From Pseudomonas cavernicola (GTDB lineage Bacteria > Pseudomonadota > Gammaproteobacteria > Pseudomonadales > Pseudomonadaceae), in assembly GCF_003596405.1 (NCBI RefSeq), contig NZ_QYUR01000008.1, positions 682,001 to 746,000 on the forward strand: a stretch of DNA of 64,000 nt, in the 5' to 3' direction. Positions within the stretch are counted from its first letter, which is position 1. Each line of letters starts with the position of its first letter. Below the pieces are notes generated by a model. It was given only the letters and a program-made list of their open reading frames with translations, had not been told where the DNA came from and searched no databases. The position numbers and the translations under genes were made by a program. Positions 1 to 64,000 of the stretch are shown here, in pieces.

Positions 1-1119
1 GCACGGGATGAACACCATAGTGGTCGGGCAATGGCGGGCCAGGTGGATGGCGTCGTGTCCGGCGCCGCTGACGATGTCCTGGTGGGGATAGCCCAGGGTC
101 TCGACCGCGTTCCTCACGGCGGCGATACAGGCGTCGTCAAAGGGGGTCGCCGGGCTCAGCCAGTGCCGCTCGACACTCACGGCGAGGCCGCGCTTGGTGG
201 CGATGGTGACGATGAGGTCGCGGGCACTCGCCTCCATGGCGGCGATTTCTTCGTCCAGGTGATGACGCAGGTCCAGGGTGAAGGCAACCCGGCCGGGGAT
301 GGTGTTGCGCGAAGACCGGGCGATGTTCAACTGGCCAACCGTGACCAGGCCCTTGGGGGCGAAATCCCTGGCCAGTTGCTCGAGCGCGGCGATCATCTCG
401 CCGACGCCGAACAAGGCGTCCTTGCGCAGGGGCATGGGCGTAGTGCCAGCATGGGCGGGCACGCCCTGGACTTCGACATCCAGCCAGCAGATGGCTTGGC
501 CACCGGTGACCACGCCTACGGGCAAGCCGTTGTCCTCGAGAATCGGACCTTGCTCGATGTGCGCTTCGAAATAGGCGTCGAAGGCTCTCGCCAGCGGTTC
601 CTCGCCGGCATATCCGGACTGCTCGAGAGCCTCCTTCATACTGATGCCGTCGGCATCCTTAATCGCCAGGGCCTTTTCCAGCGGCAACACCTGGGTGAAG
701 ACTGCAGAACCGAGCATGGCAGGCGTGAAGCGTGCCCCTTCTTCGTTGGTCCAGACCGCGATCTCAATGGGCTTTTCAGTCTCGATGCCCTGGTCCCTCA
801 GGCTACGCACCACCTCCAGGCCGGCCAACACACCATAGATACCATCGAAACGGCCACCCTTGGGCTGGGTGTCCAGATGGCTGCCCATGACCACCGGCGG
901 CAGCGCGCCGTTCCTGCCTTCGCGCTGGGCAAAGAGGTTGCCGATGCGGTCAACCTTGATCGACATGCCGAGCTCCCGGCACCAGCTTACGAACAGCTCG
1001 CGACCGGCGCGATCCTCGGCCGACAGCGCCAGCCGGCAGTTGCCACCGTTTTCCGTGGCCCCGACCTTGGCCATCTGCATCAGGCTGTCCCACAGCCGTT
1101 CGCCGTTACTCTTCAACAT
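1..1119 (-). CDS. Zn-dependent M20-type amidohydrolase (N-carbamoyl-L-amino-acid hydrolase / allantoate amidohydrolase family), 3' end cut off
   Basis: The minus strand is open from an ATG at 1119 to the window edge (373 codons, no stop), so the C-terminus is missing. It starts MLKSNGERLWDSLMQMAKVG and shows the M20 metal-site landmarks: SHLDTQPKGGRFDG near residues 80-95, TNEEGARF near 127, and an HIEQGP motif near 190. Family members hydrolyse N-carbamoyl amino acids, allantoate or ureidopropionate with two metal ions in the cytoplasm. A good ribosome site (AGAGGAA) precedes the ATG. It lies 70 bp after the hydroxyacid dehydrogenase and is probably the last gene of the four-gene minus-strand operon. 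The family call is secure; the substrate is not deducible. Confidence 0.85.
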   Translation of the reverse strand, partial: MLKSNGERLWDSLMQMAKVGATENGGNCRLALSAEDRAGRELFVSWCRELGMSIKVDRIGNLFAQREGRNGALPPVVMGSHLDTQPKGGRFDGIYGVLAGLEVVRSLRDQGIETEKPIEIAVWTNEEGARFTPAMLGSAVFTQVLPLEKALAIKDADGISMKEALEQSGYAGEEPLARAFDAYFEAHIEQGPILEDNGLPVGVVTGGQAICWLDVEVQGVPAHAGTTPMPLRKDALFGVGEMIAALEQLARDFAPKGLVTVGQLNIARSSRNTIPGRVAFTLDLRHHLDEEIAAMEASARDLIVTIATKRGLAVSVERHWLSPATPFDDACIAAVRNAVETLGYPHQDIVSGAGHDAIHLARHCPTTMVFIPC

Positions 1120-1189
1120 GCTTGATTCCTCTCATTGGCGGCTGGGTGAAACAGCCTTTTCTGTCCTGGGATTGCCAATCGGGCGCCCG

Positions 1190-2119
1190 TCAGTAGCCGA
1201 GCCGGGGGTCGACCAGGTTTATAAGTGGCAGGCCCTCGGCCAGGCGCCTGGCGTTCTCCGCAATCTGCCGGGCGATACAATCGTGGGAGGCGGCCGAGGC
1301 CATATGCGGCGTGATGATGACCCCGGGGGTAGTCCACAGCCGGTTGTCGAGCGGTAGCGGCTCCTTCTCGAACACATCGAGTAGCGCGCCGCGCAATTGC
1401 CCCTCAGCCAGCGCCTGTTCCAAGTCGTCGCCCCGCAGGTGCTGCCCGCGCCCGCAATTGACGATCGCGGCGCCCGGTTTAAGGGCGTTGAAAGTGGCAG
1501 TGCAGAGGATGCCTTTGGTCGCTTCGGTCAGGGGCAGCAGATTGACCAGCAGGTCCAAGCCACTCAGAAAGGCGGCGAACCCGGCCTCGCCGGCAAAGGT
1601 CTCGACACCCTCGAGCGGTTTCTCGGTGCGGGCCCAGCCGCGCACGGCGTAGCCGGCTTCGGCCAGTTCCGCGGCGATGGCGCCCCCCAGAGAACCAAGC
1701 CCCATCACGCCCACCTTGTAGACGGACGCGGGGACCTGTGGATGGCGCCGCCAGAGCTGCCGGCTCTGTTGCTCCAGCGCCCGGTCGAAATCACGGTGGT
1801 AGTGCAGCACTGCCCAGCGCACGTACTCGGCCATGCCCTGCCGATGCGCAGGATCGACCACCCTACAGACCGGCAAAGCCGGACGTTCGGGATCTGCGTC
1901 GAGGTGATCCACCCCTGCCGCCACGGAGTGGATCAGTTTCAGTGCTGGCAGCGACGCCAGGCTCCCCACCGGTGGAAACCAGCAGGCAGCGATTTCCGCG
2001 TCCTTCGCGGCCGGGTCATCAGCCAGTACCACCTGAAGTTCAGGCGCCTGGCGGGCGAACGCAGCGCGCAACTGCCCAAGCAGCAGCGTATCGCTCGATA
2101 ACAGAACCAGCGGTTTCAT
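1190..2119 (-). CDS. D-2-hydroxyacid dehydrogenase, GhrA-like (glyoxylate/hydroxypyruvate reductase type)
   Basis: 309 residues, starting MKPLVLLSSD. The NAD(P)-binding loop GLGSLG is at about 140-145. The family's catalytic Arg (NCGRGQHLRGDD), acidic residue (DVFEKEPLP) and His (ITPHMAS) follow in the usual order. Members reduce 2-oxoacids such as glyoxylate or hydroxypyruvate to D-2-hydroxyacids. The ATG at 2119 is preferred over an upstream in-frame start at 2170, because it overlaps the aldolase stop as ATGA, a sign of translational coupling. It sits between the aldolase and the M20 hydrolase in one operon, so it probably acts on a product of that pathway. The exact 2-oxoacid is unknown. 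Confidence 0.88.
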   Translation of the reverse strand: MKPLVLLSSDTLLLGQLRAAFARQAPELQVVLADDPAAKDAEIAACWFPPVGSLASLPALKLIHSVAAGVDHLDADPERPALPVCRVVDPAHRQGMAEYVRWAVLHYHRDFDRALEQQSRQLWRRHPQVPASVYKVGVMGLGSLGGAIAAELAEAGYAVRGWARTEKPLEGVETFAGEAGFAAFLSGLDLLVNLLPLTEATKGILCTATFNALKPGAAIVNCGRGQHLRGDDLEQALAEGQLRGALLDVFEKEPLPLDNRLWTTPGVIITPHMASAASHDCIARQIAENARRLAEGLPLINLVDPRLGY

Positions 2120-2871
2120 GAGCAGTAGGACTCGCGTTGATCCTGAATCAGTGTCAGTGCCGCCTGCCAACTCAAGTTGACGATCTCATTCGCCTCATCG
2201 CGCTCGAATTGCGCAGCGGTGTGCTGGCGGACGTCCTCGGAGGGGAACAGCAACTTCGAACCACCTGACAGGGCCTGGACCTGGGCCTGGCAAGCTCGTT
2301 CGAGGAAGTGGATTTCGTGGAAGGCTTCGGCCACGCTTCCGCCACCGGCGAGCAGACCGTGATTTCTGAGAATCATCGCCTTGTGCGGACCAAGATCGTC
2401 AATCAGGCGCTCACGCTCATCCAATGAGAGCGCGATACCCTCATAGGTGTGGTAGGCGAGCTTGCCGTAGAACTTGAGCGCATGCTGGCTGATTGGCAGC
2501 AGCCCATGCTCCTGCGCGGATACCGCAATGCCAGCCGCCGTGTGGGTGTGAACGACGCACTTGAGGTCAGGACGAGCCATATGAATCGCAGAATGAATCA
2601 CGAAGCCAGCAGCATTCACCCGGCGCTCGCCAAATGCGCTATCCACCACGTTGCCGAGTTGGTCGATCCGCACCAGGTCCGATGCTCTCATCCGATCGAA
2701 GATCACACCGTAACGGTTGATCAGGAAGTGATGTTCCGGTCCAGGAATACGCAAAGTGATATGGGTATCGATCAGATCGGTCATGCGGAAATACGCGACC
2801 ATTCGATACAGGGCCGCCAGCTCGCAGCGCGCCTGCCATTCGACATCGCACATGTTGTCGGGCTTGCTCAT
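2116..2871 (-). CDS. class II aldolase/adducin family protein
   Basis: 251 residues, spanning the Aldolase_II domain. The zinc ligand motif VVHTHTAAGIAVSAQ is at about 107-121, and a further His lies in LRNHGLLAGGG at about 166. The substrate-loop region NAAGFVIHSAIH comes before them. Related enzymes (fuculose-1-phosphate aldolase, ribulose-5-phosphate epimerase and many uncharacterised forms) cleave or isomerise via a zinc-stabilised enediolate. The stop overlaps the ATG of the dehydrogenase by four bases, and the start is 12 bases after the transporter stop. This is an operon gene; the substrate cannot be read from the sequence. Confidence 0.87.
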   Translation of the reverse strand: MSKPDNMCDVEWQARCELAALYRMVAYFRMTDLIDTHITLRIPGPEHHFLINRYGVIFDRMRASDLVRIDQLGNVVDSAFGERRVNAAGFVIHSAIHMARPDLKCVVHTHTAAGIAVSAQEHGLLPISQHALKFYGKLAYHTYEGIALSLDERERLIDDLGPHKAMILRNHGLLAGGGSVAEAFHEIHFLERACQAQVQALSGGSKLLFPSEDVRQHTAAQFERDEANEIVNLSWQAALTLIQDQRESYCS

Positions 2872-2883
2872 GAGTTCTCCTAG

Positions 2884-4179
2884 TTAACGAGCGAGAGCTG
2901 GGGTCGCATCGGTCTCGCCACGCAGGCGGGCGAGACCACAGACCCCAATCAGGGATACGGCGGAAAGAAGCGTGAAGTACACGGCCAATGGGAGCCATTG
3001 CCCAGCGAATTTGCTGGCCAACAGCGTCCCGATCAGTGGGGTCGTACCCCCTGCCACTGCGCAAATCAATTGATAGGCGATCGAGATACCCGAATAGCGC
3101 AGACGTGCCGGGAATGCCTGGGACATGTAGCCCGCGATCACCGCGTACAGAGCAGAAAGGGTCACCACTGCCATGGAGATTCCCAGGGTCATTAGAATGA
3201 GGTTCTGCGTTCCAACCAACAGGAACATCGGATAGGGCACGGCCATGCACAGCAGGGCCACCAGCTTGAGGAACCGCCCTTCACCGATTCGCTCGGCGAG
3301 CAATGCCGAGCAGGGTTGGGATATGAACTGAATGATGGTGACCAGAAAGAGGCAGTCGAGAATGGTCGAGCGAGCGATCCCCTGATACTGGGTCACGTAG
3401 GTGATCATGAAAGTATTGGTGAAGAAAAAGCCTGCAGAGCCAATGGTGACTGCCGCCGCAGCAAACAATATCTGTTTCCAGCAGGTGCGGATGACTTCCA
3501 GAACCGGGTACTTGGCCGTCTCGTTGTTCTCTCGCACTTCCTTGAATTCGGGCGATTCCTGTACACCAAAGCGAATCACCAAGCCGACGCACATCAGAAC
3601 GCCACTGGCCAGGAAGGGAATACGCCAGCCCCACTCCAGGAAGTCTTCCTGCTCCAGCGAGGTCGCCAGGCGAAAGGCAATCAATGCCAGTAGCAACCCG
3701 GCAGGGCTACCCAGTTGGGCGAAGGACGCATAGAAGGTTTTGCGCCCGGCCGGAGCGTGCTCGCTGGCCATCAACACGGCGCCGCCCCACTCGCCACCCA
3801 CGGAGATGCCCTGAATGAAGCGGAGGGCAACCAACCCGATAGGGGCCCAGATTCCAGCTGTGGCATAACTTGGTAGCAGGCCAATACCGGTTGTCGCTAT
3901 CCCCATGAGAAACATGGTGAAGAGCAGCATCTTCTTGCGGCCCAGGCGATCGCCCAGATGCCCAAAGACCATCCCGGCCATGGGACGAGCGATGAACCCG
4001 ACGGCAAAGGTGCCGAAGGCAGCCAACGTGCTCAGCATGGGATCCTCGCTGGGGAAGAAGATCTGCCCGAGCACGAGAGCTGCAGCGGTCGCGTAGATAT
4101 AGAAGTCGTAGAACTCGATGGTCGTGCCAATGAAGGCCGCAGCCGCGGCTCGCCGCGGCTGATTGGAGGTGCGTTGCAT
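2884..4179 (-). CDS. MFS transporter, metabolite:H+ symporter (MHS) family
   Basis: 431 residues with about 12 hydrophobic segments. The N-terminus has the MHS hallmark FIGTTIEFYDFYIYATAAAL at about 16-35, followed by the loop 2-3 motif GHLGDRLGRKKML near 74-86. These symporters import organic acids, betaines or similar metabolites through the inner membrane with protons. The ATG at 4179 follows a strong AGAGGG ribosome site. It is the promoter-proximal gene of the minus-strand operon and is divergent from the LysR gene, so uptake and catabolism of one compound are probably controlled together. Confidence 0.9.
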   Translation of the reverse strand: MQRTSNQPRRAAAAAFIGTTIEFYDFYIYATAAALVLGQIFFPSEDPMLSTLAAFGTFAVGFIARPMAGMVFGHLGDRLGRKKMLLFTMFLMGIATTGIGLLPSYATAGIWAPIGLVALRFIQGISVGGEWGGAVLMASEHAPAGRKTFYASFAQLGSPAGLLLALIAFRLATSLEQEDFLEWGWRIPFLASGVLMCVGLVIRFGVQESPEFKEVRENNETAKYPVLEVIRTCWKQILFAAAAVTIGSAGFFFTNTFMITYVTQYQGIARSTILDCLFLVTIIQFISQPCSALLAERIGEGRFLKLVALLCMAVPYPMFLLVGTQNLILMTLGISMAVVTLSALYAVIAGYMSQAFPARLRYSGISIAYQLICAVAGGTTPLIGTLLASKFAGQWLPLAVYFTLLSAVSLIGVCGLARLRGETDATPALAR

Positions 4180-4275
4180 GCAAGTGCCCTCTTAGATTCT
4201 TTGTAAGGCGGTTTTCTGGACTGTATCCGGTTGCGCTCTATTGGCGCTTTGCAGCTTTATCGCCCCCAGGCTATG

Positions 4276-4321
4276 ATTAGTCAATTTTCTAATTCTTATT
4301 CGCCGTATTAGCCTGACTAAT
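4276..4321. promoter_or_regulatory. Paired ATTAG/CTAAT palindromes in the LysR-MFS divergent promoter
   Basis: Four half-sites are visible: ATTAG 4276-4280, CTAAT 4289-4293, ATTAG 4307-4311 and CTAAT 4317-4321. They form ATTAG-N8-CTAAT and ATTAG-N5-CTAAT. The outer pair extends to ATTAGTCA (4276-4283) and TGACTAAT (4314-4321). The array lies just upstream of the LysR start (4335) and about 100-140 bp upstream of the transporter start. This is a typical place for a LysR-type recognition and activation site. Binding by the adjacent regulator is inferred. Confidence 0.6.
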
Positions 4322-4334
4322 ACATGGAGTTGTT

Positions 4335-5312
4335 ATGTCCATCCCGCCGTCGCAATCTGACTCATTGGTCAACAGGTGGGAGGGGCGACGCTTTCTGAAC
4401 GATCGGCTGGACTGGAACCTGCTGCGCACCTATCTCGTCATTGGCCAAGAGGGCAGCATCAGTCGTGCGGCTGCGCGTCTGCACATCACTCAGTCCGCTG
4501 TGAGCCAAGCCCTCAAGCGCTTGGAGGAGCAGCTCGATTGCGCGTTAATACTGCGGCGTGGCCCAAGGTTCGACCTGACAATTGCGGGCGAAGAGGTACT
4601 GCGCATCGCGACTGATATCTATGGCGATATTTCGCGGATAAGTGCCGCTGTTGAAGATCGACACGATGGGGTAGTTGGCAAGGTGAGGTTACTCAGCATC
4701 AGCCGAGTCCAGTCCCTGTTGTATGAGGAGTTCCTCGCTGAGTTTCACCAGGACCACCCGCGTGTCGAGTTGGAGATCGAGGTAATGCGAAGCTCCGACA
4801 TCATCAGCTCACTACTTCAAAAGACGGCAACAGCCGGACTGGGCCTGTGCCGTATTCCCCAAGCTAAATTGGAGCAGCGGCAATTATTACGTCAGAGGTA
4901 TGCATTCTTCTGCGGGAAGCGTCATCGTTTCTTTGGGCGGAGTGACATAGCGCTCGAGTTGTTACAGAGTGAGGACTTCGTGACTTTTACAAGCGACCAG
5001 ATTGGAGGAAATCTTTCCCCTCTGGCGGTCTTCCGCGACCAGCAAGGCTTCACCGGCAGAATCGTTGCCTCTTCATCCAGCTTTGAGGAGATTCGCCGTC
5101 TGGTTTGTGCAGGATTCGGCATTGGCTGTCTGCCAGAGCATGTGCTGAGTAATGACATTGACGAAGGCTTATTGTGGCGCCTCCCCCCTGCTGAAGGCAT
5201 TGTGGACGTGGATATTTATCTCCTGTGGAACCGTGAGCAGAAGACGACCATCGCTGAAAACGTGTTCCTCGAAAGCTTTCAGCACAAACTGGCGACTAGC
5301 GAGAGCAATTAA
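4335..5312 (+). CDS. LysR-family transcriptional regulator
   Basis: 325 residues. The winged helix-turn-helix is at about 28-85 (LLRTYLVIGQEGSISRAAAR, then QSAVSQALKRLEEQL). A LysR substrate-binding domain follows, ending with FGIGCLPEHVLSNDIDEG. The start at 4335 has GGAG about 9 bp upstream and gives an N-terminal extension of about 25 residues before the HTH. It is divergent from the catabolic operon, with clear palindromes in the shared promoter, so it is the likely ligand-responsive activator of that operon and of itself. The effector is unknown. Confidence 0.9.
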   Translation: MSIPPSQSDSLVNRWEGRRFLNDRLDWNLLRTYLVIGQEGSISRAAARLHITQSAVSQALKRLEEQLDCALILRRGPRFDLTIAGEEVLRIATDIYGDISRISAAVEDRHDGVVGKVRLLSISRVQSLLYEEFLAEFHQDHPRVELEIEVMRSSDIISSLLQKTATAGLGLCRIPQAKLEQRQLLRQRYAFFCGKRHRFFGRSDIALELLQSEDFVTFTSDQIGGNLSPLAVFRDQQGFTGRIVASSSSFEEIRRLVCAGFGIGCLPEHVLSNDIDEGLLWRLPPAEGIVDVDIYLLWNREQKTTIAENVFLESFQHKLATSESN

Positions 5313-5670
5313 AAGTTAAGTTTGCGAAGCCCACCTTCTTGATGACGCCAGAAGACAAAGGGTCGAGTCAGCCCTGAGTTCGTAGCTAGATCGGTTGTCC
5401 GTATATGGACTCCTCCTCATTGCAAGCCCCCTTCGCTTTCGCTCCCGTGCCGACTGCACACGTATATTCGACCTCTGACTGCGGCATCGTATTGATGCTG
5501 GGCCATGATGGGCTATTCGCGCGCCGGCTCCCAATCGCTTCTACGTGCTTTTCGCACCTGGACAGTTGAGGGTTTTGCCGACGCCGGTTCGACCGGTTTG
5601 CCATCGTTCGGGTTGCTTCGTAATCTGGGTAGACGAGTTGCTTACTCGTTGAACGTGACGGTTTAGTAGA
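5313..5670. other. Non-coding 3' end of the IS110-like remnant
   Basis: This lies between the LysR stop and the end of the broken IS110 transposase. Short open frames exist on the minus strand (for example 5386-5604), but none has a convincing ribosome site or domain. I read it as the IS tail beyond the transposase stop. No terminal repeat or target duplication could be fixed by eye. Confidence 0.4.
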
Positions 5671-6421
5671 TCAGGCCGCTGCCCGATCCGGTTGGTAATC
5701 AGTGCCGTTGCGCAGCATCGCCCAGGCCATGCGAGCAGTTTTGTTGGCCAGTGCTATAGCGGCCACATTGGGATGAGATCGCTCAGCTAAACGGACGACC
5801 CACTGGCTGAGTCGATTGTCGATCGTCTTTGGACTTGGCCGTACGCAGCGCCGACCGTGCACCGTGAACCATCAGTGTTCGCAGATATGCATCGTCGCGT
5901 TTGCTGATGCCAAGCAGCCGATCCTTGCCGCCGGAGCTGTGTTGCCTCGGCGTCAATCCTAGCGAGGCGGCCAATTGTCGGCCGTTGGCAAACTGACGGG
6001 CATCACCGATGGCAGCAACGAGTGCAGTGGCGATCATCGGGCCGACCCCGCGCAGTTGCTGCAAACGAACGGCAGTTGGCTCGCTTGCCGCGATTGCAGA
6101 TATCTCGCCGTCGAGCTCGACCACGCGCTTATCCAGTGCGCAAAGATCGCCCCACAAGCCATCCAGTGAACGACGCAAGCGTACCGTCAAACCGTTATCT
6201 GCTTTTTCCAACCAGCACGGTATCGCACGACGTAGCATTAGTAGTTCTTTTGGGGCGATAAGGCCGTACTCGGCGACCAGCCCACGAATCTGATTGGCTT
6301 TGGCCGTCCGCTGTTTGATTAAGCCGGCCCGGATGCGATGCGTCGCCTGGATATCCTGTTGTTCGATGGTCTTGATGGCGACGAAGCGCATGCTGGGGCG
6401 GCTAATCGCTCCGATGCTCAA
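5671..6421 (-). pseudogene. IS110-family transposase remnant, 5'-truncated and frameshifted
   Basis: The minus strand encodes the C-terminal two thirds of an IS110 transposase: an AIKTIEQQDIQATHRIRAGL region, then the Transposase_20 (helix-hairpin-helix) segment LRGVGPMIATALVAAIGDAR, then SLGLTPRQHSSGGKDRLLGI. Near 5810-5830 the frame shifts. The true C-terminus (WVVRLAERSHPNVAAIALAN, then ending GTDYQPDRAAA) continues in another frame to a stop at 5671. The N-terminal catalytic DEDD portion is missing beyond about 6415, where unrelated sequence begins. The element cannot make a working transposase by itself. Confidence 0.85.
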
Positions 6422-7811
6422 GGCTCATGTAGAGACCTGGTTCGCTAATCCGCAAGCGGGGATGCTGTCGCTGTCGGCTGCCGGACTGGTTGGGGTATGC
6501 CTGCTGTGGGGGCTCCATGGAAGCCGCAGGCAAGGCGACGAGCCCCGGCAACAAAAGGCCGAACTCGCAAACTAATAGTTAGATGGCTTGGACCGGATTT
6601 ACCTTGCCGGGGCCATTCACGGCCCCGGCAAGGTGCCGACGCTTCCCTTCAGCGATAAAATCCTGACGTGCTACGGGATCGGCGTCACCGTTTTCGTACC
6701 CAAGATGGTCACCTCCGGTACGAAAGTAGCCGCCGGCTCGGCCGGGATGACAGCACCTGATCTGACGTTTTTCAAGCGTTGCGAACAGGCTGAAGCTGCA
6801 TCGGTGCTGGCGTTCGCATTGCTAGAGTTGTGCCCTGAAGGAACGCTACACACCCGTTTCACAGCGCCGAGTCAGCTGCTAGGCGCATGAGTTGGCTCTC
6901 GGCATAGTGCAGAGCCCGGTGGATCAAGCCCGTCCCTGCCGCACGTGTAAAAGGACAGCAAGATCACCAATGGTTTGGCCTGGATCGTGCCTGCGGAGTT
7001 GCACGACCCGATCAGGCAGGACGCGCCGATCGTTTTCAGTGGAATGGATGGTTTATCCGGCTCTGGCTGCGACATTCTGCCCGACAGCCCACTGAAAGCC
7101 TTGTGGGTCGGGGGCTGGGCAATCTGTCGAAAACTCGTATGGCTCGGTCGAAACAGGGGGAGCGCGAGTCTTGCCGATGCTCAGGCGTCGAATACTCGGA
7201 GATCGCCATATCCGACCTGTCGCGCTTGGGTCGTAATCTTGCCCTGCTTAGTGCCTGTCACTCCGAACTTTGCGCCCTGCATATATCTTTACTATCCACG
7301 CAGCACGAAAGTTCACTCACTTATTGCGCAGCAGCGCTATCAAATCAGCTTCGTCGTAAAAACCATTCTCTGAGCGCCAACTTAATTATTGAGCGCAACG
7401 CTAATATCATGCTGCCATCACCTTTCAGGCAACGTCACCGAAATATTATTCAATGTAACTTTCCCGTGACAAAAAAATTCCACGGAAAGTCCAATCTTTA
7501 GATTTTATGATAATCGCAATAAATACGTTGTATTTCAGTTGTTTATCGAGCATTCAATTTGAATATCAAAGTAGCTTTCTGCACTAGGCAATCATTCTGC
7601 CACCATTGAAAGATGGCACCTGAAATACTTTCATAACACTCCAAGTGAAACGATTCAGCTGCGGAAAGGATAAATAGTAAAAATTTATCTGTGGCTACTT
7701 AGATGCCGTTTACATCAATCGTTGTCGATATACCGCAGAACACAGACATGTCTTCGGACAATGCCAACGACCTTGCCCCGCCTTCTCACCACCTACGGTA
7801 AAGGAAGCACT
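6422..7811. other. Gene-poor stretch with unrecognised fragments, then AT-rich DNA upstream of the GH70 gene
   Basis: At 6422-6574 the plus strand reads a short piece with one hydrophobic segment (LSAAGLVGVCLLWGLHG) and a charged tail ending AELAN. It looks like the end of a membrane protein whose start was lost. From 6588 to about 7260 there are only short open frames without recognisable domains. From about 7260 to 7800 the DNA becomes clearly AT-rich and non-coding, unlike the GC-rich flanks. It probably holds the GH70 promoter, but no element could be assigned. Confidence 0.45.
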
Positions 7812-10154
7812 ATGCACATATCAGTAAGTCGACGTTTATCTGTTTCCCTGCTCAGCATCGCGATAGCAGGCCTGGTGTCAGGAACTGCGACTGCAGCACC
7901 GCCCGCGGGCACTATTGAGCAGGTGCCCGATGGCAACGGCGGTGTGAAGTGGCGTAAGGCGCAGATCGGCGACCCGGACGAGGATCCCAGCCAGCGTGAG
8001 CGCAGGAAGAAGCTCCTGGGTATCCAGTCGATCACCACAGGCCCGGACGGCGTCAAAGTCGAGGTGGGCAACTACAGAGGCAAGGTCCGGCAGGCCGAGC
8101 AGGGTGATGTTTTCGTCTCCGGCGATAAGCTCGATGGGCATGTCATCCTCCAGGCATTCGCGCTCTATCAACCGAACGACAACGCAACCTACTGGGCCTT
8201 GGCCGAGAATGCCGGGCGACTTGCGCAGTGGGGAATCACGGACGTCTGGTCGCCCCCGCCCTACCGCGCCGCTTCCGATTCGAAGTACGGTGAGGGGTAC
8301 GCTATCGCAGACCGTTACGACCTCGGCGCCTACGGCAAGGGCCCGACCAAGTATGGGACCGCTGACGAGCTGAGGACGGCCATCGGTGCCCTGCACGACC
8401 AAGGCATCCGCGTCCAGGTCGACGTCGTCCCGAACCAGATCATCGGGTTGGCCGGCCGGCAGGTGCTCCCCGTGACGGCAACCGATATGTACGGCACTCC
8501 GAACAATCCCGCCATCGACCACCAGCTCTACGCCGCCTACAGCAAGGGCACCGCACCGGGGCAGACCGAGCACGGTTTGATCAAGGAGTGGGACAACACC
8601 TACTTCAACGGCACCTCGCCGCAGAACCAGGGACTCTCCCGCGTGCTCACCGATGCGGCTCAGGTGCCGTGGCGGTACTTCGGCCCGAATGATTCCCGCA
8701 ACTACCTCCCCGAGTGGCTCGCCGCCAGCGACGCAGCCCGGTACGGCAAGATCAACACCGTCGACGGCTACCTGACCGCCGACAGCTGGTACGCGATCGA
8801 GAACGCGAGCAGCGGATCCGATGCGGTGTACGGCCCTGTCCTCCTCCACTACGCCGAGCCACGCTCCGGTGTCGTCAATGAGAGCTTTCTCGACTTTGCG
8901 CGCAACAATGGGCTCGCCGGAACCGACTATGAGGTGCGTGCCACTATCATCGCCGGCTTGAAGATGACGCCAAACCCCATCGGCCCACTGGTGGATGCCT
9001 ACCTGGCCAAGCAACCTGGATACTCAGCAGGCTCCGAAGTCGGTATCAATACCCTGCGATTCGACGGTCCCGGCAACGACGCCTCGCATATCGGGCAGAA
9101 CCTGATCGATTTCGAGTTCCTCGTGGGCAACGACCTCGACACCACCCGCGTCGAAGTGCGTGAGGAACAGGCGAACTGGCAACGCTACCTGCTCGACTTC
9201 GGCTTCGACGGATTCCGCATCGACGCCGCTTCCCACATCAACATGCAGGTGTTGCGCGACGAAACGGAGCAACGGCTGAAGTACTTCGCCGGCGACGACG
9301 TCAACAACCACTTGAGCTACATCGAGTCCTACGTGGCGTCGCAGGTCGACTTTCAGCAGTCGAACAAGTTCGGCCAGCTGGTGATGGATGCGGGCCCCTT
9401 CTCGGGTTTCCTCTTCTCCTTCGGGCGCGATTGGGCCCCCTTGCGCTACGCCTTCACGGCATCGCTCGTCGACCGCGTCAATCGCGCCGCAGCTATGCCC
9501 AACTGGTCGTTCGTGAACAACCATGACCAGGAGCACAACATCCTCGCAGGTATTCCCCTGACGGCGGAGGAAGCCGGTGGCACGCAGCCGGGCTCGCAGC
9601 CCTACGAGTTGCGGCAGTTCGCCAAGTACGATGAGGATCGCAATAGCGTCCAGAAGCAATGGGCCCCCTACAACGTCCCTGCCTCGTACGCGATCCTCCT
9701 GACAACCAAGGACACCGTGCCGACCGTCTTCTATGGCGACCTGTTCTCGTCCACGCAGCCGTACATGTCGACGCCGACGCCGTACCACGACGACATCGTG
9801 AACCTCCTCACGATGCGCAAGCACTTCGCCAAGGGCGAGCAGGTAATCCGCTTCGAGAACAGCAACACCGGCACCAACGGTGAAGACCTCGTCACGAACG
9901 TGCGCCTCGGCAACGACCGCACAAGCGGTGTGGCCGTGGTCGCCGGCAATGACCCGGCGCTGGATACGACGATCACCATCGACATGGGGCCCAAGCACCG
10001 CAACCAGTGGTTCGTCGATGCCATGAGTTACCACCCCGAGCGGCTCAGGACGGACAAGAACGGTGTCCTCACGGTCCAAGTCCAAGGCACGCAGAACGTG
10101 GACGTGAGGGGTTACCTAGCCGCGTGGGTTCCAGACGTGGCGGCGAGGGACTGA
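7812..10154 (+). CDS. GH70 alpha-glucanotransferase (GtfC/GtfD-like, non-permuted), secreted
   Basis: 780 residues. ATG 7812 follows AAAGGA and is preferred to an upstream start at 7722, because a signal peptide (basic MHISVSRR, hydrophobic core, cut near TATAA) begins here. GH70 motifs appear in GH13-like order: I VQVDVVPNQI, II FDGFRIDAASHIN (nucleophile Asp), III HLSYIESY (acid/base Glu), IV SFVNNHDQEHN. GYAIADRYDLG and VFYGDLFSSTQPYM are further GH70 signatures. Classical glucansucrases are circularly permuted (II-III-IV-I). The order here matches starch-acting GtfC/GtfD-type 4,6-alpha-glucanotransferases, so starch or maltodextrin is a likelier substrate than sucrose. Leucine CTC and threonine ACG codons are unusually common, which suggests transfer. 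Confidence 0.87.
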   Translation: MHISVSRRLSVSLLSIAIAGLVSGTATAAPPAGTIEQVPDGNGGVKWRKAQIGDPDEDPSQRERRKKLLGIQSITTGPDGVKVEVGNYRGKVRQAEQGDVFVSGDKLDGHVILQAFALYQPNDNATYWALAENAGRLAQWGITDVWSPPPYRAASDSKYGEGYAIADRYDLGAYGKGPTKYGTADELRTAIGALHDQGIRVQVDVVPNQIIGLAGRQVLPVTATDMYGTPNNPAIDHQLYAAYSKGTAPGQTEHGLIKEWDNTYFNGTSPQNQGLSRVLTDAAQVPWRYFGPNDSRNYLPEWLAASDAARYGKINTVDGYLTADSWYAIENASSGSDAVYGPVLLHYAEPRSGVVNESFLDFARNNGLAGTDYEVRATIIAGLKMTPNPIGPLVDAYLAKQPGYSAGSEVGINTLRFDGPGNDASHIGQNLIDFEFLVGNDLDTTRVEVREEQANWQRYLLDFGFDGFRIDAASHINMQVLRDETEQRLKYFAGDDVNNHLSYIESYVASQVDFQQSNKFGQLVMDAGPFSGFLFSFGRDWAPLRYAFTASLVDRVNRAAAMPNWSFVNNHDQEHNILAGIPLTAEEAGGTQPGSQPYELRQFAKYDEDRNSVQKQWAPYNVPASYAILLTTKDTVPTVFYGDLFSSTQPYMSTPTPYHDDIVNLLTMRKHFAKGEQVIRFENSNTGTNGEDLVTNVRLGNDRTSGVAVVAGNDPALDTTITIDMGPKHRNQWFVDAMSYHPERLRTDKNGVLTVQVQGTQNVDVRGYLAAWVPDVAARD

Positions 10155-10347
10155 GGCATTTCGGCAGACATGCGGGCGACTCGTTATCGGGCCGCCCTAC
10201 TCTCCCGATCTATTGACCCGAGCCGTCTGGGGGCAAGTCTGTCGAATTCGAAACACGATCCACCTTAAGAACTACTTCGTCTTGCATGTTGCTGGGCAAA
10301 AGCGACGTGAGCGAGCCGGTGTTGCACGGGTATCAGGTCGACAAGAG

Positions 10348-10579
10348 TCATGCGGACTCCCAGTCGGGCAGATCAACGGTCTGGCCGGCGAGAGCGTGGG
10401 GGCAACTGGATACGGCCATCGGTAACGAACAAGTGGCCGACATGGGCTTCAGGGCAGGCGCGACCTTGGTTGACCAGAATAGAGGGGGTAAACGTCGGAC
10501 GATCAGCGTTGCCGTTCCATCCCCAACCGGCCCTGATCGGCAGCGCGCCATCCTGATCCTGGCGAAACATTTCAGACAC
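10348..10579 (-). pseudogene. DUF6527-like phage/plasmid-type protein, frameshifted
   Basis: The minus strand reads GWGWNGNADRPTFTPSILV followed by GHLFVTDGRIQ in one frame, then CPHALAGQTVDLPDWES in another. Together these match the usual DUF6527 layout (W-WNG---PTF-PS ... C/GH-FV-DGRIQFL-D-CTHALAGQTV-LPDW). A small deletion after DGRIQ breaks the frame near 10415. Such genes are typical of prophages and mobile elements, supporting the view that 5.3-15 kb is old imported DNA. Confidence 0.6.
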
Positions 10580-10742
10580 AAGTTCAACCCCGGGGCGAAG
10601 GCAAGATCGTCGAAACGATCTAGTGAAACGGAACTTCCAGAGCCAGGTCCGGGTACTCGCCTGGGCGCCAGCGCAGCCGCGGCGCTGCTGCAGGTTTGAC
10701 CGCGCGCGCTCCAGGTCGTGCGGGTGCGGTCAGTACCTCAAC

Positions 10743-12308
10743 CTAAGCATCCGGATACTCCTCGGCGACCACCTCGAGGAAGGCCTCCACCACTTTCTGG
10801 TCGAACTGCTTGCCGATGCGCTCGCGGATATAGGCCAGGGCCGTCGGCAGCGGCCAAGGCTCCTTATAGGGTCGCCGGTTCACCAACGCATCGAACACAT
10901 CCACCACCGCCACTATGCGCGCCGACAGAGGGATCTGCTTGCCACGGCGGCCTTGCGGGTAACCGTTGCCGTCGACGTGCTCGTGGTGCCCACCGGCGAT
11001 CTCGGCGCCGATCGACAGATAGCTTTGCCCCTCCACCATCTGCGCCGCCCGTTGCAGGATAGCGGCGCCGATGGCGGCATGCTGGCGCATCACCTGCTGC
11101 TGCGCCGGGTCGTGTTGGCCGGGCTTGAACAGGACGTTGTCCGGCGTGGCGACCTTGCCGACGTCGTGCAGGATGCTGGCCGTGCCGACCAACTCCAGGA
11201 AGCGCGGCGTCAGTTCCTCCGGGTAATCCCCGCGCTCCGCCATGCGCCGGGCAATCCGCGTGGTCCAGCGCTGCACGCGCAGCACGTGCTCGCCGGTGTC
11301 GCTGTCGTGGTACTCGGCCAGGTCCGCCAGCGCCACCACCGTGGCCTCCTGCGCCCGCGCCATTTGCATGTGGTAGTGCAGATTATCGAAGGCGGCCGCG
11401 ATGCGGCTGCAGAACACCTCCAGCAAATCCTTGTCCACCTCCGCCAGCGGCCAGGGCGGGGTGAAATAGAGCACCAATTCGTGGTTGGCCTGGGTCGGGA
11501 TATAGAGCACCTCGTTCGGATGCTCATAGAGGCTGTGTTGCGCGTTGATGGCCTGCAGCATCGGCAGGTAGACGGGATCGCTCTGGTCCAGGCAGTCGCG
11601 TTTCGCCAGCTCGGCGAAAGTGCCGGTGGCGCCCAGCACCTGCAGCACCGGTGGCGTCGCGCCGGGCAGTGCGCGTACGCAGAGGATGCCCTGCGTCCCG
11701 ACATCGAGCGGAGGCCGCGCACCGATCTGCCCCACACGCCCGAGGGATTCGCGCGCGGTGCAATTGATAGAGGATTCGCCGAGCCGTTCGAGGATCTTGC
11801 TCAAAGCCCTGGCGGCTGCGTTTCGATGGTTCACGCAGGCTCTCGTAGGCGCGAACGAGGCGATGCCCGTGGTGTAGAGCTTTTGTACGGTCAGTTGGTC
11901 TTGCCTTGTAGTCGTTGGAGTCGTAGGCGAGGACAACGCCTCTGTTCCGGCGCCTGGCCGGCTGGCCGGTACGCAGCACTATGCGCACCAGCCCGTTGCC
12001 GCTCTTCGCGCACCCGCTGATCAGTCGCAGCCCGGCATCATCTTTTCCATCACCAACGTTCGAGAGCCCCAGGCGATATCCCGCTGCGTTCGGCGCAGGC
12101 AGCTCGAGCCCTCCTGCCCGAATAGGCACTCAGCAGTTCGAGGCCGCGGCCTTGTATGGAAATGCGCGCAAGGCCAGCTGCGTCCACCCGGTGCACATCG
12201 GGCTCGTCGCGGGACCACAGCAGCCGCCAGGGCGCGACGGCGGCTGCGGCGCCGCCGCCGCTGTCGTCAACCCGCAGTCGTCCTCTCGCGTGGGAGATCG
12301 TTATACAT
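10743..12308 (-). pseudogene. Response regulator REC-DUF3369-HD-GYP, multiply frameshifted
   Basis: The C-terminal 397 codons (10743-11936) are open and carry DUF3369 plus an HD-GYP-type phosphohydrolase domain (SILHDVGKVATPDNVLFKPG, then HHEHVDGNGYP, then VVDVFDALVNRRPYK). HD-GYP proteins hydrolyse cyclic di-GMP. Upstream, the receiver and the start of DUF3369 are readable only by changing frame several times: WRLL..DEPDVHRV, GRGLELLSAYSG, VMEK-DDAGLRLI, VRIVLRTGQP. The original ATG is at 12308, eight bases after the kinase stop. The open 3' part may still be translated, but the intact regulator is lost unless the indels are sequencing errors. Confidence 0.8.
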
Positions 12309-12314
12309 GGCTGC

Positions 12315-13832
12315 CTACTCTCTGCTGGCTGCGGGGGCGACGATGGGCAGCGCCGAATGGTGAAGCGGCGTTAGCCCTGCCCCCGGCGTTGCTATCCACG
12401 TCGATCTGGCCGCCCATTCGCTTGGTCACAATGTTGTAGACCACATGCAAGCCAAACGCTGGCCGCCGACGCCACGGACAGTGGTGAAAAATGGATCGGG
12501 AAGCTCCGCGCAGGTGTTCAGGTGCAATCCCTTGCGTCATCCTCGAACTGCAGCGTCACCCAATCGCCCTCGGCTGCGCGCGAGGCGTGACTGCCCCGCT
12601 GCGCGCTGCGGAGCGCAAATGGGTCAGCGCATTGAGCCAGCAAGGGTTGTCACGCACCTGGCCAACTGCCTGGGTAGCCGTCCACTGGGATGTCTGGCGC
12701 GCACAGGCGTTGCGCACCCTGGATCGGCAACGTTTATAGTGGGCCGCAGGCTCTCGACAACCTCGTCCATAAAAGATAGTCGCGAGGGTTTGAACTCGCG
12801 CGGCTCGCTGTCTGGTCGACCGCCACCTGCTTGAAAGCTGGCACAGATGGGCCGCCGATTGGGTTAGGCCAGGATCAGCTCTACGCTCTCCTGGGCGTCT
12901 GCAGATGCCTTTGTACGTCGACTTCCTTTCAGGCTGCCGGCGTCCAGCTGCGGCGCGAAGCGCCGGGTTTCTCGGCCAGCACGCTGGCCCGGTCAGGGTG
13001 ATGCCGGAGGCGGCGTAATTGGATCTCGGGTGGTGCACCCCCGCACAGGCGCCCAGCGCTGCAGCTTTTGCCGGCCTGTATGCAGGGAGGGCGCTGGGTT
13101 TGCTTCAGGTGTTCATTAGGCCAGGCGGATTTCCACCTCTGCCTGGCGACCTCCTCCAAGTCGTCGGCCAGCCGCTGCGCGATAAGGTTGAAGCCGCGCA
13201 CCACATCGCCGAATCGTCCTTGCGCTCTGCAGGCAGCATCATGGGAACCTCCGAGGGCCGCGGTGTTCCGCCGCCATGGTGTAGCCCATCGGCGCAGTGC
13301 GGGTCAGTGCTTGGCACCAGCAGGCGCAAGCTAACGAAAAGGCGGCGAGCCAACACAGATCCACGCGCGAGGGATTCCAGCGAGCGCGCCAAACCTGCTC
13401 GCGCAGCGGTGCTGTGCCATCTCCTTGCGCGACAGCACGAAGGCGGGCCACACGCCCAAGCAGCTGATGGCTCAAAGCATTCGCGCCGAACAGCGAGCAT
13501 CCAGCCGGTCGAGATGCGGCGCCGCTGCTCCTGCACGCCGGCAACACCCGCTGCGGAGCTGCAAACTCGCCAACCGTGCGAGTAGACGGCGATCGCCGCA
13601 CGCGGCGTTTCACTTCGCCGGACAGGTTTTCTTGCAGGTCGTATATCGCAGTTCCAAGCATTGACCAGATTGGTTGCAGGGCGCTCCTGCACGGCAGAGC
13701 GCGTGGGGAACTGTACTCGCTGCACAACTGCGCACGCATGCTCCAATAGGCGAGAGCCCCGAGCAAGCCAAGCAGCACAGTCACCAGCAGGACAAGCAGG
13801 GCATTGAGACGAAACGCGTGCTGTTTTCTCAT
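12315..13832 (-). pseudogene. Sensor histidine kinase, multiply frameshifted
   Basis: The original start MRKQHAFRLNALLVLLVTVL (13832) gives an N-terminal membrane segment and is preceded by a GGGGGAG ribosome site. A linker (MVRGFNLIAQRLADDLEEV) and the HATPase tail (LGLHVVYNIVTKRMGGQIDV, then ALPIVAPAASRE and a stop at 12315) are visible, each in a different frame. Gene order and spacing to the downstream response regulator are preserved, showing a former kinase-regulator operon. Many single-base indels separate the pieces, so no functional kinase is expected. Confidence 0.75.
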
Positions 13833-14206
13833 CCACGCTCCCCCGCCGGCCGCAGTACGATGGACGTCGCCCACGGATCGGCAGCGCGAGACGGACGTTA
13901 GGTGCTTAGTTACTTATCACGATAGCCCATGCGGAAGTCGCTGCGGTTAGCTAGGCCGCCGCGGACTGGTCTATAGGTTTGAGTACAAACAATCTCATCA
14001 GGTTTCCTCCGGTCTGTAGGCCGTAAGGAAGGGGTTAGTCGAGTTTGTTTTTGATTGGATAAATGCACTACTCCCTTTTTGCGTTATCGGAAGTTCCCGT
14101 TAAAACCAACTGGTATAAGCCGGTGGTTTGAATCCGGTGAGGAGCATCACGGTGAAATAGTTATATACTTAAGTCCGATTTATTCAATTTTATTTTAGTT
14201 ATTTAT
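13833..14206. other. Intergenic, changing from GC-rich to AT-rich
   Basis: No gene was recognised. Base composition drops sharply after about 14000, marking the border between the decayed two-component operon and the AT-rich binding-protein remnant. Confidence 0.4.
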
Positions 14207-14995
14207 TTGAAAAAGGTTTTCTTCGCGCTCAGTGCCTATTTCTGGGTTATGGCTCGGCAAATGGTGTTCAGGCTGGCGAGTCTTCGACAACCTTGGCTGC
14301 CTTGCGCCACTGTCGAATTTCCACCATTTACTTACCTGGCTGAAGGGAAAGCTGACAGGCGTTGATCTTGATTTGATAGATGAAATGGCCAGACGTATCG
14401 GGGTAACGTCAAAATTCAGGTCTATCCTTGGGCCAGAGTCAAAGCTCCCTCAGTCAAAGGAGAGATTGACGGAAGGCTTCGCGCTTTCGAAACGGAAGAC
14501 GAAAAGAGTTCTGCCTTATGTCGGGGTTCTGGCATTTTAAGAATTCTATTATTTTTGTTAGAAAAAGGCAATGAGTTTTTCTTTATCAAGTGTTTGCGAC
14601 CTTCTTACGGGCAAACCATAGGACAAAAAGACCGTGGCGTGTTTGTGAACGCCGAGTTCGAGCGGAGCGCAAAAAGCAGGAAGAATAAAACTCGATGATT
14701 AATGATATGAGTATGTCGAACGTCAGAAGCTAGATGCCGGAAGAATACGCTGCGGCCATCGCCGATCTGGGGGGTGATGCGCTATTATGCGAAATTATTG
14801 GGGGTAGAGAAGATATTCATTCCGCTGTAAAGCGTATACGCAAACCAACGCCGGCCTATCTGGTTTTATCAAAGAACTTCGCCGCTAGAAGTAAAGGCAA
14901 AGTTGCAAAAGACAATGCAGGGAGCATTGGCTGAAATGCGGAAAGACGGGACATATAAGCAGATTTTTGACCGACATGTTGCTAAAGGCAAATAG
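14207..14995 (+). pseudogene. Periplasmic amino-acid-binding protein (SBP_bac_3 family), frameshifted
   Basis: Reading through frame changes gives a nearly full-length polar amino-acid-binding protein: a signal-like start MKKVFFALSAYFWVMA (TTG 14207), ATVEFPPFTYLAEGK, TGVDLDLIDEMARRIGV, then GKTIG..KD and FVNAEFERSAK in mid-protein, KLDAGRI, TPAYLVLSKNFAARS, and the end LAEMRKDGTYKQIFDRHVAK with a stop at 14995. The span of about 260 codons fits the family. At least three indels break the frame. Low GC suggests a source different from the host. No partner permease or ATPase is nearby. Confidence 0.8.
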
Positions 14996-15347
14996 TGTTC
15001 TGATCTCTAGGAATGTTTAAAGAAGGGGCAATATTTTTGGCTATGGAAAATGAATCTGTGTGCCCCAGTACAAACTGGTAAGTGGGAGCCGGTGCAAGTC
15101 TGATACGAGAAAGAAGTGGCGAGTCATCTTGGCCCCGAGTCATGCGTTGGTCGTCGTGATTCGGCCAGCGAAGCGTTGACATCCGACGCTCCTGTTCTCT
15201 ATCAGCACGCTGCTCCTCCGATTGCCGTTTCTTAAGCTCTCGTGCTTGTTCCTGATCCAATCTCTGCTGGGCTCCCCCAGAAGTACTCTGAACTAAAGAT
15301 CCAAAAAAACACGCACTAATGATCCCAAACGGAATCGCCACCTCCAT
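14982..15347 (-). CDS. hypothetical protein, possible lipoprotein with coiled-coil segment
   Basis: 121 codons with no recognised family. Near the N-terminus, GIISACFFG contains a lipobox-like ISAC, followed by a highly charged Gln/Glu/Arg-rich stretch (DQEQARELKKRQSEEQRADR) that could form a helix. There is no basic N-terminal region, and the ATG has no clear ribosome site, though an in-frame GTG two codons later has GGAG just ahead. It overlaps the end of the binding-protein remnant. It may be real or chance. Confidence 0.3.
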   Translation of the reverse strand: MEVAIPFGIISACFFGSLVQSTSGGAQQRLDQEQARELKKRQSEEQRADREQERRMSTLRWPNHDDQRMTRGQDDSPLLSRIRLAPAPTYQFVLGHTDSFSIAKNIAPSLNIPRDQNTICL

Positions 15348-15592
15348 TTTGCATCTTCATTTCACTACGCCTAGCGGACTAGCCTCTATTGAGTCTTCGT
15401 TGGTCCACGGCAAAGCACGCGCGTCTCATCGAGGTTAATCAGGGCAATCTTCGACAAGCGGGAATCCATAGGATGAATCGCCTCAGGTTTCGCAAATACC
15501 TCTAAAGCCGGCTATAGGTCGGGAGCAAGCTTTCATAAGAGGCTGCTTTCGACCCAATATAGATAGTCCCCCATTACTAGTCTTCGTCTTAT
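15348..15592. other. Intergenic, nothing recognised
   Basis: No ORF with a ribosome site, no hairpin with a T-tract and no repeat was noted. It separates the hypothetical gene from the universal stress gene, both on the minus strand. Confidence 0.4.
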
Positions 15593-16498
15593 TCATAGAC
15601 CTGCAACCTGCGGTTTGATCGCCAGAATGCTGCAAGGCACGTGGTACAGGAGATGCTCCGTGGTACTGCCGATCAGTTTGTCCAGCCCCTTGCGGTGCAT
15701 GCTCCCCATCACAATCACATCGGCCTGGTTGTGGGCGGCGAAATCGGCGATAACCTTGACCGGCAGCCCCAAGATGAAATGCTGACGCTCAGGTGGTACA
15801 CCGTAGCGCTCAGCCAGCGTGATGAAAGACTTATGCAGCGAACGGCGTACGTCACTGGCAAAGCCCGGCAAGGTCACCGCGCCAGCACCCGCGTCGGCGA
15901 GGTGTGTCTGCGATTGATCGTAGGCATGCAGCAAGTGCAACTCGGCATCGCATTGCAGGGCCAGCCCGTTCGCAGCCTCGATGATGCGGTCGTTGAGACC
16001 CGAGGTCTGCATCTCTGGCTGCGATGGATCAACTGCCGCAACCACCACGCGTGGTAGCGGGCACCTGACCTCGCTGACCAGATGCACAGGCACCGGGCAC
16101 TCGCGCAGCAGGTGCGAATCCAGCGGGGTAATGAACGCGCGCTTGAGCGCCGGCTCGCGCTGCACGTCCTTGATCAGCAGGTCCGGCTGCATTTCCGTCA
16201 CATGAAGAAGTATTTCCTGCAGCACGTTGTTAACCGAGGCCACCTCTGTGGTCACGTTGATGCCCTGCGCGCGCAGCTGTTCGGCTTCATCCTTCAACCA
16301 CTTTTGATGCTCTTGCAGATAGTTTTCGCGAGCGTGCTCACTCATGCCCGGCAATCCCAGGGTGCCGGAGGCTTCGACGAACGCCGCGATATGCAGCGCT
16401 GCACCGCTGATCCCGGCCAGGGCAACAGCCCGTTGCAGCGCCGCAGAGTGGCGCATGGCTGGATCGGAGATAAGGAACAGTCGTTGATATTGGCTCAT
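15593..16498 (-). CDS. universal stress protein, two UspA domains in tandem (UspE-like)
   Basis: 301 residues from the ATG at 16498, which has GGAGGTG upstream. A longer in-frame start at 16708 has no ribosome site. Two UspA folds run at about 1-140 and 150-300. The second ends with GSMHRKGLDKLIGSTTEHLL then VPCSILAIKP, the usual C-terminal UspA signature. Tandem Usp proteins are cytoplasmic stress or low-oxygen survival factors in pseudomonads. It stands alone, upstream of a divergent Atm1-like exporter. Confidence 0.88.
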   Translation of the reverse strand: MSQYQRLFLISDPAMRHSAALQRAVALAGISGAALHIAAFVEASGTLGLPGMSEHARENYLQEHQKWLKDEAEQLRAQGINVTTEVASVNNVLQEILLHVTEMQPDLLIKDVQREPALKRAFITPLDSHLLRECPVPVHLVSEVRCPLPRVVVAAVDPSQPEMQTSGLNDRIIEAANGLALQCDAELHLLHAYDQSQTHLADAGAGAVTLPGFASDVRRSLHKSFITLAERYGVPPERQHFILGLPVKVIADFAAHNQADVIVMGSMHRKGLDKLIGSTTEHLLYHVPCSILAIKPQVAGL

Positions 16499-16966
16499 GA
16501 GACACCTCCAAGCGTTCTGAGTTATCCGACGCCTTGTGCTGATGTAACCGCGAATCCCGTCAGTCAGGGAGCCAGCTGACATACCTATAAACTGCACCCC
16601 ACGAATCGCGATCGCTCTGATAAGCCTCGATTCGTCATGCCACCGGTGGCCTGTGGCGCCTCGAATGCCTACATTTATCAATATCAATATAGGCCCGTTA
16701 CACGTCAACGCATGCAGTGGACGTGCTGGTCGCGCAATAACAGGAGAGTAACCGGGTATTTGCCGGTTTCAGCCCTTTCGGTGGACAGATTTCATGTCGC
16801 CCATTGATCCGCCCTCCTCCCATGGCTTTTCCCGCGTTGCAGCCTGTAGTACACGGGCTGAGCCGGCGGACCCATGCGCCCAGCTGACGTTGGCCCGAAA
16901 TTCCAGCACAGCTAATAAGTGGAGTAAGGTCGCGGCATGGGCTCCTTTCCCGGTAGGAGAGCGGCG
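16499..16966. other. Intergenic region between the usp gene and the IS3 remnant
   Basis: This 468-bp region includes the usp promoter side and, from about 16870, sequence that may be the left end of the IS3-type element whose OrfA start follows. No gene or binding motif could be assigned. Confidence 0.35.
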
Positions 16967-17088
16967 ATGAAAAAGTCGAGATTCACTGAAGCGCAGATCA
17001 CCTTTGCACTTTGCCAGGCGCAAGCCAGCAGGCCCGTTGCGAACGTCTGTCTGGTCTGTCTCCGAGTAGATGGGCAGGCGGCCATATG
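16967..17088 (+). pseudogene. IS3-family OrfA start fragment
   Basis: ATG 16967 begins MKKSRFTEAQITFALCQAQA, the very common N-terminus of IS3-family OrfA (helix-turn-helix) proteins. After about 28 residues the similarity stops, and the frame ends at a TGA (17086-17088) that overlaps the ATG of the ABC exporter. Only the first part of OrfA is present, so the element is dead. Its ribosome site (TAGGAGAGC) is intact. Confidence 0.65.
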
Positions 17089-18978
17089 ACAGCGCTCGAC
17101 GACAAGCCGGCAGCGCAGCCCGCCCGCCCCTCCAGCGATACTGCAGCCGACGCCGCCGAGGACAACGAGTCCGGCGCCGCGCCGGTCGAACGCGCGCCCA
17201 GCGCCCGTGGTGACATCGAGGTGGTCGCCGCGTTGCTGCCCTATCTGCGCCCCTACGCCGGACGCATCGCGCTGGCGCTGGCACTGATCTTCGCTGCCAA
17301 GCTGGTCAACCTGTACATCCCGATCGCCCTCAAACAGATCGTCGATGGGCTCAATATCGAGCCCAGCCTGCTGATGCTGCCGGTCGGCCTGCTCCTCGCT
17401 TACGGCGCGGCGCGCATCGGCACCACGCTGTTCAGCGAACTGCGCCAGGTGGTGTTCGCCCGCGTCATGGCGCGAGCCTCGCGGCAGATCACCCTGAAAG
17501 TGTTCCGCCATCTGCACGGCCTGAGCCTGAAGTTCCACCTCGGCCGCCGTACCGGTGGCGTGGCCCGCGACGTCGAGCGCGGCGGCAGCGCGATCTCCGA
17601 CCTGCTGGACTGGACGCTTTACACGATAGTGCCGACCCTCCTCGAGGTGCTGCTGGTGACGATAGTGCTGGTCTGGGCTTACGACTGGGGCTTCGCCTTC
17701 ATCACCTTGGGCACGCTGTTGGCCTACGGTCTGTGGACCTTCGCCGTGACCGAGTGGCGCACCCGCTTCTACCGCGCCGCGGTGGAGGCCGATACCCGCG
17801 CCAACGAGCGCGCGGTGGACTCGCTGCTCAACTACGAGACGGTCAAGTACTTCAACAACGAGGCCCACGAGGCCGCGCGCTACGACGAGAACCTGCGGCA
17901 CCTGGAGAACGCCCGGGTCAAGGCAACCAAGTCGCTGGCCCTGCTCAATCTCGGCCAAACCGTGGTGGTCGCCCTCGGCGTCACCGCCATGATGTGGCGG
18001 GCCGCCGCCGGCGTGGTGGCCGGCGAGCTCACCATCGGTGATCTGGTGCTGGTCAACGCCTACCTGCTGCAACTGTCGGCGCCGCTATTCGTGCTGGGCA
18101 TGATGTACCGCGAGGTGAAACAGGCGCTGACCAATATGGAGCGGCTGTTCGGCCTGCTCGATCAACGCCAGGACGTGCAGGACTCCCCCGCCGCCAAGCC
18201 GCTCGCGCCCAGCCGGCCACGGGTGCGCTTCGAGAACGTGTACTTCGGCTACGACCCGCGCCGGGAGATCCTGCATGGGGTGGATTTCGAGATCCCGCCC
18301 GGCGGCACGGTGGCGGTGGTCGGCCGTTCGGGCTCGGGTAAGTCCACCCTGGCCCGCCTGCTGTACCGCTTCTACGACATCGATGCCGGGCACATTCGCA
18401 TCGACGGCCAGGATCTGCGCGAGCTGACCCAGGCCTCGGTACGCGGCGCCATCGCGATAGTCCCGCAGGACACGGTGCTGTTCAACGACAGCATCTACTA
18501 CAACATTCGCTACGGCCGTCCCGAGGCTAGCCGCGAGGAGATCGAGGCCGCCGCACGCGCTGCCCATATCCACGACTTTATCGTGCGCCTGCCGGATGGC
18601 TACGAGACGGAAGTCGGCGAACGCGGCCTCAAGCTTTCTGGCGGCGAGAAGCAGCGCGTGGCGATTGCCCGCGCCCTGCTGAAGAACCCGGCCATCCTGA
18701 TCTTCGACGAAGCCACCTCGGCGCTGGACTCCAAGTCGGAGAAGGCCATTCAGGCCGCGCTCGAGCGCATCCAGGTCGGCCGCACCACTCTGGTGATCGC
18801 CCATCGGCTTTCCACGGTGATGGATGCCGACCGCATCCTGGTGCTGGACGCCGGCCGCATCATCGAAAGCGGCAGCCACCGCGAGTTGCTGGAGGCCGGC
18901 GGCAGCTACGCACAGATGTGGACGCTGCAGCAGCAGGAGCCCGCCGCCGAATCGCCGCAGCCTGAGCAGACCGGGTAA
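17086..18978 (+). CDS. ABC exporter, Atm1/HMT1 type (fused membrane and ATPase domains)
   Basis: 630 residues. A cytosolic N-terminal tail of about 50 is followed by six membrane helices (about 60-340) and an ATPase domain with Walker A VVGRSGSGKST at about 410, Q-loop VPQDTVLFN, signature LSGGEKQRVAIARAL at about 517 and Walker B ILIFDEATSALD. The membrane domain NYETVKYFNNEAHEAARYDE is characteristic of Atm1-type exporters, which move glutathione- or metal-linked compounds. ATG 17086 was chosen because the family-like N-terminus starts here. It overlaps the IS3 OrfA fragment, so translation may be influenced by that upstream reading frame. Confidence 0.9.
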   Translation: MTALDDKPAAQPARPSSDTAADAAEDNESGAAPVERAPSARGDIEVVAALLPYLRPYAGRIALALALIFAAKLVNLYIPIALKQIVDGLNIEPSLLMLPVGLLLAYGAARIGTTLFSELRQVVFARVMARASRQITLKVFRHLHGLSLKFHLGRRTGGVARDVERGGSAISDLLDWTLYTIVPTLLEVLLVTIVLVWAYDWGFAFITLGTLLAYGLWTFAVTEWRTRFYRAAVEADTRANERAVDSLLNYETVKYFNNEAHEAARYDENLRHLENARVKATKSLALLNLGQTVVVALGVTAMMWRAAAGVVAGELTIGDLVLVNAYLLQLSAPLFVLGMMYREVKQALTNMERLFGLLDQRQDVQDSPAAKPLAPSRPRVRFENVYFGYDPRREILHGVDFEIPPGGTVAVVGRSGSGKSTLARLLYRFYDIDAGHIRIDGQDLRELTQASVRGAIAIVPQDTVLFNDSIYYNIRYGRPEASREEIEAAARAAHIHDFIVRLPDGYETEVGERGLKLSGGEKQRVAIARALLKNPAILIFDEATSALDSKSEKAIQAALERIQVGRTTLVIAHRLSTVMDADRILVLDAGRIIESGSHRELLEAGGSYAQMWTLQQQEPAAESPQPEQTG

Positions 18979-19054
18979 GAGTGCCTCCGTCCCTATCTAT
19001 CGGCACAAGTCAGCAGTTGTCCGATCCAGCTGGGTAAGCTCACGCCCCAGCGCC

Positions 19055-20137
19055 TCAGTAACCCGTCATCTCCAGGTAGCCCACCCCTTGATGGCTGCCG
19101 CTAAAACGAATAGGCCCTTCCCAGTAAGGGAAACGGGTATCCATCCAGGAATTTTCCTGCAGAGCGGTGCTGGTGATCTCGAAACCCTCGCTGGCAATGC
19201 GCAGCGACCAGCGGGTCGGTAGCTGACGACCCGCGACGTGACTTTGCTGCAAAGGTGTCATGACGATGTCCTGATTACCCAGCACGCGGGTCTGGCCCGT
19301 GGCGCTGATCCAGGTACCGGCGCGGTAGTGTGCGCCGTCGGCATGGCGCAGCTGGAACAGCATGAGCTTTTCGCCCGTGCTCAGATGCAGGGAGAACCAG
19401 TCCCAGCCTTGCTGGCCGGGCGCCAGGGGCTGACTGCTCCATTCACGATCCAGCCAGGCCGGACCTTTGACCCGATAGGTTTTACCCTCCAGCTGGATTG
19501 CACCTTGAGCCTGAAAGAATGGCTGGCTGTAGTAGTAGGACGCCTGCCCTTGTCCGGACTTCTGGCTGAAACCCTGCTCGCCCTGCAGGACTGGCGGGAG
19601 GCTACTGACCAGCCGCAGGCGATAACTGAAGGCGCGACCCTTGGCGTGCAGTTCCAGCTCCCCCAGCTCTGCGTTCGCCGGCTTTTGGCTGCTGAAGTGC
19701 CAATCATCGATCCAGGCCTTGAAGGGTGAACTGTCGACGCCGGCCTGGCCGATGCCGCCGCGGGCAAAGGTTTCTGCGTGGCGATGGCCGTAAGGGCCGG
19801 TCAGCCCGGCATGGCCCATCCACAGGTTCTGGTTGCTCCAACCTTCACTCACAGAGCCGGGCTGCAAGGCACTGCGGAACAGCGTCCATTGCACGCCCCA
19901 GGCGCGGCCCTGCTCATCTTCCAGATTGGCCGTCACATACCACCATTCGATGCGGTAATCCGGATGCGCGCCGTGGTCCACCGGAAAACTGAAAGCCCTG
20001 CCTGGGCTGACGCGGGCAAAGTTCGCGGCTTCGCTGCCGAGCCCGGCAAAACCCTCGCCAGTGGGCGGCTCGGCATCGCAGGCGCTAATAAGTAGCAGCA
20101 CGCCCGCGAGGAGCGCCAGGTTAACGCTAACGTTCAT
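19055..20137 (-). CDS. AttH-like / carotenoid 1,2-hydratase-like lipoprotein (lipocalin fold)
   Basis: 360 residues with a lipoprotein signal: MNVSVNLALLAGVLLLISAC, Cys at 20. The mature part carries the AttH/CrtC-like signature YRIEWWYVTANLEDEQGRAW at about 61-80 and GPAWLDREWSSQPL. Proteins of this group have two lipocalin-like halves and are encoded with FtsX-type ABC transporters. The start overlaps the end of the permease gene by 11 bases, showing an operon. The role is probably in periplasmic or outer-membrane handling of a lipophilic molecule with that transporter; the ligand is unknown. Confidence 0.85.
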   Translation of the reverse strand: MNVSVNLALLAGVLLLISACDAEPPTGEGFAGLGSEAANFARVSPGRAFSFPVDHGAHPDYRIEWWYVTANLEDEQGRAWGVQWTLFRSALQPGSVSEGWSNQNLWMGHAGLTGPYGHRHAETFARGGIGQAGVDSSPFKAWIDDWHFSSQKPANAELGELELHAKGRAFSYRLRLVSSLPPVLQGEQGFSQKSGQGQASYYYSQPFFQAQGAIQLEGKTYRVKGPAWLDREWSSQPLAPGQQGWDWFSLHLSTGEKLMLFQLRHADGAHYRAGTWISATGQTRVLGNQDIVMTPLQQSHVAGRQLPTRWSLRIASEGFEITSTALQENSWMDTRFPYWEGPIRFSGSHQGVGYLEMTGY

Positions 20138-22604
20138 CGGCGAAGGTCCTCAGCAGCTCAGCCGGGGTTGTCCGGCCGAGTTTCCACAGCGGCCAGGCGG
20201 CGGCCAGCAGCGTGGCCAGCAAGGCCATGGCCAACAGTTGCAGGAGCTGCCCGGGAAACACATGCAGCGGCAGGCGCCAGCCAAACGCCTGCACGTTGAT
20301 CACCGCAACCAGACACCAGGCCAGCAACAGCCCCAGCGGAACCGCCAGCAGCAGCGTGATAAGGGCCAGCAACAGGGTCTGGCCGAGGCTGAGCAAAGCC
20401 AGCTGCGGTCGACTCACCCCCAGCGCCCAGAGCGGTGCCAGCTGGCTCAGGCGAGCTTGGCCGAGGGTCAACAGGCTGATGAACAGCGCCACACCGGCAA
20501 CCCCCAAGGTCAGGCTGTTGAGCGCGGCGGTGGCGGCAAAGGTGCGTTCGAACACGCGGGTCGACCAGGCCTTGAGTTCGCTCTGATCGATAATCCGACT
20601 GCTATCCAGGGCAAATGCCTTCTGCAGGGCCTGCATCAGCTCGGGAACCTCGGCGGCTGGCAGATGCAGGCTGTAGCTGCTCGGGCTCAGCCCCGGCCAG
20701 AAGCGTTGCAAGCCCGCAACATTGACCAGCAGATGACCTTTCGGATTGCCGTAATCGGCATAAATGCCGGCGACCACCAGCGTCCATTCACCTTTGGGGG
20801 TGGCCAGGCTCAGGCGCTCGCCCACATGCAGGTTCAAGCGTCGCGCCAACTGCTCGCTGAGCATCAGGGCCTCTTGCCGGGCCAGCTGGCCCCAGGCATC
20901 GGGGCTGGTGCTCAGCAGTGGCCAGTGTGCACGGTAGGCCGGGTGATCGAGTATGCCGGTGAGCTGCGCCGGCCAGCCCTGCAGCTGCAGGTCGACCCGC
21001 CAGCTCGGCAGTACCGCGCTGACCTGTGGCTGGCGGGTCAACCAGGCGCCTATGGCCAGTGCTTGCTGAGGGTCTTGGGGGGTGAGGTAAAGCTCGGCGG
21101 CCAGACGCTGATCGAGCCAGCCGTCAAAGGTTTTGCGAAAGCCCTCGGTCATGCTGCCGACGCCGATATTCGCCGCCAGCGCCAGCAGCAGCGCCATCAG
21201 CGCCAGCGCCAGGCCAGGCAGCTGCTGCCGACTGTCGGCGATAAACCACTGCGACAGCGGCGAACGGCAGCGTGGTAGCAGGCCTTCCAGCAGCAAGTTC
21301 AGGCACAGCGGCAAACATAGGGCCGCGGACAGCAGCAAACCGGCGAGCAAGACAAACCCTGCGATCAGGCTGTTGCCGCCAATCAGCGCGATTAGCGCCA
21401 GCAAACCAAGTGCCCCAGCCAGTAGGGCTTGGCGGCGTAACCATAGCGCCTGTGCCTGCTGCCAAGCCTCGGGTTGGGCCAATGCCAGCAGCGGTAACCG
21501 CGCGGCCCTGAGCAGGCTGCTGGCACCGGCGAGCAAGGCACCGAGCAGGCTGATGGCCAGTCCGCTCAGCCACCACAGTGGGCTGAGCCTGAGCTGCCCG
21601 GCAACCTCGGCGCCATACAGGCCGCGCAAGCTGGCCACGACATCCGGCAAGAGCAGACTGGCCAGCCAGTAACCGCTGACCACACCAGCCAAACCGCCGA
21701 GCAAGGCCAGGCCGCAGAGTTCCAAGGCCAGGGCGCCGAGCAGAGTACGGGCGCTTACCCCACAGGCCCGCAGGGTACGCAACAGCGAGCGGCGCTGCTC
21801 CAGCGCCAGGCCAATAGAGGCGTGCACGATAAACAGCCCGACGACAAAAGCCAGCAAACCGAGGGCCGTGAGATTGAGATGGAAGCTGTCGGTAAGTCGG
21901 CCCAGATCAGCCGCTTCGCTGCGGCGGTTCAGTACGAGTTGTTCGGCCAGCTGAGGTGGCAGGCTCGGGTTGTCTCGGGCGAAATCGCCGGACAGTAAGA
22001 GCCGGGATAGCTGTTGCGGTGCATCGAGTAGTCGTTGTGCGACACCGATATCCACCAGCAGTACGCCGGGCGCCAACTGCGGCCGCACCTCCAGCGGCGG
22101 TAAGGCTTGCCCGGCCTCACTCAGCGGTTGCTCCCCGGCTTCAAGGTTGAGGGCCTTGAGCGTATCGGGCGCAATCCAGGTGCGGCCGGGTTGGCCGAGA
22201 AAGGTTGCCAGGTCCAGGGTGTCGACAGCTTGCCCCGCCAGCGAGGTGCCGGTTGGCAATGTCAGAGGTTCGATCCCAACCAGTTGCAGGCGTTGCTCGG
22301 GCTCTCCCTGCAGGCGCAAACGACCCTGCAAGAGTGGCGATACTGGCCAGCCGGCACGCCGCAGTTCAATAAAGTACTGCTGCGCAAATAACCCGCCGTT
22401 GTGTGCGCTGAGAGTGTATTGGTTATCGCCGGCAATCAGTTGACTAGCCCGTGCATAACTTTCCCGAGCCTGGCTGTTCAGCGCCTGTACGCCAGTCCAC
22501 AGACTGGTGGCCAACCACAAACCGGTCAATACACTGAAAAACTGCACAGGATGCCGACGCCAATGACTAAACAGGCCGCTCAGCGTCCAGTAGAAAATCC
22601 GCAT
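20127..22604 (-). CDS. ABC transporter permease, FtsX/MacB-type (AttF/AttG-like fusion)
   Basis: 825 residues from ATG 22604 (MRIFYWTLSGLFSHWRRHPV). It starts two bases after the ATPase stop, so an upstream start at 22640 is rejected. It is a long form with two FtsX-like membrane blocks: one helix near 20-40, three around 255-380, a further cluster near 400-480, and three near 705-815. Between them are large periplasmic domains. Such permeases drive lipoprotein or peptide extraction rather than simple transport. It forms an operon with the LolD-like ATPase and the AttH-like lipoprotein. Confidence 0.88.
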   Translation of the reverse strand: MRIFYWTLSGLFSHWRRHPVQFFSVLTGLWLATSLWTGVQALNSQARESYARASQLIAGDNQYTLSAHNGGLFAQQYFIELRRAGWPVSPLLQGRLRLQGEPEQRLQLVGIEPLTLPTGTSLAGQAVDTLDLATFLGQPGRTWIAPDTLKALNLEAGEQPLSEAGQALPPLEVRPQLAPGVLLVDIGVAQRLLDAPQQLSRLLLSGDFARDNPSLPPQLAEQLVLNRRSEAADLGRLTDSFHLNLTALGLLAFVVGLFIVHASIGLALEQRRSLLRTLRACGVSARTLLGALALELCGLALLGGLAGVVSGYWLASLLLPDVVASLRGLYGAEVAGQLRLSPLWWLSGLAISLLGALLAGASSLLRAARLPLLALAQPEAWQQAQALWLRRQALLAGALGLLALIALIGGNSLIAGFVLLAGLLLSAALCLPLCLNLLLEGLLPRCRSPLSQWFIADSRQQLPGLALALMALLLALAANIGVGSMTEGFRKTFDGWLDQRLAAELYLTPQDPQQALAIGAWLTRQPQVSAVLPSWRVDLQLQGWPAQLTGILDHPAYRAHWPLLSTSPDAWGQLARQEALMLSEQLARRLNLHVGERLSLATPKGEWTLVVAGIYADYGNPKGHLLVNVAGLQRFWPGLSPSSYSLHLPAAEVPELMQALQKAFALDSSRIIDQSELKAWSTRVFERTFAATAALNSLTLGVAGVALFISLLTLGQARLSQLAPLWALGVSRPQLALLSLGQTLLLALITLLLAVPLGLLLAWCLVAVINVQAFGWRLPLHVFPGQLLQLLAMALLATLLAAAWPLWKLGRTTPAELLRTFADER

Positions 22605-22605
22605 T

Positions 22606-23274
22606 TCAGGCTTCGCCTCGATCCAACAGGCGGCCGCCATGCAAGGTCACGCGCCGGTCCAGGCGCGCAGCCATACGAGGGTTATGGGTCACCATCAAGA
22701 GACTGGTTGTACTGTCGGCGAGCAGTTGCAGAAGCAGGTCCAGCACCTCGTCACTGGTCGCCTCATCCAGGCTGCCGGTGGGTTCATCCGCCAGCAATAG
22801 AGGCGGTCTGGCGGCCAGTGCACGCCCCAATGCCACCCGTTGCTGCTGCCCGCAGGAGAGTTGTTCGGGATAGCGCTTGAGCAACTGGCCAAGGTCCAGC
22901 CGCTGGATCAGCTCCGCCTGCCAGTGCGGATCATGGCGGCCCGCCAGACGGGCCTGAAAGGCCAGGTTGTCCTCGACCCGCAGGCTGGAAATCAGGTTGA
23001 ACTGCTGGAAGATCAGGCCGATTCCCGTGCGCCTCCACGCCGCCAACTGGCTTTCATCGAGCGCTGCCAGTGAGCGCCCGGCAATGCAGATGCTGCCGGC
23101 ATCGGCGCGATCGAGGCCGGCGACCAGATGCAGCAGGGTGCTCTTACCGCTGCCGGATTCGCCCATCAACGCCAGACTGCTGCCCTCCTCCAGCTCAAGG
23201 TCGATGCCCCTCAACACCGCTAACGGCCCCTGGGGAGTCGGGTAGCTTTTGCATAAGCCCTGGATTTTCAGCAT
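22606..23274 (-). CDS. ABC transporter ATP-binding protein, LolD/MacB-like
   Basis: 222 residues. Walker A GESGSGKST is at about 38-46, Q-loop IFQQFNLI near 88, and Walker B LLLADEPTGSLD near 160. The signature motif reads LSCGQQQRVALGRAL, with Cys in place of the usual second residue Gly. It is the first gene of the minus-strand operon with the FtsX-type permease and the AttH-like lipoprotein. It powers that permease at the inner membrane. Confidence 0.92.
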   Translation of the reverse strand: MLKIQGLCKSYPTPQGPLAVLRGIDLELEEGSSLALMGESGSGKSTLLHLVAGLDRADAGSICIAGRSLAALDESQLAAWRRTGIGLIFQQFNLISSLRVEDNLAFQARLAGRHDPHWQAELIQRLDLGQLLKRYPEQLSCGQQQRVALGRALAARPPLLLADEPTGSLDEATSDEVLDLLLQLLADSTTSLLMVTHNPRMAARLDRRVTLHGGRLLDRGEA

Positions 23275-23389
23275 CAGTGTGCGGCCTTATCGAGGGTGTG
23301 CCGGCGATGATTTTTTCAAACGAACAAATACGCCCAGTGGCACGACCGAGCATGAGAGAGCCCGAGGGGGCGAAGGCACGGCGTTTCCC

Positions 23390-23600
23390 CTTCGTCATTC
23401 CCGCTTATGCGGAGATCCAAACGACAGCAGTCTTCATGTCATTCCCTTGTAGGCGGGAATCCAATAAACAGCAGCGCTCGATTGATCCTGTGAACTCTGA
23501 TTGTAGGCGGCTCTATTGGGTCCCCGCGTTCGCGAGGACGACGGGGCGCAGGCACGGTGTTTCTCCTTATTCCCGCGTAGGCGGGAATCCAATAAACAGA
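23390..23600. repeat. Cluster of GTCATTCCCGC...GCGGGAATCC palindromic repeats
   Basis: Three related units occur near 23394-23420, 23438-23470 and 23568-23600. Each has a form of TTCCCGCNNAGGCGGGAATCCA, and two share the tail AATAAACAG. This is a widespread bacterial intergenic repeat family. A degenerate copy also lies at 56722-56745. The cluster ends exactly where a histidine-kinase tail begins. Confidence 0.65.
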
Positions 23601-23838
23601 GCACCAACAAGCCGTACGCCTGACCGTCGACAACAGCGGGCCCGGCATCGCTGCCGAGGGCTTGCCGCACCTGTTCGAGCGTTTCTATCGCGGCAAGCAG
23701 CCAGGCACCACGACGGGAACCGGCCTTGGTCTGGCCATCGTGCGCTCGATCATGCTGTATCACGGCGACCATGCCTTGGCCGAAAGCATTCCCGACCTAG
23801 AAGCCCGTCTGCAACTGGTCTTCCCCTCCCAGCACTGA
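23596..23838 (+). pseudogene. Sensor histidine kinase C-terminal fragment (HATPase domain)
   Basis: 80 codons of the plus strand read VRLTVDNSGPGIAAEGL, then LFERFYRGKQ, then TGTGLGLAIVRSIMLYHGDH and end in a TGA at 23838. These are the G1, F and G2 boxes of a HATPase domain like those of OmpR-linked sensor kinases. A stop codon lies directly before, inside the repeat cluster, and no start, membrane part or H-box exists. It is a truncated relic. Confidence 0.75.
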
Positions 23839-24148
23839 GCGGGAGGGGCTCCAGTCACGAAAAGCCCTGGCAAGACCGGCCTACCGCAAGCATGGGACGC
23901 TCGCGGTAGGCCGGCGAAGGTTACAGGCGAGTCTCGGCGAACCGCCGCAAGGCCCACTCTTGCCCCGCTGGATCGGTACCCCTGCTTCCACCTGCTCGGG
24001 CGTCGCCCCGCCAAGCACCAGATCGATCAGGCGGATCGCCTGGCGACTCATCTGATCTGGTTTTTATTTGAAAATCTGAGTCTGTTTTCAATACAGCACC
24101 ACGCCGATCATTCGCCCCATCCGATAAAAGCCTGATGGGGCAAACGCC
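23839..24148. other. Intergenic with hairpin and possible regulator tail
   Basis: A 12-bp stem (CCGGCCTACCGC at 23876-23887 with GCGGTAGGCCGG at 23903-23914) can form a hairpin without a T-tract. On the minus strand, 24050-23921 reads QAIRLIDLVLGGATPEQVEA and then, after a frame change, ALRRFAETRL and a stop. This could be the tail of a lost gene; I cannot name it. The rest should contain the ccoG promoter. No clear Anr/Fnr site (TTGAT-N4-ATCAA) was seen. Confidence 0.35.
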
Positions 24149-25564
24149 ATGACCGAACGCATTCCCGCCAAGATCGTCGAGACGATCGATAGGCGCAATC
24201 CAGTGCGAGTGACTCCCGCACAAGCCGGCGATGCCATCCATACCCGCAGCTTCAGCGGTTTCTTCCGTAACCTGCGCCTGTACGGAGCAGGCTTGCTGTT
24301 CCTGCTGTTCTTCGGTACAGCCTGGCTGAATTGGGGCGACCGCCAGGCCGTGCTCTGGGACCTGGGTGGGCGGAAGTTTTACATTTTCGGCGCCACATTC
24401 TGGCCGCAGGATTTCATCCTGCTCTCGGCACTGCTGATCATCTGTGCCTTTGGCCTGTTCTTCATCACCGTGCTCGCCGGCCGTGTCTGGTGCGGCTACA
24501 GCTGCCCGCAAAGCGTGTGGACCTGGGTGTTCATGTGGGCGGAAAAAGTCATCGAGGGCGACCGCAACCAGCGTATCAAGCTGGACGCGGCACCCTGGTC
24601 GGTGAACAAACTGCTGCGTCGCTCGGCCAAACACACGCTGTGGCTAGCGGTGAGCCTGGCCACGGCGCTAGCGTTCGTCGGCTACTTCACACCGATCCGC
24701 GAGCTGGTGCGCGACTTATTCATCTTCGAGCTGGACCTGAGCAGCGCTTTTTGGGTGTTCTTCTTTACCACCGCCACCTACCTCAATGCCGGCTGGTTGC
24801 GCGAGAAAGTCTGCCTGCACATGTGCCCCTACTCGCGTTTCCAGAGCGTGATGTTCGACGAGAACACCCTGAACGTCTCCTATGACGCCGCCCGCGGCGA
24901 AGGCCGTGGCGCACGCAAGAAAGACGCCGACTATAAGGCCGAAGGTCTGGGCGACTGCATCGACTGCACCATGTGTGTACAAGTGTGCCCCACCGGCATC
25001 GACATTCGCGACGGTCTGCAACTGGACTGCATCAGTTGCGGCGCCTGTATCGACGCTTGCGACAGCGTGATGGACAAGATGGGCTACCAGCGCGGCCTGG
25101 TGCGCTACACCTCCGAGCAAGCCCTGGCCGGTGGCAAGACTCACCTGCTGCGCCCGCGACTGCTCGGCTACGCCGCCGTGCTGTTGATGATGATCGGCGC
25201 CTTCGTCTGGGCCCTGGAAACCCGCCCGCTGGTATCCCTGGACGTGACCAAGGACCGCGGCCTGTTCCGCGAGAACAGCCAGGGGCAGATCGAAAATATC
25301 TACACCCTCAAGGTCATCAACAAAACCCAGGAGCCGAGCAGTTACGTCCTGTCGCTGGTCGATTCAGGCCCCTTCGAGTTGCAGGGCACCCGCGAGCTGC
25401 GTCTGGAGCCGGGAGAAATCGTCGACCTGCCGCTCAGCGTGGTGCTGACCAGCGAACGCGCCGCCAGTTCGTCCGAGACGCTGCATTTCGAGGTGACGAA
25501 CCTGAACGATCCAGATATTCGCGTCAGCGCCAAGAGCACCTTCGTCTCGCCGATAAATCGCTGA
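24149..25564 (+). CDS. ccoG: cytochrome c oxidase accessory protein CcoG (RdxA/FixG)
   Basis: 471 residues. Membrane helices lie near 45-65, 95-120, 165-185, 200-220 and 338-355. An RVWCGYSCPQSVW motif is near 115, two ferredoxin-like clusters follow (CIDCTMCVQVCP near 270 and CISCGACIDACD near 293), and there is a C-terminal Ig-like periplasmic domain. CcoG is a cupric reductase needed to load copper into cbb3-type oxidase. It normally neighbours ccoNOQP or ccoIS, but here it is isolated and is followed by a MocR regulator gene on the same strand. Confidence 0.95.
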   Translation: MTERIPAKIVETIDRRNPVRVTPAQAGDAIHTRSFSGFFRNLRLYGAGLLFLLFFGTAWLNWGDRQAVLWDLGGRKFYIFGATFWPQDFILLSALLIICAFGLFFITVLAGRVWCGYSCPQSVWTWVFMWAEKVIEGDRNQRIKLDAAPWSVNKLLRRSAKHTLWLAVSLATALAFVGYFTPIRELVRDLFIFELDLSSAFWVFFFTTATYLNAGWLREKVCLHMCPYSRFQSVMFDENTLNVSYDAARGEGRGARKKDADYKAEGLGDCIDCTMCVQVCPTGIDIRDGLQLDCISCGACIDACDSVMDKMGYQRGLVRYTSEQALAGGKTHLLRPRLLGYAAVLLMMIGAFVWALETRPLVSLDVTKDRGLFRENSQGQIENIYTLKVINKTQEPSSYVLSLVDSGPFELQGTRELRLEPGEIVDLPLSVVLTSERAASSSETLHFEVTNLNDPDIRVSAKSTFVSPINR

Positions 25565-25637
25565 GCGTGATCGCATGCTCCTCGAAGTGCCAGTAAAGTG
25601 CCTGCTCCAGACCTCGCTGCCGGTGAACCAGGACAAG

Positions 25638-27047
25638 ATGAAGCGCTACGAGAAGTTTGCCGATGAAATCGCCGACCTCATCCGCACCGGCGTATTGGCC
25701 CCCGGCGAAAAAGTCCCCTCGGTGCGGCATGCCAGCCGCACCTATGGGGTCAGCCCCTCGACGGTGTTCCAGGCCTACTACCTGCTGGAAGATCGCGGTC
25801 TGATTCATGCCCGGCCGCGTTCCGGCTACTTCGTTCGCGAACATGCGCAGAGCCCGCTGCATGAGCCGGAGATCAGCTCGCGTCAGGCGCAAACCACTGA
25901 GGTCGACGTCAGCGAACTGGTGTTCTCGGTGCTCGGTTCATTAAAGGACCCAAACACCGTACCCTTCGGCTCGGCCTTTCCCAGCCCGCACCTGTTTCCC
26001 CTTGCGCGCCTCGCCCGCTCCATGGCGCAGAGCATCCGCCACATGTCGCCCCACGAAGTGATCAGCGATATGACCGGCGGAAATCCCAATCTGCTGCGCC
26101 AGCTTGCCCTGCGCTACATGGTCAGCGGCGTGATGCTGTCGCCGGACGAACTGGTGATCACCAGCGGCGCCATGGAGGCGCTCAACCTTTGCCTACAGGC
26201 GGTAACCAGCCCGGGCGATCTGGTCGCCATCGAAGCGCCGGCCTTCTACGCCACCCTGCAAGTGCTGGAACGACTGAAACTGAAGGCAGTGGAAATCCCC
26301 GTACATCCGCGCGAAGGCATCGACCTGGATACTCTGGCCGACAGCCTCGCCCGCCTGCCGATCAAGGCCTGTTGGTGCATGAGCAGCCTGCAGAACCCGC
26401 TGGGCGCGAGCATGAGCGAAGAAAAGAAGCGCGCGCTCTATGCCCTGATTCAGCGGCATCAGGTGCCGCTGATCGAGGATGACGTCTACGCCGAACTCTA
26501 CTTCGGCACACAGCCACCCAAATCGGTGAAAAGCTTCGACCGCGATGGTCTGGTGATGCACTGCAGTTCGTTCTCGAAAAGCCTGGCGCCGGGCTACCGG
26601 GTCGGCTGGGTGGCCGGCGGGCGCTATGCCGAGCAAATCAGCCGGCTCAAGCTGATGACCACGATTTCGCCATCGGTACCTGCCCAGGCGGCCCTCGCCG
26701 ACTACCTGCAACATGGCGGTTATGACCGCCACCTGCGCAAGCTGCGCCATGCCCTGGAAGCGCAACAGGGTTCGATGCTGGCCTCGGCTGCCCGGCATTT
26801 TCCCGCCAGTACCCGGGTGACTCACCCCACTGGTGGCTATTTCCTCTGGTTCGAATTCCCCGAGCAGGTCGATTCCCTGAAGTTGTTCCAGCTCGCCCTG
26901 GCGCAGGGCATCAGTCTTGCACCGGGTCCGATTTTCTCTGCCACCCGGCGCTTTGGTAACTGCGCCCGCCTGAACTATGGTCACCCTTGGGATGCCCAGA
27001 GCGAGCAGGCGATGGCGGTACTCGGGCAGATCATCGGGTCCTTCTGA
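25638..27047 (+). CDS. MocR-type regulator (GntR helix-turn-helix plus aminotransferase-like domain)
   Basis: 469 residues from ATG 25638 (MKRYEKFADEIADLIRTGVL), which has AGGA six bases upstream. An earlier ATG at 25575 lacks a ribosome site. The GntR winged helix is at about 1-68 (VPSVRHASRTYGVSPSTVFQ). A fold-type I PLP domain follows, with the PLP lysine in SFSKSLAPGYR near 314 and the Asp/Tyr pair in EDDVYAELYF. MocR proteins are PLP-dependent transcription factors for vitamin B6, GABA or amino acid genes. It lies 74 bp after ccoG on the same strand; the target is unknown. Confidence 0.9.
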   Translation: MKRYEKFADEIADLIRTGVLAPGEKVPSVRHASRTYGVSPSTVFQAYYLLEDRGLIHARPRSGYFVREHAQSPLHEPEISSRQAQTTEVDVSELVFSVLGSLKDPNTVPFGSAFPSPHLFPLARLARSMAQSIRHMSPHEVISDMTGGNPNLLRQLALRYMVSGVMLSPDELVITSGAMEALNLCLQAVTSPGDLVAIEAPAFYATLQVLERLKLKAVEIPVHPREGIDLDTLADSLARLPIKACWCMSSLQNPLGASMSEEKKRALYALIQRHQVPLIEDDVYAELYFGTQPPKSVKSFDRDGLVMHCSSFSKSLAPGYRVGWVAGGRYAEQISRLKLMTTISPSVPAQAALADYLQHGGYDRHLRKLRHALEAQQGSMLASAARHFPASTRVTHPTGGYFLWFEFPEQVDSLKLFQLALAQGISLAPGPIFSATRRFGNCARLNYGHPWDAQSEQAMAVLGQIIGSF

Positions 27048-27164
27048 TCCAATCGAAATACCCTGATCTGAGACTGTTTCGCTTCAGGTGCCTCCCTCAA
27101 TCGCATCGAACGGCAAAGCCCGTTCAGGCATGGGTCAGGTGCTCAGGAGGCTGCGCATCAACCA

Positions 27165-27201
27165 GCAAAAAAAAAAGCGCTCAGTGAGCGCCCTTCTTTT
27201 T
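27165..27201. terminator. Bidirectional rho-independent terminator
   Basis: The stem is GCGCTC (27177-27182) / GAGCGC (27186-27191). A run of A lies on the left and CCTTCTTTTT on the right. It lies between the convergent MocR gene and LuxR-type gene, so it can end both transcripts. Confidence 0.75.
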
Positions 27202-27281
27202 GCCTTGGCGAGCGCTCAATGGAATGGGAAGAGGTAGTTCATCCACGCCGTCATACTCCGAGCGACTGGATGCGGGTTCGC

Positions 27282-28472
27282 TCAGGCCAACGAGACAACG
27301 CTGTTCAAGAGAGTTTTCACCAGCAAAGCCTGACGCGTGGCGCCGGTCTTGGCGAACACACCGCGCAAATGGGCCCGCACGGTATTTTTCATCACTCCGA
27401 GTTTGTCCGCTGCTTCATCGAGGGTCAGGCCGTCCATCATCAGTAACGCCACCTCGGTTTCGGTCGCGGTCAGCTGGAACAGTTTGCGCAGCAACCGGCG
27501 CGAGGCCTGCGGCGAATCCGCCGGGTCGCGGATGAACACCGCGACCGCCGGGCGACGGGTGCTGTCATTGGCCTGGTAGTTGAGTGGAATCGGCCGCAGC
27601 AGCAGGTTCAGCGGCATCTCCCCGGTCGGTCGCGACAAAGCGATAACCTCGACGCTGCTGGTGGCTCCGCACAGGTGAAGCCGCAGTACCGACTGAATCG
27701 CTTTCTGCAACGCGCGGTTCTCGCTCGCGGAATGCGCGCAGAGTTTGTCGTGCCGGCTGTAGAGCCCGTCTTTCGCCGCCATCAGACGGCTCGCCGCTGC
27801 ATTGCTCTTCATCACCTTGCCGCTTTCGTCGAGGATCACCGTACCGACCAGCATGCGGTCGATGGTTGCGGCATAGAGCATGCGCTCCGATTCCAGCTCG
27901 TCCAGGCTCGAGTGCAAATCGACCGCCCGTTTCAAATGCGGCAGCAGGATGGACACGAGTGCTTTCTCGGCGTCAGCGAAATCGCAGTCGAGGTGGTTGC
28001 GGCAGACGAAGAACGCGCAGTCCACGCCCGCATCAGTGCGGATATTGGCGACCAGGATGTAGCGTAGGTCGAGCGGTTTTAGATACTGTCGGTAAAAGTC
28101 GTGCTCACTCCAGGTCGCCGGACCGAACACCTCGTCGGCAGTCGCCACCCGATCCACAGGCCAGTCGATGAATGGGCAGATCGAATAGTAGTGCTCACTG
28201 TACGAAGGCTCTCCCGGCAGCAAGGGACCAAAGACCGAGGCGTTGACGATCAGACCAGGCCGATCACTCGCAGGGTTGCGCAACACCAGGGTGACGAAAC
28301 TCGCTTCGAGTCGCTGGCGGATCATTTCAAGAAAGCCCGACCAGGGTATCGACTCCTGCGGCCCCTGATAAATGCGCCCGAGAAACTCGCTCAGGCCAGC
28401 AGGATCGACCGCCGCGATGTCATACAGTGCAGGCGTTACCGTAGCGGTGACAGATGGCGTTTCGCTGATCAT
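27282..28472 (-). CDS. LuxR-family transcriptional regulator (PAS-like N-terminus, C-terminal HTH)
   Basis: 396 residues. The C-terminal LuxR HTH (about 325-390) reads TATETEVALLMMDGLTLDEA, then KLGVMKNTVRAHLRGVFAKT. The N-terminal 300 residues lack a receiver or AHL-binding signature and resemble a sensory PAS/GAF-like region. It lies at one end of the sulfate-activation / sulfotransferase locus on the same strand as cysD-cysNC. A weak copy of the locus motif lies 82 bp upstream, so it is the best candidate for the local regulator. The ligand is unknown. Confidence 0.85.
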   Translation of the reverse strand: MISETPSVTATVTPALYDIAAVDPAGLSEFLGRIYQGPQESIPWSGFLEMIRQRLEASFVTLVLRNPASDRPGLIVNASVFGPLLPGEPSYSEHYYSICPFIDWPVDRVATADEVFGPATWSEHDFYRQYLKPLDLRYILVANIRTDAGVDCAFFVCRNHLDCDFADAEKALVSILLPHLKRAVDLHSSLDELESERMLYAATIDRMLVGTVILDESGKVMKSNAAASRLMAAKDGLYSRHDKLCAHSASENRALQKAIQSVLRLHLCGATSSVEVIALSRPTGEMPLNLLLRPIPLNYQANDSTRRPAVAVFIRDPADSPQASRRLLRKLFQLTATETEVALLMMDGLTLDEAADKLGVMKNTVRAHLRGVFAKTGATRQALLVKTLLNSVVSLA

Positions 28473-28553
28473 GCTTTGCCTTCTCCGAGCCTGGGCTCGC
28501 GATGGTTTGGTCGACCTGTACTGCGAGTATTCAGCAGCGCCCCTATGGGTAAA

Positions 28554-28569
28554 TCGTCCGTTTAGCCTA
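28554..28569 (-). promoter_or_regulatory. Weak copy of the shared TTAGTC motif upstream of the LuxR gene
   Basis: Read toward the LuxR gene it is TAGGCTAAACGGACGA. This keeps TAG-CT and GACGA at the same spacing as the three strong sites (TTAGTCYGGKYAGACGAR), but the centre differs. It lies 82 bp from the start codon. It could be an autoregulatory site, but is also within reach of chance similarity. Confidence 0.35.
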
Positions 28570-28607
28570 CTTCATGCTCTCCCCCCTAATGCTCAGTCGA
28601 TGTTGTC

Positions 28608-28634
28608 GACGCGGGCGAGCAACCCGCCCGCGTC
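28608..28634 (-). terminator. Hairpin downstream of cysNC
   Basis: A 10-bp perfect stem, GACGCGGGCG (28608-28617) / CGCCCGCGTC (28625-28634), has a 7-nt loop and lies 20 bp past the cysNC stop. There is no strong T-tract, so termination efficiency is uncertain. Confidence 0.5.
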
Positions 28635-28653
28635 GGCATCCCGCTGCGCCCCG

Positions 28654-30555
28654 TCAGCCCCCCAGTTTGGCCAGCACATGCTCGACGATGCGCTCTGCCG
28701 CCGCCTCGGCGGTGTCGGTGCAGGTATCGATGCAGATGTCTGGATTCACCGGCGGCTCGTAAGGCGAATCGATGCCGGTGAAGTTCTTCAGTTCACCGCG
28801 CCGGGCCTTCTTGTACAGCCCCTTGGGATCGCGCTGCTCGGCGACCTCGATCGAGGTGTCGATGAAGATCTCGATGAACTCGCCATCGCTGGCCAGGTTG
28901 CGCGCCATCTCACGCTCCGAACGGAACGGCGAAATGAACGAAACCAGGGTGATCAGCCCGGCATCCAGCATCAGCCGCGCCACCTCCGCCACCCGGCGGA
29001 TGTTCTCGACCCGATCGGCCTCCGAGAAGCCCAGGTCCTTGTTCAGACCGTGGCGCACGTTGTCGCCGTCGAGCAGATAGGTGTGCCGCCCCAGCGCGTG
29101 CAGCTTGCGCTCGACCAGATTGGCGATGGTCGATTTACCCGCGCCGGACAGGCCGGTGAACCACAGGATGCAGGGGGTCTGGCCCTTGAGCGCTGCGTGC
29201 GCCTGGCGGTTTACGTCGATCGCCTGCCAATGCACGTTCTGCGAGCGGCGCAAGGCGAAGTGCAGCATGCCGGCACCGACCGTGTTGTTGCTCAAGCGGT
29301 CGATCACGATGAAGCCGCCGGTGTCGCGATTGTCGGCGTAGGCATCGAAAGGAATCGCCTGATCCAGGCTCAGATTGCCGACGCCGATCTCGTTCAGCTC
29401 CAGGGTCTTGGCTGCCAGTTGCTCGAGGGTGTTGACGTTGACCTTGTACTTCAGCGTTGCGCAGGTCATCCCCAGGGTGCGGCTGCCGATCTTCAACAGG
29501 TACGGCCGACCGGGCAGCATCGGCTCCTCGCCCATCCACACCAGCGTCGCTTCGAACTGATCGGCGACCGCCAATGGCGCATCGCTCAGGGCAATCACGT
29601 CACCACGGCTGATGTCGATTTCATCTTCCAGGGTCAGTGTTACCGCCTGGCCGCAGATCGCGCCTTGCTGTTCGCCAGACGTGGTGATGATGCTGGCGAT
29701 GCGGCTTTCCTTGCCCGAGGGCAGCACGCGAATCCGCTCACCACAGCGAATGGCTCCGGAGACGATGCTGCCGGCGTAGCCACGGAAGTTCAGGTTCGGT
29801 CGGTTAACCCACTGCACCGGCATACGGAATGGCGACTGGCCGAGGGTCTCATCTTCAAGTGGAACGTTTTCCAGGTACTCCATCAGCGTCGGTCCTTGGT
29901 ACCAAGGGGTGTGCACACTGGACTCGATCACGTTGTCGCCGCGCAGGGCTGACATCGGTATGCAGACGATGTTGTGCAGGCCAATCTGGGCGGCGAACTC
30001 GCGGTACTCGGCTTCGATTCGCTCGAACACCGCCTGGGAATAACCGACCATGTCCAGCTTGTTCACCGCTACCACCACCTGGCGAATGCCGATCAAGGAA
30101 GCCAGGTAGCTGTGTCTTCGGGTCTGGGTCAACAGGCCCTTGCGTGCATCGATCAGCATCACCGCAACATCGGCGGTGGAAGCGCCTGTCACCATATTGC
30201 GGGTGTACTGCTCGTGCCCCGGCGTGTCGGCGACGATGAACTTGCGCTTGTCCGTCGAGAAGAAGCGATACGCCACATCGATGGTGATGCCTTGCTCTCG
30301 CTCGGCGGAAAGGCCATCTACCAGCAGCGCGAAGTCGAGCTCGCCGCCCTGGGTACCCATCTTCTTCGAGTCAGCCTCGAGCTGGCCGAGCTGGTCCTCG
30401 AAGAGCATCTTCGATTCATACAGCAGTCGGCCGATCAGCGTGCTCTTGCCGTCGTCGACACTGCCGCAGGTGATGAAACGCAGCAGCCCCTTGGTCTGCT
30501 GCAATTGCAGGTAACGCTGGACATCCTCGGCGATCAGATCAGAAGCCTGTTTCAT
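28654..30555 (-). CDS. cysNC: sulfate adenylyltransferase subunit 1 / adenylylsulfate kinase fusion (CysN-CysC)
   Basis: 633 residues in two enzymes. The N-terminal 440 form the CysN GTPase (G1 GSVDDGKST at 31-39, G3 [15 protein letters not shown]4 NKLD), which drives APS formation by CysD. The C-terminal 170 form APS kinase (P-loop [12 protein letters not shown] near 463, [20 protein letters not shown]), which makes PAPS. The start codon shares one base with the cysD stop (TGATG), so translation is coupled. A bifunctional enzyme delivers PAPS, the sulfuryl donor for the sulfotransferase encoded 3 kb away, although PAPS also feeds cysteine synthesis. Confidence 0.95.
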
Positions 30556-31451
30556 CAGAAGTACCCCTCTTGCTTTTTCTTCTCCATGGAACCGGCCGAA
30601 TCGCTATCGATCAGCCGTCCTTGCCGCTCCGAGGTTTTCGTCAGCAGCATTTCCTGGATGATTTCCGGCAAACTTACCGCCGAGCTCTCGATCGCGCCGG
30701 TGAGCGGGTAACAGCCCAGCGTGCGGAAGCGCACCTTGCGCATTTCCGGCACCTCGCCGGGGAGCAGCGGCATGCGCTCGTCATCGACCATGATCAGCGT
30801 GCCGTCGCGGCACACCACGGGGCGCTCTTTGGCGAAATACAAAGGCACGATGGGGATATCGTTGAGGTAGATGTATTCCCAGATATCCAGCTCGGTCCAG
30901 TTCGAGATCGGGAAGACCCGCAAGCTCTCGCCCTTACGTTTGCGCGTGTTGTACAGGCGCCACAGTTCGGGTCGCTGCATTTTCGGGTCCCAGCGATGCT
31001 GCTCGGAACGGATGGAGAAGATCCGCTCCTTCGCCCGTGACTTCTCCTCGTCGCGACGGGCACCGCCAAAGGCCGCATCGAAGCCATAGTGGTCGAGTGC
31101 CTGCTTGAGTCCCTGGGTCTTCCAGATATCCGTATGCACCGCCGAGCCGTGGGTGAACGGGTTGATATTGCGCTCGAGTCCTTCGGGGTTCACATGCACC
31201 CGCAGGTCGAGGCCCAGGCGTTCGACCGTCTGGTCGCGGAACGCGATCATTTCGCGGAACTTCCAGGTTGTGTCGACATGCAGCAGGGAAAACGGTGGCT
31301 TGGCCGGGTAGAACGCCTTCATCGCCAGGTGCAGCATGACCGCACTGTCCTTGCCGATCGAATACAGCATCACCGGGTTTTCACACTCGCCCACCACCTC
31401 TCGCATGATGTGAATGCTCTCTGCTTCCAGCCTTTGCAAATGAGTCAACAT
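30555..31451 (-). CDS. cysD: sulfate adenylyltransferase subunit 2 (CysD)
   Basis: 298 residues from ATG 31451 ([20 protein letters not shown]), with GAGGAG upstream. A longer in-frame start at 31520 is not supported. It shows the PP-loop-like [14 protein letters not shown] near 30, the [10 protein letters not shown] region near 58, and [19 protein letters not shown] near 125, all typical of ATP sulfurylase small subunits. With CysN it forms APS from ATP and sulfate in the cytoplasm. A copy of the shared 18-bp motif lies 87 bp upstream, which would be unusual for a housekeeping cysteine operon. Confidence 0.95.
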
Positions 31452-31537
31452 CTCTGATCTCCTCAGTCTTGCCGGGCCTATCCACTGTGGTCGGGCCCTG
31501 CTGGAGAACACGGTATTCAAACCGTCGATGCGGACTC

Positions 31538-31556
31538 TTCGTCTAACCAGACTAAG
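31538..31556 (-). promoter_or_regulatory. Shared 18-bp motif upstream of cysD
   Basis: Read toward cysD the sequence is CTTAGTCTGGTTAGACGAA. It contains the palindrome GTCT-N4-AGAC. The same motif in the same orientation precedes the SRPBCC gene and the DUF1214 operon. It lies 87 bp from the cysD start, a fitting distance for an activator site. Confidence 0.65.
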
Positions 31557-31687
31557 AATTCCGGGCCGGGAATATTCCGCGCGGCGGGCGCAGGGCGCGC
31601 GGAAAGCGCCGCGGACGTGGAGCGGAAAAGCTATGTCCCGGTTACCTGTTGAGCGGCGTACTCGCTGCCACAGGGCTCTGCTTTTGT

Positions 31688-31799
31688 CCCCTCGCCCCTT
31701 TGGGGAGAGGGCTAGGGAGAGGGGATGGAGTGATCAGGTCCACGCCTTGGCTGCCGATTACCCTCTCCCCCAACCCCTCTCCCGTAAACGGGAGAGGGG
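31688..31799. repeat. Two inverted CCCCTCTCCC-type palindromes (pseudomonad intergenic repeat)
   Basis: One unit at 31688-31724 and a second at 31774-31799 (stem CCCCTCTCCCG / CGGGAGAGGGG around TAAA) point toward each other. They form a paired repeat in the 476-bp gap between cysD and the SRPBCC gene. Confidence 0.6.
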
Positions 31800-31852
31800 A
31801 GCCAGGGCGACGCTGTACCTGCAACAGGTAACTGGGACAGAGCCAACGAAAA

Positions 31853-31889
31853 AGGGGCCGTGGAATTGTCACGGCCCCTCGCGCACGCC
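31853..31889 (-). terminator. Rho-independent terminator of the SRPBCC gene
   Basis: On the minus strand, a GGGGCCGTG / CACGGCCCC stem with a 7-nt loop is followed by TTTTTCGTT. It lies just past the SRPBCC stop at 31928. Confidence 0.75.
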
Positions 31890-31927
31890 GCCTCAGCCGA
31901 GATGCGGCGGGAATAGCGGCAACCGCT

Positions 31928-32413
31928 TCAAACGCGCTCGCGGTACAACGCCTCTGCCCGGAGCTTGAGGCTATGCGCGATCGCATCGAAGCCCTGCTTG
32001 ACCCAGGGACCATGGTGCTCCATCACCGTCGGCGCAGTTGGCCCGAGGAACAGGTCGGTGGTGTGATAGCGACAGCTCGCCTCGCCGGTGGCTTCGATGT
32101 GCTGGTCGCGGCGAGCCGCATCAGGGTTGTCGGCCGTGGCGTACATCTCCCACGACAGCAGCGTTGGGCGCTCGAAAGCCGCCAGGTACTCGACCACCTG
32201 TATCAGCTCGCCCGGGTGCGTCGGGTCAGACAGGAACAGGTTCACCGCCTCCCCCATCCGCAAGGTCGACTCGACCTTGACCGTGAAGGGATTCCACTGC
32301 GGGTAACGTTCGAGGTCGACCAGCACCTCCCACACCAGCGCAGCGGGTGCGGCGATATCCACGGTCACTGAAGTCACTAGATGGTTCTGGACGGATAGGT
32401 TCTGAGCAGACAT
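31928..32413 (-). CDS. SRPBCC (START-like) family protein
   Basis: 161 residues. The Bet v1/START-like fold is indicated by the N-terminal strand and helix VTVDIAAPAALVWEVLVDLE and PQWNPFTVKV near 38, followed by alternating beta strands and the C-terminal helix WVKQGFDAIAHSLKLRAEAL. Members bind or cyclise hydrophobic ligands in a deep pocket. It has its own terminator and its own copy of the shared motif 120 bp upstream, in line with the neighbouring sulfotransferase operon. A ligand-binding or aromatase/cyclase role in that pathway is an inference. Confidence 0.83.
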   Translation of the reverse strand: MSAQNLSVQNHLVTSVTVDIAAPAALVWEVLVDLERYPQWNPFTVKVESTLRMGEAVNLFLSDPTHPGELIQVVEYLAAFERPTLLSWEMYATADNPDAARRDQHIEATGEASCRYHTTDLFLGPTAPTVMEHHGPWVKQGFDAIAHSLKLRAEALYRERV

Positions 32414-32531
32414 AGGATTCTCCTGTGCGCGGTGCTGTCACTGCGCTGGAAAGTGCCGAGGGCACAAGGGGGAAAAGACCGGGCGCGAAGAGCCCGCTCC
32501 CCCATCTTGCCCAGTGCCTTGCACTAACCAC

Positions 32532-32550
32532 CTCGTCTACCCGGACTAAA
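32532..32550 (-). promoter_or_regulatory. Shared 18-bp motif upstream of the SRPBCC gene
   Basis: Read toward the SRPBCC gene it is TTTAGTCCGGGTAGACGAG, matching the cysD and DUF1214 copies at TTAGTC, GG and AGACGA. Its near edge is about 120 bp from the start codon at 32413. Confidence 0.65.
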
Positions 32551-32626
32551 TCTCGCTCGATCATCGCACTGCCCTTCACCCCCTCAATACCAGCGCCTCT
32601 GCGAGGCTGGCAGAGACATCTGCCGG

Positions 32627-32645
32627 GTTAGTCCGGTCAGACGAA
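32627..32645 (+). promoter_or_regulatory. Shared 18-bp motif upstream of the DUF1214-sulfotransferase-SDR operon
   Basis: The plus strand reads GTTAGTCCGGTCAGACGAA, about 134 bp before the DUF1214 start at 32780. It lies only 77 bp from the divergent SRPBCC copy, so the two operons share a regulatory region with outward-facing sites. Confidence 0.65.
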
Positions 32646-32779
32646 GAATGCCAGCGCCCGGCATTTATATCGTCCGTAGCAGTGGTCTGGGCATACACCG
32701 CCCCACCCCGCTACGTACCCGCGAAACCTACCGGTTTCAGCCTTCCCTGCCCGATGCCCAGGGCGACAGGAGATTCAAC

Positions 32780-33889
32780 ATGGCAACAGACTCGATTGAC
32801 GAGCAATTGCTCAGCGGCCAGACATGGAGCACCTTCTGCGATGCACTGAAACGCAGCGGCGAACAGATCCTCCGTCCGGAGGCCCCCGCCGATGCCCAGA
32901 CCCGCGCCGAAGGCTTCCGCTACCTGAGCCGGCTGATGCGGATCGCCCTGGAAATGCACGTCGAGTTCGCCGACCCGGACTTCCCCGGTTTCTTCTCGCC
33001 ATCCCACGAAACCGCCAAGATCGGCGCGGACAACCCGGACAACCTCTACCAGTACGCACGCCTCAACGGTAATAACGAATACCGCGTCAGTGGCCAGCGC
33101 GGCAGCGTGGCCTACCTCAGCTTCGGCACCCAGAAAGGCGGCTACGAAACCGACGGGACGATGACGCCCACCGGCTTCATCGACGCTGAGCAACTCGAAC
33201 TGAACAGCGATGGCAGTTTCGAGATCACCCTCAGCCAGCATCCCAGCGCAGGCAACTGGTTGCGCCTGGAACCGGCAAGCAACGCCCTGATCGTCCGCCA
33301 GACCTTCCTCGATCGCAAAGCGGAGAAGCCTGCGCAATTGCGCATCGAGCGCATCGGCAGTAGCAACCAGCCGGACGCCCTCGACCCGCACCGCCTGCAC
33401 CAGGGCCTGCAACGCGCCGCCAGCTTCGTGGAGAACACCGCGCGCCTGTTCGCCGACTGGGCCATGGACTACCAGCGGCACCCCAATCAGCTCCCGCCAG
33501 CCAACCAGGCCCTGTGCCAGTCGGTCGGCGGCGATCCGAACATTTTCTATTACCACTCCTACTGGTCCCTCGCCGACGACGAAGCGCTGCTCATCGAAGT
33601 CGAGTCAGTGCCTGAGTGCGACTTCTGGAACCTGCAGATCAACAACTACTGGATGGAGTCGTTGGACTACCGCTACCACCGTATCTGCCTGAACAAGCAC
33701 TCGGCCCGCTACAACGACCAGGGTGGCGTCACGCTGGTGCTCAGCGCCCGTGACCCCGGCCTGCCGAACTGGCTCGAAACCGCCGGACATCGCCAGGGCA
33801 CCCTGTGCCTACGCTGGGTCGGCGCCAGCCATCACGTCCACCCGACCACCCGCGTGGTCAAGCTCGACAGCCTCAAGGAGGCCCTATGA
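32780..33889 (+). CDS. DUF1214 domain protein
   Basis: 369 residues from ATG 32780, with ACAGGAG upstream; the longer frame from 32648 is not used. The C-terminal half carries the DUF1214 region: DEALLIEVESVPECDFWNLQ, then NYWMESLDY and a final GTLCLRWVG. The first 120 residues are helical (QTRAEGFRYLSRLMRIALEM). No signal peptide is seen. No enzymatic activity is established for the family from what I can read. The stop overlaps the ATG of the sulfotransferase (ATGA), so the two proteins are made together and may act on the same substrate. Confidence 0.82.
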   Translation: MATDSIDEQLLSGQTWSTFCDALKRSGEQILRPEAPADAQTRAEGFRYLSRLMRIALEMHVEFADPDFPGFFSPSHETAKIGADNPDNLYQYARLNGNNEYRVSGQRGSVAYLSFGTQKGGYETDGTMTPTGFIDAEQLELNSDGSFEITLSQHPSAGNWLRLEPASNALIVRQTFLDRKAEKPAQLRIERIGSSNQPDALDPHRLHQGLQRAASFVENTARLFADWAMDYQRHPNQLPPANQALCQSVGGDPNIFYYHSYWSLADDEALLIEVESVPECDFWNLQINNYWMESLDYRYHRICLNKHSARYNDQGGVTLVLSARDPGLPNWLETAGHRQGTLCLRWVGASHHVHPTTRVVKLDSLKEAL

Positions 33890-35082
33890 CCAGCCACCCT
33901 TCACCGACCCCGGAATTCGACGTTGACAGCCTGCTGGCCCAGGCCAGCGCTCGCGCGGGAGGCTTGAGCGACTTCGGCCCCGGCAACTACCGCGAGGCAC
34001 TGCAGGTGATGTTCGACTCACTGCGCGACGAAGCCGGCCTGTCCGCCCAGGGCCGGGCCCTGCTGCACGAGAAACTGCTCGGCCAGCTAGCCAATCGCCT
34101 GGTGATCGAAGACTACTGCCGACGCTATCCAGAGATCGAACAGCAACCCCTCGACGATCCACTGGTCATCGTCGGCCTGCCGCGCACCGGCACCACCCTG
34201 CTGCAACGGACCCTGGCGGTGGACCCGCAGTTCCACTCGGCGGCCTGGTGGGAAACCCGTTATCCCGCGCCGCTGCCGGGCGAGTCCCTCGACGATCCGG
34301 CCCAACGCACCGCTCGGGCCTGCGCCGAAGTCGCCAGCATGCTGGAGTACCTGCCGCAGATCCTTGCAATTCACCCACTGGACGCGCTGCAGGCCGATGA
34401 GGAATTCATGCTCATGGAGCATTCCTTCATGTCCGCCCTGGATTCCTACGCCAACGTGCCCAGCTATACCGCCTGGCTCGACCGCCAGGACCAGACCCCG
34501 GTGTACGACTATCTGAAGAAGATGCTCCAGTTCCTCCAGTGGCAGCAGCGCCGGCGCGGCCGCCCGGCTGGCCGCCGCTGGCTGCTGAAGAGCCCGCAAC
34601 ACCTGCACACACTGGAACTGCTGTTCAAGACTTTCCCCCGTGCGCAGGTGATCCTCACCCACCGCGAGCCAGGCAAAACCATTCCCTCCATCGCCAGCTT
34701 CGTCCACACCCTCTGGCAGATGTATAGCGACAGCCCCGATCCGCGCCTAGTGGGTGCGCAATGGAGCACCCGCATGGCGCGAGCTATCCGCCACAGCATG
34801 GAAGTGCGCGACGGGCAGCCGGCCGAATGCTTCCTCGACGTGCGCTTCGAGGACACCTTGGCCGACCCGCTGGCCGTGATCGAGAGGATCTATCGCTTTG
34901 CCGGCCTACCGCTAGGCGATGACGTGCGCGCGGCGATGGCGGACTGGCTCGCGCAGAACGGCCGCGAGAAACGCGCGGCACACGGCTACAGCCTGGCCCA
35001 GTTCGGCCTGAGCGAGCGCCAACTGGAGGACGATTACGCGGACTACCGCGCCCGTCACCTCAACGCCGAAACCCGGATCTGA
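33886..35082 (+). CDS. PAPS-dependent sulfotransferase
   Basis: 398 residues. The 5'-phosphosulfate loop VIVGLPRTGTTLLQRTLAVD is at about 94-113. The 3'-phosphate region includes WLLKSPQHLHTLELLF near 230 and ILTHREPGKTIPS near 260. The length and the long helical N-terminus place it in the bacterial Sulfotransfer_3-like group, which sulfates small hydroxylated molecules in the cytoplasm. It starts within the DUF1214 stop and is followed 25 bp later by an SDR gene. The adjacent cysD-cysNC operon can make its donor. The acceptor is unknown. Confidence 0.9.
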   Translation: MTSHPSPTPEFDVDSLLAQASARAGGLSDFGPGNYREALQVMFDSLRDEAGLSAQGRALLHEKLLGQLANRLVIEDYCRRYPEIEQQPLDDPLVIVGLPRTGTTLLQRTLAVDPQFHSAAWWETRYPAPLPGESLDDPAQRTARACAEVASMLEYLPQILAIHPLDALQADEEFMLMEHSFMSALDSYANVPSYTAWLDRQDQTPVYDYLKKMLQFLQWQQRRRGRPAGRRWLLKSPQHLHTLELLFKTFPRAQVILTHREPGKTIPSIASFVHTLWQMYSDSPDPRLVGAQWSTRMARAIRHSMEVRDGQPAECFLDVRFEDTLADPLAVIERIYRFAGLPLGDDVRAAMADWLAQNGREKRAAHGYSLAQFGLSERQLEDDYADYRARHLNAETRI

Positions 35083-35107
35083 ATCCCCCACAGAAGGAAT
35101 CGTCAGC

Positions 35108-35896
35108 ATGTTGCTAAAAGACAAAGTGATCATGATCTCCGGCATCGGCCCCGGGCTGGGTGTGAAACTGGCCGTCGAGGCCGCCCGCGAAGGCGCTGCC
35201 GGGGTAGCCATAGCCGCCCGTACCGAGCAGAAACTGATCGACGCCGAAGCGCAAATCCGCGCCATCGGCAGTGCCTGCGAGGTGCTGCGCCTGCCCACCG
35301 ACATCAGTGACCGCAGCGCCTGCAAGCGTTTCGTCGAGGCCAGCGTGGAACGCTTCGGCAGGATCGACGGCCTGATCAACAGTGCCTATATCCATGGCGA
35401 CTTCATGCCCGTGGAGTCGGGCAACCTGGAGCACTGGCGCGAAGTGTTCGACATCAACCTGTTCGGCACCCTGACGCTGACCCAGGAAGTACTGCCGCAG
35501 ATGAAGGCGCAACAGGCCGGCGCCATCGCCATCATCAATACCCTGGGCGCCCAGAAGCCCTATGCCGGCGGGGCCTGCTATGCCGCGTCGAAGGGCTCGC
35601 TCGCGGTGGCGGTGCGTTACCTGGCCAGCGAACTGGCGGCGCATGGCATTCGCGCCAACAGCCTGGCGTGCGGCTGGATGTGGGGCGAACCGGTGCAGGC
35701 GCATATCCGCCAGACTGCCGCCACCCACGGCATAGCCGAGCAGGAAGTGATCGACCAGTACAGCGCGCAGATCCCCGGGGGGCGGATGCCGACCGACAGC
35801 GACTGCGCCCGGGCCGCCCTGTTCCTGGTTTCCGACTATGCCGGCGCGATCAACGGTGCGCTGCTCGATGCCAACGGCGGCGAATACATGCGCTGA
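35108..35896 (+). CDS. short-chain dehydrogenase/reductase (SDR)
   Basis: 262 residues with a Rossmann fold. The nucleotide loop is SGIGPGLG at about 11-18, the acidic Asp is in LPTDISDRS, and YAASK has Tyr158 and Lys162. The residue at the usual catalytic Ser position (13 before Tyr) is Thr145 (INTLGAQ), and the common NNAG is replaced by NSAY, so the active site is slightly atypical. It probably oxidises or reduces a hydroxyl or keto group of the molecule handled by the sulfotransferase. It is the third gene of the operon, with its own ribosome site AGAAGGA. Confidence 0.88.
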   Translation: MLLKDKVIMISGIGPGLGVKLAVEAAREGAAGVAIAARTEQKLIDAEAQIRAIGSACEVLRLPTDISDRSACKRFVEASVERFGRIDGLINSAYIHGDFMPVESGNLEHWREVFDINLFGTLTLTQEVLPQMKAQQAGAIAIINTLGAQKPYAGGACYAASKGSLAVAVRYLASELAAHGIRANSLACGWMWGEPVQAHIRQTAATHGIAEQEVIDQYSAQIPGGRMPTDSDCARAALFLVSDYAGAINGALLDANGGEYMR

Positions 35897-35946
35897 GAAC
35901 CTGTCTACGATCTGCTGCGCGTCGGCCATACGGCGTCAAAAATGGT

Positions 35947-36453
35947 TCATCGCATCTTTCCGGGGAAGGCCGCCTTGATTATGAGGAAGAAGTAGGCCGT
36001 ATCCCTGAAGCCATAGGCCATGCGTTTGATGACCTTGATGCGGTTGTTGACCCCTTCAAGCAAGCTGGTATGCATGGGGAAGTGCGCACTCGCCAGAATG
36101 CCTCTCGCGTAGCGTTTGAGGTTTCTGGCGAAACGCTTGAGCGGCTCCAAGCCGCTTTCTTGCGCATGCCGCAGCCAGGCCCGCCAATGCCGCCAGCCCT
36201 CGAGCACACTGGGTGCATACCAGAGTTCCTTCAGCGCATCCTTGAGCAGGTAAACCGTCGCCAGTGGTCGATTGGCTGCCAGGAGTTCTTCCAGGTGAAC
36301 GGCTTGTTCGGTCTTCAGGTTTTCCCGGTTGCGCAACAGCAACCAACGGCTTTGCTTGACCACTTTGCGGGCCGGCTGGTCATGGCGCAGGGCGTTGGCC
36401 TGATCCACGCGGATGCGGTCGACCACCTCGCGGCCATAGCGCGTTACGACCGC
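35947..36453 (-). pseudogene. ISL3-family transposase, C-terminal fragment
   Basis: The minus strand is open from about 36453 to a stop at 35947 and encodes the last about 165 residues of an ISL3 transposase (YGREVVDRIRVDQANALRHD, then SLLEGVNNRIKVIKRMAYGF, then FFLIIKAAFPG). The zinc-finger N-terminus and most of the catalytic core are missing. A related fragment carrying the N-terminal part lies at 43979-44386. Confidence 0.82.
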
Positions 36454-36617
36454 TCATCGCGACGGCGCAGGACTGCCGCGCGATGCTGGCGCATGCGACG
36501 TAAGTCCTAGGACATAAGTCTTAGATAGCCGTTGGCAGTTTGCCCGGAGTTCACCTATAAACAAAGGACTGTCCATCAACACGAATAGGTTCATTTTTCA
36601 GTGAGGCGTTGAAGGGA

Positions 36618-37334
36618 ATGTCGGCCCCCATGAAACCGATACGCGTGATGCTGATCGATTGTCGGCCCCTCGTTCTCATGGGCCTTCACGACCTGATCAA
36701 TGCCAGGAAGCCCCGGATGGAAGTGAGCGGCCAGGCCACCACCTATGCCAATGCGCTGGATCTTGCCGATCAGTTGCGTCCCAATGTCATTTTTTTCAGT
36801 TTCTTTCCGGATGCGCTGGACCCGCTAGAGGTCGTCGCGGGACTCACCCGCAGCGCCGAAATGAAAGTGCTGGTGCTCAAGGGCCTGTACGAAGCCGTCC
36901 CCGTTGCCCAGGCGATAGAGGCGGGCGCACGCGGCGTCGTGCTGGCGGAAGACCCGACGGAATCGATCATCCAGGCCATCATCAAGGTCCACCATCGCGA
37001 CATCGGACTGGATAGAGCCTGGGCCGGTGGGCTTGCCGGCTATGCCGCGAACGGGCACATACCCCTGAAATGCAATCTGGAGCAGGCGAAACAGGCGCAG
37101 CTGACGTTGCGTGAGAGGGAACTGATTCGCGCCATCGTGGGGGACCCGTCCGCCAAATACTTGAGCATCGCTGCGCGCCTGGGCATCAGCGAGCACACCG
37201 TGCACAACCACCTCAGCAACATCTATCACAAGCTCAATCTCATCAACCGCATCGACTTGCTGATGTATGCGCTGAAACACGGGCTCACCAACAACGAAGA
37301 ACCGCCTGAGTCCACTTGGGTGGAATTGGACTGA
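36618..37334 (+). CDS. NarL/LuxR-type regulator with degenerate receiver domain
   Basis: 238 residues (ATG 36618; ATG 36630 is also possible). The N-terminal half folds like a receiver (IRVMLIDCRPLVLMGLHDLI), but the phospho-acceptor region reads PNVIFFSFFPD, with Ser where Asp is expected. The conserved acidic pair after beta-1 is reduced to IDC. It should not be phosphorylated in the normal way. The C-terminal HTH (RERELIRAIVGD, then LGISEHTVHNHLSNIYHKLN) is intact. It lies next to the giant repeat protein gene, convergent with it, and may control it or a distant target. Confidence 0.82.
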   Translation: MSAPMKPIRVMLIDCRPLVLMGLHDLINARKPRMEVSGQATTYANALDLADQLRPNVIFFSFFPDALDPLEVVAGLTRSAEMKVLVLKGLYEAVPVAQAIEAGARGVVLAEDPTESIIQAIIKVHHRDIGLDRAWAGGLAGYAANGHIPLKCNLEQAKQAQLTLRERELIRAIVGDPSAKYLSIAARLGISEHTVHNHLSNIYHKLNLINRIDLLMYALKHGLTNNEEPPESTWVELD

Positions 37335-37577
37335 CTGGCGCGCGCCACGGTGCGGCGCACGCAGTCATCGGGCAGGGGACAAACGTGTTCTTGTGCGCCC
37401 GGCAATCCCGGCAATAGCATCTGCCCGACCCAAAACACCCTGGACCAATAGTTTTGATGTGCTGCAGCGCCAGATGCTGTTTGCGGCGTTGGCGTGTTTG
37501 GCGTCAAAGGCTTCAGCACCCCCTTGAACCCGGGAAGCTCGTCTGGCCGCGTGGGCTCAGGAACGAAGCGGCCCAAT

Positions 37578-37613
37578 GAAAACGGCCTGGCCCCCTTGCG
37601 GGAGCCAGGCCGT
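37578..37613 (-). terminator. Terminator of the giant repeat protein gene
   Basis: A 10-bp stem, ACGGCCTGGC (37582-37591) / GCCAGGCCGT (37604-37613), is followed on the minus strand by TTTTC. It lies just beyond the stop at 37630 and can also stop the convergent regulator transcript. Confidence 0.7.
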
Positions 37614-37629
37614 GTGCCCGCAGCGGCGT

Positions 37630-38532
37630 TCAGTCAATGTCAGTGAATGCCATGTCGGTCACACCGACCAACTGGATGATGTTGGTGATACCAGCATCGT
37701 CGCCGTCGAATGCCAGGTAGCCGTCGCCTCCAACGCGGCCGAAGTAGTAGTTCGTCGGGCCGTCCAGCGCGGTAACGGCGGCGGCTGTGAACGCCGCCAG
37801 GTTGGTGGCCGGCGCCAGCACTTCGGTGTAGTTCTCCACGGAACCCGCCGCCGTGAAGTCGAGCGTGTCAAGGCCGGTGGCAAAGCCGCCATCGATGACC
37901 GTCATGACCATGGAGAGCAACCCGTCGACGTCGGTGTCGCCGATCACGAACGTATCTGGGTCCGTGCTGGCAGTAACGCCGTCGCCGCCAACAATCGTCA
38001 CGTCCAGGGTCTGCGTGGCCGTCGCGTCACTGTCGGCATCCGCCAGCACCACATCGAAAGTCAGGTGGGCGTCCGGCGTCGTCGTGGTCACGAAGCCGAT
38101 GTCGGTGATCTTGATGACGTCGCCGTCCCAAGTGGCCGCCTCCGCCAGCCCACCGATGGTGTCCAGCTGATTGGACTTCTCGCCGTTCTGGTCGCCGAAG
38201 GCCTGCTGCGGACTGCTGAGGGTTGCCCCGTCGTTGTCACCGGTCACGTTCGAGGTGGCGACGAAACCATTGAAGTTGTACCCACTGCCGCTGAGACCCT
38301 GGGTCGAGACCAGCACTTGCGCGCCTGTGATCTCGTAGTTCTCGGTGCCAAAATTGAAATCGTTGCTCTCGAAAATCACCGCGCCGTCATTTTGGTCGAG
38401 CACGATTCCATACTCGGCGGGATTCGCAATACCGGTGCCACCGCCATAACTCTTCTGGATGATGTCCTTGTTGTCCACGATGAAGGCACGGGTCGTCGTG
38501 CTTTGGTCGTCAGGGTCGATCAGCTCAGCCAA
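37630..38532 (-). CDS. Type I secretion target protein, C-terminal part (separated by frameshift)
   Basis: 300 codons opened by a TTG without a ribosome site. The sequence LIDPDDQSTTTRAFIVDNKD continues the large upstream protein, and the rest is Asp/Gly/Thr-rich with beta-repeat character, ending in LVGVTDMAFTDID. The hydrophobic-acidic end is like C-terminal type I secretion signals. It is very probably the natural C-terminus of the protein encoded at 38525-43744, split off by small indels, and not a separate gene. Confidence 0.6.
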   Translation of the reverse strand: MAELIDPDDQSTTTRAFIVDNKDIIQKSYGGGTGIANPAEYGIVLDQNDGAVIFESNDFNFGTENYEITGAQVLVSTQGLSGSGYNFNGFVATSNVTGDNDGATLSSPQQAFGDQNGEKSNQLDTIGGLAEAATWDGDVIKITDIGFVTTTTPDAHLTFDVVLADADSDATATQTLDVTIVGGDGVTASTDPDTFVIGDTDVDGLLSMVMTVIDGGFATGLDTLDFTAAGSVENYTEVLAPATNLAAFTAAAVTALDGPTNYYFGRVGGDGYLAFDGDDAGITNIIQLVGVTDMAFTDID

Positions 38533-41500
38533 TCACCAAAATCCTCCTTTGTCCAGCGCCCAGGCGATGCCGTAAGAACTTGAGGTAAATCGCTTCGCGT
38601 AGCATGGCCGGTGCGGGTGGTGTCCCCTTCGGATTGACCGTGAAAAAGTCCAGGTCCTTACTTTCGCCGGGCTGTAGCGTGTTCGCTGGCACGCTCAGCG
38701 GCAGCGGAACACTGGACGCGTGCTCGCCGGCCGGTGCACATCGCTCGTGCCGAAGGCGGTGGGCACGTTGACGCGCCGTGAACTGACGGGGGTGTTGCGC
38801 CGCTCCTGGAATCAATGAACGTTGCACTTGGAAGTCCTCGGCGAGATTGGCCACAGAGAGGTCCGGCAACCCGCTGTTGTCTTCCACCGTACTGTTGAGC
38901 TCATAGCCTTGAAAACCCTTCGCGGTCGAGGTCTTCAGGATGCTGAAGCTCTCAATCTCCTGATCCAGTTTCAAGGTGTAGGTGTCAGCCACCTTGTCGA
39001 AGGTCAGCGTGCCGGTGGCGTTGGTGGTCGCTCCCTGCGTTGGATTGTTGGACACGTAGGTAAAGGCCAGGTTGAACACCGCCTGGCTATCAGTCTCCGA
39101 GTCCCAACTCACCACCTTGTTGGTGATGGCGTTCGCGCCCACCGTGACGCCCGTGAGGGCCACGGACAAGAAGTCAGAGTTCAACGCGGAATAGATACCG
39201 GTGTGCTTGTCCGCGCCAATCGAGTAAGCGAAGACGCCCGTTCCACCAACGTCCGTCACAGGTGGCTCATTGCTGGTGTTCGCGTAGACCAGACTCGACT
39301 TGGCCGTCACGACCGGCGTGTCGTCATCGACGTTGATGGAGAGCGTGCCATCGGCCGTGTCGCCATCGCCATCGGTCACCCGGTAGGTGATGGTGAAGGC
39401 CTGGTTATTCTCGGTCAGGCCCGCCGCATGGAGGATCGGGTTGTCTTGCACCACCGTGTAGAAGCCCGTTGCCGCGACCATCGTCAGCGTCAGCACCGTG
39501 GTCGTGCCCTGCTTGACCAACAGACTGGTGCCATCGGGCACATAGGTGAAGCCTGTGGGCGCTCCGCTGGTCAGATAGGCCACCGTGCCGGCCCCGTCCT
39601 GCCCAAAGGCGTGGCCCAGAGTGCCGCTCACGTCGGCCGAGTTCGCATCGTCGCCCGAGCCGCCCGGGTTGCCGCCCGTGAGTGCGTCGTCGTCGAGCAG
39701 CACCGTGTTGTTGGCTGACACCGTCGGTCCGTCGTCGTCGAAGTTGATGTCGTCGCCGATGCCGAAGCTGTCGGTGCTGGTGTCGCCGTCGCCGTCGGTC
39801 ACCGTCACCACCGCGTTGACCAGGCCGGCCAGATCGACCGCTTCGTCGTAGCTGCCGACCGGGGTCGTCCCGTCGCCGGGGGTGCCGTGCGTGAGCGAGA
39901 CATACTGCGCCACCGCCACGTTGCCGTCCTGCAGCAGCGCGATCGCGAACGCCGCCGAATCGGCTACCGTGACCGCGCCATTGGCCACGTCATAGCGGCC
40001 GACAATCAGATCGCCTTCCTTGAACAGCCGAATGATCTTGCCGTCGGTCGTGGTGAGGAGGGAGTCGGTGTTGTCGCCGCCCACAATCGCCAGCGACAGC
40101 ACTTTCGTCGCACCCTCCTCGTCCTGGCCAAAGCTGCTGAGCGCCGTGGTGGCCAAGGGCGTGGTGCTGATCGCGAACTCCGCCGGACTCAAGTCCGTGC
40201 CCTTGTTTGTCACTTCCGTGTCGAACAGCGCCAGAACCGCCGCCGCGTCGCTGTCGTTATCCTGGTTGCCGGCCGTCTCGTCGATCGTCACCGAACCGCC
40301 GCCATCGGCGACGTCCGCGCTCGGTCCGTCGTCGTCGAAGTTGATGTCGTCGCCGATGCCGAAGCTGTCGGTGCTGGTGTCGCCGTCGCCGTCGGTCACC
40401 GTCACCACCGCGTTGACCAGGCCGGCCAGATCGACCGCTTCGTCGTAGCTGCCGACCGGGGTCGTCCCGTCGCCGGGGGTGCCGTGCGTGAGCGAGACAT
40501 ACTGCGCCACCGCCACGTTGCCGTCCTGCAGCAGCGCGATCGCGAACGCCGCCGAATCGGCTACCGTGACCGCGCCATTGGCCACGTCATAGCGGCCGAC
40601 AATCAGATCGCCTTCCTTGAACAGCCGAATGATCTTGCCGTCGGTCGTGGTGAGGAGGGAGTCGGTGTTGTCGCCGCCCACAATCGCCAGCGACAGCACT
40701 TTCGTCGCACCCTCCTCGTCCTGGCCAAAGCTGCTGAGCGCCGTGGTGGCCAAGGGCGTGGTGCTGATCGCGAACTCCGCCGGACTCATATCCGTGCCCT
40801 TGTTCGTCACTTCCGTGTCGAACAGCGCCAGAACCGCCGCCGCGTCGCTGTCGTTATCCTGGTTGCCGGCCGTCTCGTCGATCGTCACCGAGCCGCCGCC
40901 GTCCGCGACGTCCGCGCTCGGCCCGTCGTCGTCGAAGTTGATGTCGTCGCCGATGCCGAAGCTGTCGGTGCTGGTGTCGCCGTCGCCGTCGGTCACCGTC
41001 ACCACCGCGTTGACCAGGCCGGCCAGATCGACCGCTTCGTCGTAGCTGCCGACCGGGGTCGTCCCGTCGCCGGGGGTGCCGTGCGTGAGCGAGACATACT
41101 GCGCCACCGCCACGTTGCCGTCCTGCAGCAGCGCAATCGCGAACGCCGCCGGATCGGCTCCCGTGACCGCGCCATTGGCCACGTCATAGCGGCCGACAAT
41201 CAGATCGCCTTCCTTGAACAGCCGAATGATCTTGCCGTCGGTCGTGGTGAGGAGGGAGTCGGTGTTGTCGCCGCCCACAATCGCCAGCGACAGCACTTTC
41301 GTCGCACCCTCCTCGTCCTGGCCAAAGCTGCTGAGCGCCGTGGTGGCCAAGGGCGTGGTGCTGATCGCGAACTCCGCCGGACTCAAGTCCGTGCCCTTGT
41401 TCGTCACTTCCGTGTCGAACAGCGCCAGAACCGCCGCCGCGTCGCTGTCGTCATCCTGGTTGCCGGCCGTCTCGTCGATCGTCACCGCCCCGCCGCCGTC

Positions 41501-43744
41501 CGCGACGTCCGCGCTCGGCCCGTCGTCCTCGAAGTTGATGTCGTTGCCGATGGGGACATAGTCGGTGCTGGGATCGCCGTCGAGGTCGATCACTGTCACC
41601 ACCGCGTTGACCTTGCCGGTCAGATCAACCGCTTCGTCGTAGCTGCCGGGCGGGGTCGTCCCGTTGCCGGGGGTGCCGTGCGTGAGCGAGACATATTGCG
41701 CCACCGCCACGTTGCCATCTTGCTTGAGCGCTATGGCAAAGGCGGCTTCTTCATTGCCGTCGGTACCCGTGTTGCCATCGTTGTCCGCGTCATAGCGACC
41801 GACGATCAAATCGCCTTCGTAGTAGAGGAAGATGGCCGCGCCGGCGGTGGTGGTTAGACCAGAGTTGGTGCCGTCGCCATCATCCACGCCGTCGATGCCG
41901 CCGATCTGAAGCGAGAGCTCGGTCGTTCCGGGGCCGTCATTGCCATAGACGCTGCCGGATGCGTCGGCCAGGGGCGTGGTGCTGATCGCGTACTCGGTGG
42001 GGCTCAAATCCGTGCCGGTGCCGGTCACGCCACTGAACAGGGCAGCGACAGCCGTCGTGTCGGCGCCGTCGGCGCTGTCGTCATTCTGGTTGAGGGCCGT
42101 CTCGTCGATCGTCACCGCCCCGCCGCCGTCCACGATGTCCGCCGTCGGCCCGTCGTCCTCGAACACCAGCGCCGCGAACGGCTCGGTCACGGAGACGGAG
42201 CTACGCAGGGCGAACTGGCCAATGTCGAAGGCGGCGTCAATGTGCGACTGGTTGCCGGGGTTAACGGCCGAGTTCGCGATCACCACGCGGCTGTGGTTGA
42301 GGGCGCCGCTGGCGTCGCCGGTGCGGTACTCGATCACATCGAGAGCTTCGACACCCTCCAGGGTCACGGTTCCGTTGGCATCGAAAGTGACGGTGACACC
42401 GGTAACAGGGTCTGGGATGCCGGAATCAGCGGGGCCAAATTCGTGAAAGACGGGATCGCCATTTTGGTCCAGCACCGGCACCACTTGGTTGCCGACCTTT
42501 TTCTGGAGGCTGACCTTGACGTAGTTGATGTTGACGAACCCATCGTCAAACAGCTTCAGTTCGTCGATGTAGGCTCCCGCTGGGGCAAAGTCGGCCTCGC
42601 TCGCGCTGATCGTCAGCGTGGCGGCCTTGTCCTGCTGCAACTGGACAATGGTAAAGGTGGCACCGGTGGTGGTGTGAAGGCCGGTGAACTTGATGTTGCT
42701 CTCAACGTCGGCCTCGTTCTGGTCCAGGTTGGGAACGATAACGTCATTATTTGCAGTGCCCGCATTGGTCACAAAGGTGAAGGCCAAGGCTTCGCCGGGA
42801 TCGACCATCTGGTTGGTGTGACCCAGGGTGGTGCCACCGCCGCCCTGGCCGGTATTGACGGTGCCGCCGGTCGTAATGTTGAGGTCGTCAGACGTAAACA
42901 GCGGATCCTGGTTCGGGCCGGACTGATTCACGGCATTGGTGGCGGTGACGATGATCGACACTTCATTGGCCGGGTCGCCATTGTCGTCAACGCCAGGCGT
43001 GCCATCACCGAACATCAGGAACAGGTTCTGGCCGGAGGGCGCGCCTGTGAGGGAGAATTGGCTGAATTGGTCGACCGTGACGAAGAGGTTGGAAATCGTC
43101 ACGGCGTCATCGGGGTTGGTAGCGTCCGGGTGTGAAAGCGGCTCGAATTCCACCAGCCAGATCTTGGCGCCCGTGGCGCCGGCATCGAGTTCTTCCGTGG
43201 CTGCAACGCCAGTGATGGTGTTGGTGTCCAGGTAGGCGAGGAAGACGATGTCGCCGTCCGGATCGGTCGCGCCGCCAGCGGTGGCCTTGCGTCCGATGAC
43301 GGCGTCATTGCTGATGCCTGAGGGGTAGAGGTAGATCTTGTAGCCGTCGGCGGTCAGCAGGTCGTGCTCCAGCAGGTCGGCACCGACGTACTTCGCCGTG
43401 ATGCTGCCATCGAACGGGTCGCCGTCCGTGTCCTGGCTGAACTTGACATCGATAATGGGCGTAGCGCCCAGTCCGGTGAAGTCAAGAATTTCGGTCCCAT
43501 CCGGGTCAGCGAATGTGGAGCCACTCAGCGCGATGGTGGTGGTTGCCGGGTCCAGCACCTGCGCCGATCCGCCCTCGTTCAGCGCATCCGTAAGAATTGA
43601 GTCCAAGGGGGCTGGTACCGCGATACCACTTAACGCACCGACGCCAAAGTCATCGTTATCGGCGTCGCCGTCGTCGCCCAGACTGCCCGGGCTTTGTATA
43701 CCCGTCGTCTCGTCGAGCGTCACTGTTCCAATGGTGATAGCCAT
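38525..43744 (-). CDS. Giant DUF5801-repeat (RTX/VCBS-like) secreted protein, frame broken near its 3' end
   Basis: 1739 codons from ATG 43744 (GGGAGTG upstream), starting MAITIGTVTLDETTGIQ. The protein is highly acidic and Cys-poor, with DUF5801-type modules beginning DDGPSADVADGGG-VTIDET and ending in a V-VTDGDGDTSTDSF motif. Three modules (39724-41514) are almost identical 199-residue units; a fourth at 41515-42160 and further ones are diverged. A VCBS-like segment follows (TITYRVTDGDGDTADGTLSI). From about 38815 on, the sense path changes frame several times (FIDSRSGATPP, VNVPTAFGTSDV), so the ORF ends out of frame. Such proteins are exported adhesins or biofilm factors. No type I exporter genes are in the window. 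Confidence 0.8.
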   Translation of the reverse strand: MAITIGTVTLDETTGIQSPGSLGDDGDADNDDFGVGALSGIAVPAPLDSILTDALNEGGSAQVLDPATTTIALSGSTFADPDGTEILDFTGLGATPIIDVKFSQDTDGDPFDGSITAKYVGADLLEHDLLTADGYKIYLYPSGISNDAVIGRKATAGGATDPDGDIVFLAYLDTNTITGVAATEELDAGATGAKIWLVEFEPLSHPDATNPDDAVTISNLFVTVDQFSQFSLTGAPSGQNLFLMFGDGTPGVDDNGDPANEVSIIVTATNAVNQSGPNQDPLFTSDDLNITTGGTVNTGQGGGGTTLGHTNQMVDPGEALAFTFVTNAGTANNDVIVPNLDQNEADVESNIKFTGLHTTTGATFTIVQLQQDKAATLTISASEADFAPAGAYIDELKLFDDGFVNINYVKVSLQKKVGNQVVPVLDQNGDPVFHEFGPADSGIPDPVTGVTVTFDANGTVTLEGVEALDVIEYRTGDASGALNHSRVVIANSAVNPGNQSHIDAAFDIGQFALRSSVSVTEPFAALVFEDDGPTADIVDGGGAVTIDETALNQNDDSADGADTTAVAALFSGVTGTGTDLSPTEYAISTTPLADASGSVYGNDGPGTTELSLQIGGIDGVDDGDGTNSGLTTTAGAAIFLYYEGDLIVGRYDADNDGNTGTDGNEEAAFAIALKQDGNVAVAQYVSLTHGTPGNGTTPPGSYDEAVDLTGKVNAVVTVIDLDGDPSTDYVPIGNDINFEDDGPSADVADGGGAVTIDETAGNQDDDSDAAAVLALFDTEVTNKGTDLSPAEFAISTTPLATTALSSFGQDEEGATKVLSLAIVGGDNTDSLLTTTDGKIIRLFKEGDLIVGRYDVANGAVTGADPAAFAIALLQDGNVAVAQYVSLTHGTPGDGTTPVGSYDEAVDLAGLVNAVVTVTDGDGDTSTDSFGIGDDINFDDDGPSADVADGGGSVTIDETAGNQDNDSDAAAVLALFDTEVTNKGTDMSPAEFAISTTPLATTALSSFGQDEEGATKVLSLAIVGGDNTDSLLTTTDGKIIRLFKEGDLIVGRYDVANGAVTVADSAAFAIALLQDGNVAVAQYVSLTHGTPGDGTTPVGSYDEAVDLAGLVNAVVTVTDGDGDTSTDSFGIGDDINFDDDGPSADVADGGGSVTIDETAGNQDNDSDAAAVLALFDTEVTNKGTDLSPAEFAISTTPLATTALSSFGQDEEGATKVLSLAIVGGDNTDSLLTTTDGKIIRLFKEGDLIVGRYDVANGAVTVADSAAFAIALLQDGNVAVAQYVSLTHGTPGDGTTPVGSYDEAVDLAGLVNAVVTVTDGDGDTSTDSFGIGDDINFDDDGPTVSANNTVLLDDDALTGGNPGGSGDDANSADVSGTLGHAFGQDGAGTVAYLTSGAPTGFTYVPDGTSLLVKQGTTTVLTLTMVAATGFYTVVQDNPILHAAGLTENNQAFTITYRVTDGDGDTADGTLSINVDDDTPVVTAKSSLVYANTSNEPPVTDVGGTGVFAYSIGADKHTGIYSALNSDFLSVALTGVTVGANAITNKVVSWDSETDSQAVFNLAFTYVSNNPTQGATTNATGTLTFDKVADTYTLKLDQEIESFSILKTSTAKGFQGYELNSTVEDNSGLPDLSVANLAEDFQVQRSLIPGAAQHPRQFTARQRAHRLRHERCAPAGEHASSVPLPLSVPANTLQPGESKDLDFFTVNPKGTPPAPAMLREAIYLKFLRHRLGAGQRRILVIG
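39724..41514. repeat. Three tandem 597-bp coding repeats
   Basis: Copies begin at 39724, 40321 and 40918 with TCGGYCCGTCGTCGTCGAAG and recur at exactly 597 bp, with only scattered substitutions. A fourth, more diverged module begins at 41515. Each unit encodes 199 residues. Near-identity points to recent duplication or gene conversion and makes copy-number variation likely. Confidence 0.92.
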
Positions 43745-43978
43745 GATTCACTCCCGAAAATTCCGGTCATCGAGGCCTGGCCGGTGGCCTTTTTTTGCTA
43801 CAGGCCGCAACTATGGATAAGCGCCGGGGATTACGCATCGACCGATACTCCCAGCCGGGGTGGGAGTTTCAGACTACTTGGGATGCGGAACCGGGATGTG
43901 GAAGCGATGGGGCGCCGCAAATCCCGTTTGTGAATGAGGGCATGGCGCCGGTGCTCAACGCCGCCCGGGCTTTAACCG
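43745..43978. other. Unrecognised coding-like fragment upstream of the giant gene
   Basis: The plus strand reads RIDRYSQPGWEFQTTWDAEP, then PQIPFVNEGMAPVLNAARAL. Near 43970-44050, in another frame, it reads FNRQRVELDLSQFRPPGAAG and SFFWLRLVQPA. It looks like a protein end interrupted by the ISL3 remnant. I do not recognise the family. Confidence 0.35.
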
Positions 43979-44386
43979 TCAGCGCGTCGAGCTGGACCTG
44001 AGCCAGTTCAGGCCGCCGGGTGCGGCAGGCAGCTTTTTTTGGCTGCGGCTAGTGCAGCCCGCAGCCAGGCCCGCCAACGCCGCCAGCCCTCGAGTACACT
44101 GGGTGCATACCAGAGTTCCTTCAGCGTGCTCATTCACCCGCCCACAGCGCAAACAGTCGACCCGGCGTATCGGCACGACCAACTGGACCCGCTGATCGAA
44201 CAGGTCGCGGTCGCGTACCCGCCGCAGGCGTCGGTCATGGATCAACGGACAAGGCTGCCGGCAGCGGCTACAGCGCGGCAGGCCGGTCTTGGAACGCTCC
44301 AGGGTGATAGTCAAGATCGAGTTGGACGTGACATGGCCGGCTATGTCGAAGCCTGGCCAGAAGGCGGCGAGATCAATAGGATGCAT
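43979..44386 (-). pseudogene. ISL3-family transposase, internally deleted remnant
   Basis: From ATG 44386 the minus strand encodes the ISL3 N-terminus (MHPIDLAAFWPGFDIAGHVT, zinc-finger CSRCRQPC...CLRCGRV). It then jumps near 44140, in a different frame, to a short piece of the C-terminal region (LKELWYAPSVLEGWRRWRAW). The central catalytic core and the end are deleted. It is in the same orientation as the C-terminal fragment at 35947-36453, about 8 kb away, with the giant gene between them. Confidence 0.78.
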
Positions 44387-44669
44387 GCTGACAGCAGCGG
44401 GCAGGTGTTGGTGTGTTTGGCGACTGCCAATTGACCTAATCCCCGACTGTCAATTCCCTCTTCCCCACGAATTCGCGAAGAACCTAAAAATGGCCTCGGG
44501 ATGCTCATTTACAACTCGTAAACTCCGCTCCCTCGGCCCCTTGACTCGCTCCGCTCGCCCTTCGGGCCAGCCTTCGGCTGTTACTTCCGTTGGTCGTTGT
44601 GCCTTGTCTGGCTCTAGCTCGCGAGATCGTAAACAGGCGCTGAGCGCCCACCACGGAGTCTCTACGAAA
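44387..44669. other. Intergenic upstream of the DHH gene
   Basis: The region contains palindrome-rich sequence (GACTCGCTCCGCTCGCCCTT near 44546) and then a GGAG ribosome site at about 44655 for the DHH gene. No additional gene is supported, although the frame is open from 44289. Confidence 0.35.
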
Positions 44670-45683
44670 ATGGCCGATTACTTTGCCTTCAACGGCGATG
44701 CGGATGGATTGTGTGCATTGCAACAACTACGCCTTGCCGAAGCACCGCAAGCGCTGCTGGTCACCGGTGTCAAACGCGACATCGCCCTGCTGCGCCGAGT
44801 CCAGGCCGGCAGCGGCGACCGAGTCACAGTGCTGGATATCTCCCACGAGCAGAACCGTGAGGAAGTCGCCCGCCTGCTGCAGGACGGCGCCAGCATCCGC
44901 TATTTCGATCATCACTTCGCCGGGGAACTGCCGGCTCATCCAGGCTTCGAGTCGTACATCGACACCGCCGCGGATGTCTGCACCAGCACGCTGGTCAACC
45001 GTTACCTGGGCGGCCGCCATTACCGCTGGGCGATCGTCGCGGCCTTCGGCGATGGGCTTCCGAAGCTCGGGCTGGCGCTGGCGAAACACCACGGCCTGCC
45101 CGTCGAACACATTGCCGAGCTTGAGCAACTGGGCCTCTACCTGAACTACAACGCCTACGGGGAAAGCATCGCCGATTTGCATTTCGACCCCGCCGAACTG
45201 GCCGAAGCGCTACGCCCCTTCGTCGACCCGCTCGACTTCATCCGCAGCAGCGAGACCTTTGCCACCCTGCGTGACGGCTACAGCGCAGACATGGCCAAGG
45301 CAGCCAGCCTGACACCCTGGCGCGGGATTCCGGGCGCCACGTTATATCGCCTGCCCGCCGCACCTTGGGCGCGTCGGGTGATCGGCGTGCTGGCCAACCG
45401 GTTACTGAGCCAGCGCCCGGACCATGCTCTGGCGCTGCTCTCCAGTAATACCGATAGCGGCTTCACCGTCAGCGTGCGCGTCCCACCGGAACATCCGCTG
45501 GCCGCAGATGCATTCTGCCGCCGCTTCGCCACCGGTGGCGGACGCAAGCGCGCCGCAGGCATCAACCACCTGCCCGCATCCGCTCTGGCCTCATTTGCCG
45601 AGGCTTTCGAAAACGCCTACGGCAGGCAGCCGGACGATCTCGTCCCGTCAGCAATTCTTAGAGAGCAGGAGCAGCCATGCTGA
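44670..45683 (+). CDS. DHH-family phosphoesterase
   Basis: 337 residues from ATG 44670 (MADYFAFNGDADGLCALQQL). The N-terminal catalytic motifs are FNGDADGLCA, LDISHEQN and the DHH-type YFDHHFAG near 88. The C-terminal DHHA1 motif GGGRKRAAGINHLP is near 290. The family cleaves phosphodiesters in oligonucleotides, cyclic dinucleotides or related substrates with Mn ions. The open frame extends upstream to 44289, but similarity begins at this ATG. The specific substrate is not known; no neighbours suggest a pathway. Confidence 0.85.
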   Translation: MADYFAFNGDADGLCALQQLRLAEAPQALLVTGVKRDIALLRRVQAGSGDRVTVLDISHEQNREEVARLLQDGASIRYFDHHFAGELPAHPGFESYIDTAADVCTSTLVNRYLGGRHYRWAIVAAFGDGLPKLGLALAKHHGLPVEHIAELEQLGLYLNYNAYGESIADLHFDPAELAEALRPFVDPLDFIRSSETFATLRDGYSADMAKAASLTPWRGIPGATLYRLPAAPWARRVIGVLANRLLSQRPDHALALLSSNTDSGFTVSVRVPPEHPLAADAFCRRFATGGGRKRAAGINHLPASALASFAEAFENAYGRQPDDLVPSAILREQEQPC

Positions 45684-45790
45684 GCGTGCAGGAAATATCC
45701 GATCGTCTGGAAATCATGCAGAGGCCGGCTGGCGCATCGGCCGCCACATCGAGGAGAAGTGCTATGCCCACAACGTTCCACCCGGCCTGA
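45677..45790 (+). pseudogene. SnoaL/NTF2-like protein start fragment
   Basis: ATG 45677 overlaps the DHH stop and reads MLSVQEISDRLEIMQ, a common N-terminus of SnoaL-like (NTF2-fold) proteins. Similarity stops after 15 residues. The only later readable piece, HIEEKCYAHNVPPGLNVDAH, lies in another frame up to about 45808. I read it as a gene that lost its body by deletion. Confidence 0.35.
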
Positions 45791-45909
45791 ACGTCGACGC
45801 CCACTGATCGCCCGCTCGTGTATGAGTCGTCCCCTTCCCACTCGCTGGAACCGCATGTAGCCGCGTCCTCGAATGAGCAACGACAAGTCCATCCAGCCCA
45901 GGCTTCACG

Positions 45910-45960
45910 CCGCCCTGAACACAAACGCCCGGCAATGCCGGGCGTTTGTGTTCAGGGCGG
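45910..45960. terminator. Very long perfect hairpin terminator
   Basis: Two 24-bp arms (45910-45933 and 45937-45960) are perfectly complementary around a 3-nt loop (AAT). The core AAACGCCCGGC-AAT-GCCGGGCGTTT is the usual pseudomonad terminator. It lies 15 bp beyond the siderophore receptor stop and works on both strands. Confidence 0.8.
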
Positions 45961-45975
45961 GCGCTCTGCAGGCTG

Positions 45976-48102
45976 TCAGAACCTGTAGTTGGCACTTACC
46001 TCGAGGGTTCGCGGCGCACCAGGGGTGATCAGGTCCACCGAGCCGTGAGCGGAGGCGTAGTATTCCTTGTCGAAGACATTGCGCAGGCGCAGCGCCATGT
46101 CCCACTCCGGCAGGTTGTAGAGCAGCGCAGCATCCACCGTGGTGTAGCTGGGCATGACCACCACGTTGTCCAGCGCGGTGTAGCGGTCATCCACGTAGTT
46201 GGCGCCCATGCCCACACGCCATTCCTGGGTCAGCGAACGCACCAGCCAGAGGTTGGCGCTGTTACGCGGAGTCAGGGTCGGCGTCTGGCCTTCGTTGGCC
46301 ACGCCGTTGGTCTTGCTGTTGGACTTGGTGATTTCCGCGTCCAGGTAGGCGTAGCCGGCATAGACCTGCCACTTGTCACTCAACTGGCCAGTAGCGGTGA
46401 GCTCGAAACCATCGGTGCGCTGCTCGCCAGCGAGCACCTGTAGCGCCGGGTTCGCCGGATCGGTGGTCTTCATGTTGGTGCGCTCGAGGCGGAAGATCGC
46501 CGCGGTGACCGCCAGACGGTTATCGAGGAAGTCCCATTTGGCCCCGAGCTCGTAGTTGGTGGTTTCTTCCGGCTCGAGATGCTGGTTGGTCACGCTGACG
46601 GCGAAAACCTCGCCGGAGGGCTGGTAGCCGCGGCTCACCGAGACGTAGTAGGACTGCACCTGATCCGGCTGATAGACCAGGCCGGCGCGCGGGCTCCAGG
46701 TCTTGTCGGTACGGTCGAGATCGGTATTCACCGGGCGATCATCGTCGTACTCCTGGCCAAAGATGTCGTAGCGTACGCCGAGCAGGGCCTTCCACTGCGA
46801 GCTCAGCTCGACCAGGTCCTGCACATAGAAGCCGGCGGTGTCCTGGAAGTTGGTGCCCTTGGAGGACAGGGTGCTGGCGTGCTCCGGCACGGCGACCAGG
46901 GCATCGCGGAATACCGGTACCCGCGCCACGTTGTTCTGGCTGAACACCCGTTGGTGTTTGTCCTGATGACCCAGTTCCATGCCATAGAGCAGGCTGTGCT
47001 GCATGCCGGCGAGCTGGGCCTGCTGCTTCAGTTCCGTCTGGTTGAACACACCGTATTCGTCGCGCGCGACGTTGCCGCGGTTGAGCTTGACCAGCAGTTC
47101 GCCGTTGGGCGCGGTGACGAAGCGCGTCGGGCTGCTGTCGGCCAGGGTGTTGTTGCGGTCCAGGTCGTAGTGGTAGTAGCGGCTGGTGTTACTCAGGGTG
47201 AAATCGTCGTTGATGCGATAGTCGAGGCCGGCGGTGAAGGAGTACACCTCGCTGCGGGCGTAGTCCTGGTCCGGATCGCCCGAGCCGAAGCGCTTCTCGC
47301 GGTCGACGTCGACCGGGCGGTTGCCCAGCGCCGGGATGCCGAAGTCGATCAGGCGTTTGTCGTACAGATAAGTCGCGCCCAGATTGAGTTCGAGATCGTC
47401 GGAGAGTTTGAAGAAGGCCGAAGGGGCGATGGCCTTGCGATCGATGTAGGCATCGTCGCGAAAGGTGTCGCTGTCTTCCAGCGCACCGGTGACGCGGAAG
47501 GCCTTGTCGCTCTGCTGCTGATCGGCCCAGCCGGTGTCGAACTGGGTGCGCTTCTTGCCCTCGCTGTCGAAGGTGGCGCCGACTTCCTGCTTGGGCGTGA
47601 AGCTGGGCTTCTTGCTGACGCTGTTGATCAGGCCGCCGGAAGAACCACGACCGTAGAGCACCGCAGCCGGGCCTTTGATCACTTCTACCCGCTCGATGTT
47701 GGATAGGTCACGGAAATACAGCGCGTCGTCGCGGATGCCGTCGATGTACATATCGCCGATGGCGCTGAAGCCGCGGATGGTGACTTGATCGCGTTGCCCG
47801 TCGCCGTTGGACAGGCCGATGCCGGGGACATTCTTCAGCACATCCTCCATCGACTGTGCGCCCTGATCCTTGATCACACTTTGCGGAATCACGTTCACCG
47901 TCTGCGGGATATCGCGCAGCGGCGCATCGATCTTCAGAGCGCTCCGACTGTCGGTCGGCATGTAGCTTTGCTCTTCGTATGCGCTGGTAACGGCAGTTGC
48001 CGGTATGGCCAAAGCTTCTTTCGTTTCCGCATGCAACGCCGGTATTACCAAAACGCCCAGCAACAGCAGAGAGACTGGGTTAATGCGCAGTAAAGCCACC
48101 AT
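45976..48102 (-). CDS. TonB-dependent siderophore receptor (catecholate/Fiu-PiuA-like)
   Basis: 708 residues: a signal peptide (VSLLLLGVLVIPALHA), a plug domain at about 60-170 (IPQTVNVIPQSVIKDQGAQS, then VEVIKGPAAVLYGRGSSGG), and a 22-strand barrel ending in the aromatic TLEVSANYRF. It imports ferric siderophores through the outer membrane using TonB energy. The start is preceded by AAGGAG, and a Fur box lies 25-40 bp upstream, so expression should rise in iron limitation. It is monocistronic with its own terminator. The exact siderophore is not deducible. Confidence 0.9.
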   Translation of the reverse strand: MVALLRINPVSLLLLGVLVIPALHAETKEALAIPATAVTSAYEEQSYMPTDSRSALKIDAPLRDIPQTVNVIPQSVIKDQGAQSMEDVLKNVPGIGLSNGDGQRDQVTIRGFSAIGDMYIDGIRDDALYFRDLSNIERVEVIKGPAAVLYGRGSSGGLINSVSKKPSFTPKQEVGATFDSEGKKRTQFDTGWADQQQSDKAFRVTGALEDSDTFRDDAYIDRKAIAPSAFFKLSDDLELNLGATYLYDKRLIDFGIPALGNRPVDVDREKRFGSGDPDQDYARSEVYSFTAGLDYRINDDFTLSNTSRYYHYDLDRNNTLADSSPTRFVTAPNGELLVKLNRGNVARDEYGVFNQTELKQQAQLAGMQHSLLYGMELGHQDKHQRVFSQNNVARVPVFRDALVAVPEHASTLSSKGTNFQDTAGFYVQDLVELSSQWKALLGVRYDIFGQEYDDDRPVNTDLDRTDKTWSPRAGLVYQPDQVQSYYVSVSRGYQPSGEVFAVSVTNQHLEPEETTNYELGAKWDFLDNRLAVTAAIFRLERTNMKTTDPANPALQVLAGEQRTDGFELTATGQLSDKWQVYAGYAYLDAEITKSNSKTNGVANEGQTPTLTPRNSANLWLVRSLTQEWRVGMGANYVDDRYTALDNVVVMPSYTTVDAALLYNLPEWDMALRLRNVFDKEYYASAHGSVDLITPGAPRTLEVSANYRF

Positions 48103-48125
48103 AAGCTCCTTATATGAATTATGGC

Positions 48126-48144
48126 GCTAATGATAATGATTCGG
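48126..48144 (-). promoter_or_regulatory. Fur box of the siderophore receptor
   Basis: TAATGATAATGATT (48128-48141) matches the Fur consensus core TAATGATAATCATT at 13 of 14 positions. It lies about 25-40 bp upstream of the receptor start, on the expected promoter. Confidence 0.75.
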
Positions 48145-48534
48145 CTTTGTAAGTAAATATTTAGATTCAGATACTTTCAGATCCAGCCGTTAGAAAAGCC
48201 CCCCTCTCCATGCCAGGGCGAGCATGCCTTTTGTCTCGATAGCGGCCGTGAAGCCTGTTTTAGCGCTAATCGGCTAACCACTGAGCAGGTCGGCCGAGGG
48301 CCTGAGGATGGGCTGATATGCTTATTAATATCTGCGATTAGCCGTAACCGGCTCCCGGGGGGAAGTACCGGAGTGATATGTGCATCGCCACAGATGCTGC
48401 AGATTCGGATTGGCCGCTTTTCGGTCTGCCCGCCTTTGATTGTGCTGGCATTTGGTTAGAGAACGTTGACCTTGTCCCGTGATTCCAGCAGTGGATTGCT
48501 CGTGGCGATCGCATAACTTGACTTGGAGTACATC
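48145..48534. other. Intergenic between the receptor and EF-G2
   Basis: The gap of about 390 bp holds the divergent promoters. A GGCTCCCGGGG-rich stretch near 48348 is palindromic in part. The EF-G2 ribosome site GGAG is at 48525-48528. No ORF or known riboswitch was recognised. Confidence 0.35.
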
Positions 48535-50637
48535 ATGGCTCGTACGACGCCCATCGAACGCTATCGAAACATCGGTATCGTCGCGCATGTCGATGCAGGC
48601 AAGACCACCACAACCGAACGCATCCTGTTTTATACCGGGGTCAACTACAAGATGGGTGAGGTGCATGATGGCGCCGCGACCATGGACTGGATGGTGCAGG
48701 AGCAGGAGCGCGGCATCACCATCACCTCGGCGGCGACCACGGCGTTCTGGACCGGGTCGCGCAAGCAGTTGGACAAGTACCGCATCAATATCATCGACAC
48801 CCCTGGGCACGTCGACTTCACCATCGAGGTGGAGCGTTCGCTGCGCGTGCTGGACGGAGCAGTGGTGGTCTTCAGCGGTGCCGATGGCGTCGAGCCGCAA
48901 TCCGAGACCGTGTGGCGTCAGGCCGACAAGTACCACGTGCCGCGTATCGCCTACGTGAATAAGATGGATCGCGCAGGCGCTGATTTCCTGCGCGTGGTCG
49001 GACAGATCAAACAACGCCTGGGCCACACACCAGTGCCGATCCAGCTGCCGATAGGCCAGGAAGAGAATTTCCACGGGCAGATCGACCTAATCAGGATGAA
49101 GGCCATCTACTGGAGCGAAGACGACCAGGGTATGACCTTGCATGAGGAAGATATCCCTGCCGAACTGCGTGATGAGGCCGAAAAGTGGCGCTTGAATATG
49201 GTCGAGGCGGCTGCAGAGGCCAACGATGAGTTGATGACCAAGTACCTGGATGCAGGTGACCTGAGCCACGAGGAAATCAAGGCTGGCCTGCGCCAACGGA
49301 CCCTGTCCTGCGAGGTGGTGCCTGCGGTCTGTGGATCCTCATTCAAGAACAAGGGGGTGCCGCTGGTGCTCGATGCGGTGGTCGAACTGCTGCCGGCGCC
49401 CACCGAGATCCCCTCGATCAAGGGCGTGCATCCAGACAATCTGGAGCGAGCGGATGAGCGCCACGCCGATGACAAAGATCCCTTCTCAGCGCTGGCGTTC
49501 AAGATTGCCAGCGATCCCTTCGTCGGCACTCTGACCTTCATTCGGGTCTATTCCGGGGTGCTGAACTCGGGCGATGCCGTGCTCAACTCAGTCAAGGGCA
49601 AGAAGGAGCGGGTCGGCCGCATGGTACAGATGCACGCCAATCACCGCGCTGAGATCAAGGAGGTGCGGGCCGGCGACATCGCCGCGCTGATCGGCATGAA
49701 GGACGTCACCACCGGCGACACCCTGTGCGACCTGAACAAGCCGATCATCCTCGAGCGCATGGATTTCCCCGAGCCGGTGATCTCCATCGCGGTGGAGCCA
49801 AAAACCAAGGCAGACCAGGAGAGGATGGGCATCGCCCTTGGCAAGCTGGCCCAGGAAGACCCCTCGTTCCGCGTCAAAACCGACGAAGAAACCTCGCAGA
49901 CCATCATTTCCGGCATGGGCGAGTTGCATCTGGACATCATTGTCGACCGCATGCGCCGCGAGTTCAGCGTCGAGGCCAACACCGGCAAGCCGCAGGTGGC
50001 TTACCGGGAGGCCATCCGCAAGACATGCGAGATTGAAGGCAAGTTCGTCCGCCAGTCCGGCGGGCGCGGCCAGTACGGCCACTGCTGGATACGTTTCGAG
50101 CCGGCCGACGAAGGCCAGGAAGGGCTGCAGTTCACCAACGAAGTAGTGGGCGGGGCTATCCCGAGGGAATTCATACCGGCCATCCAGAAGGGCATCGAGG
50201 AGCAAATGAGGAATGGCGTCCTCGCTGGCTACCCACTGCTCGGCCTAAAGGCCGCGGTATTCGACGGCTCATTCCACGACGTGGATTCCAGTGAGATGGC
50301 CTTCAAGATTGCTGCATCCATGGCCACCAAACAGCTGTCGCACAAGAGCGACGCGGTGCTACTGGAGCCGATGATGAAACTGGAGGTGGTGACGCCCGAA
50401 GAGTACATGGGCGACATCATGGGCGACCTCAACCGCCGCCGTGGCCTGATCCACGGCATGGAGGACGGTGTCTCGGGCAAGATCGTCCGCGCCGATGTGC
50501 CACTAGGTGAGATGTTCGGCTATGCCACCGATGTTCGCTCGATGTCCCAGGGCCGCGCGAGCTTCTCAATGGAGTTCACGAGGTACGCACAAGCACCACC
50601 CAGCATCGCCGATGCCATCATCAAGAAGCAGGGCTGA
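48535..50637 (+). CDS. fusA2: elongation factor G, second copy (EF-G2 / FusA2)
   Basis: 700 residues from ATG 48535 ([20 protein letters not shown]). It is a full EF-G: G1 [11 protein letters not shown]2 [12 protein letters not shown]3 DTPGHVDF, G4 NKMD, then domains II to V, with [15 protein letters not shown] in domain IV. The gene is outside an rpsL-rpsG-fusA-tuf context, so it is the stand-alone paralogue found in pseudomonads. EF-G catalyses translocation; paralogues may specialise in recycling or stress. The neighbouring Fur-controlled receptor is divergent. Confidence 0.9.
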
Positions 50638-50898
50638 ACAAGGCATCAGGCAGCAATCTGCAATGGCTTCGGCGCGGCGCGCCCTGGCTGAGCACGAGCA
50701 GTTCGTAGGGCGGGTGAAACCCGCCAAATAAACACAACACAACAATCTCAGCCAATCATCAGCTATCACCGCGCGGGTTTCACCCACCCTGCGAAGCTGT
50801 AGGAGCTAGCTCTGCTAGCGAAGCCTTTGCGTTGCCTACATTCGCTCGCGATGCTCGCTCCTACAGGGTCAGCGTTGCGCTCAGGCTTTTGACAGAAC
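50638..50898. repeat. Pseudomonad intergenic palindromes
   Basis: Two repeat pairs occur. GTAGGGCGGGTGAAACCCGCC (50706-50726) pairs with GCGGGTTTCACCCACCCTGC (50773-50792). The second pair is CTGTAGGAGC near 50799 and GCTCCTACAG near 50857. They lie between convergent genes and may act as transcript ends. The first family recurs between muxB and muxC. Confidence 0.6.
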
Positions 50899-51954
50899 CT
50901 AACCATTCATTTCCTCCACCAGCGTCCTGATCAGTTCAGCCGCCGGCATCTCACGGGCGAGTGCTGCGCCCTGCCCGGCCCATTGCACGGCGAAATCATT
51001 GCTGCCCCTGGCGCTGGCGGCAGCGTGCAGAGCCTTCGCCGCATCGTAGGTGATCGGGTAATCCGGCAGACGATACGGCCCGGGCGCCCCGACCTCGCTG
51101 AACATCCGATTGATGATGCCGCGTGCCGGCCGACCGGATATCACGCTGGTGATCTGCGTGTGCCTGGCGCGCTCGCTTTTCATCGCTTGCCTGTAGGCCG
51201 CATTGGCAGAAGACTCAGGGCAGAGGATGAAGGCGGTGCCCAATTGCACCGCGCTGGCACCTAGAGCCATGGCTGCCGCGATGCCCTGCCCATCCATGAT
51301 GCCGCCAGCCGCGATGACTGGAAGCCGCGTCTGCTTCGCTATCAGGCGAACCAGCGGCAGTGTGCCGATACCCTCATCACCCTGCTCCGGCTCGAACACC
51401 CCCCGATGTCCGCCTGCCTCGATACCCTGGGCGACGATGAAATCGACTTCTGCCTCTTCCACAAGGGCCGCCTCTGCGGGTGTGGTTGCACTGGCCAGGA
51501 GGATGATGCCGGCCTGCTTCAATGCACGGATCTGCTCCTGCGGCGGTAAGCCAAAGTGGAAACTGACCACCGCAGGACGCTCGCTGAGCAACAACTCGAG
51601 CATCGCCTCGTCCTGCAGGAAGCTTTTGTAGATTTCCTTCAGTTCTGCGGGTGGTGTGGCGCCGAACTCCGCGAAGTAAGGTCTGAGGTATTCCAGCCAG
51701 GCGGCCTCTCTCTGCGCATTGGCCATGGCCGGGCGGTGGCAGAACAGGTTGACGTTGAATGGTTTGTTGGTCAGCACGCGGGTTTCACTGATCATCGCCC
51801 GCGCCTGCTCCGGCGTGCTGGCACCTATGCCTATTGAACCGAGACCACCAGCATTGGAGACTGCCGCAGCCAGCTTGGGCGTTGAGACACCGACCATGGG
51901 TGCTTGGATGATTGGAAACTCAACCCCTGGGATGTGCGTGGCCTTGTCTTTCAT
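50899..51954 (-). CDS. nitronate monooxygenase (2-nitropropane dioxygenase family)
   Basis: 351 residues from ATG 51954 ([20 protein letters not shown]), with AGGTGGA upstream; the start at 51975 is less likely. It is a TIM-barrel flavoprotein with the usual motifs: [10 protein letters not shown] near 17, [12 protein letters not shown] near 31, and [12 protein letters not shown] near 178 with the catalytic His. The phosphate-binding segment [20 protein letters not shown] is near 215. It oxidises alkyl nitronates with FMN, protecting from nitro toxins. It is divergent from a LysR gene that probably controls it. Confidence 0.9.
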
Positions 51955-52081
51955 TAGATTCCACCTGAAAAGCACCTGGAGAAGGCATCGGTATCGATGC
52001 CGGTAAAAGCCTGATCAATGTATCTCTGCAAAAGATTATTTTAGTAAATATAATCTCACAATGAGAACAAGGAAATTCACC

Positions 52082-53008
52082 ATGGATCTGTCAGCTCTAG
52101 AGATCTTTCGTGCGGTAGCCCAAGAACGAAGCATCACCCGCGCCGCGCTGCGTCTAGATCGAGTGCAATCCAACGTGACCACGCGAATCCGGCAGCTCGA
52201 AGAAGAACTCGGCGTGCAACTGTTCCTCCGTGACGGCAAGCGCATGACGCTAACTGATAGAGGACAGCATTTCCTCGAATACACCGAAAAACTGCTGGCG
52301 CTGGCCGAAGAGGCGCGCCAGTCAATGCACCCGGATATTCCCAGTGGCCATCTGCGCATTGGCTCGATGGAAAGCACCGCCGCCAGCCGCCTGCCCAGCC
52401 TGCTGGCGCAGTATCACGGTCAATGGCCTGGAGTCAGTCTGGAAGTCACCACCGGGCCAAGCCGTGATTTGCTGGAGGCCTTGCAGGAGCGTCGGCTCGA
52501 CTGCGCTCTGATCGCCAATCCTGTGACCCTGACAGCAGGCCAGTGGGTTGCCGAAGCGTTGGCTTCAGGCCTTCAAGGCGAAACGGTTTTCACTGAAGAG
52601 TTGCTACTGGTGATGCCGGCTCAGCACCCACGCGTGCATGGCCCCGCGGATGTGAAAATCCGCACTCTGGCGGGCTTTTCGCGCGCTTGCACCTATCGCC
52701 AGGTCGCGGAAAACTGGTTGTGCAGCCATGTCGAAGGTGTGCAGAAGAACCTCAAAGTCCAGGAAGTCGGCTCCTACCACTCCATTCTGGCCTGCATCAG
52801 CGCCGGCTCCTGCGTAGGAATCCTGCCCAGGTCGGTGCTCGAACTGCAGCGCGAACCACCTAAGGTCCGTACACACCCTGTGATGAACATCGACACGCAA
52901 CTGGTCTGGCGCACGGGCTATGGCACTGCTGCTTTCGAATCCTTCCGTGATCTCTTACAGAGCAGCTATCAATCACTTGCGGCTACGGCACGCACAGTGC
53001 CCATGTAA
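52082..53008 (+). CDS. LysR-family regulator, divergent from the nitronate monooxygenase gene
   Basis: 308 residues from ATG 52082 (AAGGAAA upstream). The HTH at about 1-60 reads [20 protein letters not shown], then [16 protein letters not shown]. The effector domain includes [20 protein letters not shown] and ends without a further domain. It lies 127 bp from the nitronate monooxygenase start on the other strand, a typical arrangement for a LysR activator and its target. Confidence 0.9.
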
Positions 53009-53018
53009 CTCCTGAGCA

Positions 53019-53183
53019 CTAGTGGCCTGTACGGCTAGTTGGTTAACTCAAGTTCGGATGCCTGGAGTCCTGAGACAAGGCGCCGTGACGAGTCATAGCA
53101 GGGCTATTTTGATCCGCAGCAACGCAGTATCGGGGCTTCAGGCGCCGGAATTGCCTAATGGAACTAGCCACACAGGCCACTAG
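53019..53183. mobile_element. MITE-like element, 165 bp with 22-bp terminal inverted repeats
   Basis: The left end (53019-53040) begins CTAGTGGCCTGT and ends GGCTAGTT. The right end (53162-53183) is its reverse complement with two mismatches. The element contains no ORF and lies just past the LysR stop. A target duplication is not clear. The mother transposase is not in the window. Confidence 0.55.
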
Positions 53184-53400
53184 CAGGTAGCCGGTGACTT
53201 TGCGGCCCCCGCTTAGCATTGAGCGAGTCGGGGCACAGGCTAAGCGTTACAAAAGGCCCTCCCCCGGTTGGGCTATAAAGTGAATTGAAACTATCCTGAA
53301 TGCCAGGTGTGTGGACGTTTCCGTCCGAACCGCTACAACCCCAGAGTGCTAGTCCATGATTGGATCAATGGTCAGCCAAGTAGTGGGCAATACCACCTGC

Positions 53401-53460
53401 TGTTGCACGAATCTTTTGTTGCATGAACCTTTTGTTGCACGAATCTTGTCGCAGGAATCT
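53401..53460. repeat. Direct repeats TGTTGCACGAATCTTT upstream of the sensor kinase
   Basis: Units start at 53401, 53417 and 53433 (16-bp period), with a weaker fourth at 53447. They match TGTTGCAYGAAYCTTT. They end about 60 bp before the kinase start at 53523, in its promoter region. Confidence 0.7.
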
Positions 53461-53522
53461 CCAGCTATCCGTTTCGCGTTTTTGTATTACCGCCCAATCA
53501 AGAGCGCCTAGGAGTTGCACGG

Positions 53523-55022
53523 ATGTTTACAGAAGCGAAGGTCGAACCAAACGCTGAGACTGTTGCCCCGGACGCGGATCAGGCGTCACTCGAACCAGCT
53601 TCGAGGGCACCGCTCCCTCAGCCAAATACGTGGTGGCAGACTGCGCGGAATAAACTGCGAGGGCTAAATCGCTCTATGCAGTTCGTGATTGCTGCGGCGA
53701 TCATTCTGGGCATAACCATGGCGTTTGTTGGCAATCTCATCAGTCAAAGGATCAAGCACGATGCTACTCAGAGCGCTGGCGAAGCGGCGGCGCTCTACAT
53801 GGAGGCCTTTCTGGCCCCCTACATCCAGGAGCTGGCCACGAGCCGAGAACTCTCTGCCGCGAGTACCCTGGCAGTCGACAACCTGATGGCAAACACCTCG
53901 ATCAATCAACACATCGCGTCGATAAAAATCTGGCTGCCGGATGGCACGAATATCTACAGCACCAGCAAACTGCCGGTGTTCAGAAACTACCCGGAAGACC
54001 CTATCGAACAGGTTATGCAAGGCAAGATCGTCACGCGTTTGGCCGCCTTTGATAATTCAGAGCATGACCATGAACGCAGCCTGGGTATCCCGCTCTATGA
54101 AACCTATGTACCGCTCAGGAAAGTCGGTTCTGGGCAGATTCTCGCCATCGGCGAGTTCTACGAAAAGGAGCATGAAATCGATAACCTGCGTCAGGAGGTC
54201 TGGTCGGTCATCGGCGCGGCAACGCTGGCTATGCTTTTGCTGTTGTTCTTCATCGTTAGACGTGGCGACCAGATCATTGAACGGCAACAGATGACTCTCA
54301 AGTTGCAGATGCAGGAGCAAGCCCAGTTGCACTTGCAGAACACCAACCTGCAAGATCGAATCACAACGGCTAATCACGAGTTTTCAAGGATCAACGAGCT
54401 CACACTCCGCCGTCTCGGCGCCGATCTTCATGATGGTCCCGCTCAGCTGTTGACCCTTATTCTCCTGCGCCTCGATGAGCTTGGAGTTTTGCAAGACAGT
54501 TACCCGCAGGATAGCGGCCTCTTAGGGGGAAACGTACTCGAATTGGTTAGAAGCGCTGGTCAGGAGGCCCTGCGTGAAATCCGCGGTATCTCCCTCGGGC
54601 TGGCACTCCCAGAAATCAATGAGCTGAGCTTGCGCGAAGAATTGCTGCTGGTTGCGCACCGGCATGAGCTGCGGACCGAAACGGAAGTGAAGCTGACGCT
54701 TGGTCCTCTTCCCGACGATGTTCCGTTACCGTACAAAATCTGTATTTATCGCTTCACCCAAGAAGCGCTAAACAATGCCTTTCATCACGCGGGCGGAAAA
54801 AGCCAAAAAGTCAGCGCCTCTCACCACAAGGGCCTGCTTGAAGTGCAAATTGAGGATGCGGGCGAGGGTATTCCAACGGCAGGTTCGGGTGCGGCGAACC
54901 GCGGCAGAACGCCTCTAGGCCTGGTCGGTATGCGCTATCGCATCGAGTCGCTCGGCGGCGTATTCAGCATTGACTCCGCGCCTGGGGCCGGAACCAGGCT
55001 CAAAGCACAATTCAATCTTTGA
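53523..55022 (+). CDS. Sensor histidine kinase, NarX/DegS type (HisKA_3)
   Basis: 499 residues. Membrane helices at about 55-75 and 238-256 enclose a periplasmic sensor of about 160 residues. A coiled-coil linker follows, then HisKA_3 with LGADLHDGPAQLLTLILLRL (phospho-His about 303). The HATPase has EALNNAFHHAG, EDAGEGIP and LGLVGMRYRIESLGG. The start has AGGAG upstream. It faces the response regulator gene (55106-55810) end to end; this convergent pair is probably one two-component system. The signal is unknown; the large periplasmic domain suggests an external ligand. Confidence 0.88.
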   Translation: MFTEAKVEPNAETVAPDADQASLEPASRAPLPQPNTWWQTARNKLRGLNRSMQFVIAAAIILGITMAFVGNLISQRIKHDATQSAGEAAALYMEAFLAPYIQELATSRELSAASTLAVDNLMANTSINQHIASIKIWLPDGTNIYSTSKLPVFRNYPEDPIEQVMQGKIVTRLAAFDNSEHDHERSLGIPLYETYVPLRKVGSGQILAIGEFYEKEHEIDNLRQEVWSVIGAATLAMLLLLFFIVRRGDQIIERQQMTLKLQMQEQAQLHLQNTNLQDRITTANHEFSRINELTLRRLGADLHDGPAQLLTLILLRLDELGVLQDSYPQDSGLLGGNVLELVRSAGQEALREIRGISLGLALPEINELSLREELLLVAHRHELRTETEVKLTLGPLPDDVPLPYKICIYRFTQEALNNAFHHAGGKSQKVSASHHKGLLEVQIEDAGEGIPTAGSGAANRGRTPLGLVGMRYRIESLGGVFSIDSAPGAGTRLKAQFNL

Positions 55023-55105
55023 TCAATGCCTTCGCCGAGCTTTTGCGGTGGCTTGAGTGCCATCACCATCCGCCACCGGCAAATTAAGCAGGATCGCTCG
55101 CTGAA

Positions 55106-55810
55106 CTAGTTCTGCGAGCTGTCATCAGCCTGCATGTCTGTGCCGGGCAGGATCATGCTTATGCTTGACGCTCTCTGATTCGCCCAATGCTGCTGAGCTG
55201 CCGTGACCGCCTCCACCCGATTGCGTGCGTGGAGCTTCAACATGACTTGCGTCATGTGGTGCTTAACTGTCTTCTCACTAATAGAGAATTTGATCGCCAC
55301 CTCGCGATTGGTAAGCCCCGTCGATACCTCTCGAATGATCTGCTCCTCGCGTGCGGTTAGCGCTACTTGCTTTTCTCCCTCTTCAGACCCGCGAAAATTG
55401 CTGAGGAGCTTTCTGGCGATCATTGGCGTTATGACGGTCTCACCACTGGCAACGTTTCTGATTGCCTGCACAAGCTCTGGGCCGCTCACCCCTTTCAGCA
55501 CATAGCCGTGCGCGCCAGCTTCCAGCGCGGAATACACATCGTCTTCAGATTCAGACACGGTCAACATCAAGACTTTAACGGTCGGCCGGGATACTGAGAT
55601 GGCTCGTACCGCGGCAAAGGTATCGCCGGGCATACTCACATCCATCAACAGCACATCGGGCACAAAGCGCATGGCAATATGCTGAGCGTCTTCGGCACAC
55701 GCGCCCTGCTCTACGACTTGAAAGTCGGCTATTTTTATCAGCGTCGCGGCGACACCCTGCCTTAAGAGCGGGTGATCATCCACAATGCCAATCCTGATCA
55801 GGGACTTCAT
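55106..55810 (-). CDS. NarL-family response regulator
   Basis: 234 residues from ATG 55810 (MKSLIRIGIVDDHPLLRQGV), with GGAGGTG upstream; the longer frame from 55906 is not used. The receiver has the acidic pair DD at 11-12, phospho-Asp57 (VLLMDVSMPGD) and Lys near 106 (GYVLKGVSG). The LuxR HTH lies at about 150-205 (TNREVAIKFSISEKTVKHHM). It is convergent with the NarX-type kinase and 83 bp away. It may bind the 16-bp direct repeats upstream of the kinase, but that is a guess. Confidence 0.9.
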   Translation of the reverse strand: MKSLIRIGIVDDHPLLRQGVAATLIKIADFQVVEQGACAEDAQHIAMRFVPDVLLMDVSMPGDTFAAVRAISVSRPTVKVLMLTVSESEDDVYSALEAGAHGYVLKGVSGPELVQAIRNVASGETVITPMIARKLLSNFRGSEEGEKQVALTAREEQIIREVSTGLTNREVAIKFSISEKTVKHHMTQVMLKLHARNRVEAVTAAQQHWANQRASSISMILPGTDMQADDSSQN

Positions 55811-56134
55811 AGGACACCTCCATGGGCTTCTGCTGATCATTGCCAGTGCCTTCAACCACGATGCCTCATCTTTCGGCACCCTGACAGTCGCAATGCATTC
55901 CGACATCTACAGTACTCAAATCAGTCTTGAGTATTAGCAGGTTATCGCTGTTTTTGCTTACCGACATTTAACTGCTTCATAGCCCTGGCAGCGCTGGATG
56001 GACAGAACATGTCTTCTCTCACGCGGGCCAACCGGCAGCTAAAAATACTCAATTCCCCGCGCTAGACGAACACGGCAAGGTTCAGATTCGCGTAATCGTT
56101 ATAATCACGCCCACATTCAATCCCGGAGAGTCCT
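55811..56134. other. Intergenic upstream of the DUF1993 gene
   Basis: The 324-bp gap holds the divergent promoters of the response regulator and the DUF1993 gene. CGGAGAG ahead of 56135 is the ribosome site. No repeat or RNA element was noticed. Confidence 0.4.
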
Positions 56135-56644
56135 ATGACCATTTCCCTGTACGCCGCATCCATTCCCGTGTTCAAGCAGATGCTGAACAGCTTGAGCGAT
56201 ATTTTGGTTAAAGCCGAAGCTCACGCTACGGCGAAGAGCATCGATCCCAATGCGCTGCTGCAAGCGCGCTTGTTCCCAGACATGTTCCCGCTGACCCGCC
56301 AAGTGCAGATCGCTGCTGATTTTGCCCGTGGTGTATCGGCCCGTCTGGCCGGTGTAGAAGTGCCCAAGTACGAAGACAACGAGCAATCTTTTGCTGATCT
56401 GCAAGCCTTGCTCAGCAAGACCCTGGCTTTTGTCGATGGCTTCACCGCCGCCCAGATCGATGGCAACGAAGCGCGTGAGATCGTTACCCGCCCAGGTACG
56501 CCGAAAGAGAAGAAATTCACTGGCCAGGCTTACCTCTTGAGCTATGGCCTGCCGCAGTTCTTCTTCCATGTCAGCACCACCTACGCACTCCTGCGTCACA
56601 ACGGTGTTGAAGTGGGTAAGCGCGACTATATGGGTGCTTTCTAA
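56135..56644 (+). CDS. DUF1993 family protein
   Basis: 169 residues covering the DUF1993 domain: MTISLYAASIPVFKQMLNSL at the start, then LFPDMFPLTRQVQIAADFAR near 50, and a C-terminal YGLPQFFFHVSTTYALLRHN. It is a helical, probably cytoplasmic protein related in fold to DinB-type four-helix bundles. No function is established. It stands alone, with its own promoter and downstream palindromes. Confidence 0.88.
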   Translation: MTISLYAASIPVFKQMLNSLSDILVKAEAHATAKSIDPNALLQARLFPDMFPLTRQVQIAADFARGVSARLAGVEVPKYEDNEQSFADLQALLSKTLAFVDGFTAAQIDGNEAREIVTRPGTPKEKKFTGQAYLLSYGLPQFFFHVSTTYALLRHNGVEVGKRDYMGAF

Positions 56645-57040
56645 CACTGAAGAACGCAGAAAGCGGTTGGTTCTGGGCTGAATATCCGGCCTGCCGGGCG
56701 AGGCGCGGGTATAGAGCACCGTCATTCCTGCGCAGGCGGGAATTCAAGCAAGTTCGAGACCATGCATGGGGAGTCGCTAACGACTCCTTGTTGGGCATCA
56801 CTGCGTTCAGCACCAACCTACGGGCCGCCGTTTGTCTGTAAGGCTGCGTGAAACCGTTGGCGCTGAGTCAGAGACGATGCCCAACGACCGGCCTGCAAGG
56901 CCGGGCGTTTGAATGTGCCTTACGCACTTAATCGGCAGCTTTTTGATCGTTCCCACGCTCCGCGTGGGAATGCCGCCCGAGACGCTCCGCGTCTCGCTTT
57001 CGCGGCTGAAGCAATTCCCACAGGGTCGCCCGGCCCAGCT
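56645..57040. repeat. Intergenic palindromes between the DUF1993 gene and opmB
   Basis: A degenerate GTCATTCCTGC...GGCGGGAATTC unit lies near 56722-56745. A typical pseudomonad double hairpin follows: TTCCCACGC-TCC-GCGTGGGAA at 56950-56970 and GAGACGC-TCC-GCGTCTC at 56979-56995. They lie past the opmB stop and may end that operon's transcript. No gene is seen. Confidence 0.55.
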
Positions 57041-58528
57041 CTATTCCGACTTTTCCCGCTCCGGCTCGGCCAATTGCGCCACCTGCCAGCCGCCCCCCAA
57101 GGCTGCGATCAACTGCACACTGGCGGTCAGACGGCTGCCGAACAGGGTCAAGACGTTGCGTTCGTTGGACAACGCGGTGGTCTGCACCGTGACCACATTC
57201 AAGTAGTCGATGGTGCCGGCCTTGTACTGGTTGTTGATCAACCGTAATGACTCACGAGCCGAATCCAGGGCCTCCTGCTGTACGCCGCTCTCCTCCTCTA
57301 GCACGTCGAGTTGCACCAGGTAGTCTTCGACCTCGCGAAAGCCGGTCAGCACGGTCTGCCGGTAGCTGGCGACGGTTGCATCGTAACTGGCCTCGGCCTG
57401 CTCCACTCGCGAGCGGATCAGCCCGCCATCGAACAGGGTCATGGCGAACTCCGGGCCGATCGACCAATAACGGTTCGGCACCGTGAGCAGCTGGCTGAGG
57501 CTGTCATTGCGGTAACCACCGGCCGCGGACAAGGTTAGGTCCGGGTAGTAAGCAGCCTTGTTCACGCCGATCAGGGCATTGGCCGAAATCACCTCGCGTT
57601 CGGCGGCGGCAATGTCCGGGCGTCGTTGCAGCAGTTGCGAAGGTACGGCTGCTGGAATCTCCGGCAGGCTAGGCAAGCTGTCCAGCGCTGCCAGGCTGAA
57701 TTCCGCCGGCGCTACGCCCACCAGCACGGCAATCGCATGTTCCAACTGGGCGCGCTGGTATTTCAAGTCGATAGCCTGAGCCTCGGTGCTTTTCAGTTGG
57801 GTGCGTGCCTGGGCGACATCGGACTTGGTGACGATCCCGGCGCGGTATTGGTTCTCGGTGAGCTTGAGCGAGCGGGCGTAAGCCTCGACAGTGGCATCGA
57901 GCAGACGCTTTTGCGCATCCAGCACGCGCAATTGCAGGTAGCTCTGCGCCAATTGCGACTGCTGGCTGAGCTTGGTCGCGGCGAGGGTCGCCTTGCTCGC
58001 CTGCGCACTGGCGCTGTCGGCCTCCAATTGCCGGCGCAGCTTGCCCCAGAGGTCAAGCTCCCAGCTCACGCCAAGGCTGCTTTGGTAGCTGGTGGAAATG
58101 CCGCCGGTGCTGGCGCTGTTGACGGTCGAGCCATCGGCCAGGCGCACGGTGCTGCCGCCAGCGCCCTGGCCCGAGCGGGTCTTGCCGAAGTTCGCCGACA
58201 GGTTAGGGAAAAACGACGCGCGCGCGCCGCGCGCCAAGGCTTGTGCCTGGCGGTATTGCGCCTCGGCCTGGGCCAGCGTCTGGTTGGATTGCTGCAGCCG
58301 CTGTTGCAGGCCGTCCAATACCGGATCGCCATACAGCTCCCACCAGGCGCCACGGTGCAACGCATCGCTGGGCTCGGCGATACGCCAGCCTTCGGCCTGC
58401 TTGAAGCTTGCCGGCACTTCGATACTCGGCTGTTGGTAATCCGGGCCAACGGCGCAGCCTGCCAGCGTGGCGGCAATCGCCACAACCAGGGCCGACGCCT
58501 GGGAAAGACGGCATGGATACAGGCTCAT
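57041..58528 (-). CDS. opmB: RND efflux outer-membrane channel lipoprotein (OpmB, NodT/OprM family)
   Basis: 495 residues with a lipoprotein signal (Cys25 in [15 protein letters not shown]). Two OEP repeats follow: the first around [20 protein letters not shown], the second around [20 protein letters not shown], and a C-terminal [20 protein letters not shown]. It forms the trimeric outer-membrane duct of a tripartite pump. Its ATG overlaps the MuxC stop (ATGA). The gene order muxB-muxC-opmB on the minus strand matches the Mux system of pseudomonads. Confidence 0.92.
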
Positions 58529-61500
58529 AACGGATTCTCCAACGAGGCGTCCGTCCGCACGCCACGACGGCGATTAACCCAGTGGCGCAGACGATCTAGG
58601 TACAGGTAGACCACAGGTGTGGTGTACAGCGTGAGCAGCTGGCTGGCGATCAACCCGCCGACGATGGTGATGCCCAGGGGGCGGCGCAGCCCGGCATCGC
58701 CACCGACTCCGAAAATCAGCGGCAGCGCGCCCAACAGTGCCGCCAAGGTAGTCATCATGATCGGCCGAAAGCGTTTGACGCAGGCTTCGAGAATCGCCTC
58801 GCGCGGGCTCAGGCCCAGGCGGCGCTCGGCCTCCAGGGCGAAGTCGATCATCAGGATGGCGTTCTTCTTGACGATACCGATCAGCAGGATGATGCCAATC
58901 AGGGCGATCAGCGTCAGTTCGCTGCGGCAGATGATCAAGGCCAGCAGCGCGCCGACTCCTGCCGACGGCAGTGTTGAGAGGATGGTCAGTGGGTGCACGT
59001 AACTCTCATAGAGAATGCCGAGCACGATGTACACCGAGACCAAGGCCAGCACAATCAGCCAGGGCATGTTGTTTTGCGTCTGCTGCACGGCACCGGCGTT
59101 ACCTTCGAAGCTGGCCTGGATATCCAGCGGCAGCTGCAAGGGCACCAGCGCCGCCATGATCGCGTCCCGCGTTGGGCCGATCAGCGCTTTCGGCGCCAGG
59201 TTGAACGACAACGTAATGGCGGCGAACTGCCCCTGGTGGTTGACCGACAGCGGTGCGGTGCTCGGCTCGAAGTGGCTGAACTCGGCCAGCGGCACGCGCT
59301 GCCCGGCACTGCCGATGACGTACACCTGGCGGAGGATTTCCGGGCTCTGCTGGTACTGCGCGCCGACTTCCATCACCACGTGGTACTGGTTCAGCGGGTT
59401 GTAGATGTTGGCAATCTGCCGCTGGCCGAAGGAGTTGTTCAGCACCTCATCCACCAGTGCCATGTCCACGCCGAGGCTGGCGGCACGGTCACGGTCGATC
59501 ACCAGCAGGCTTTGCACGCCCTTGTCCTGGGAGTCGCTGTTCAAGTCCACCACCTGGGGCACAGCGCGCATCGCGGCCTCGACTTTCGGCGCCCATTCAC
59601 GCAGTAGTTTCAGGTCATCGCTGCGCAGGGTGAACTGGTTGCTGGCGTTGCTATCGCGGCCACCCAGGCGGACATCCTGGCCGGCGTTGAGGTACAGCGC
59701 CGCGCCCGGTATTTTCGCCAGTTTCACGCGCAGGCGCGCCAACACGGTATTGACCGGGTCACGCTCACCGATGGGTTTCAAGGTGACGAAGAATGAACCG
59801 GTGTTGCTCGATTGCCAGCGCCCACCGCCGACAAAGCCTACAACGTTCGCTACCGCCGGATCTTCGCCTAGGATGCTGCGAAAAGCGTCCATCTTCTGCT
59901 GTAATGCCTGGAAGGAAATGCTCTGGTCGGCGACCGCGAAACCGCGTAGCCGACCAGAATCCTGTTCGGGCAGGAAGCCTTTGGGCACCACGGCGAACAA
60001 GTAGATATTCAGTGCGATACAACCGGCCATGATGACCAGCATCAGCCGTGAATGGCTGAGCGCCCACTCCAGGCTGCCCTGATACCGCCGCATGACACCC
60101 TGGAACAAGCGGCTTTCCTTGCGCGACTCAACCTGCCCCCCTGGCTTTTGGTGCGATTTCAGCAGGCGTGCGCAGAGCATCGGCGTCAACGTCAAGGAAA
60201 CCACCAGCGACACCAGGATCGCCGCCGACAGCGTCACCGAAAACTCGCGGAACAAGCGGCCCATGATCCCGCCCATCAGCAGGATCGGAATAAACACCGC
60301 CACCAGCGACAGGGTCATCGACAGCACCGTGAAGCCGACCTCGCGTGCGCCATGGATCGAAGCTTCGAGCGGCGACTCGCCCTCCTCGATCCGTCTGGCG
60401 ATGTTCTCTACGACCACGATGGCATCGTCGACCACAAAGCCGGTGGCGACGATCAGCGCCATCAGCGACAGGTTGTTCAGCGAGAAGTCGCAGAGATACA
60501 TCACCGCGAAGGTGCCGACCAGCGACACCGGCACCGCCAACGCCGGGATCAGCGTGGCGCGCGGGCTGCGCAAAAACAGGTAGACCACCAGAATCACCAG
60601 CACGACGGAGATCAGCAAGGTGATCTCCGCCTCATCCAGCGAGGCGCGGATGCTCGGGCTGCGGTCGTCCATCACCTTGAGTTTGACCTGCGGCCCGATC
60701 AACTCCTGTAAATCCGGCAGCAGCGCGTGGATGGCGTCGGTGGCCTCGATGATGTTGGCACCCGGCTGGCGGGTGACGATCAGCAACACCGCCGGGTTCT
60801 TCCCGGAAAAGCCGGCGTTGCGCACGTCCTCCACCGCATTGCTGACTTGGGCAATATCCCCCAGGCGCACAGCAGCGCCCGTTTCGGCGCTGTAATGCAC
60901 GATCACCGGCAAGTAGTCGCTGGCTTTGCGCAGTTGGTCGTTGGCGTCCACCTGCCACTGTCGCTCATCGCTCTCGATCGCGCCCTTGGGGCCATTCGAG
61001 TTGGTATTGGCGACGGCCGTGCGCACGCTATCGAGGGAGATGCCGAACTGGTTCAAGGCATCCGGGTTAAGGTCCACGCGCACGGCCGGCAAGGAGCTAC
61101 CACCGATGCTGACCTGGCCGACGCCCTTCACCTGAGACAGCCGTGGCGATACCAGGGTCGAGGCCATGTCGTACATTTCACCACGGGTGTAGCTGTCCGA
61201 CGTCAGCGTCAGCACCATCACCGGCATGTCCGAGGGGTTGGCCTTGCGATAGGTCGGATTGCTCGGCATGCCGCTGGGCAACAGGCTACTGGCCGCGTTG
61301 ATCGCCGCCTGAACTTCCCGCGCCGCGCCCTCGATGTTCTTTTCCAACTCGAACTGAATGATGATCGTGGTCGTGCCCAGCGAGCTGGTCGAGGTCATAT
61401 CGCTAATGCCGGAGATCCGCCCCAGCGCGCGCTCCAGCGGCGTCGCCACCGAAGAGGCCATGGTCTCCGGACTGGCCCCAGGCATCGCAGCGTTGACCAT

Positions 61501-61635
61501 GATGGTCGGGAAATCCACCTGCGGCAGCGGCGCCACCGGCAACAGGCTGAACGACAACCAGCCGGCCAGCAGCAACGCCAGGGTCAGCAGTGTGGTCGCG
61601 ACCGGGCGACGGATAAACGGCGTCGAGAGGTTCAT
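58525..61635 (-). CDS. muxC: RND multidrug efflux inner-membrane transporter (MuxC, MdtC-like)
   Basis: 1036 residues, full length for an RND pump, with 12 helices and two large periplasmic loops. The N-terminus [20 protein letters not shown] is typical of MdtC/MuxC. Helix 4 carries the proton-relay pair in [14 protein letters not shown] near 405. [20 protein letters not shown] is near 880. It should pair with MuxB as a heteromeric B2C pump exporting antibiotics and detergents by proton antiport. It is preceded by a 66-bp gap from muxB that holds a palindrome, and it overlaps opmB. Confidence 0.94.
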
Positions 61636-61651
61636 GCCGGCCTACACCCGT

Positions 61652-61692
61652 AGGGTGGGTTAGCCGCGAAAGCGGCGTAACCCACCCTACGA
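61652..61692. repeat. Palindrome between muxB and muxC
   Basis: GTAGGGTGGGTTAGCCGC (61652-61669) and GCGGCGTAACCCACCCTAC (61674-61692) form an almost perfect stem with one bulge and a GAAA loop. This family also occurs at 50706-50792. It fills most of the 66-bp gap between two genes whose products are needed together. Confidence 0.7.
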
Positions 61693-61701
61693 TAAAGCGC
61701 C

Positions 61702-64000
61702 TCATGCGTGCGCCTCTACCGCGCCGCGCTGGCCGAAGCGCCGCGCCAGGCGGTCGAAGGCCAGGTAGATCACCGGCGTGGTGAACAGCGTCAGCACCTG
61801 GCTGAGCAGCAGGCCGCCGACCATGGCGATCCCTAGCGGCCGCCGTAATTCGGCGCCGGCACCGGCGGCGAACATCAGTGGCAGCGCGGCGAGCAGCGCG
61901 GCCAGGGTGGTCATCAGAATCGGCCGGAAGCGCAGCAGGCTGGCCTGATAGATCGCATCCGCCGGGCTCATGCCCTGGTTGCGCTCTGCGTCGAGGGCGA
62001 AGTCGATCATCATGATCGCGTTCTTCTTGACGATGCCGATCAGCAGGATGATGCCGATGATCGCCACGATGCCGATCTCCTCCCCCGCCAGCATCAACGC
62101 CAGCAGCGCACCGACCCCGGCCGAGGGCAGCGTGGAAAGGATGGTCACCGGGTGGATGAAGCTCTCGTAGAGAATCCCCAGCACGATGTACATGGTCACC
62201 ACCGCCGCCAGGATCAGCAGCAGCGTGCTCGACAGCGACGCCTCGAATGCCTGCGCCGCACCACGGAAACTGGTCTGCAAGCCGACCGGCAGGTCCATCT
62301 GCTGCTCCAATGCGCGAATCGCCTGCACCGCCTCGCTCAACGCAACGTTTGGCGCGAGGTTGAAGGAGATGGTCGCCGCCGGAAACTGGGCGATATGGTT
62401 GATCGCCAGCAAGGTGTGCCGTTCCTCGATGCTCGCCAATGCCGAGAGCCGCACCTGCTGGCCATCGGTGCCGCTGACGTAGAGGTTCTCCAGCGCCTGC
62501 GGGCCGAGTTGGAACTGCGGCGCCACTTCCAGCACCACGCGGTACTGGGTGGCCTGAGTGAAGATGGTGGAAATCAGCCGCTGGCCGAAGGCGTTGTACA
62601 GCGCGCTATCGACATCGGCCAGGGACACGCCGAGACGTGACGCGCTATCGCGATCGATGTTGACGAAGGCCTGCAAGCCTTTGTCCTGCCAGTCACTGGC
62701 AACATCGGCGAGTTCCGGCAACTGTTGCAGCCGCTCGACCAGAAGCGGCACCCACTTGGCCAGCACCTCGGGGTTGGAGTCCTGCAGGGTGAACTGGTAC
62801 TGGGTTCGCGCAACCCGATCCTCGATGGTCAGGTCCTGCACCGGTTGCAGGTACAGGCGAATACCGTCGACAGCATCGAGTTTGGGTTGCAGCCGGCGGA
62901 TCACCTCCGTGGCGCTGACATCGCGCTGGCCGTGGGGTTTGAGGTTGATCAGCATGCGGCCGGTGTTCAGCGTGGCGTTGCTGCCATCCACACCGATAAA
63001 GGAAGACAGGCTTTCCACCGCCGGGTCATCCAACAGTACCTTGGACAGATCCTGCTGCCGCGCCGCCATGGCCTGGAAGGAGATCGACTGTGGCGCCTCG
63101 GCAATGCCCTGGATCACCCCGGTGTCCTGCACCGGGAAGAAACCCTTGGGCATAAAGGCGTAGAGCAGCCCGGTCAGCACCAGGGTGCCGATGGCGACCA
63201 TCAGGGTCAGCGGTTGATGGCGCAGAACAATCTTCAAGGCGCGGCCGTAACGCTCGATCATGCCTTCGATGACGCGGCCGGCCGCACGGGCGAAACTCCC
63301 TTGCTTTTGCTCGGGGATGTGACGCAGCAGCTTGGCGCAGAGCATCGGCGTCAAGGTCAGCGAGACGATGCCGGAAATCAGGATCGCCACCGCCAGGGTG
63401 ATGGCGAATTCGCGGAACAGCCGCCCCGCGACGTCACCCATGAACAGCAGCGGAATCAGCACGGCGATCAAGGAAAAGGTCAGCGAGATGATGGTAAAGC
63501 CGATCTGCTTCGAGCCCTTCAACGCGGCCTCCAGCGGGCCGTCACCTTGTTCCAGATAACGGGTGATGTTCTCCACCATGACGATGGCGTCGTCGACCAC
63601 GAAGCCGGTGGCGATGGTCAGCGCCATCAGCGACAGGTTGTTGACCGAGAAACCGGCCAGGTACATCACCCCGAAGGTGCCGATCAGCGACAGCGGCACC
63701 GCCAAGCTGGGAATCAACGTGGCGGAGAAATTGCGCAGAAACAGGAAGGTCACCATCACCACCAGGCAGACGGCCAGCACCAACTCGAACTGCACATCGG
63801 CGACCGACGCTCGGATGGTCGTGGTGCGGTCAGTCAGCACCTTTACTTCAAGGCTACCCGGCAGGCTGGCTTGCAGCTGCGGCAGCATGGCCTTGATGCG
63901 GTCGACCACCTCGATGACATTGGCGCCCGGCTGACGTTGGATGTTCAGCACCACCGCTGGCGTCGTGTTGGCCCAGGCAGCGAGGCGGACATTTTCTGCA
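61702..64000 (-). CDS. muxB: RND multidrug efflux inner-membrane transporter (MuxB, MdtB-like), 5' end cut off
   Basis: The frame is open from the window edge to a stop at 61702, giving the last about 766 residues. The usual about 1040 means roughly 275 N-terminal residues lie beyond the window. Helix 4 with [14 protein letters not shown] and the segment [20 protein letters not shown] mark an RND transporter of the MdtB/MuxB branch, partner of MuxC. The membrane-fusion protein gene muxA would be expected just outside the window, upstream. Confidence 0.93.

Follow-up and report, generated by a model that had tools for sequence, protein, structure and literature searches.

Genes of the Sulfation Locus

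The window, meaning the whole stretch of 64,000 nucleotides that was analysed, contains a locus that unites the domains of an ATP sulfurylase, an APS kinase and a sulfotransferase, and which is predicted to encode a PAPS-dependent sulfation system (Table 1). An assignment to assimilatory sulfate reduction, with the locus cysD as the only copy, is contradicted by a second cysD (G000:C2:77553-78455) that is 73% identical to it; upstream of this other gene, the dyad described below is absent (best score 7.2 bits).

The adjoining regulator gene encodes a GerE/LuxR helix-turn-helix (HTH) domain (PF00196) at residues 333-381, with 28 bits against a Pfam cut-off of 23.5. Pfam detected no autoinducer-binding N-terminal domain in this protein, which speaks against classing it as a quorum-sensing LuxR proper. 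The regulator's structure model is of low quality (mean pLDDT 64.3, pTM 0.43); its fold matches are GAF/PAS proteins, EL222 and VqmA, with TM-scores below 0.4 among the matches listed, a hint that it may resemble GAF/PAS sensor folds. A family search across 369 genomes from the class (E <= 1e-60) recovered only the genome itself and another gammaproteobacterium, G621.

Table 1. Genes, candidate operators and promoter elements of the sulfation locus (window coordinates).
Feature	Position	Strand	Basis
LuxR-type regulator, 396 aa, proposed binder	27282..28472	-	
Weak site GTAGGCTAAACGGACGAT before LuxR-type gene, possible autoregulation	28553..28570	-	
cysNC, ATP sulfurylase large subunit fused to APS kinase (PAPS synthesis)	28654..30555	-	
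cysD, ATP sulfurylase small subunit, second copy in genome	30555..31448	-	
-10-like TACCGT, 22 nt past cysD dyad	31510..31515	-	
Candidate operator dyad TTAGTCTGGTTAGACGAA before cysD-cysNC	31538..31555	-	sequence match, ortholog-locus footprint
SRPBCC/polyketide cyclase-like protein	31928..32413	-	
Dyad TTAGTCCGGGTAGACGAG before SRPBCC gene	32532..32549	-	sequence match
Candidate operator dyad TTAGTCCGGTCAGACGAA before DUF1214-sulfotransferase-SDR operon	32628..32645	+	sequence match, ortholog-locus footprint
-10-like TATCGT, 22 nt past DUF1214 dyad	32668..32673	+	
DUF1214 protein	32780..33889	+	
Sulfotransferase (Sulfotransfer_3)	33886..35082	+	
Short-chain dehydrogenase (SDR)	35108..35896	+	

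Three Motif Copies in the Window

The original prediction described an 18-bp motif upstream of cysD, the SRPBCC gene and the DUF1214 operon, with TTAGTC, GG and AGACGA invariant. The sequence contains all three 18-mers without a single difference, and the invariant blocks hold in each of them; the sites were placed correctly, in ranges that were one base too long. Start codons were chosen at the ATGs at 31448 (cysD), 32413 (SRPBCC) and 32780 (DUF1214); the mechanically called reading frames of cysD and DUF1214 begin further upstream. From these starts, the near edge of the motif lies 89, 118 and 134 bp away, respectively, so that the earlier value of 134 stands and those of 87 and 120 change. 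The motif forms an inverted repeat, TTMGTCYGnnCRGACKAA, in the shape of a dimer's operator, and the copies match their own reverse complements at 12, 8 and 12 of the 18 letters; this symmetry had been missed.

Exact copies are confined to these three sites in the genome of 5.6 Mb, and 98 other genomes of the genus, all without the LuxR ortholog, have no match with fewer than two mismatches. Allowing up to three mismatches, the window contains four matches against 0.31 expected (sd 0.53), a number reached in none of 100 shuffles. Looser matching across the genome (up to two or three mismatches) is uninformative, since control patterns match equally or more often: with up to three mismatches, the reversed control pattern gave 39 and 38 matches against 16 and 11 for the motif. 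The next-best genomic matches, with two mismatches each, lie at G000:C2:1908307 and at window position 5620; the latter, flanked by a LysR-type gene and, on the other strand, a transposase-like reading frame, was treated as chance or a relic.

Conservation in Ortholog Loci

A weight matrix built from the three window sites alone was applied to loci of other genomes that carry the LuxR ortholog, leaving out genes aligned more than 40 residues from the query start, with less than 42% identity, or with fewer than 150 bases upstream; at this identity floor, some SRPBCC and SDR paralogs were admitted. The site precedes cysD in 34 of 34 loci, DUF1214 in 32 of 33 and SRPBCC in 24 of 33, and none of the 95 operon-internal genes (sulfotransferase 0/32, SDR 0/29, cysNC 0/34). 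Sixty column-permuted matrices reached at most one locus for any gene; the random control of the footprint was permitted to overlap true sites. Motif columns carry 1.46-1.63 bits of information, compared to flanking values of 0.23-0.49 on the 5' side and 0.41-0.89 on the 3' side, in an alignment restricted to sites of at least 12 bits (at least 9 for luxR) within distance ranges chosen post hoc; the motif is a conserved island amid diverged flanks in Pseudomonas, Paraburkholderia and Cupriavidus.

The weaker copy predicted before the LuxR-type gene is real, and autoregulation is possible; in the ortholog loci this site scores at least 9 bits in 26 of 38 cases and at least 15 bits in just four. 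Upstream regions of EthD, SDR2 and ACS in ortholog loci had sites of at least 9 bits in 0/4, 0/6 and 0/8 cases. In the genome studied here EthD has an upstream motif with two mismatches, and the case for its membership consists of this site and the position of EthD near luxR in G260. The MocR-type and response-regulator genes of the window, used as queries, had no match in 15 loci, eight of them ortholog loci.

Promoter Layout

Using the same site rows as the column alignment, a TAnnnT element starts exactly 22 nt downstream of the dyad in all 35 distinct cysD promoters (window included) and in 31 of 34 distinct DUF1214 promoters, with two more at 21 nt; about 0.2 would be expected by chance at the 22-nt offset. 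With TAnnnT taken as the -12 to -7 box, the dyad would be centred near -43.5, an inferred position that corresponds to a class II activator site. At SRPBCC and luxR sites, TAnnnT occurs at this offset in 0/29 and 0/27 cases, the window having CAAGAT there before SRPBCC. The divergent region contains two sites in 21 of 25 loci, window included. The SRPBCC promoter and autoregulation are less well supported than cysD and DUF1214.

Distribution of the Dyad and Link to Steroid Degradation

Ten genomes of the genus carry a homologous cysD-cysNC-DUF1214-sulfotransferase cluster and lack an intact LuxR ortholog; none has the cysD dyad (best score 3.6 bits), and one keeps a dyad before DUF1214 (L255:8042). 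As a caveat, the association of dyad and ortholog (Fisher p 4e-10) involves loci that are not independent, given their common ancestry throughout, and the ten genomes form a separate branch with a different gene order, so that the co-loss may be a single event. Among more distant relatives of the regulator, no strict dyad was found nearby at L133 and L134 (47-48% identity), at the two LuxR-type genes of G621, at ten of ten loci with 28-37% identity (L144, L146-L154), or in eight of the 15 regions around relatives with 33-38% identity.

The regulon had been described as local. This does not hold, because dyads of the wider form also precede KstD-like, KshA, HsaC-like and other steroid-degradation genes elsewhere in the genome. 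The nine ortholog-bearing genomes contain 14-24 dyads each, compared to 0-5 in 20 genomes without the family, and all nine also carry a paralog of about 39% identity. KshA_C was found in 28 of 28 genomes with the ortholog or this paralog, and above the cut-off in none of the 20 without the family; it was also present in all ten genomes tested of the 41 that have more distant relatives only. The LuxR-type gene travels with 9,10-seco steroid genes, as judged by KshA_C co-occurrence. The sulfation locus has the appearance of a single branch within a regulon for steroid catabolism.

Candidate Regulator and Alternative Explanations

Very probably, the motif is the operator of the adjoining LuxR-type regulator and mediates class II activation of the sulfation branch within a steroid regulon. 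The evidence is comparative, and consists of the sites, their conservation and fixed spacing, their co-occurrence with the LuxR ortholog, and the association between the family and KshA. The regulator most likely contacts the dyad as a dimer, through two HTH domains; the dyad would replace the -35 box, 22 nt before the -10 element, and the cue sensed by the N-terminal domains is probably a steroid or steroid catabolite. The genes turned on would be cysD-cysNC, as an accessory operon for PAPS synthesis, along with DUF1214-sulfotransferase-SDR and SRPBCC; other steroid-regulon promoters have a sister form of the dyad that is probably served by paralogous LuxR-type regulators in a division of labour. 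The original prediction of this regulator as the binder is well supported by the comparison, as the motif follows its gene (34/34 vs. 0/10), and the same operator before both transcription units favours the proposed joint control of sulfate activation and sulfotransfer.

The sites could instead be bound mainly by a paralogous LuxR-type steroid regulator (copies lie at G000:C8:955323 and 970804-971916), with the neighbouring regulator serving other promoters, or with cross-regulation by both proteins. The paralog loci have the same core dyad with TAnnnT at 21-22 nt, and a paralog of about 39% identity accompanies the ortholog in all nine genomes with the latter; yet all 69 distinct cysD and DUF1214 sites have A as the promoter-proximal outer base, which is T in nine of 14 others (selected for TAnnnT at 21 or 22 nt), the spacing is mostly 22 nt in sulfation-type sites versus 21 nt elsewhere, and the cysD dyad is missing from ten of ten genomes that combine the sulfation operon with other LuxR relatives, which makes this assignment improbable. 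Less probable still is a repressor of another family; operators of the TetR type are palindromes, as is this motif, which overlaps the promoter. Actinobacterial steroid genes are described as controlled by the TetR-type KstR (cited passages of PMC8399759); against a repressor of this kind, the loci are accompanied by a LuxR-type gene, and a dyad at the -35 position with a fixed 22 nt to the -10 element has the layout of an activator site. The small probability left to this view concerns an unlinked repressor, since the queries for other regulators covered the MocR-type and response-regulator genes of the window. Chance resemblance, or common descent from a short duplication with no regulatory role, would agree with the abundance of loose matches in the genome; it is rendered negligible by the rarity of exact matches, the conserved island in diverged flanks, and the empty upstream regions of operon-internal genes.

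If control by the adjoining LuxR-type regulator is confirmed, the regulation of steroid breakdown gains a defined DNA target, with an operator that singles out the sulfation branch and directs attention to a sulfation step of steroid metabolism as yet unexplained; operator and fixed promoter layout together would make the regulon readable from sequence and suggest designs for steroid reporters. A wider, rather speculative extension combines two proposals: that aerobic steroid catabolism in many Pseudomonas and Burkholderiales includes sulfation as a working step, for which the steroid regulon has PAPS synthesis and a sulfotransferase of its own, perhaps making a hydroxyl into a leaving group or trapping an intermediate, and in which the sulfated compound is the substrate of DUF1214 and SRPBCC proteins; and that the GTCY-N4-RGAC dyad is an operator code which steroid regulators of the LuxR type share from Pseudomonas to Burkholderiales and Vibrio.

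Comparison with Known Systems

The closest solved relatives of the sulfotransferase are PDB 2zq5 (E 2.1e-52) and 2z6v (E 3.9e-39), which are listed without a function; both are mycobacterial, and the gene for one of them lies next to cholesterol-catabolism genes. Their regulation is unlike that of the sulfotransferase here. In class II activation at lux boxes, a dimer with HTH_LuxR domains binds a dyad of about 20 bp near -42.5. The proposed layout resembles this arrangement, and differs in its half-site (TTMGTCYG), its inferred centre at -43.5, and a regulator in which Pfam finds no autoinducer-binding domain. The actinobacterial regulators KstR and KstR2 recognize one operator common to several steroid-degradation operons, a feature shared with the candidate operator described here. 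In contrast to the LuxR-type putative activator of proteobacteria proposed here, they are TetR-type repressors of actinobacteria (cited passages of PMC8399759).

Open-licence literature yielded nothing on this operator or on a sulfotransferase with steroid genes; the word sulfotransferase is absent from the main text of the papers examined, including PMC6678751 and PMC8399759. Growth on testosterone is reported for a strain of P. resinovorans (PMC4810484, Table 2). In the cited passages of PMC6678751 and PMC8399759, TeiR/TesR of Comamonas testosteroni is a LuxR-type regulator needed for steroid-gene induction, and they give no operator. TeiR is reported there to have kinase activity and to be a polar membrane protein, in which it differs from the regulator described here, to which it is likened by description; the two systems resemble each other in a LuxR-type regulator alongside 9,10-seco steroid genes, with a positive role reported for TeiR/TesR (PMC6678751, PMC8399759).

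Conserved Dyads in the Sulfation Locus

The three 18-mers originally described upstream of cysD, the SRPBCC gene and DUF1214 were confirmed in place, each one base shorter than given; a pattern scan of the window allowing up to three mismatches returned four matches (0.31 expected), and a check of the 5,626,424-base genome found these three to be the only exact copies. Their common dyad, TTMGTCYGnnCRGACKAA, has two half-sites, a layout as would be expected for a protein dimer. Since a second cysD elsewhere in the genome (73% identical to the window copy) has no dyad upstream (best matrix score 7.2 bits), the window cysD looks like a dedicated PAPS supply, not the assimilatory copy. What looks like a small mobile repeat, 214 bp long (31630-31843), is located between SRPBCC and the cysD promoter; its outer inverted repeats measure 22 nt and its inner arms are GGGAGAGGG/CCTCTCCC.

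Dyads and genes of the sulfation and steroid loci (plain numbers, window positions; C, contig of this genome)
Feature	Position	Remark
LuxR-type regulator gene	27282-28472	
cysNC		ATP sulfurylase large subunit with APS kinase; same locus as LuxR-type gene
cysD, SRPBCC protein		alongside LuxR-type gene and cysNC
DUF1214, Sulfotransfer_3 sulfotransferase, short-chain dehydrogenase (SDR)		divergent from cysNC/cysD/SRPBCC side
Dyad before cysD	31538-31555 (-)	
Dyad before SRPBCC gene	32532-32549 (-)	
Dyad before DUF1214	32628-32645 (+)	
Dyads before SDR + FadD3-type ligase pair, EthD, KstD-like dehydrogenase, DUF1302 gene	C2:1905741-1912538	
Dyad before FAD dehydrogenase	C2:1901440	~400 bp before gene
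Dyad before HsaC-like dioxygenase	C3:22572	
Dyad between SDR and KshA genes	C8	one next to each of the two LuxR-type paralogs

Orthologs of the LuxR-type regulator (at least 66% identity) occur in 9 of 398 genus genomes, this one counted. Scanning a wider genome collection with the ortholog alignment yielded 53 loci; 36 of these and two others, with regulators of at least 45% identity, formed a footprint set of 38 loci from Pseudomonas, Paraburkholderia, Cupriavidus and one Burkholderia. A matrix built solely from the window's three sites was applied to 300 bp upstream of each gene. Sites scoring 15 bits or more were found in 34/34 ortholog loci for cysD, 32/33 for DUF1214 (33/33 at 12 bits), 24/33 for SRPBCC, a count that includes some DUF1214 sites read from the opposite side, and 4/38 for luxR (26/38 at 9 bits); the operon-internal sulfotransferase, SDR and cysNC genes of these loci had none (0/32, 0/29, 0/34). 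Of 25 divergent loci, the window among them, 21 had two sites scoring 12 bits or more. Information per motif column was 1.46-1.63 bits versus 0.23-0.49 in the 5' and 0.41-0.89 in the 3' flanks.

Promoter Layout

TAnnnT starts exactly 22 nt past the dyad in all 35 distinct cysD promoters and in 31 of 34 DUF1214 promoters (at 21 nt in two more), where shuffled flanks predict about 0.2 at one offset; at 22 nt it occurs in none of 29 SRPBCC and 27 luxR sites. With TAnnnT taken as the -10 box, the dyad would span about -52 to -35, centred at -43.5, a class II activator position. Across 28 loci, covering paralogs, orthologs and further members of the family (198 oriented flanks, each site read in both directions), 24 of 33 TAnnnT at offsets 12-33 lie at 21 or 22 nt; eight of the ten at exactly 22 nt are from ortholog loci.

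The Candidate Regulator

The sulfotransferase is present in 19 of the 398 genus genomes, all with some LuxR-family member, nine with the ortholog and ten without an intact one. In these ten, a single cluster holds cysD-cysNC-DUF1214-sulfotransferase along with SRPBCC and SDR, and cysD lacks an upstream dyad in every one (best score 3.6 bits); one of them does carry it before DUF1214 (L255:8042). This co-loss is the best single argument for which protein binds, and the ten genomes could represent a single evolutionary event. A different palindrome around TGTTAAAACA, common to all ten by eye, suggests another regulator at their sulfation operons. This palindrome, conserved in these loci (L247-L256) as TGATGTTAAAACATCA or near, lies roughly 70-90 bp upstream of cysD of the sulfation operon.

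Binding by the LuxR-type protein, as originally proposed, is most likely in view of site-ortholog co-occurrence and co-loss, and the dyad appears to be a real operator, a putative class II activator site, most likely of this neighbouring protein; the regulon is not local. Genome G266 carries a broken ortholog remnant (L099, G266:C1:3862500-3882000, at 9597-10050; 72-98% identical to the window's protein), keeps the sulfation operon and lacks the dyad at cysD.

A Probable Regulon Extending to Steroid Genes

The notion of a local regulon was not borne out, as dyads also mark steroid-degradation genes elsewhere in the genome. The looser dyad TMGTCYNNNNRGACKA occurs at 24 places, counting duplicated stretches (four on contig C4, seven in two copies at C8:955-973 kb). 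It numbers 14-24 in the nine ortholog genomes versus 0-5 in 20 family-free genomes. A reversed control pattern is commoner in all 29 (26-45 matches in the ortholog genomes, 14-58 in the family-free ones); the dyad pattern as such is thus rare on compositional grounds, and what carries information is the contrast between the groups. A gene start follows within about 70-140 bp at the places before the SDR and FadD3-type ligase pair, EthD, the KstD-like dehydrogenase, the DUF1302 gene and the HsaC-like dioxygenase. Four further places lie at C2:174824, whose dyad sequence also recurs in family-free genomes, C2:1084957, C3:247876 and C8:575693. By the family names of their database matches and the established pathway, the dyad-marked enzymes are of 9,10-seco steroid-degradation families. 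In G260, EthD and the next SDR lie close to luxR. All 28 genomes that carry the ortholog or a ~39% paralog have KshA_C, as do all ten tested genomes whose only family members are 34-38% relatives; of 20 family-free genomes none has it above cut-off (one sub-threshold match, G011). Sulfation looks like an unexplained branch of this steroid-catabolism regulon.

Contig C4 (L202, G000:C4:1-15641; 15.6 kb) is a near-perfect self inverted repeat (99.5%), also 99.6-99.7% identical to C2:1.910-1.918 Mb (KstD-like, DUF1302, DUF1329), either an amplification or an assembly artefact. On C8 (L088, L089, G000:C8:945000-978119) the KshA/LuxR-paralog region occurs in two inverted copies (99.4% over 8.9 kb), adjoined by a third stretch, 94% identical, in which KshA gives a weak match broken by stop codons.

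In other taxa, scanned plasmid-collection records showed dyads near family members in Caballeronia (four in 41 kb), Cupriavidus necator (two) and Vibrio alfacsensis NZ_CP140104.1 (L230; two, before electron-transfer flavoprotein and SDR genes); Sphingobium and Burkholderia arboris records had one each, and two Paraburkholderia loci at 52-53% three each. None was found around two LuxR-type genes of G621, in loci L133, L134, L144 and L146-L154, or in eight of the 15 regions surrounding 33-38% relatives; the dyad code therefore belongs to part of the LuxR-type family. The Vibrio plasmid, from a diseased turbot's gut, carries a steroid-type catabolic cluster and a relative of the window's regulator.

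Possible Role of Sulfation

The locus of P. resinovorans DSM 21078 (L105) carries the sulfation module; for another strain of this species, Table 2 of PMC4810484 gives growth on testosterone and none on cholate. Among mycobacterial cholesterol genes, the table in PMC6429209 includes Rv3529c, Rv3530c and Rv3531c and names no sulfotransferase. A sulfate ester might be a leaving group or a trap, or might result from detoxification. In mycobacteria, a relative of the sulfotransferase presumably sits among cholesterol genes, and we take Rv3529c to be the protein of PDB 2zq5.
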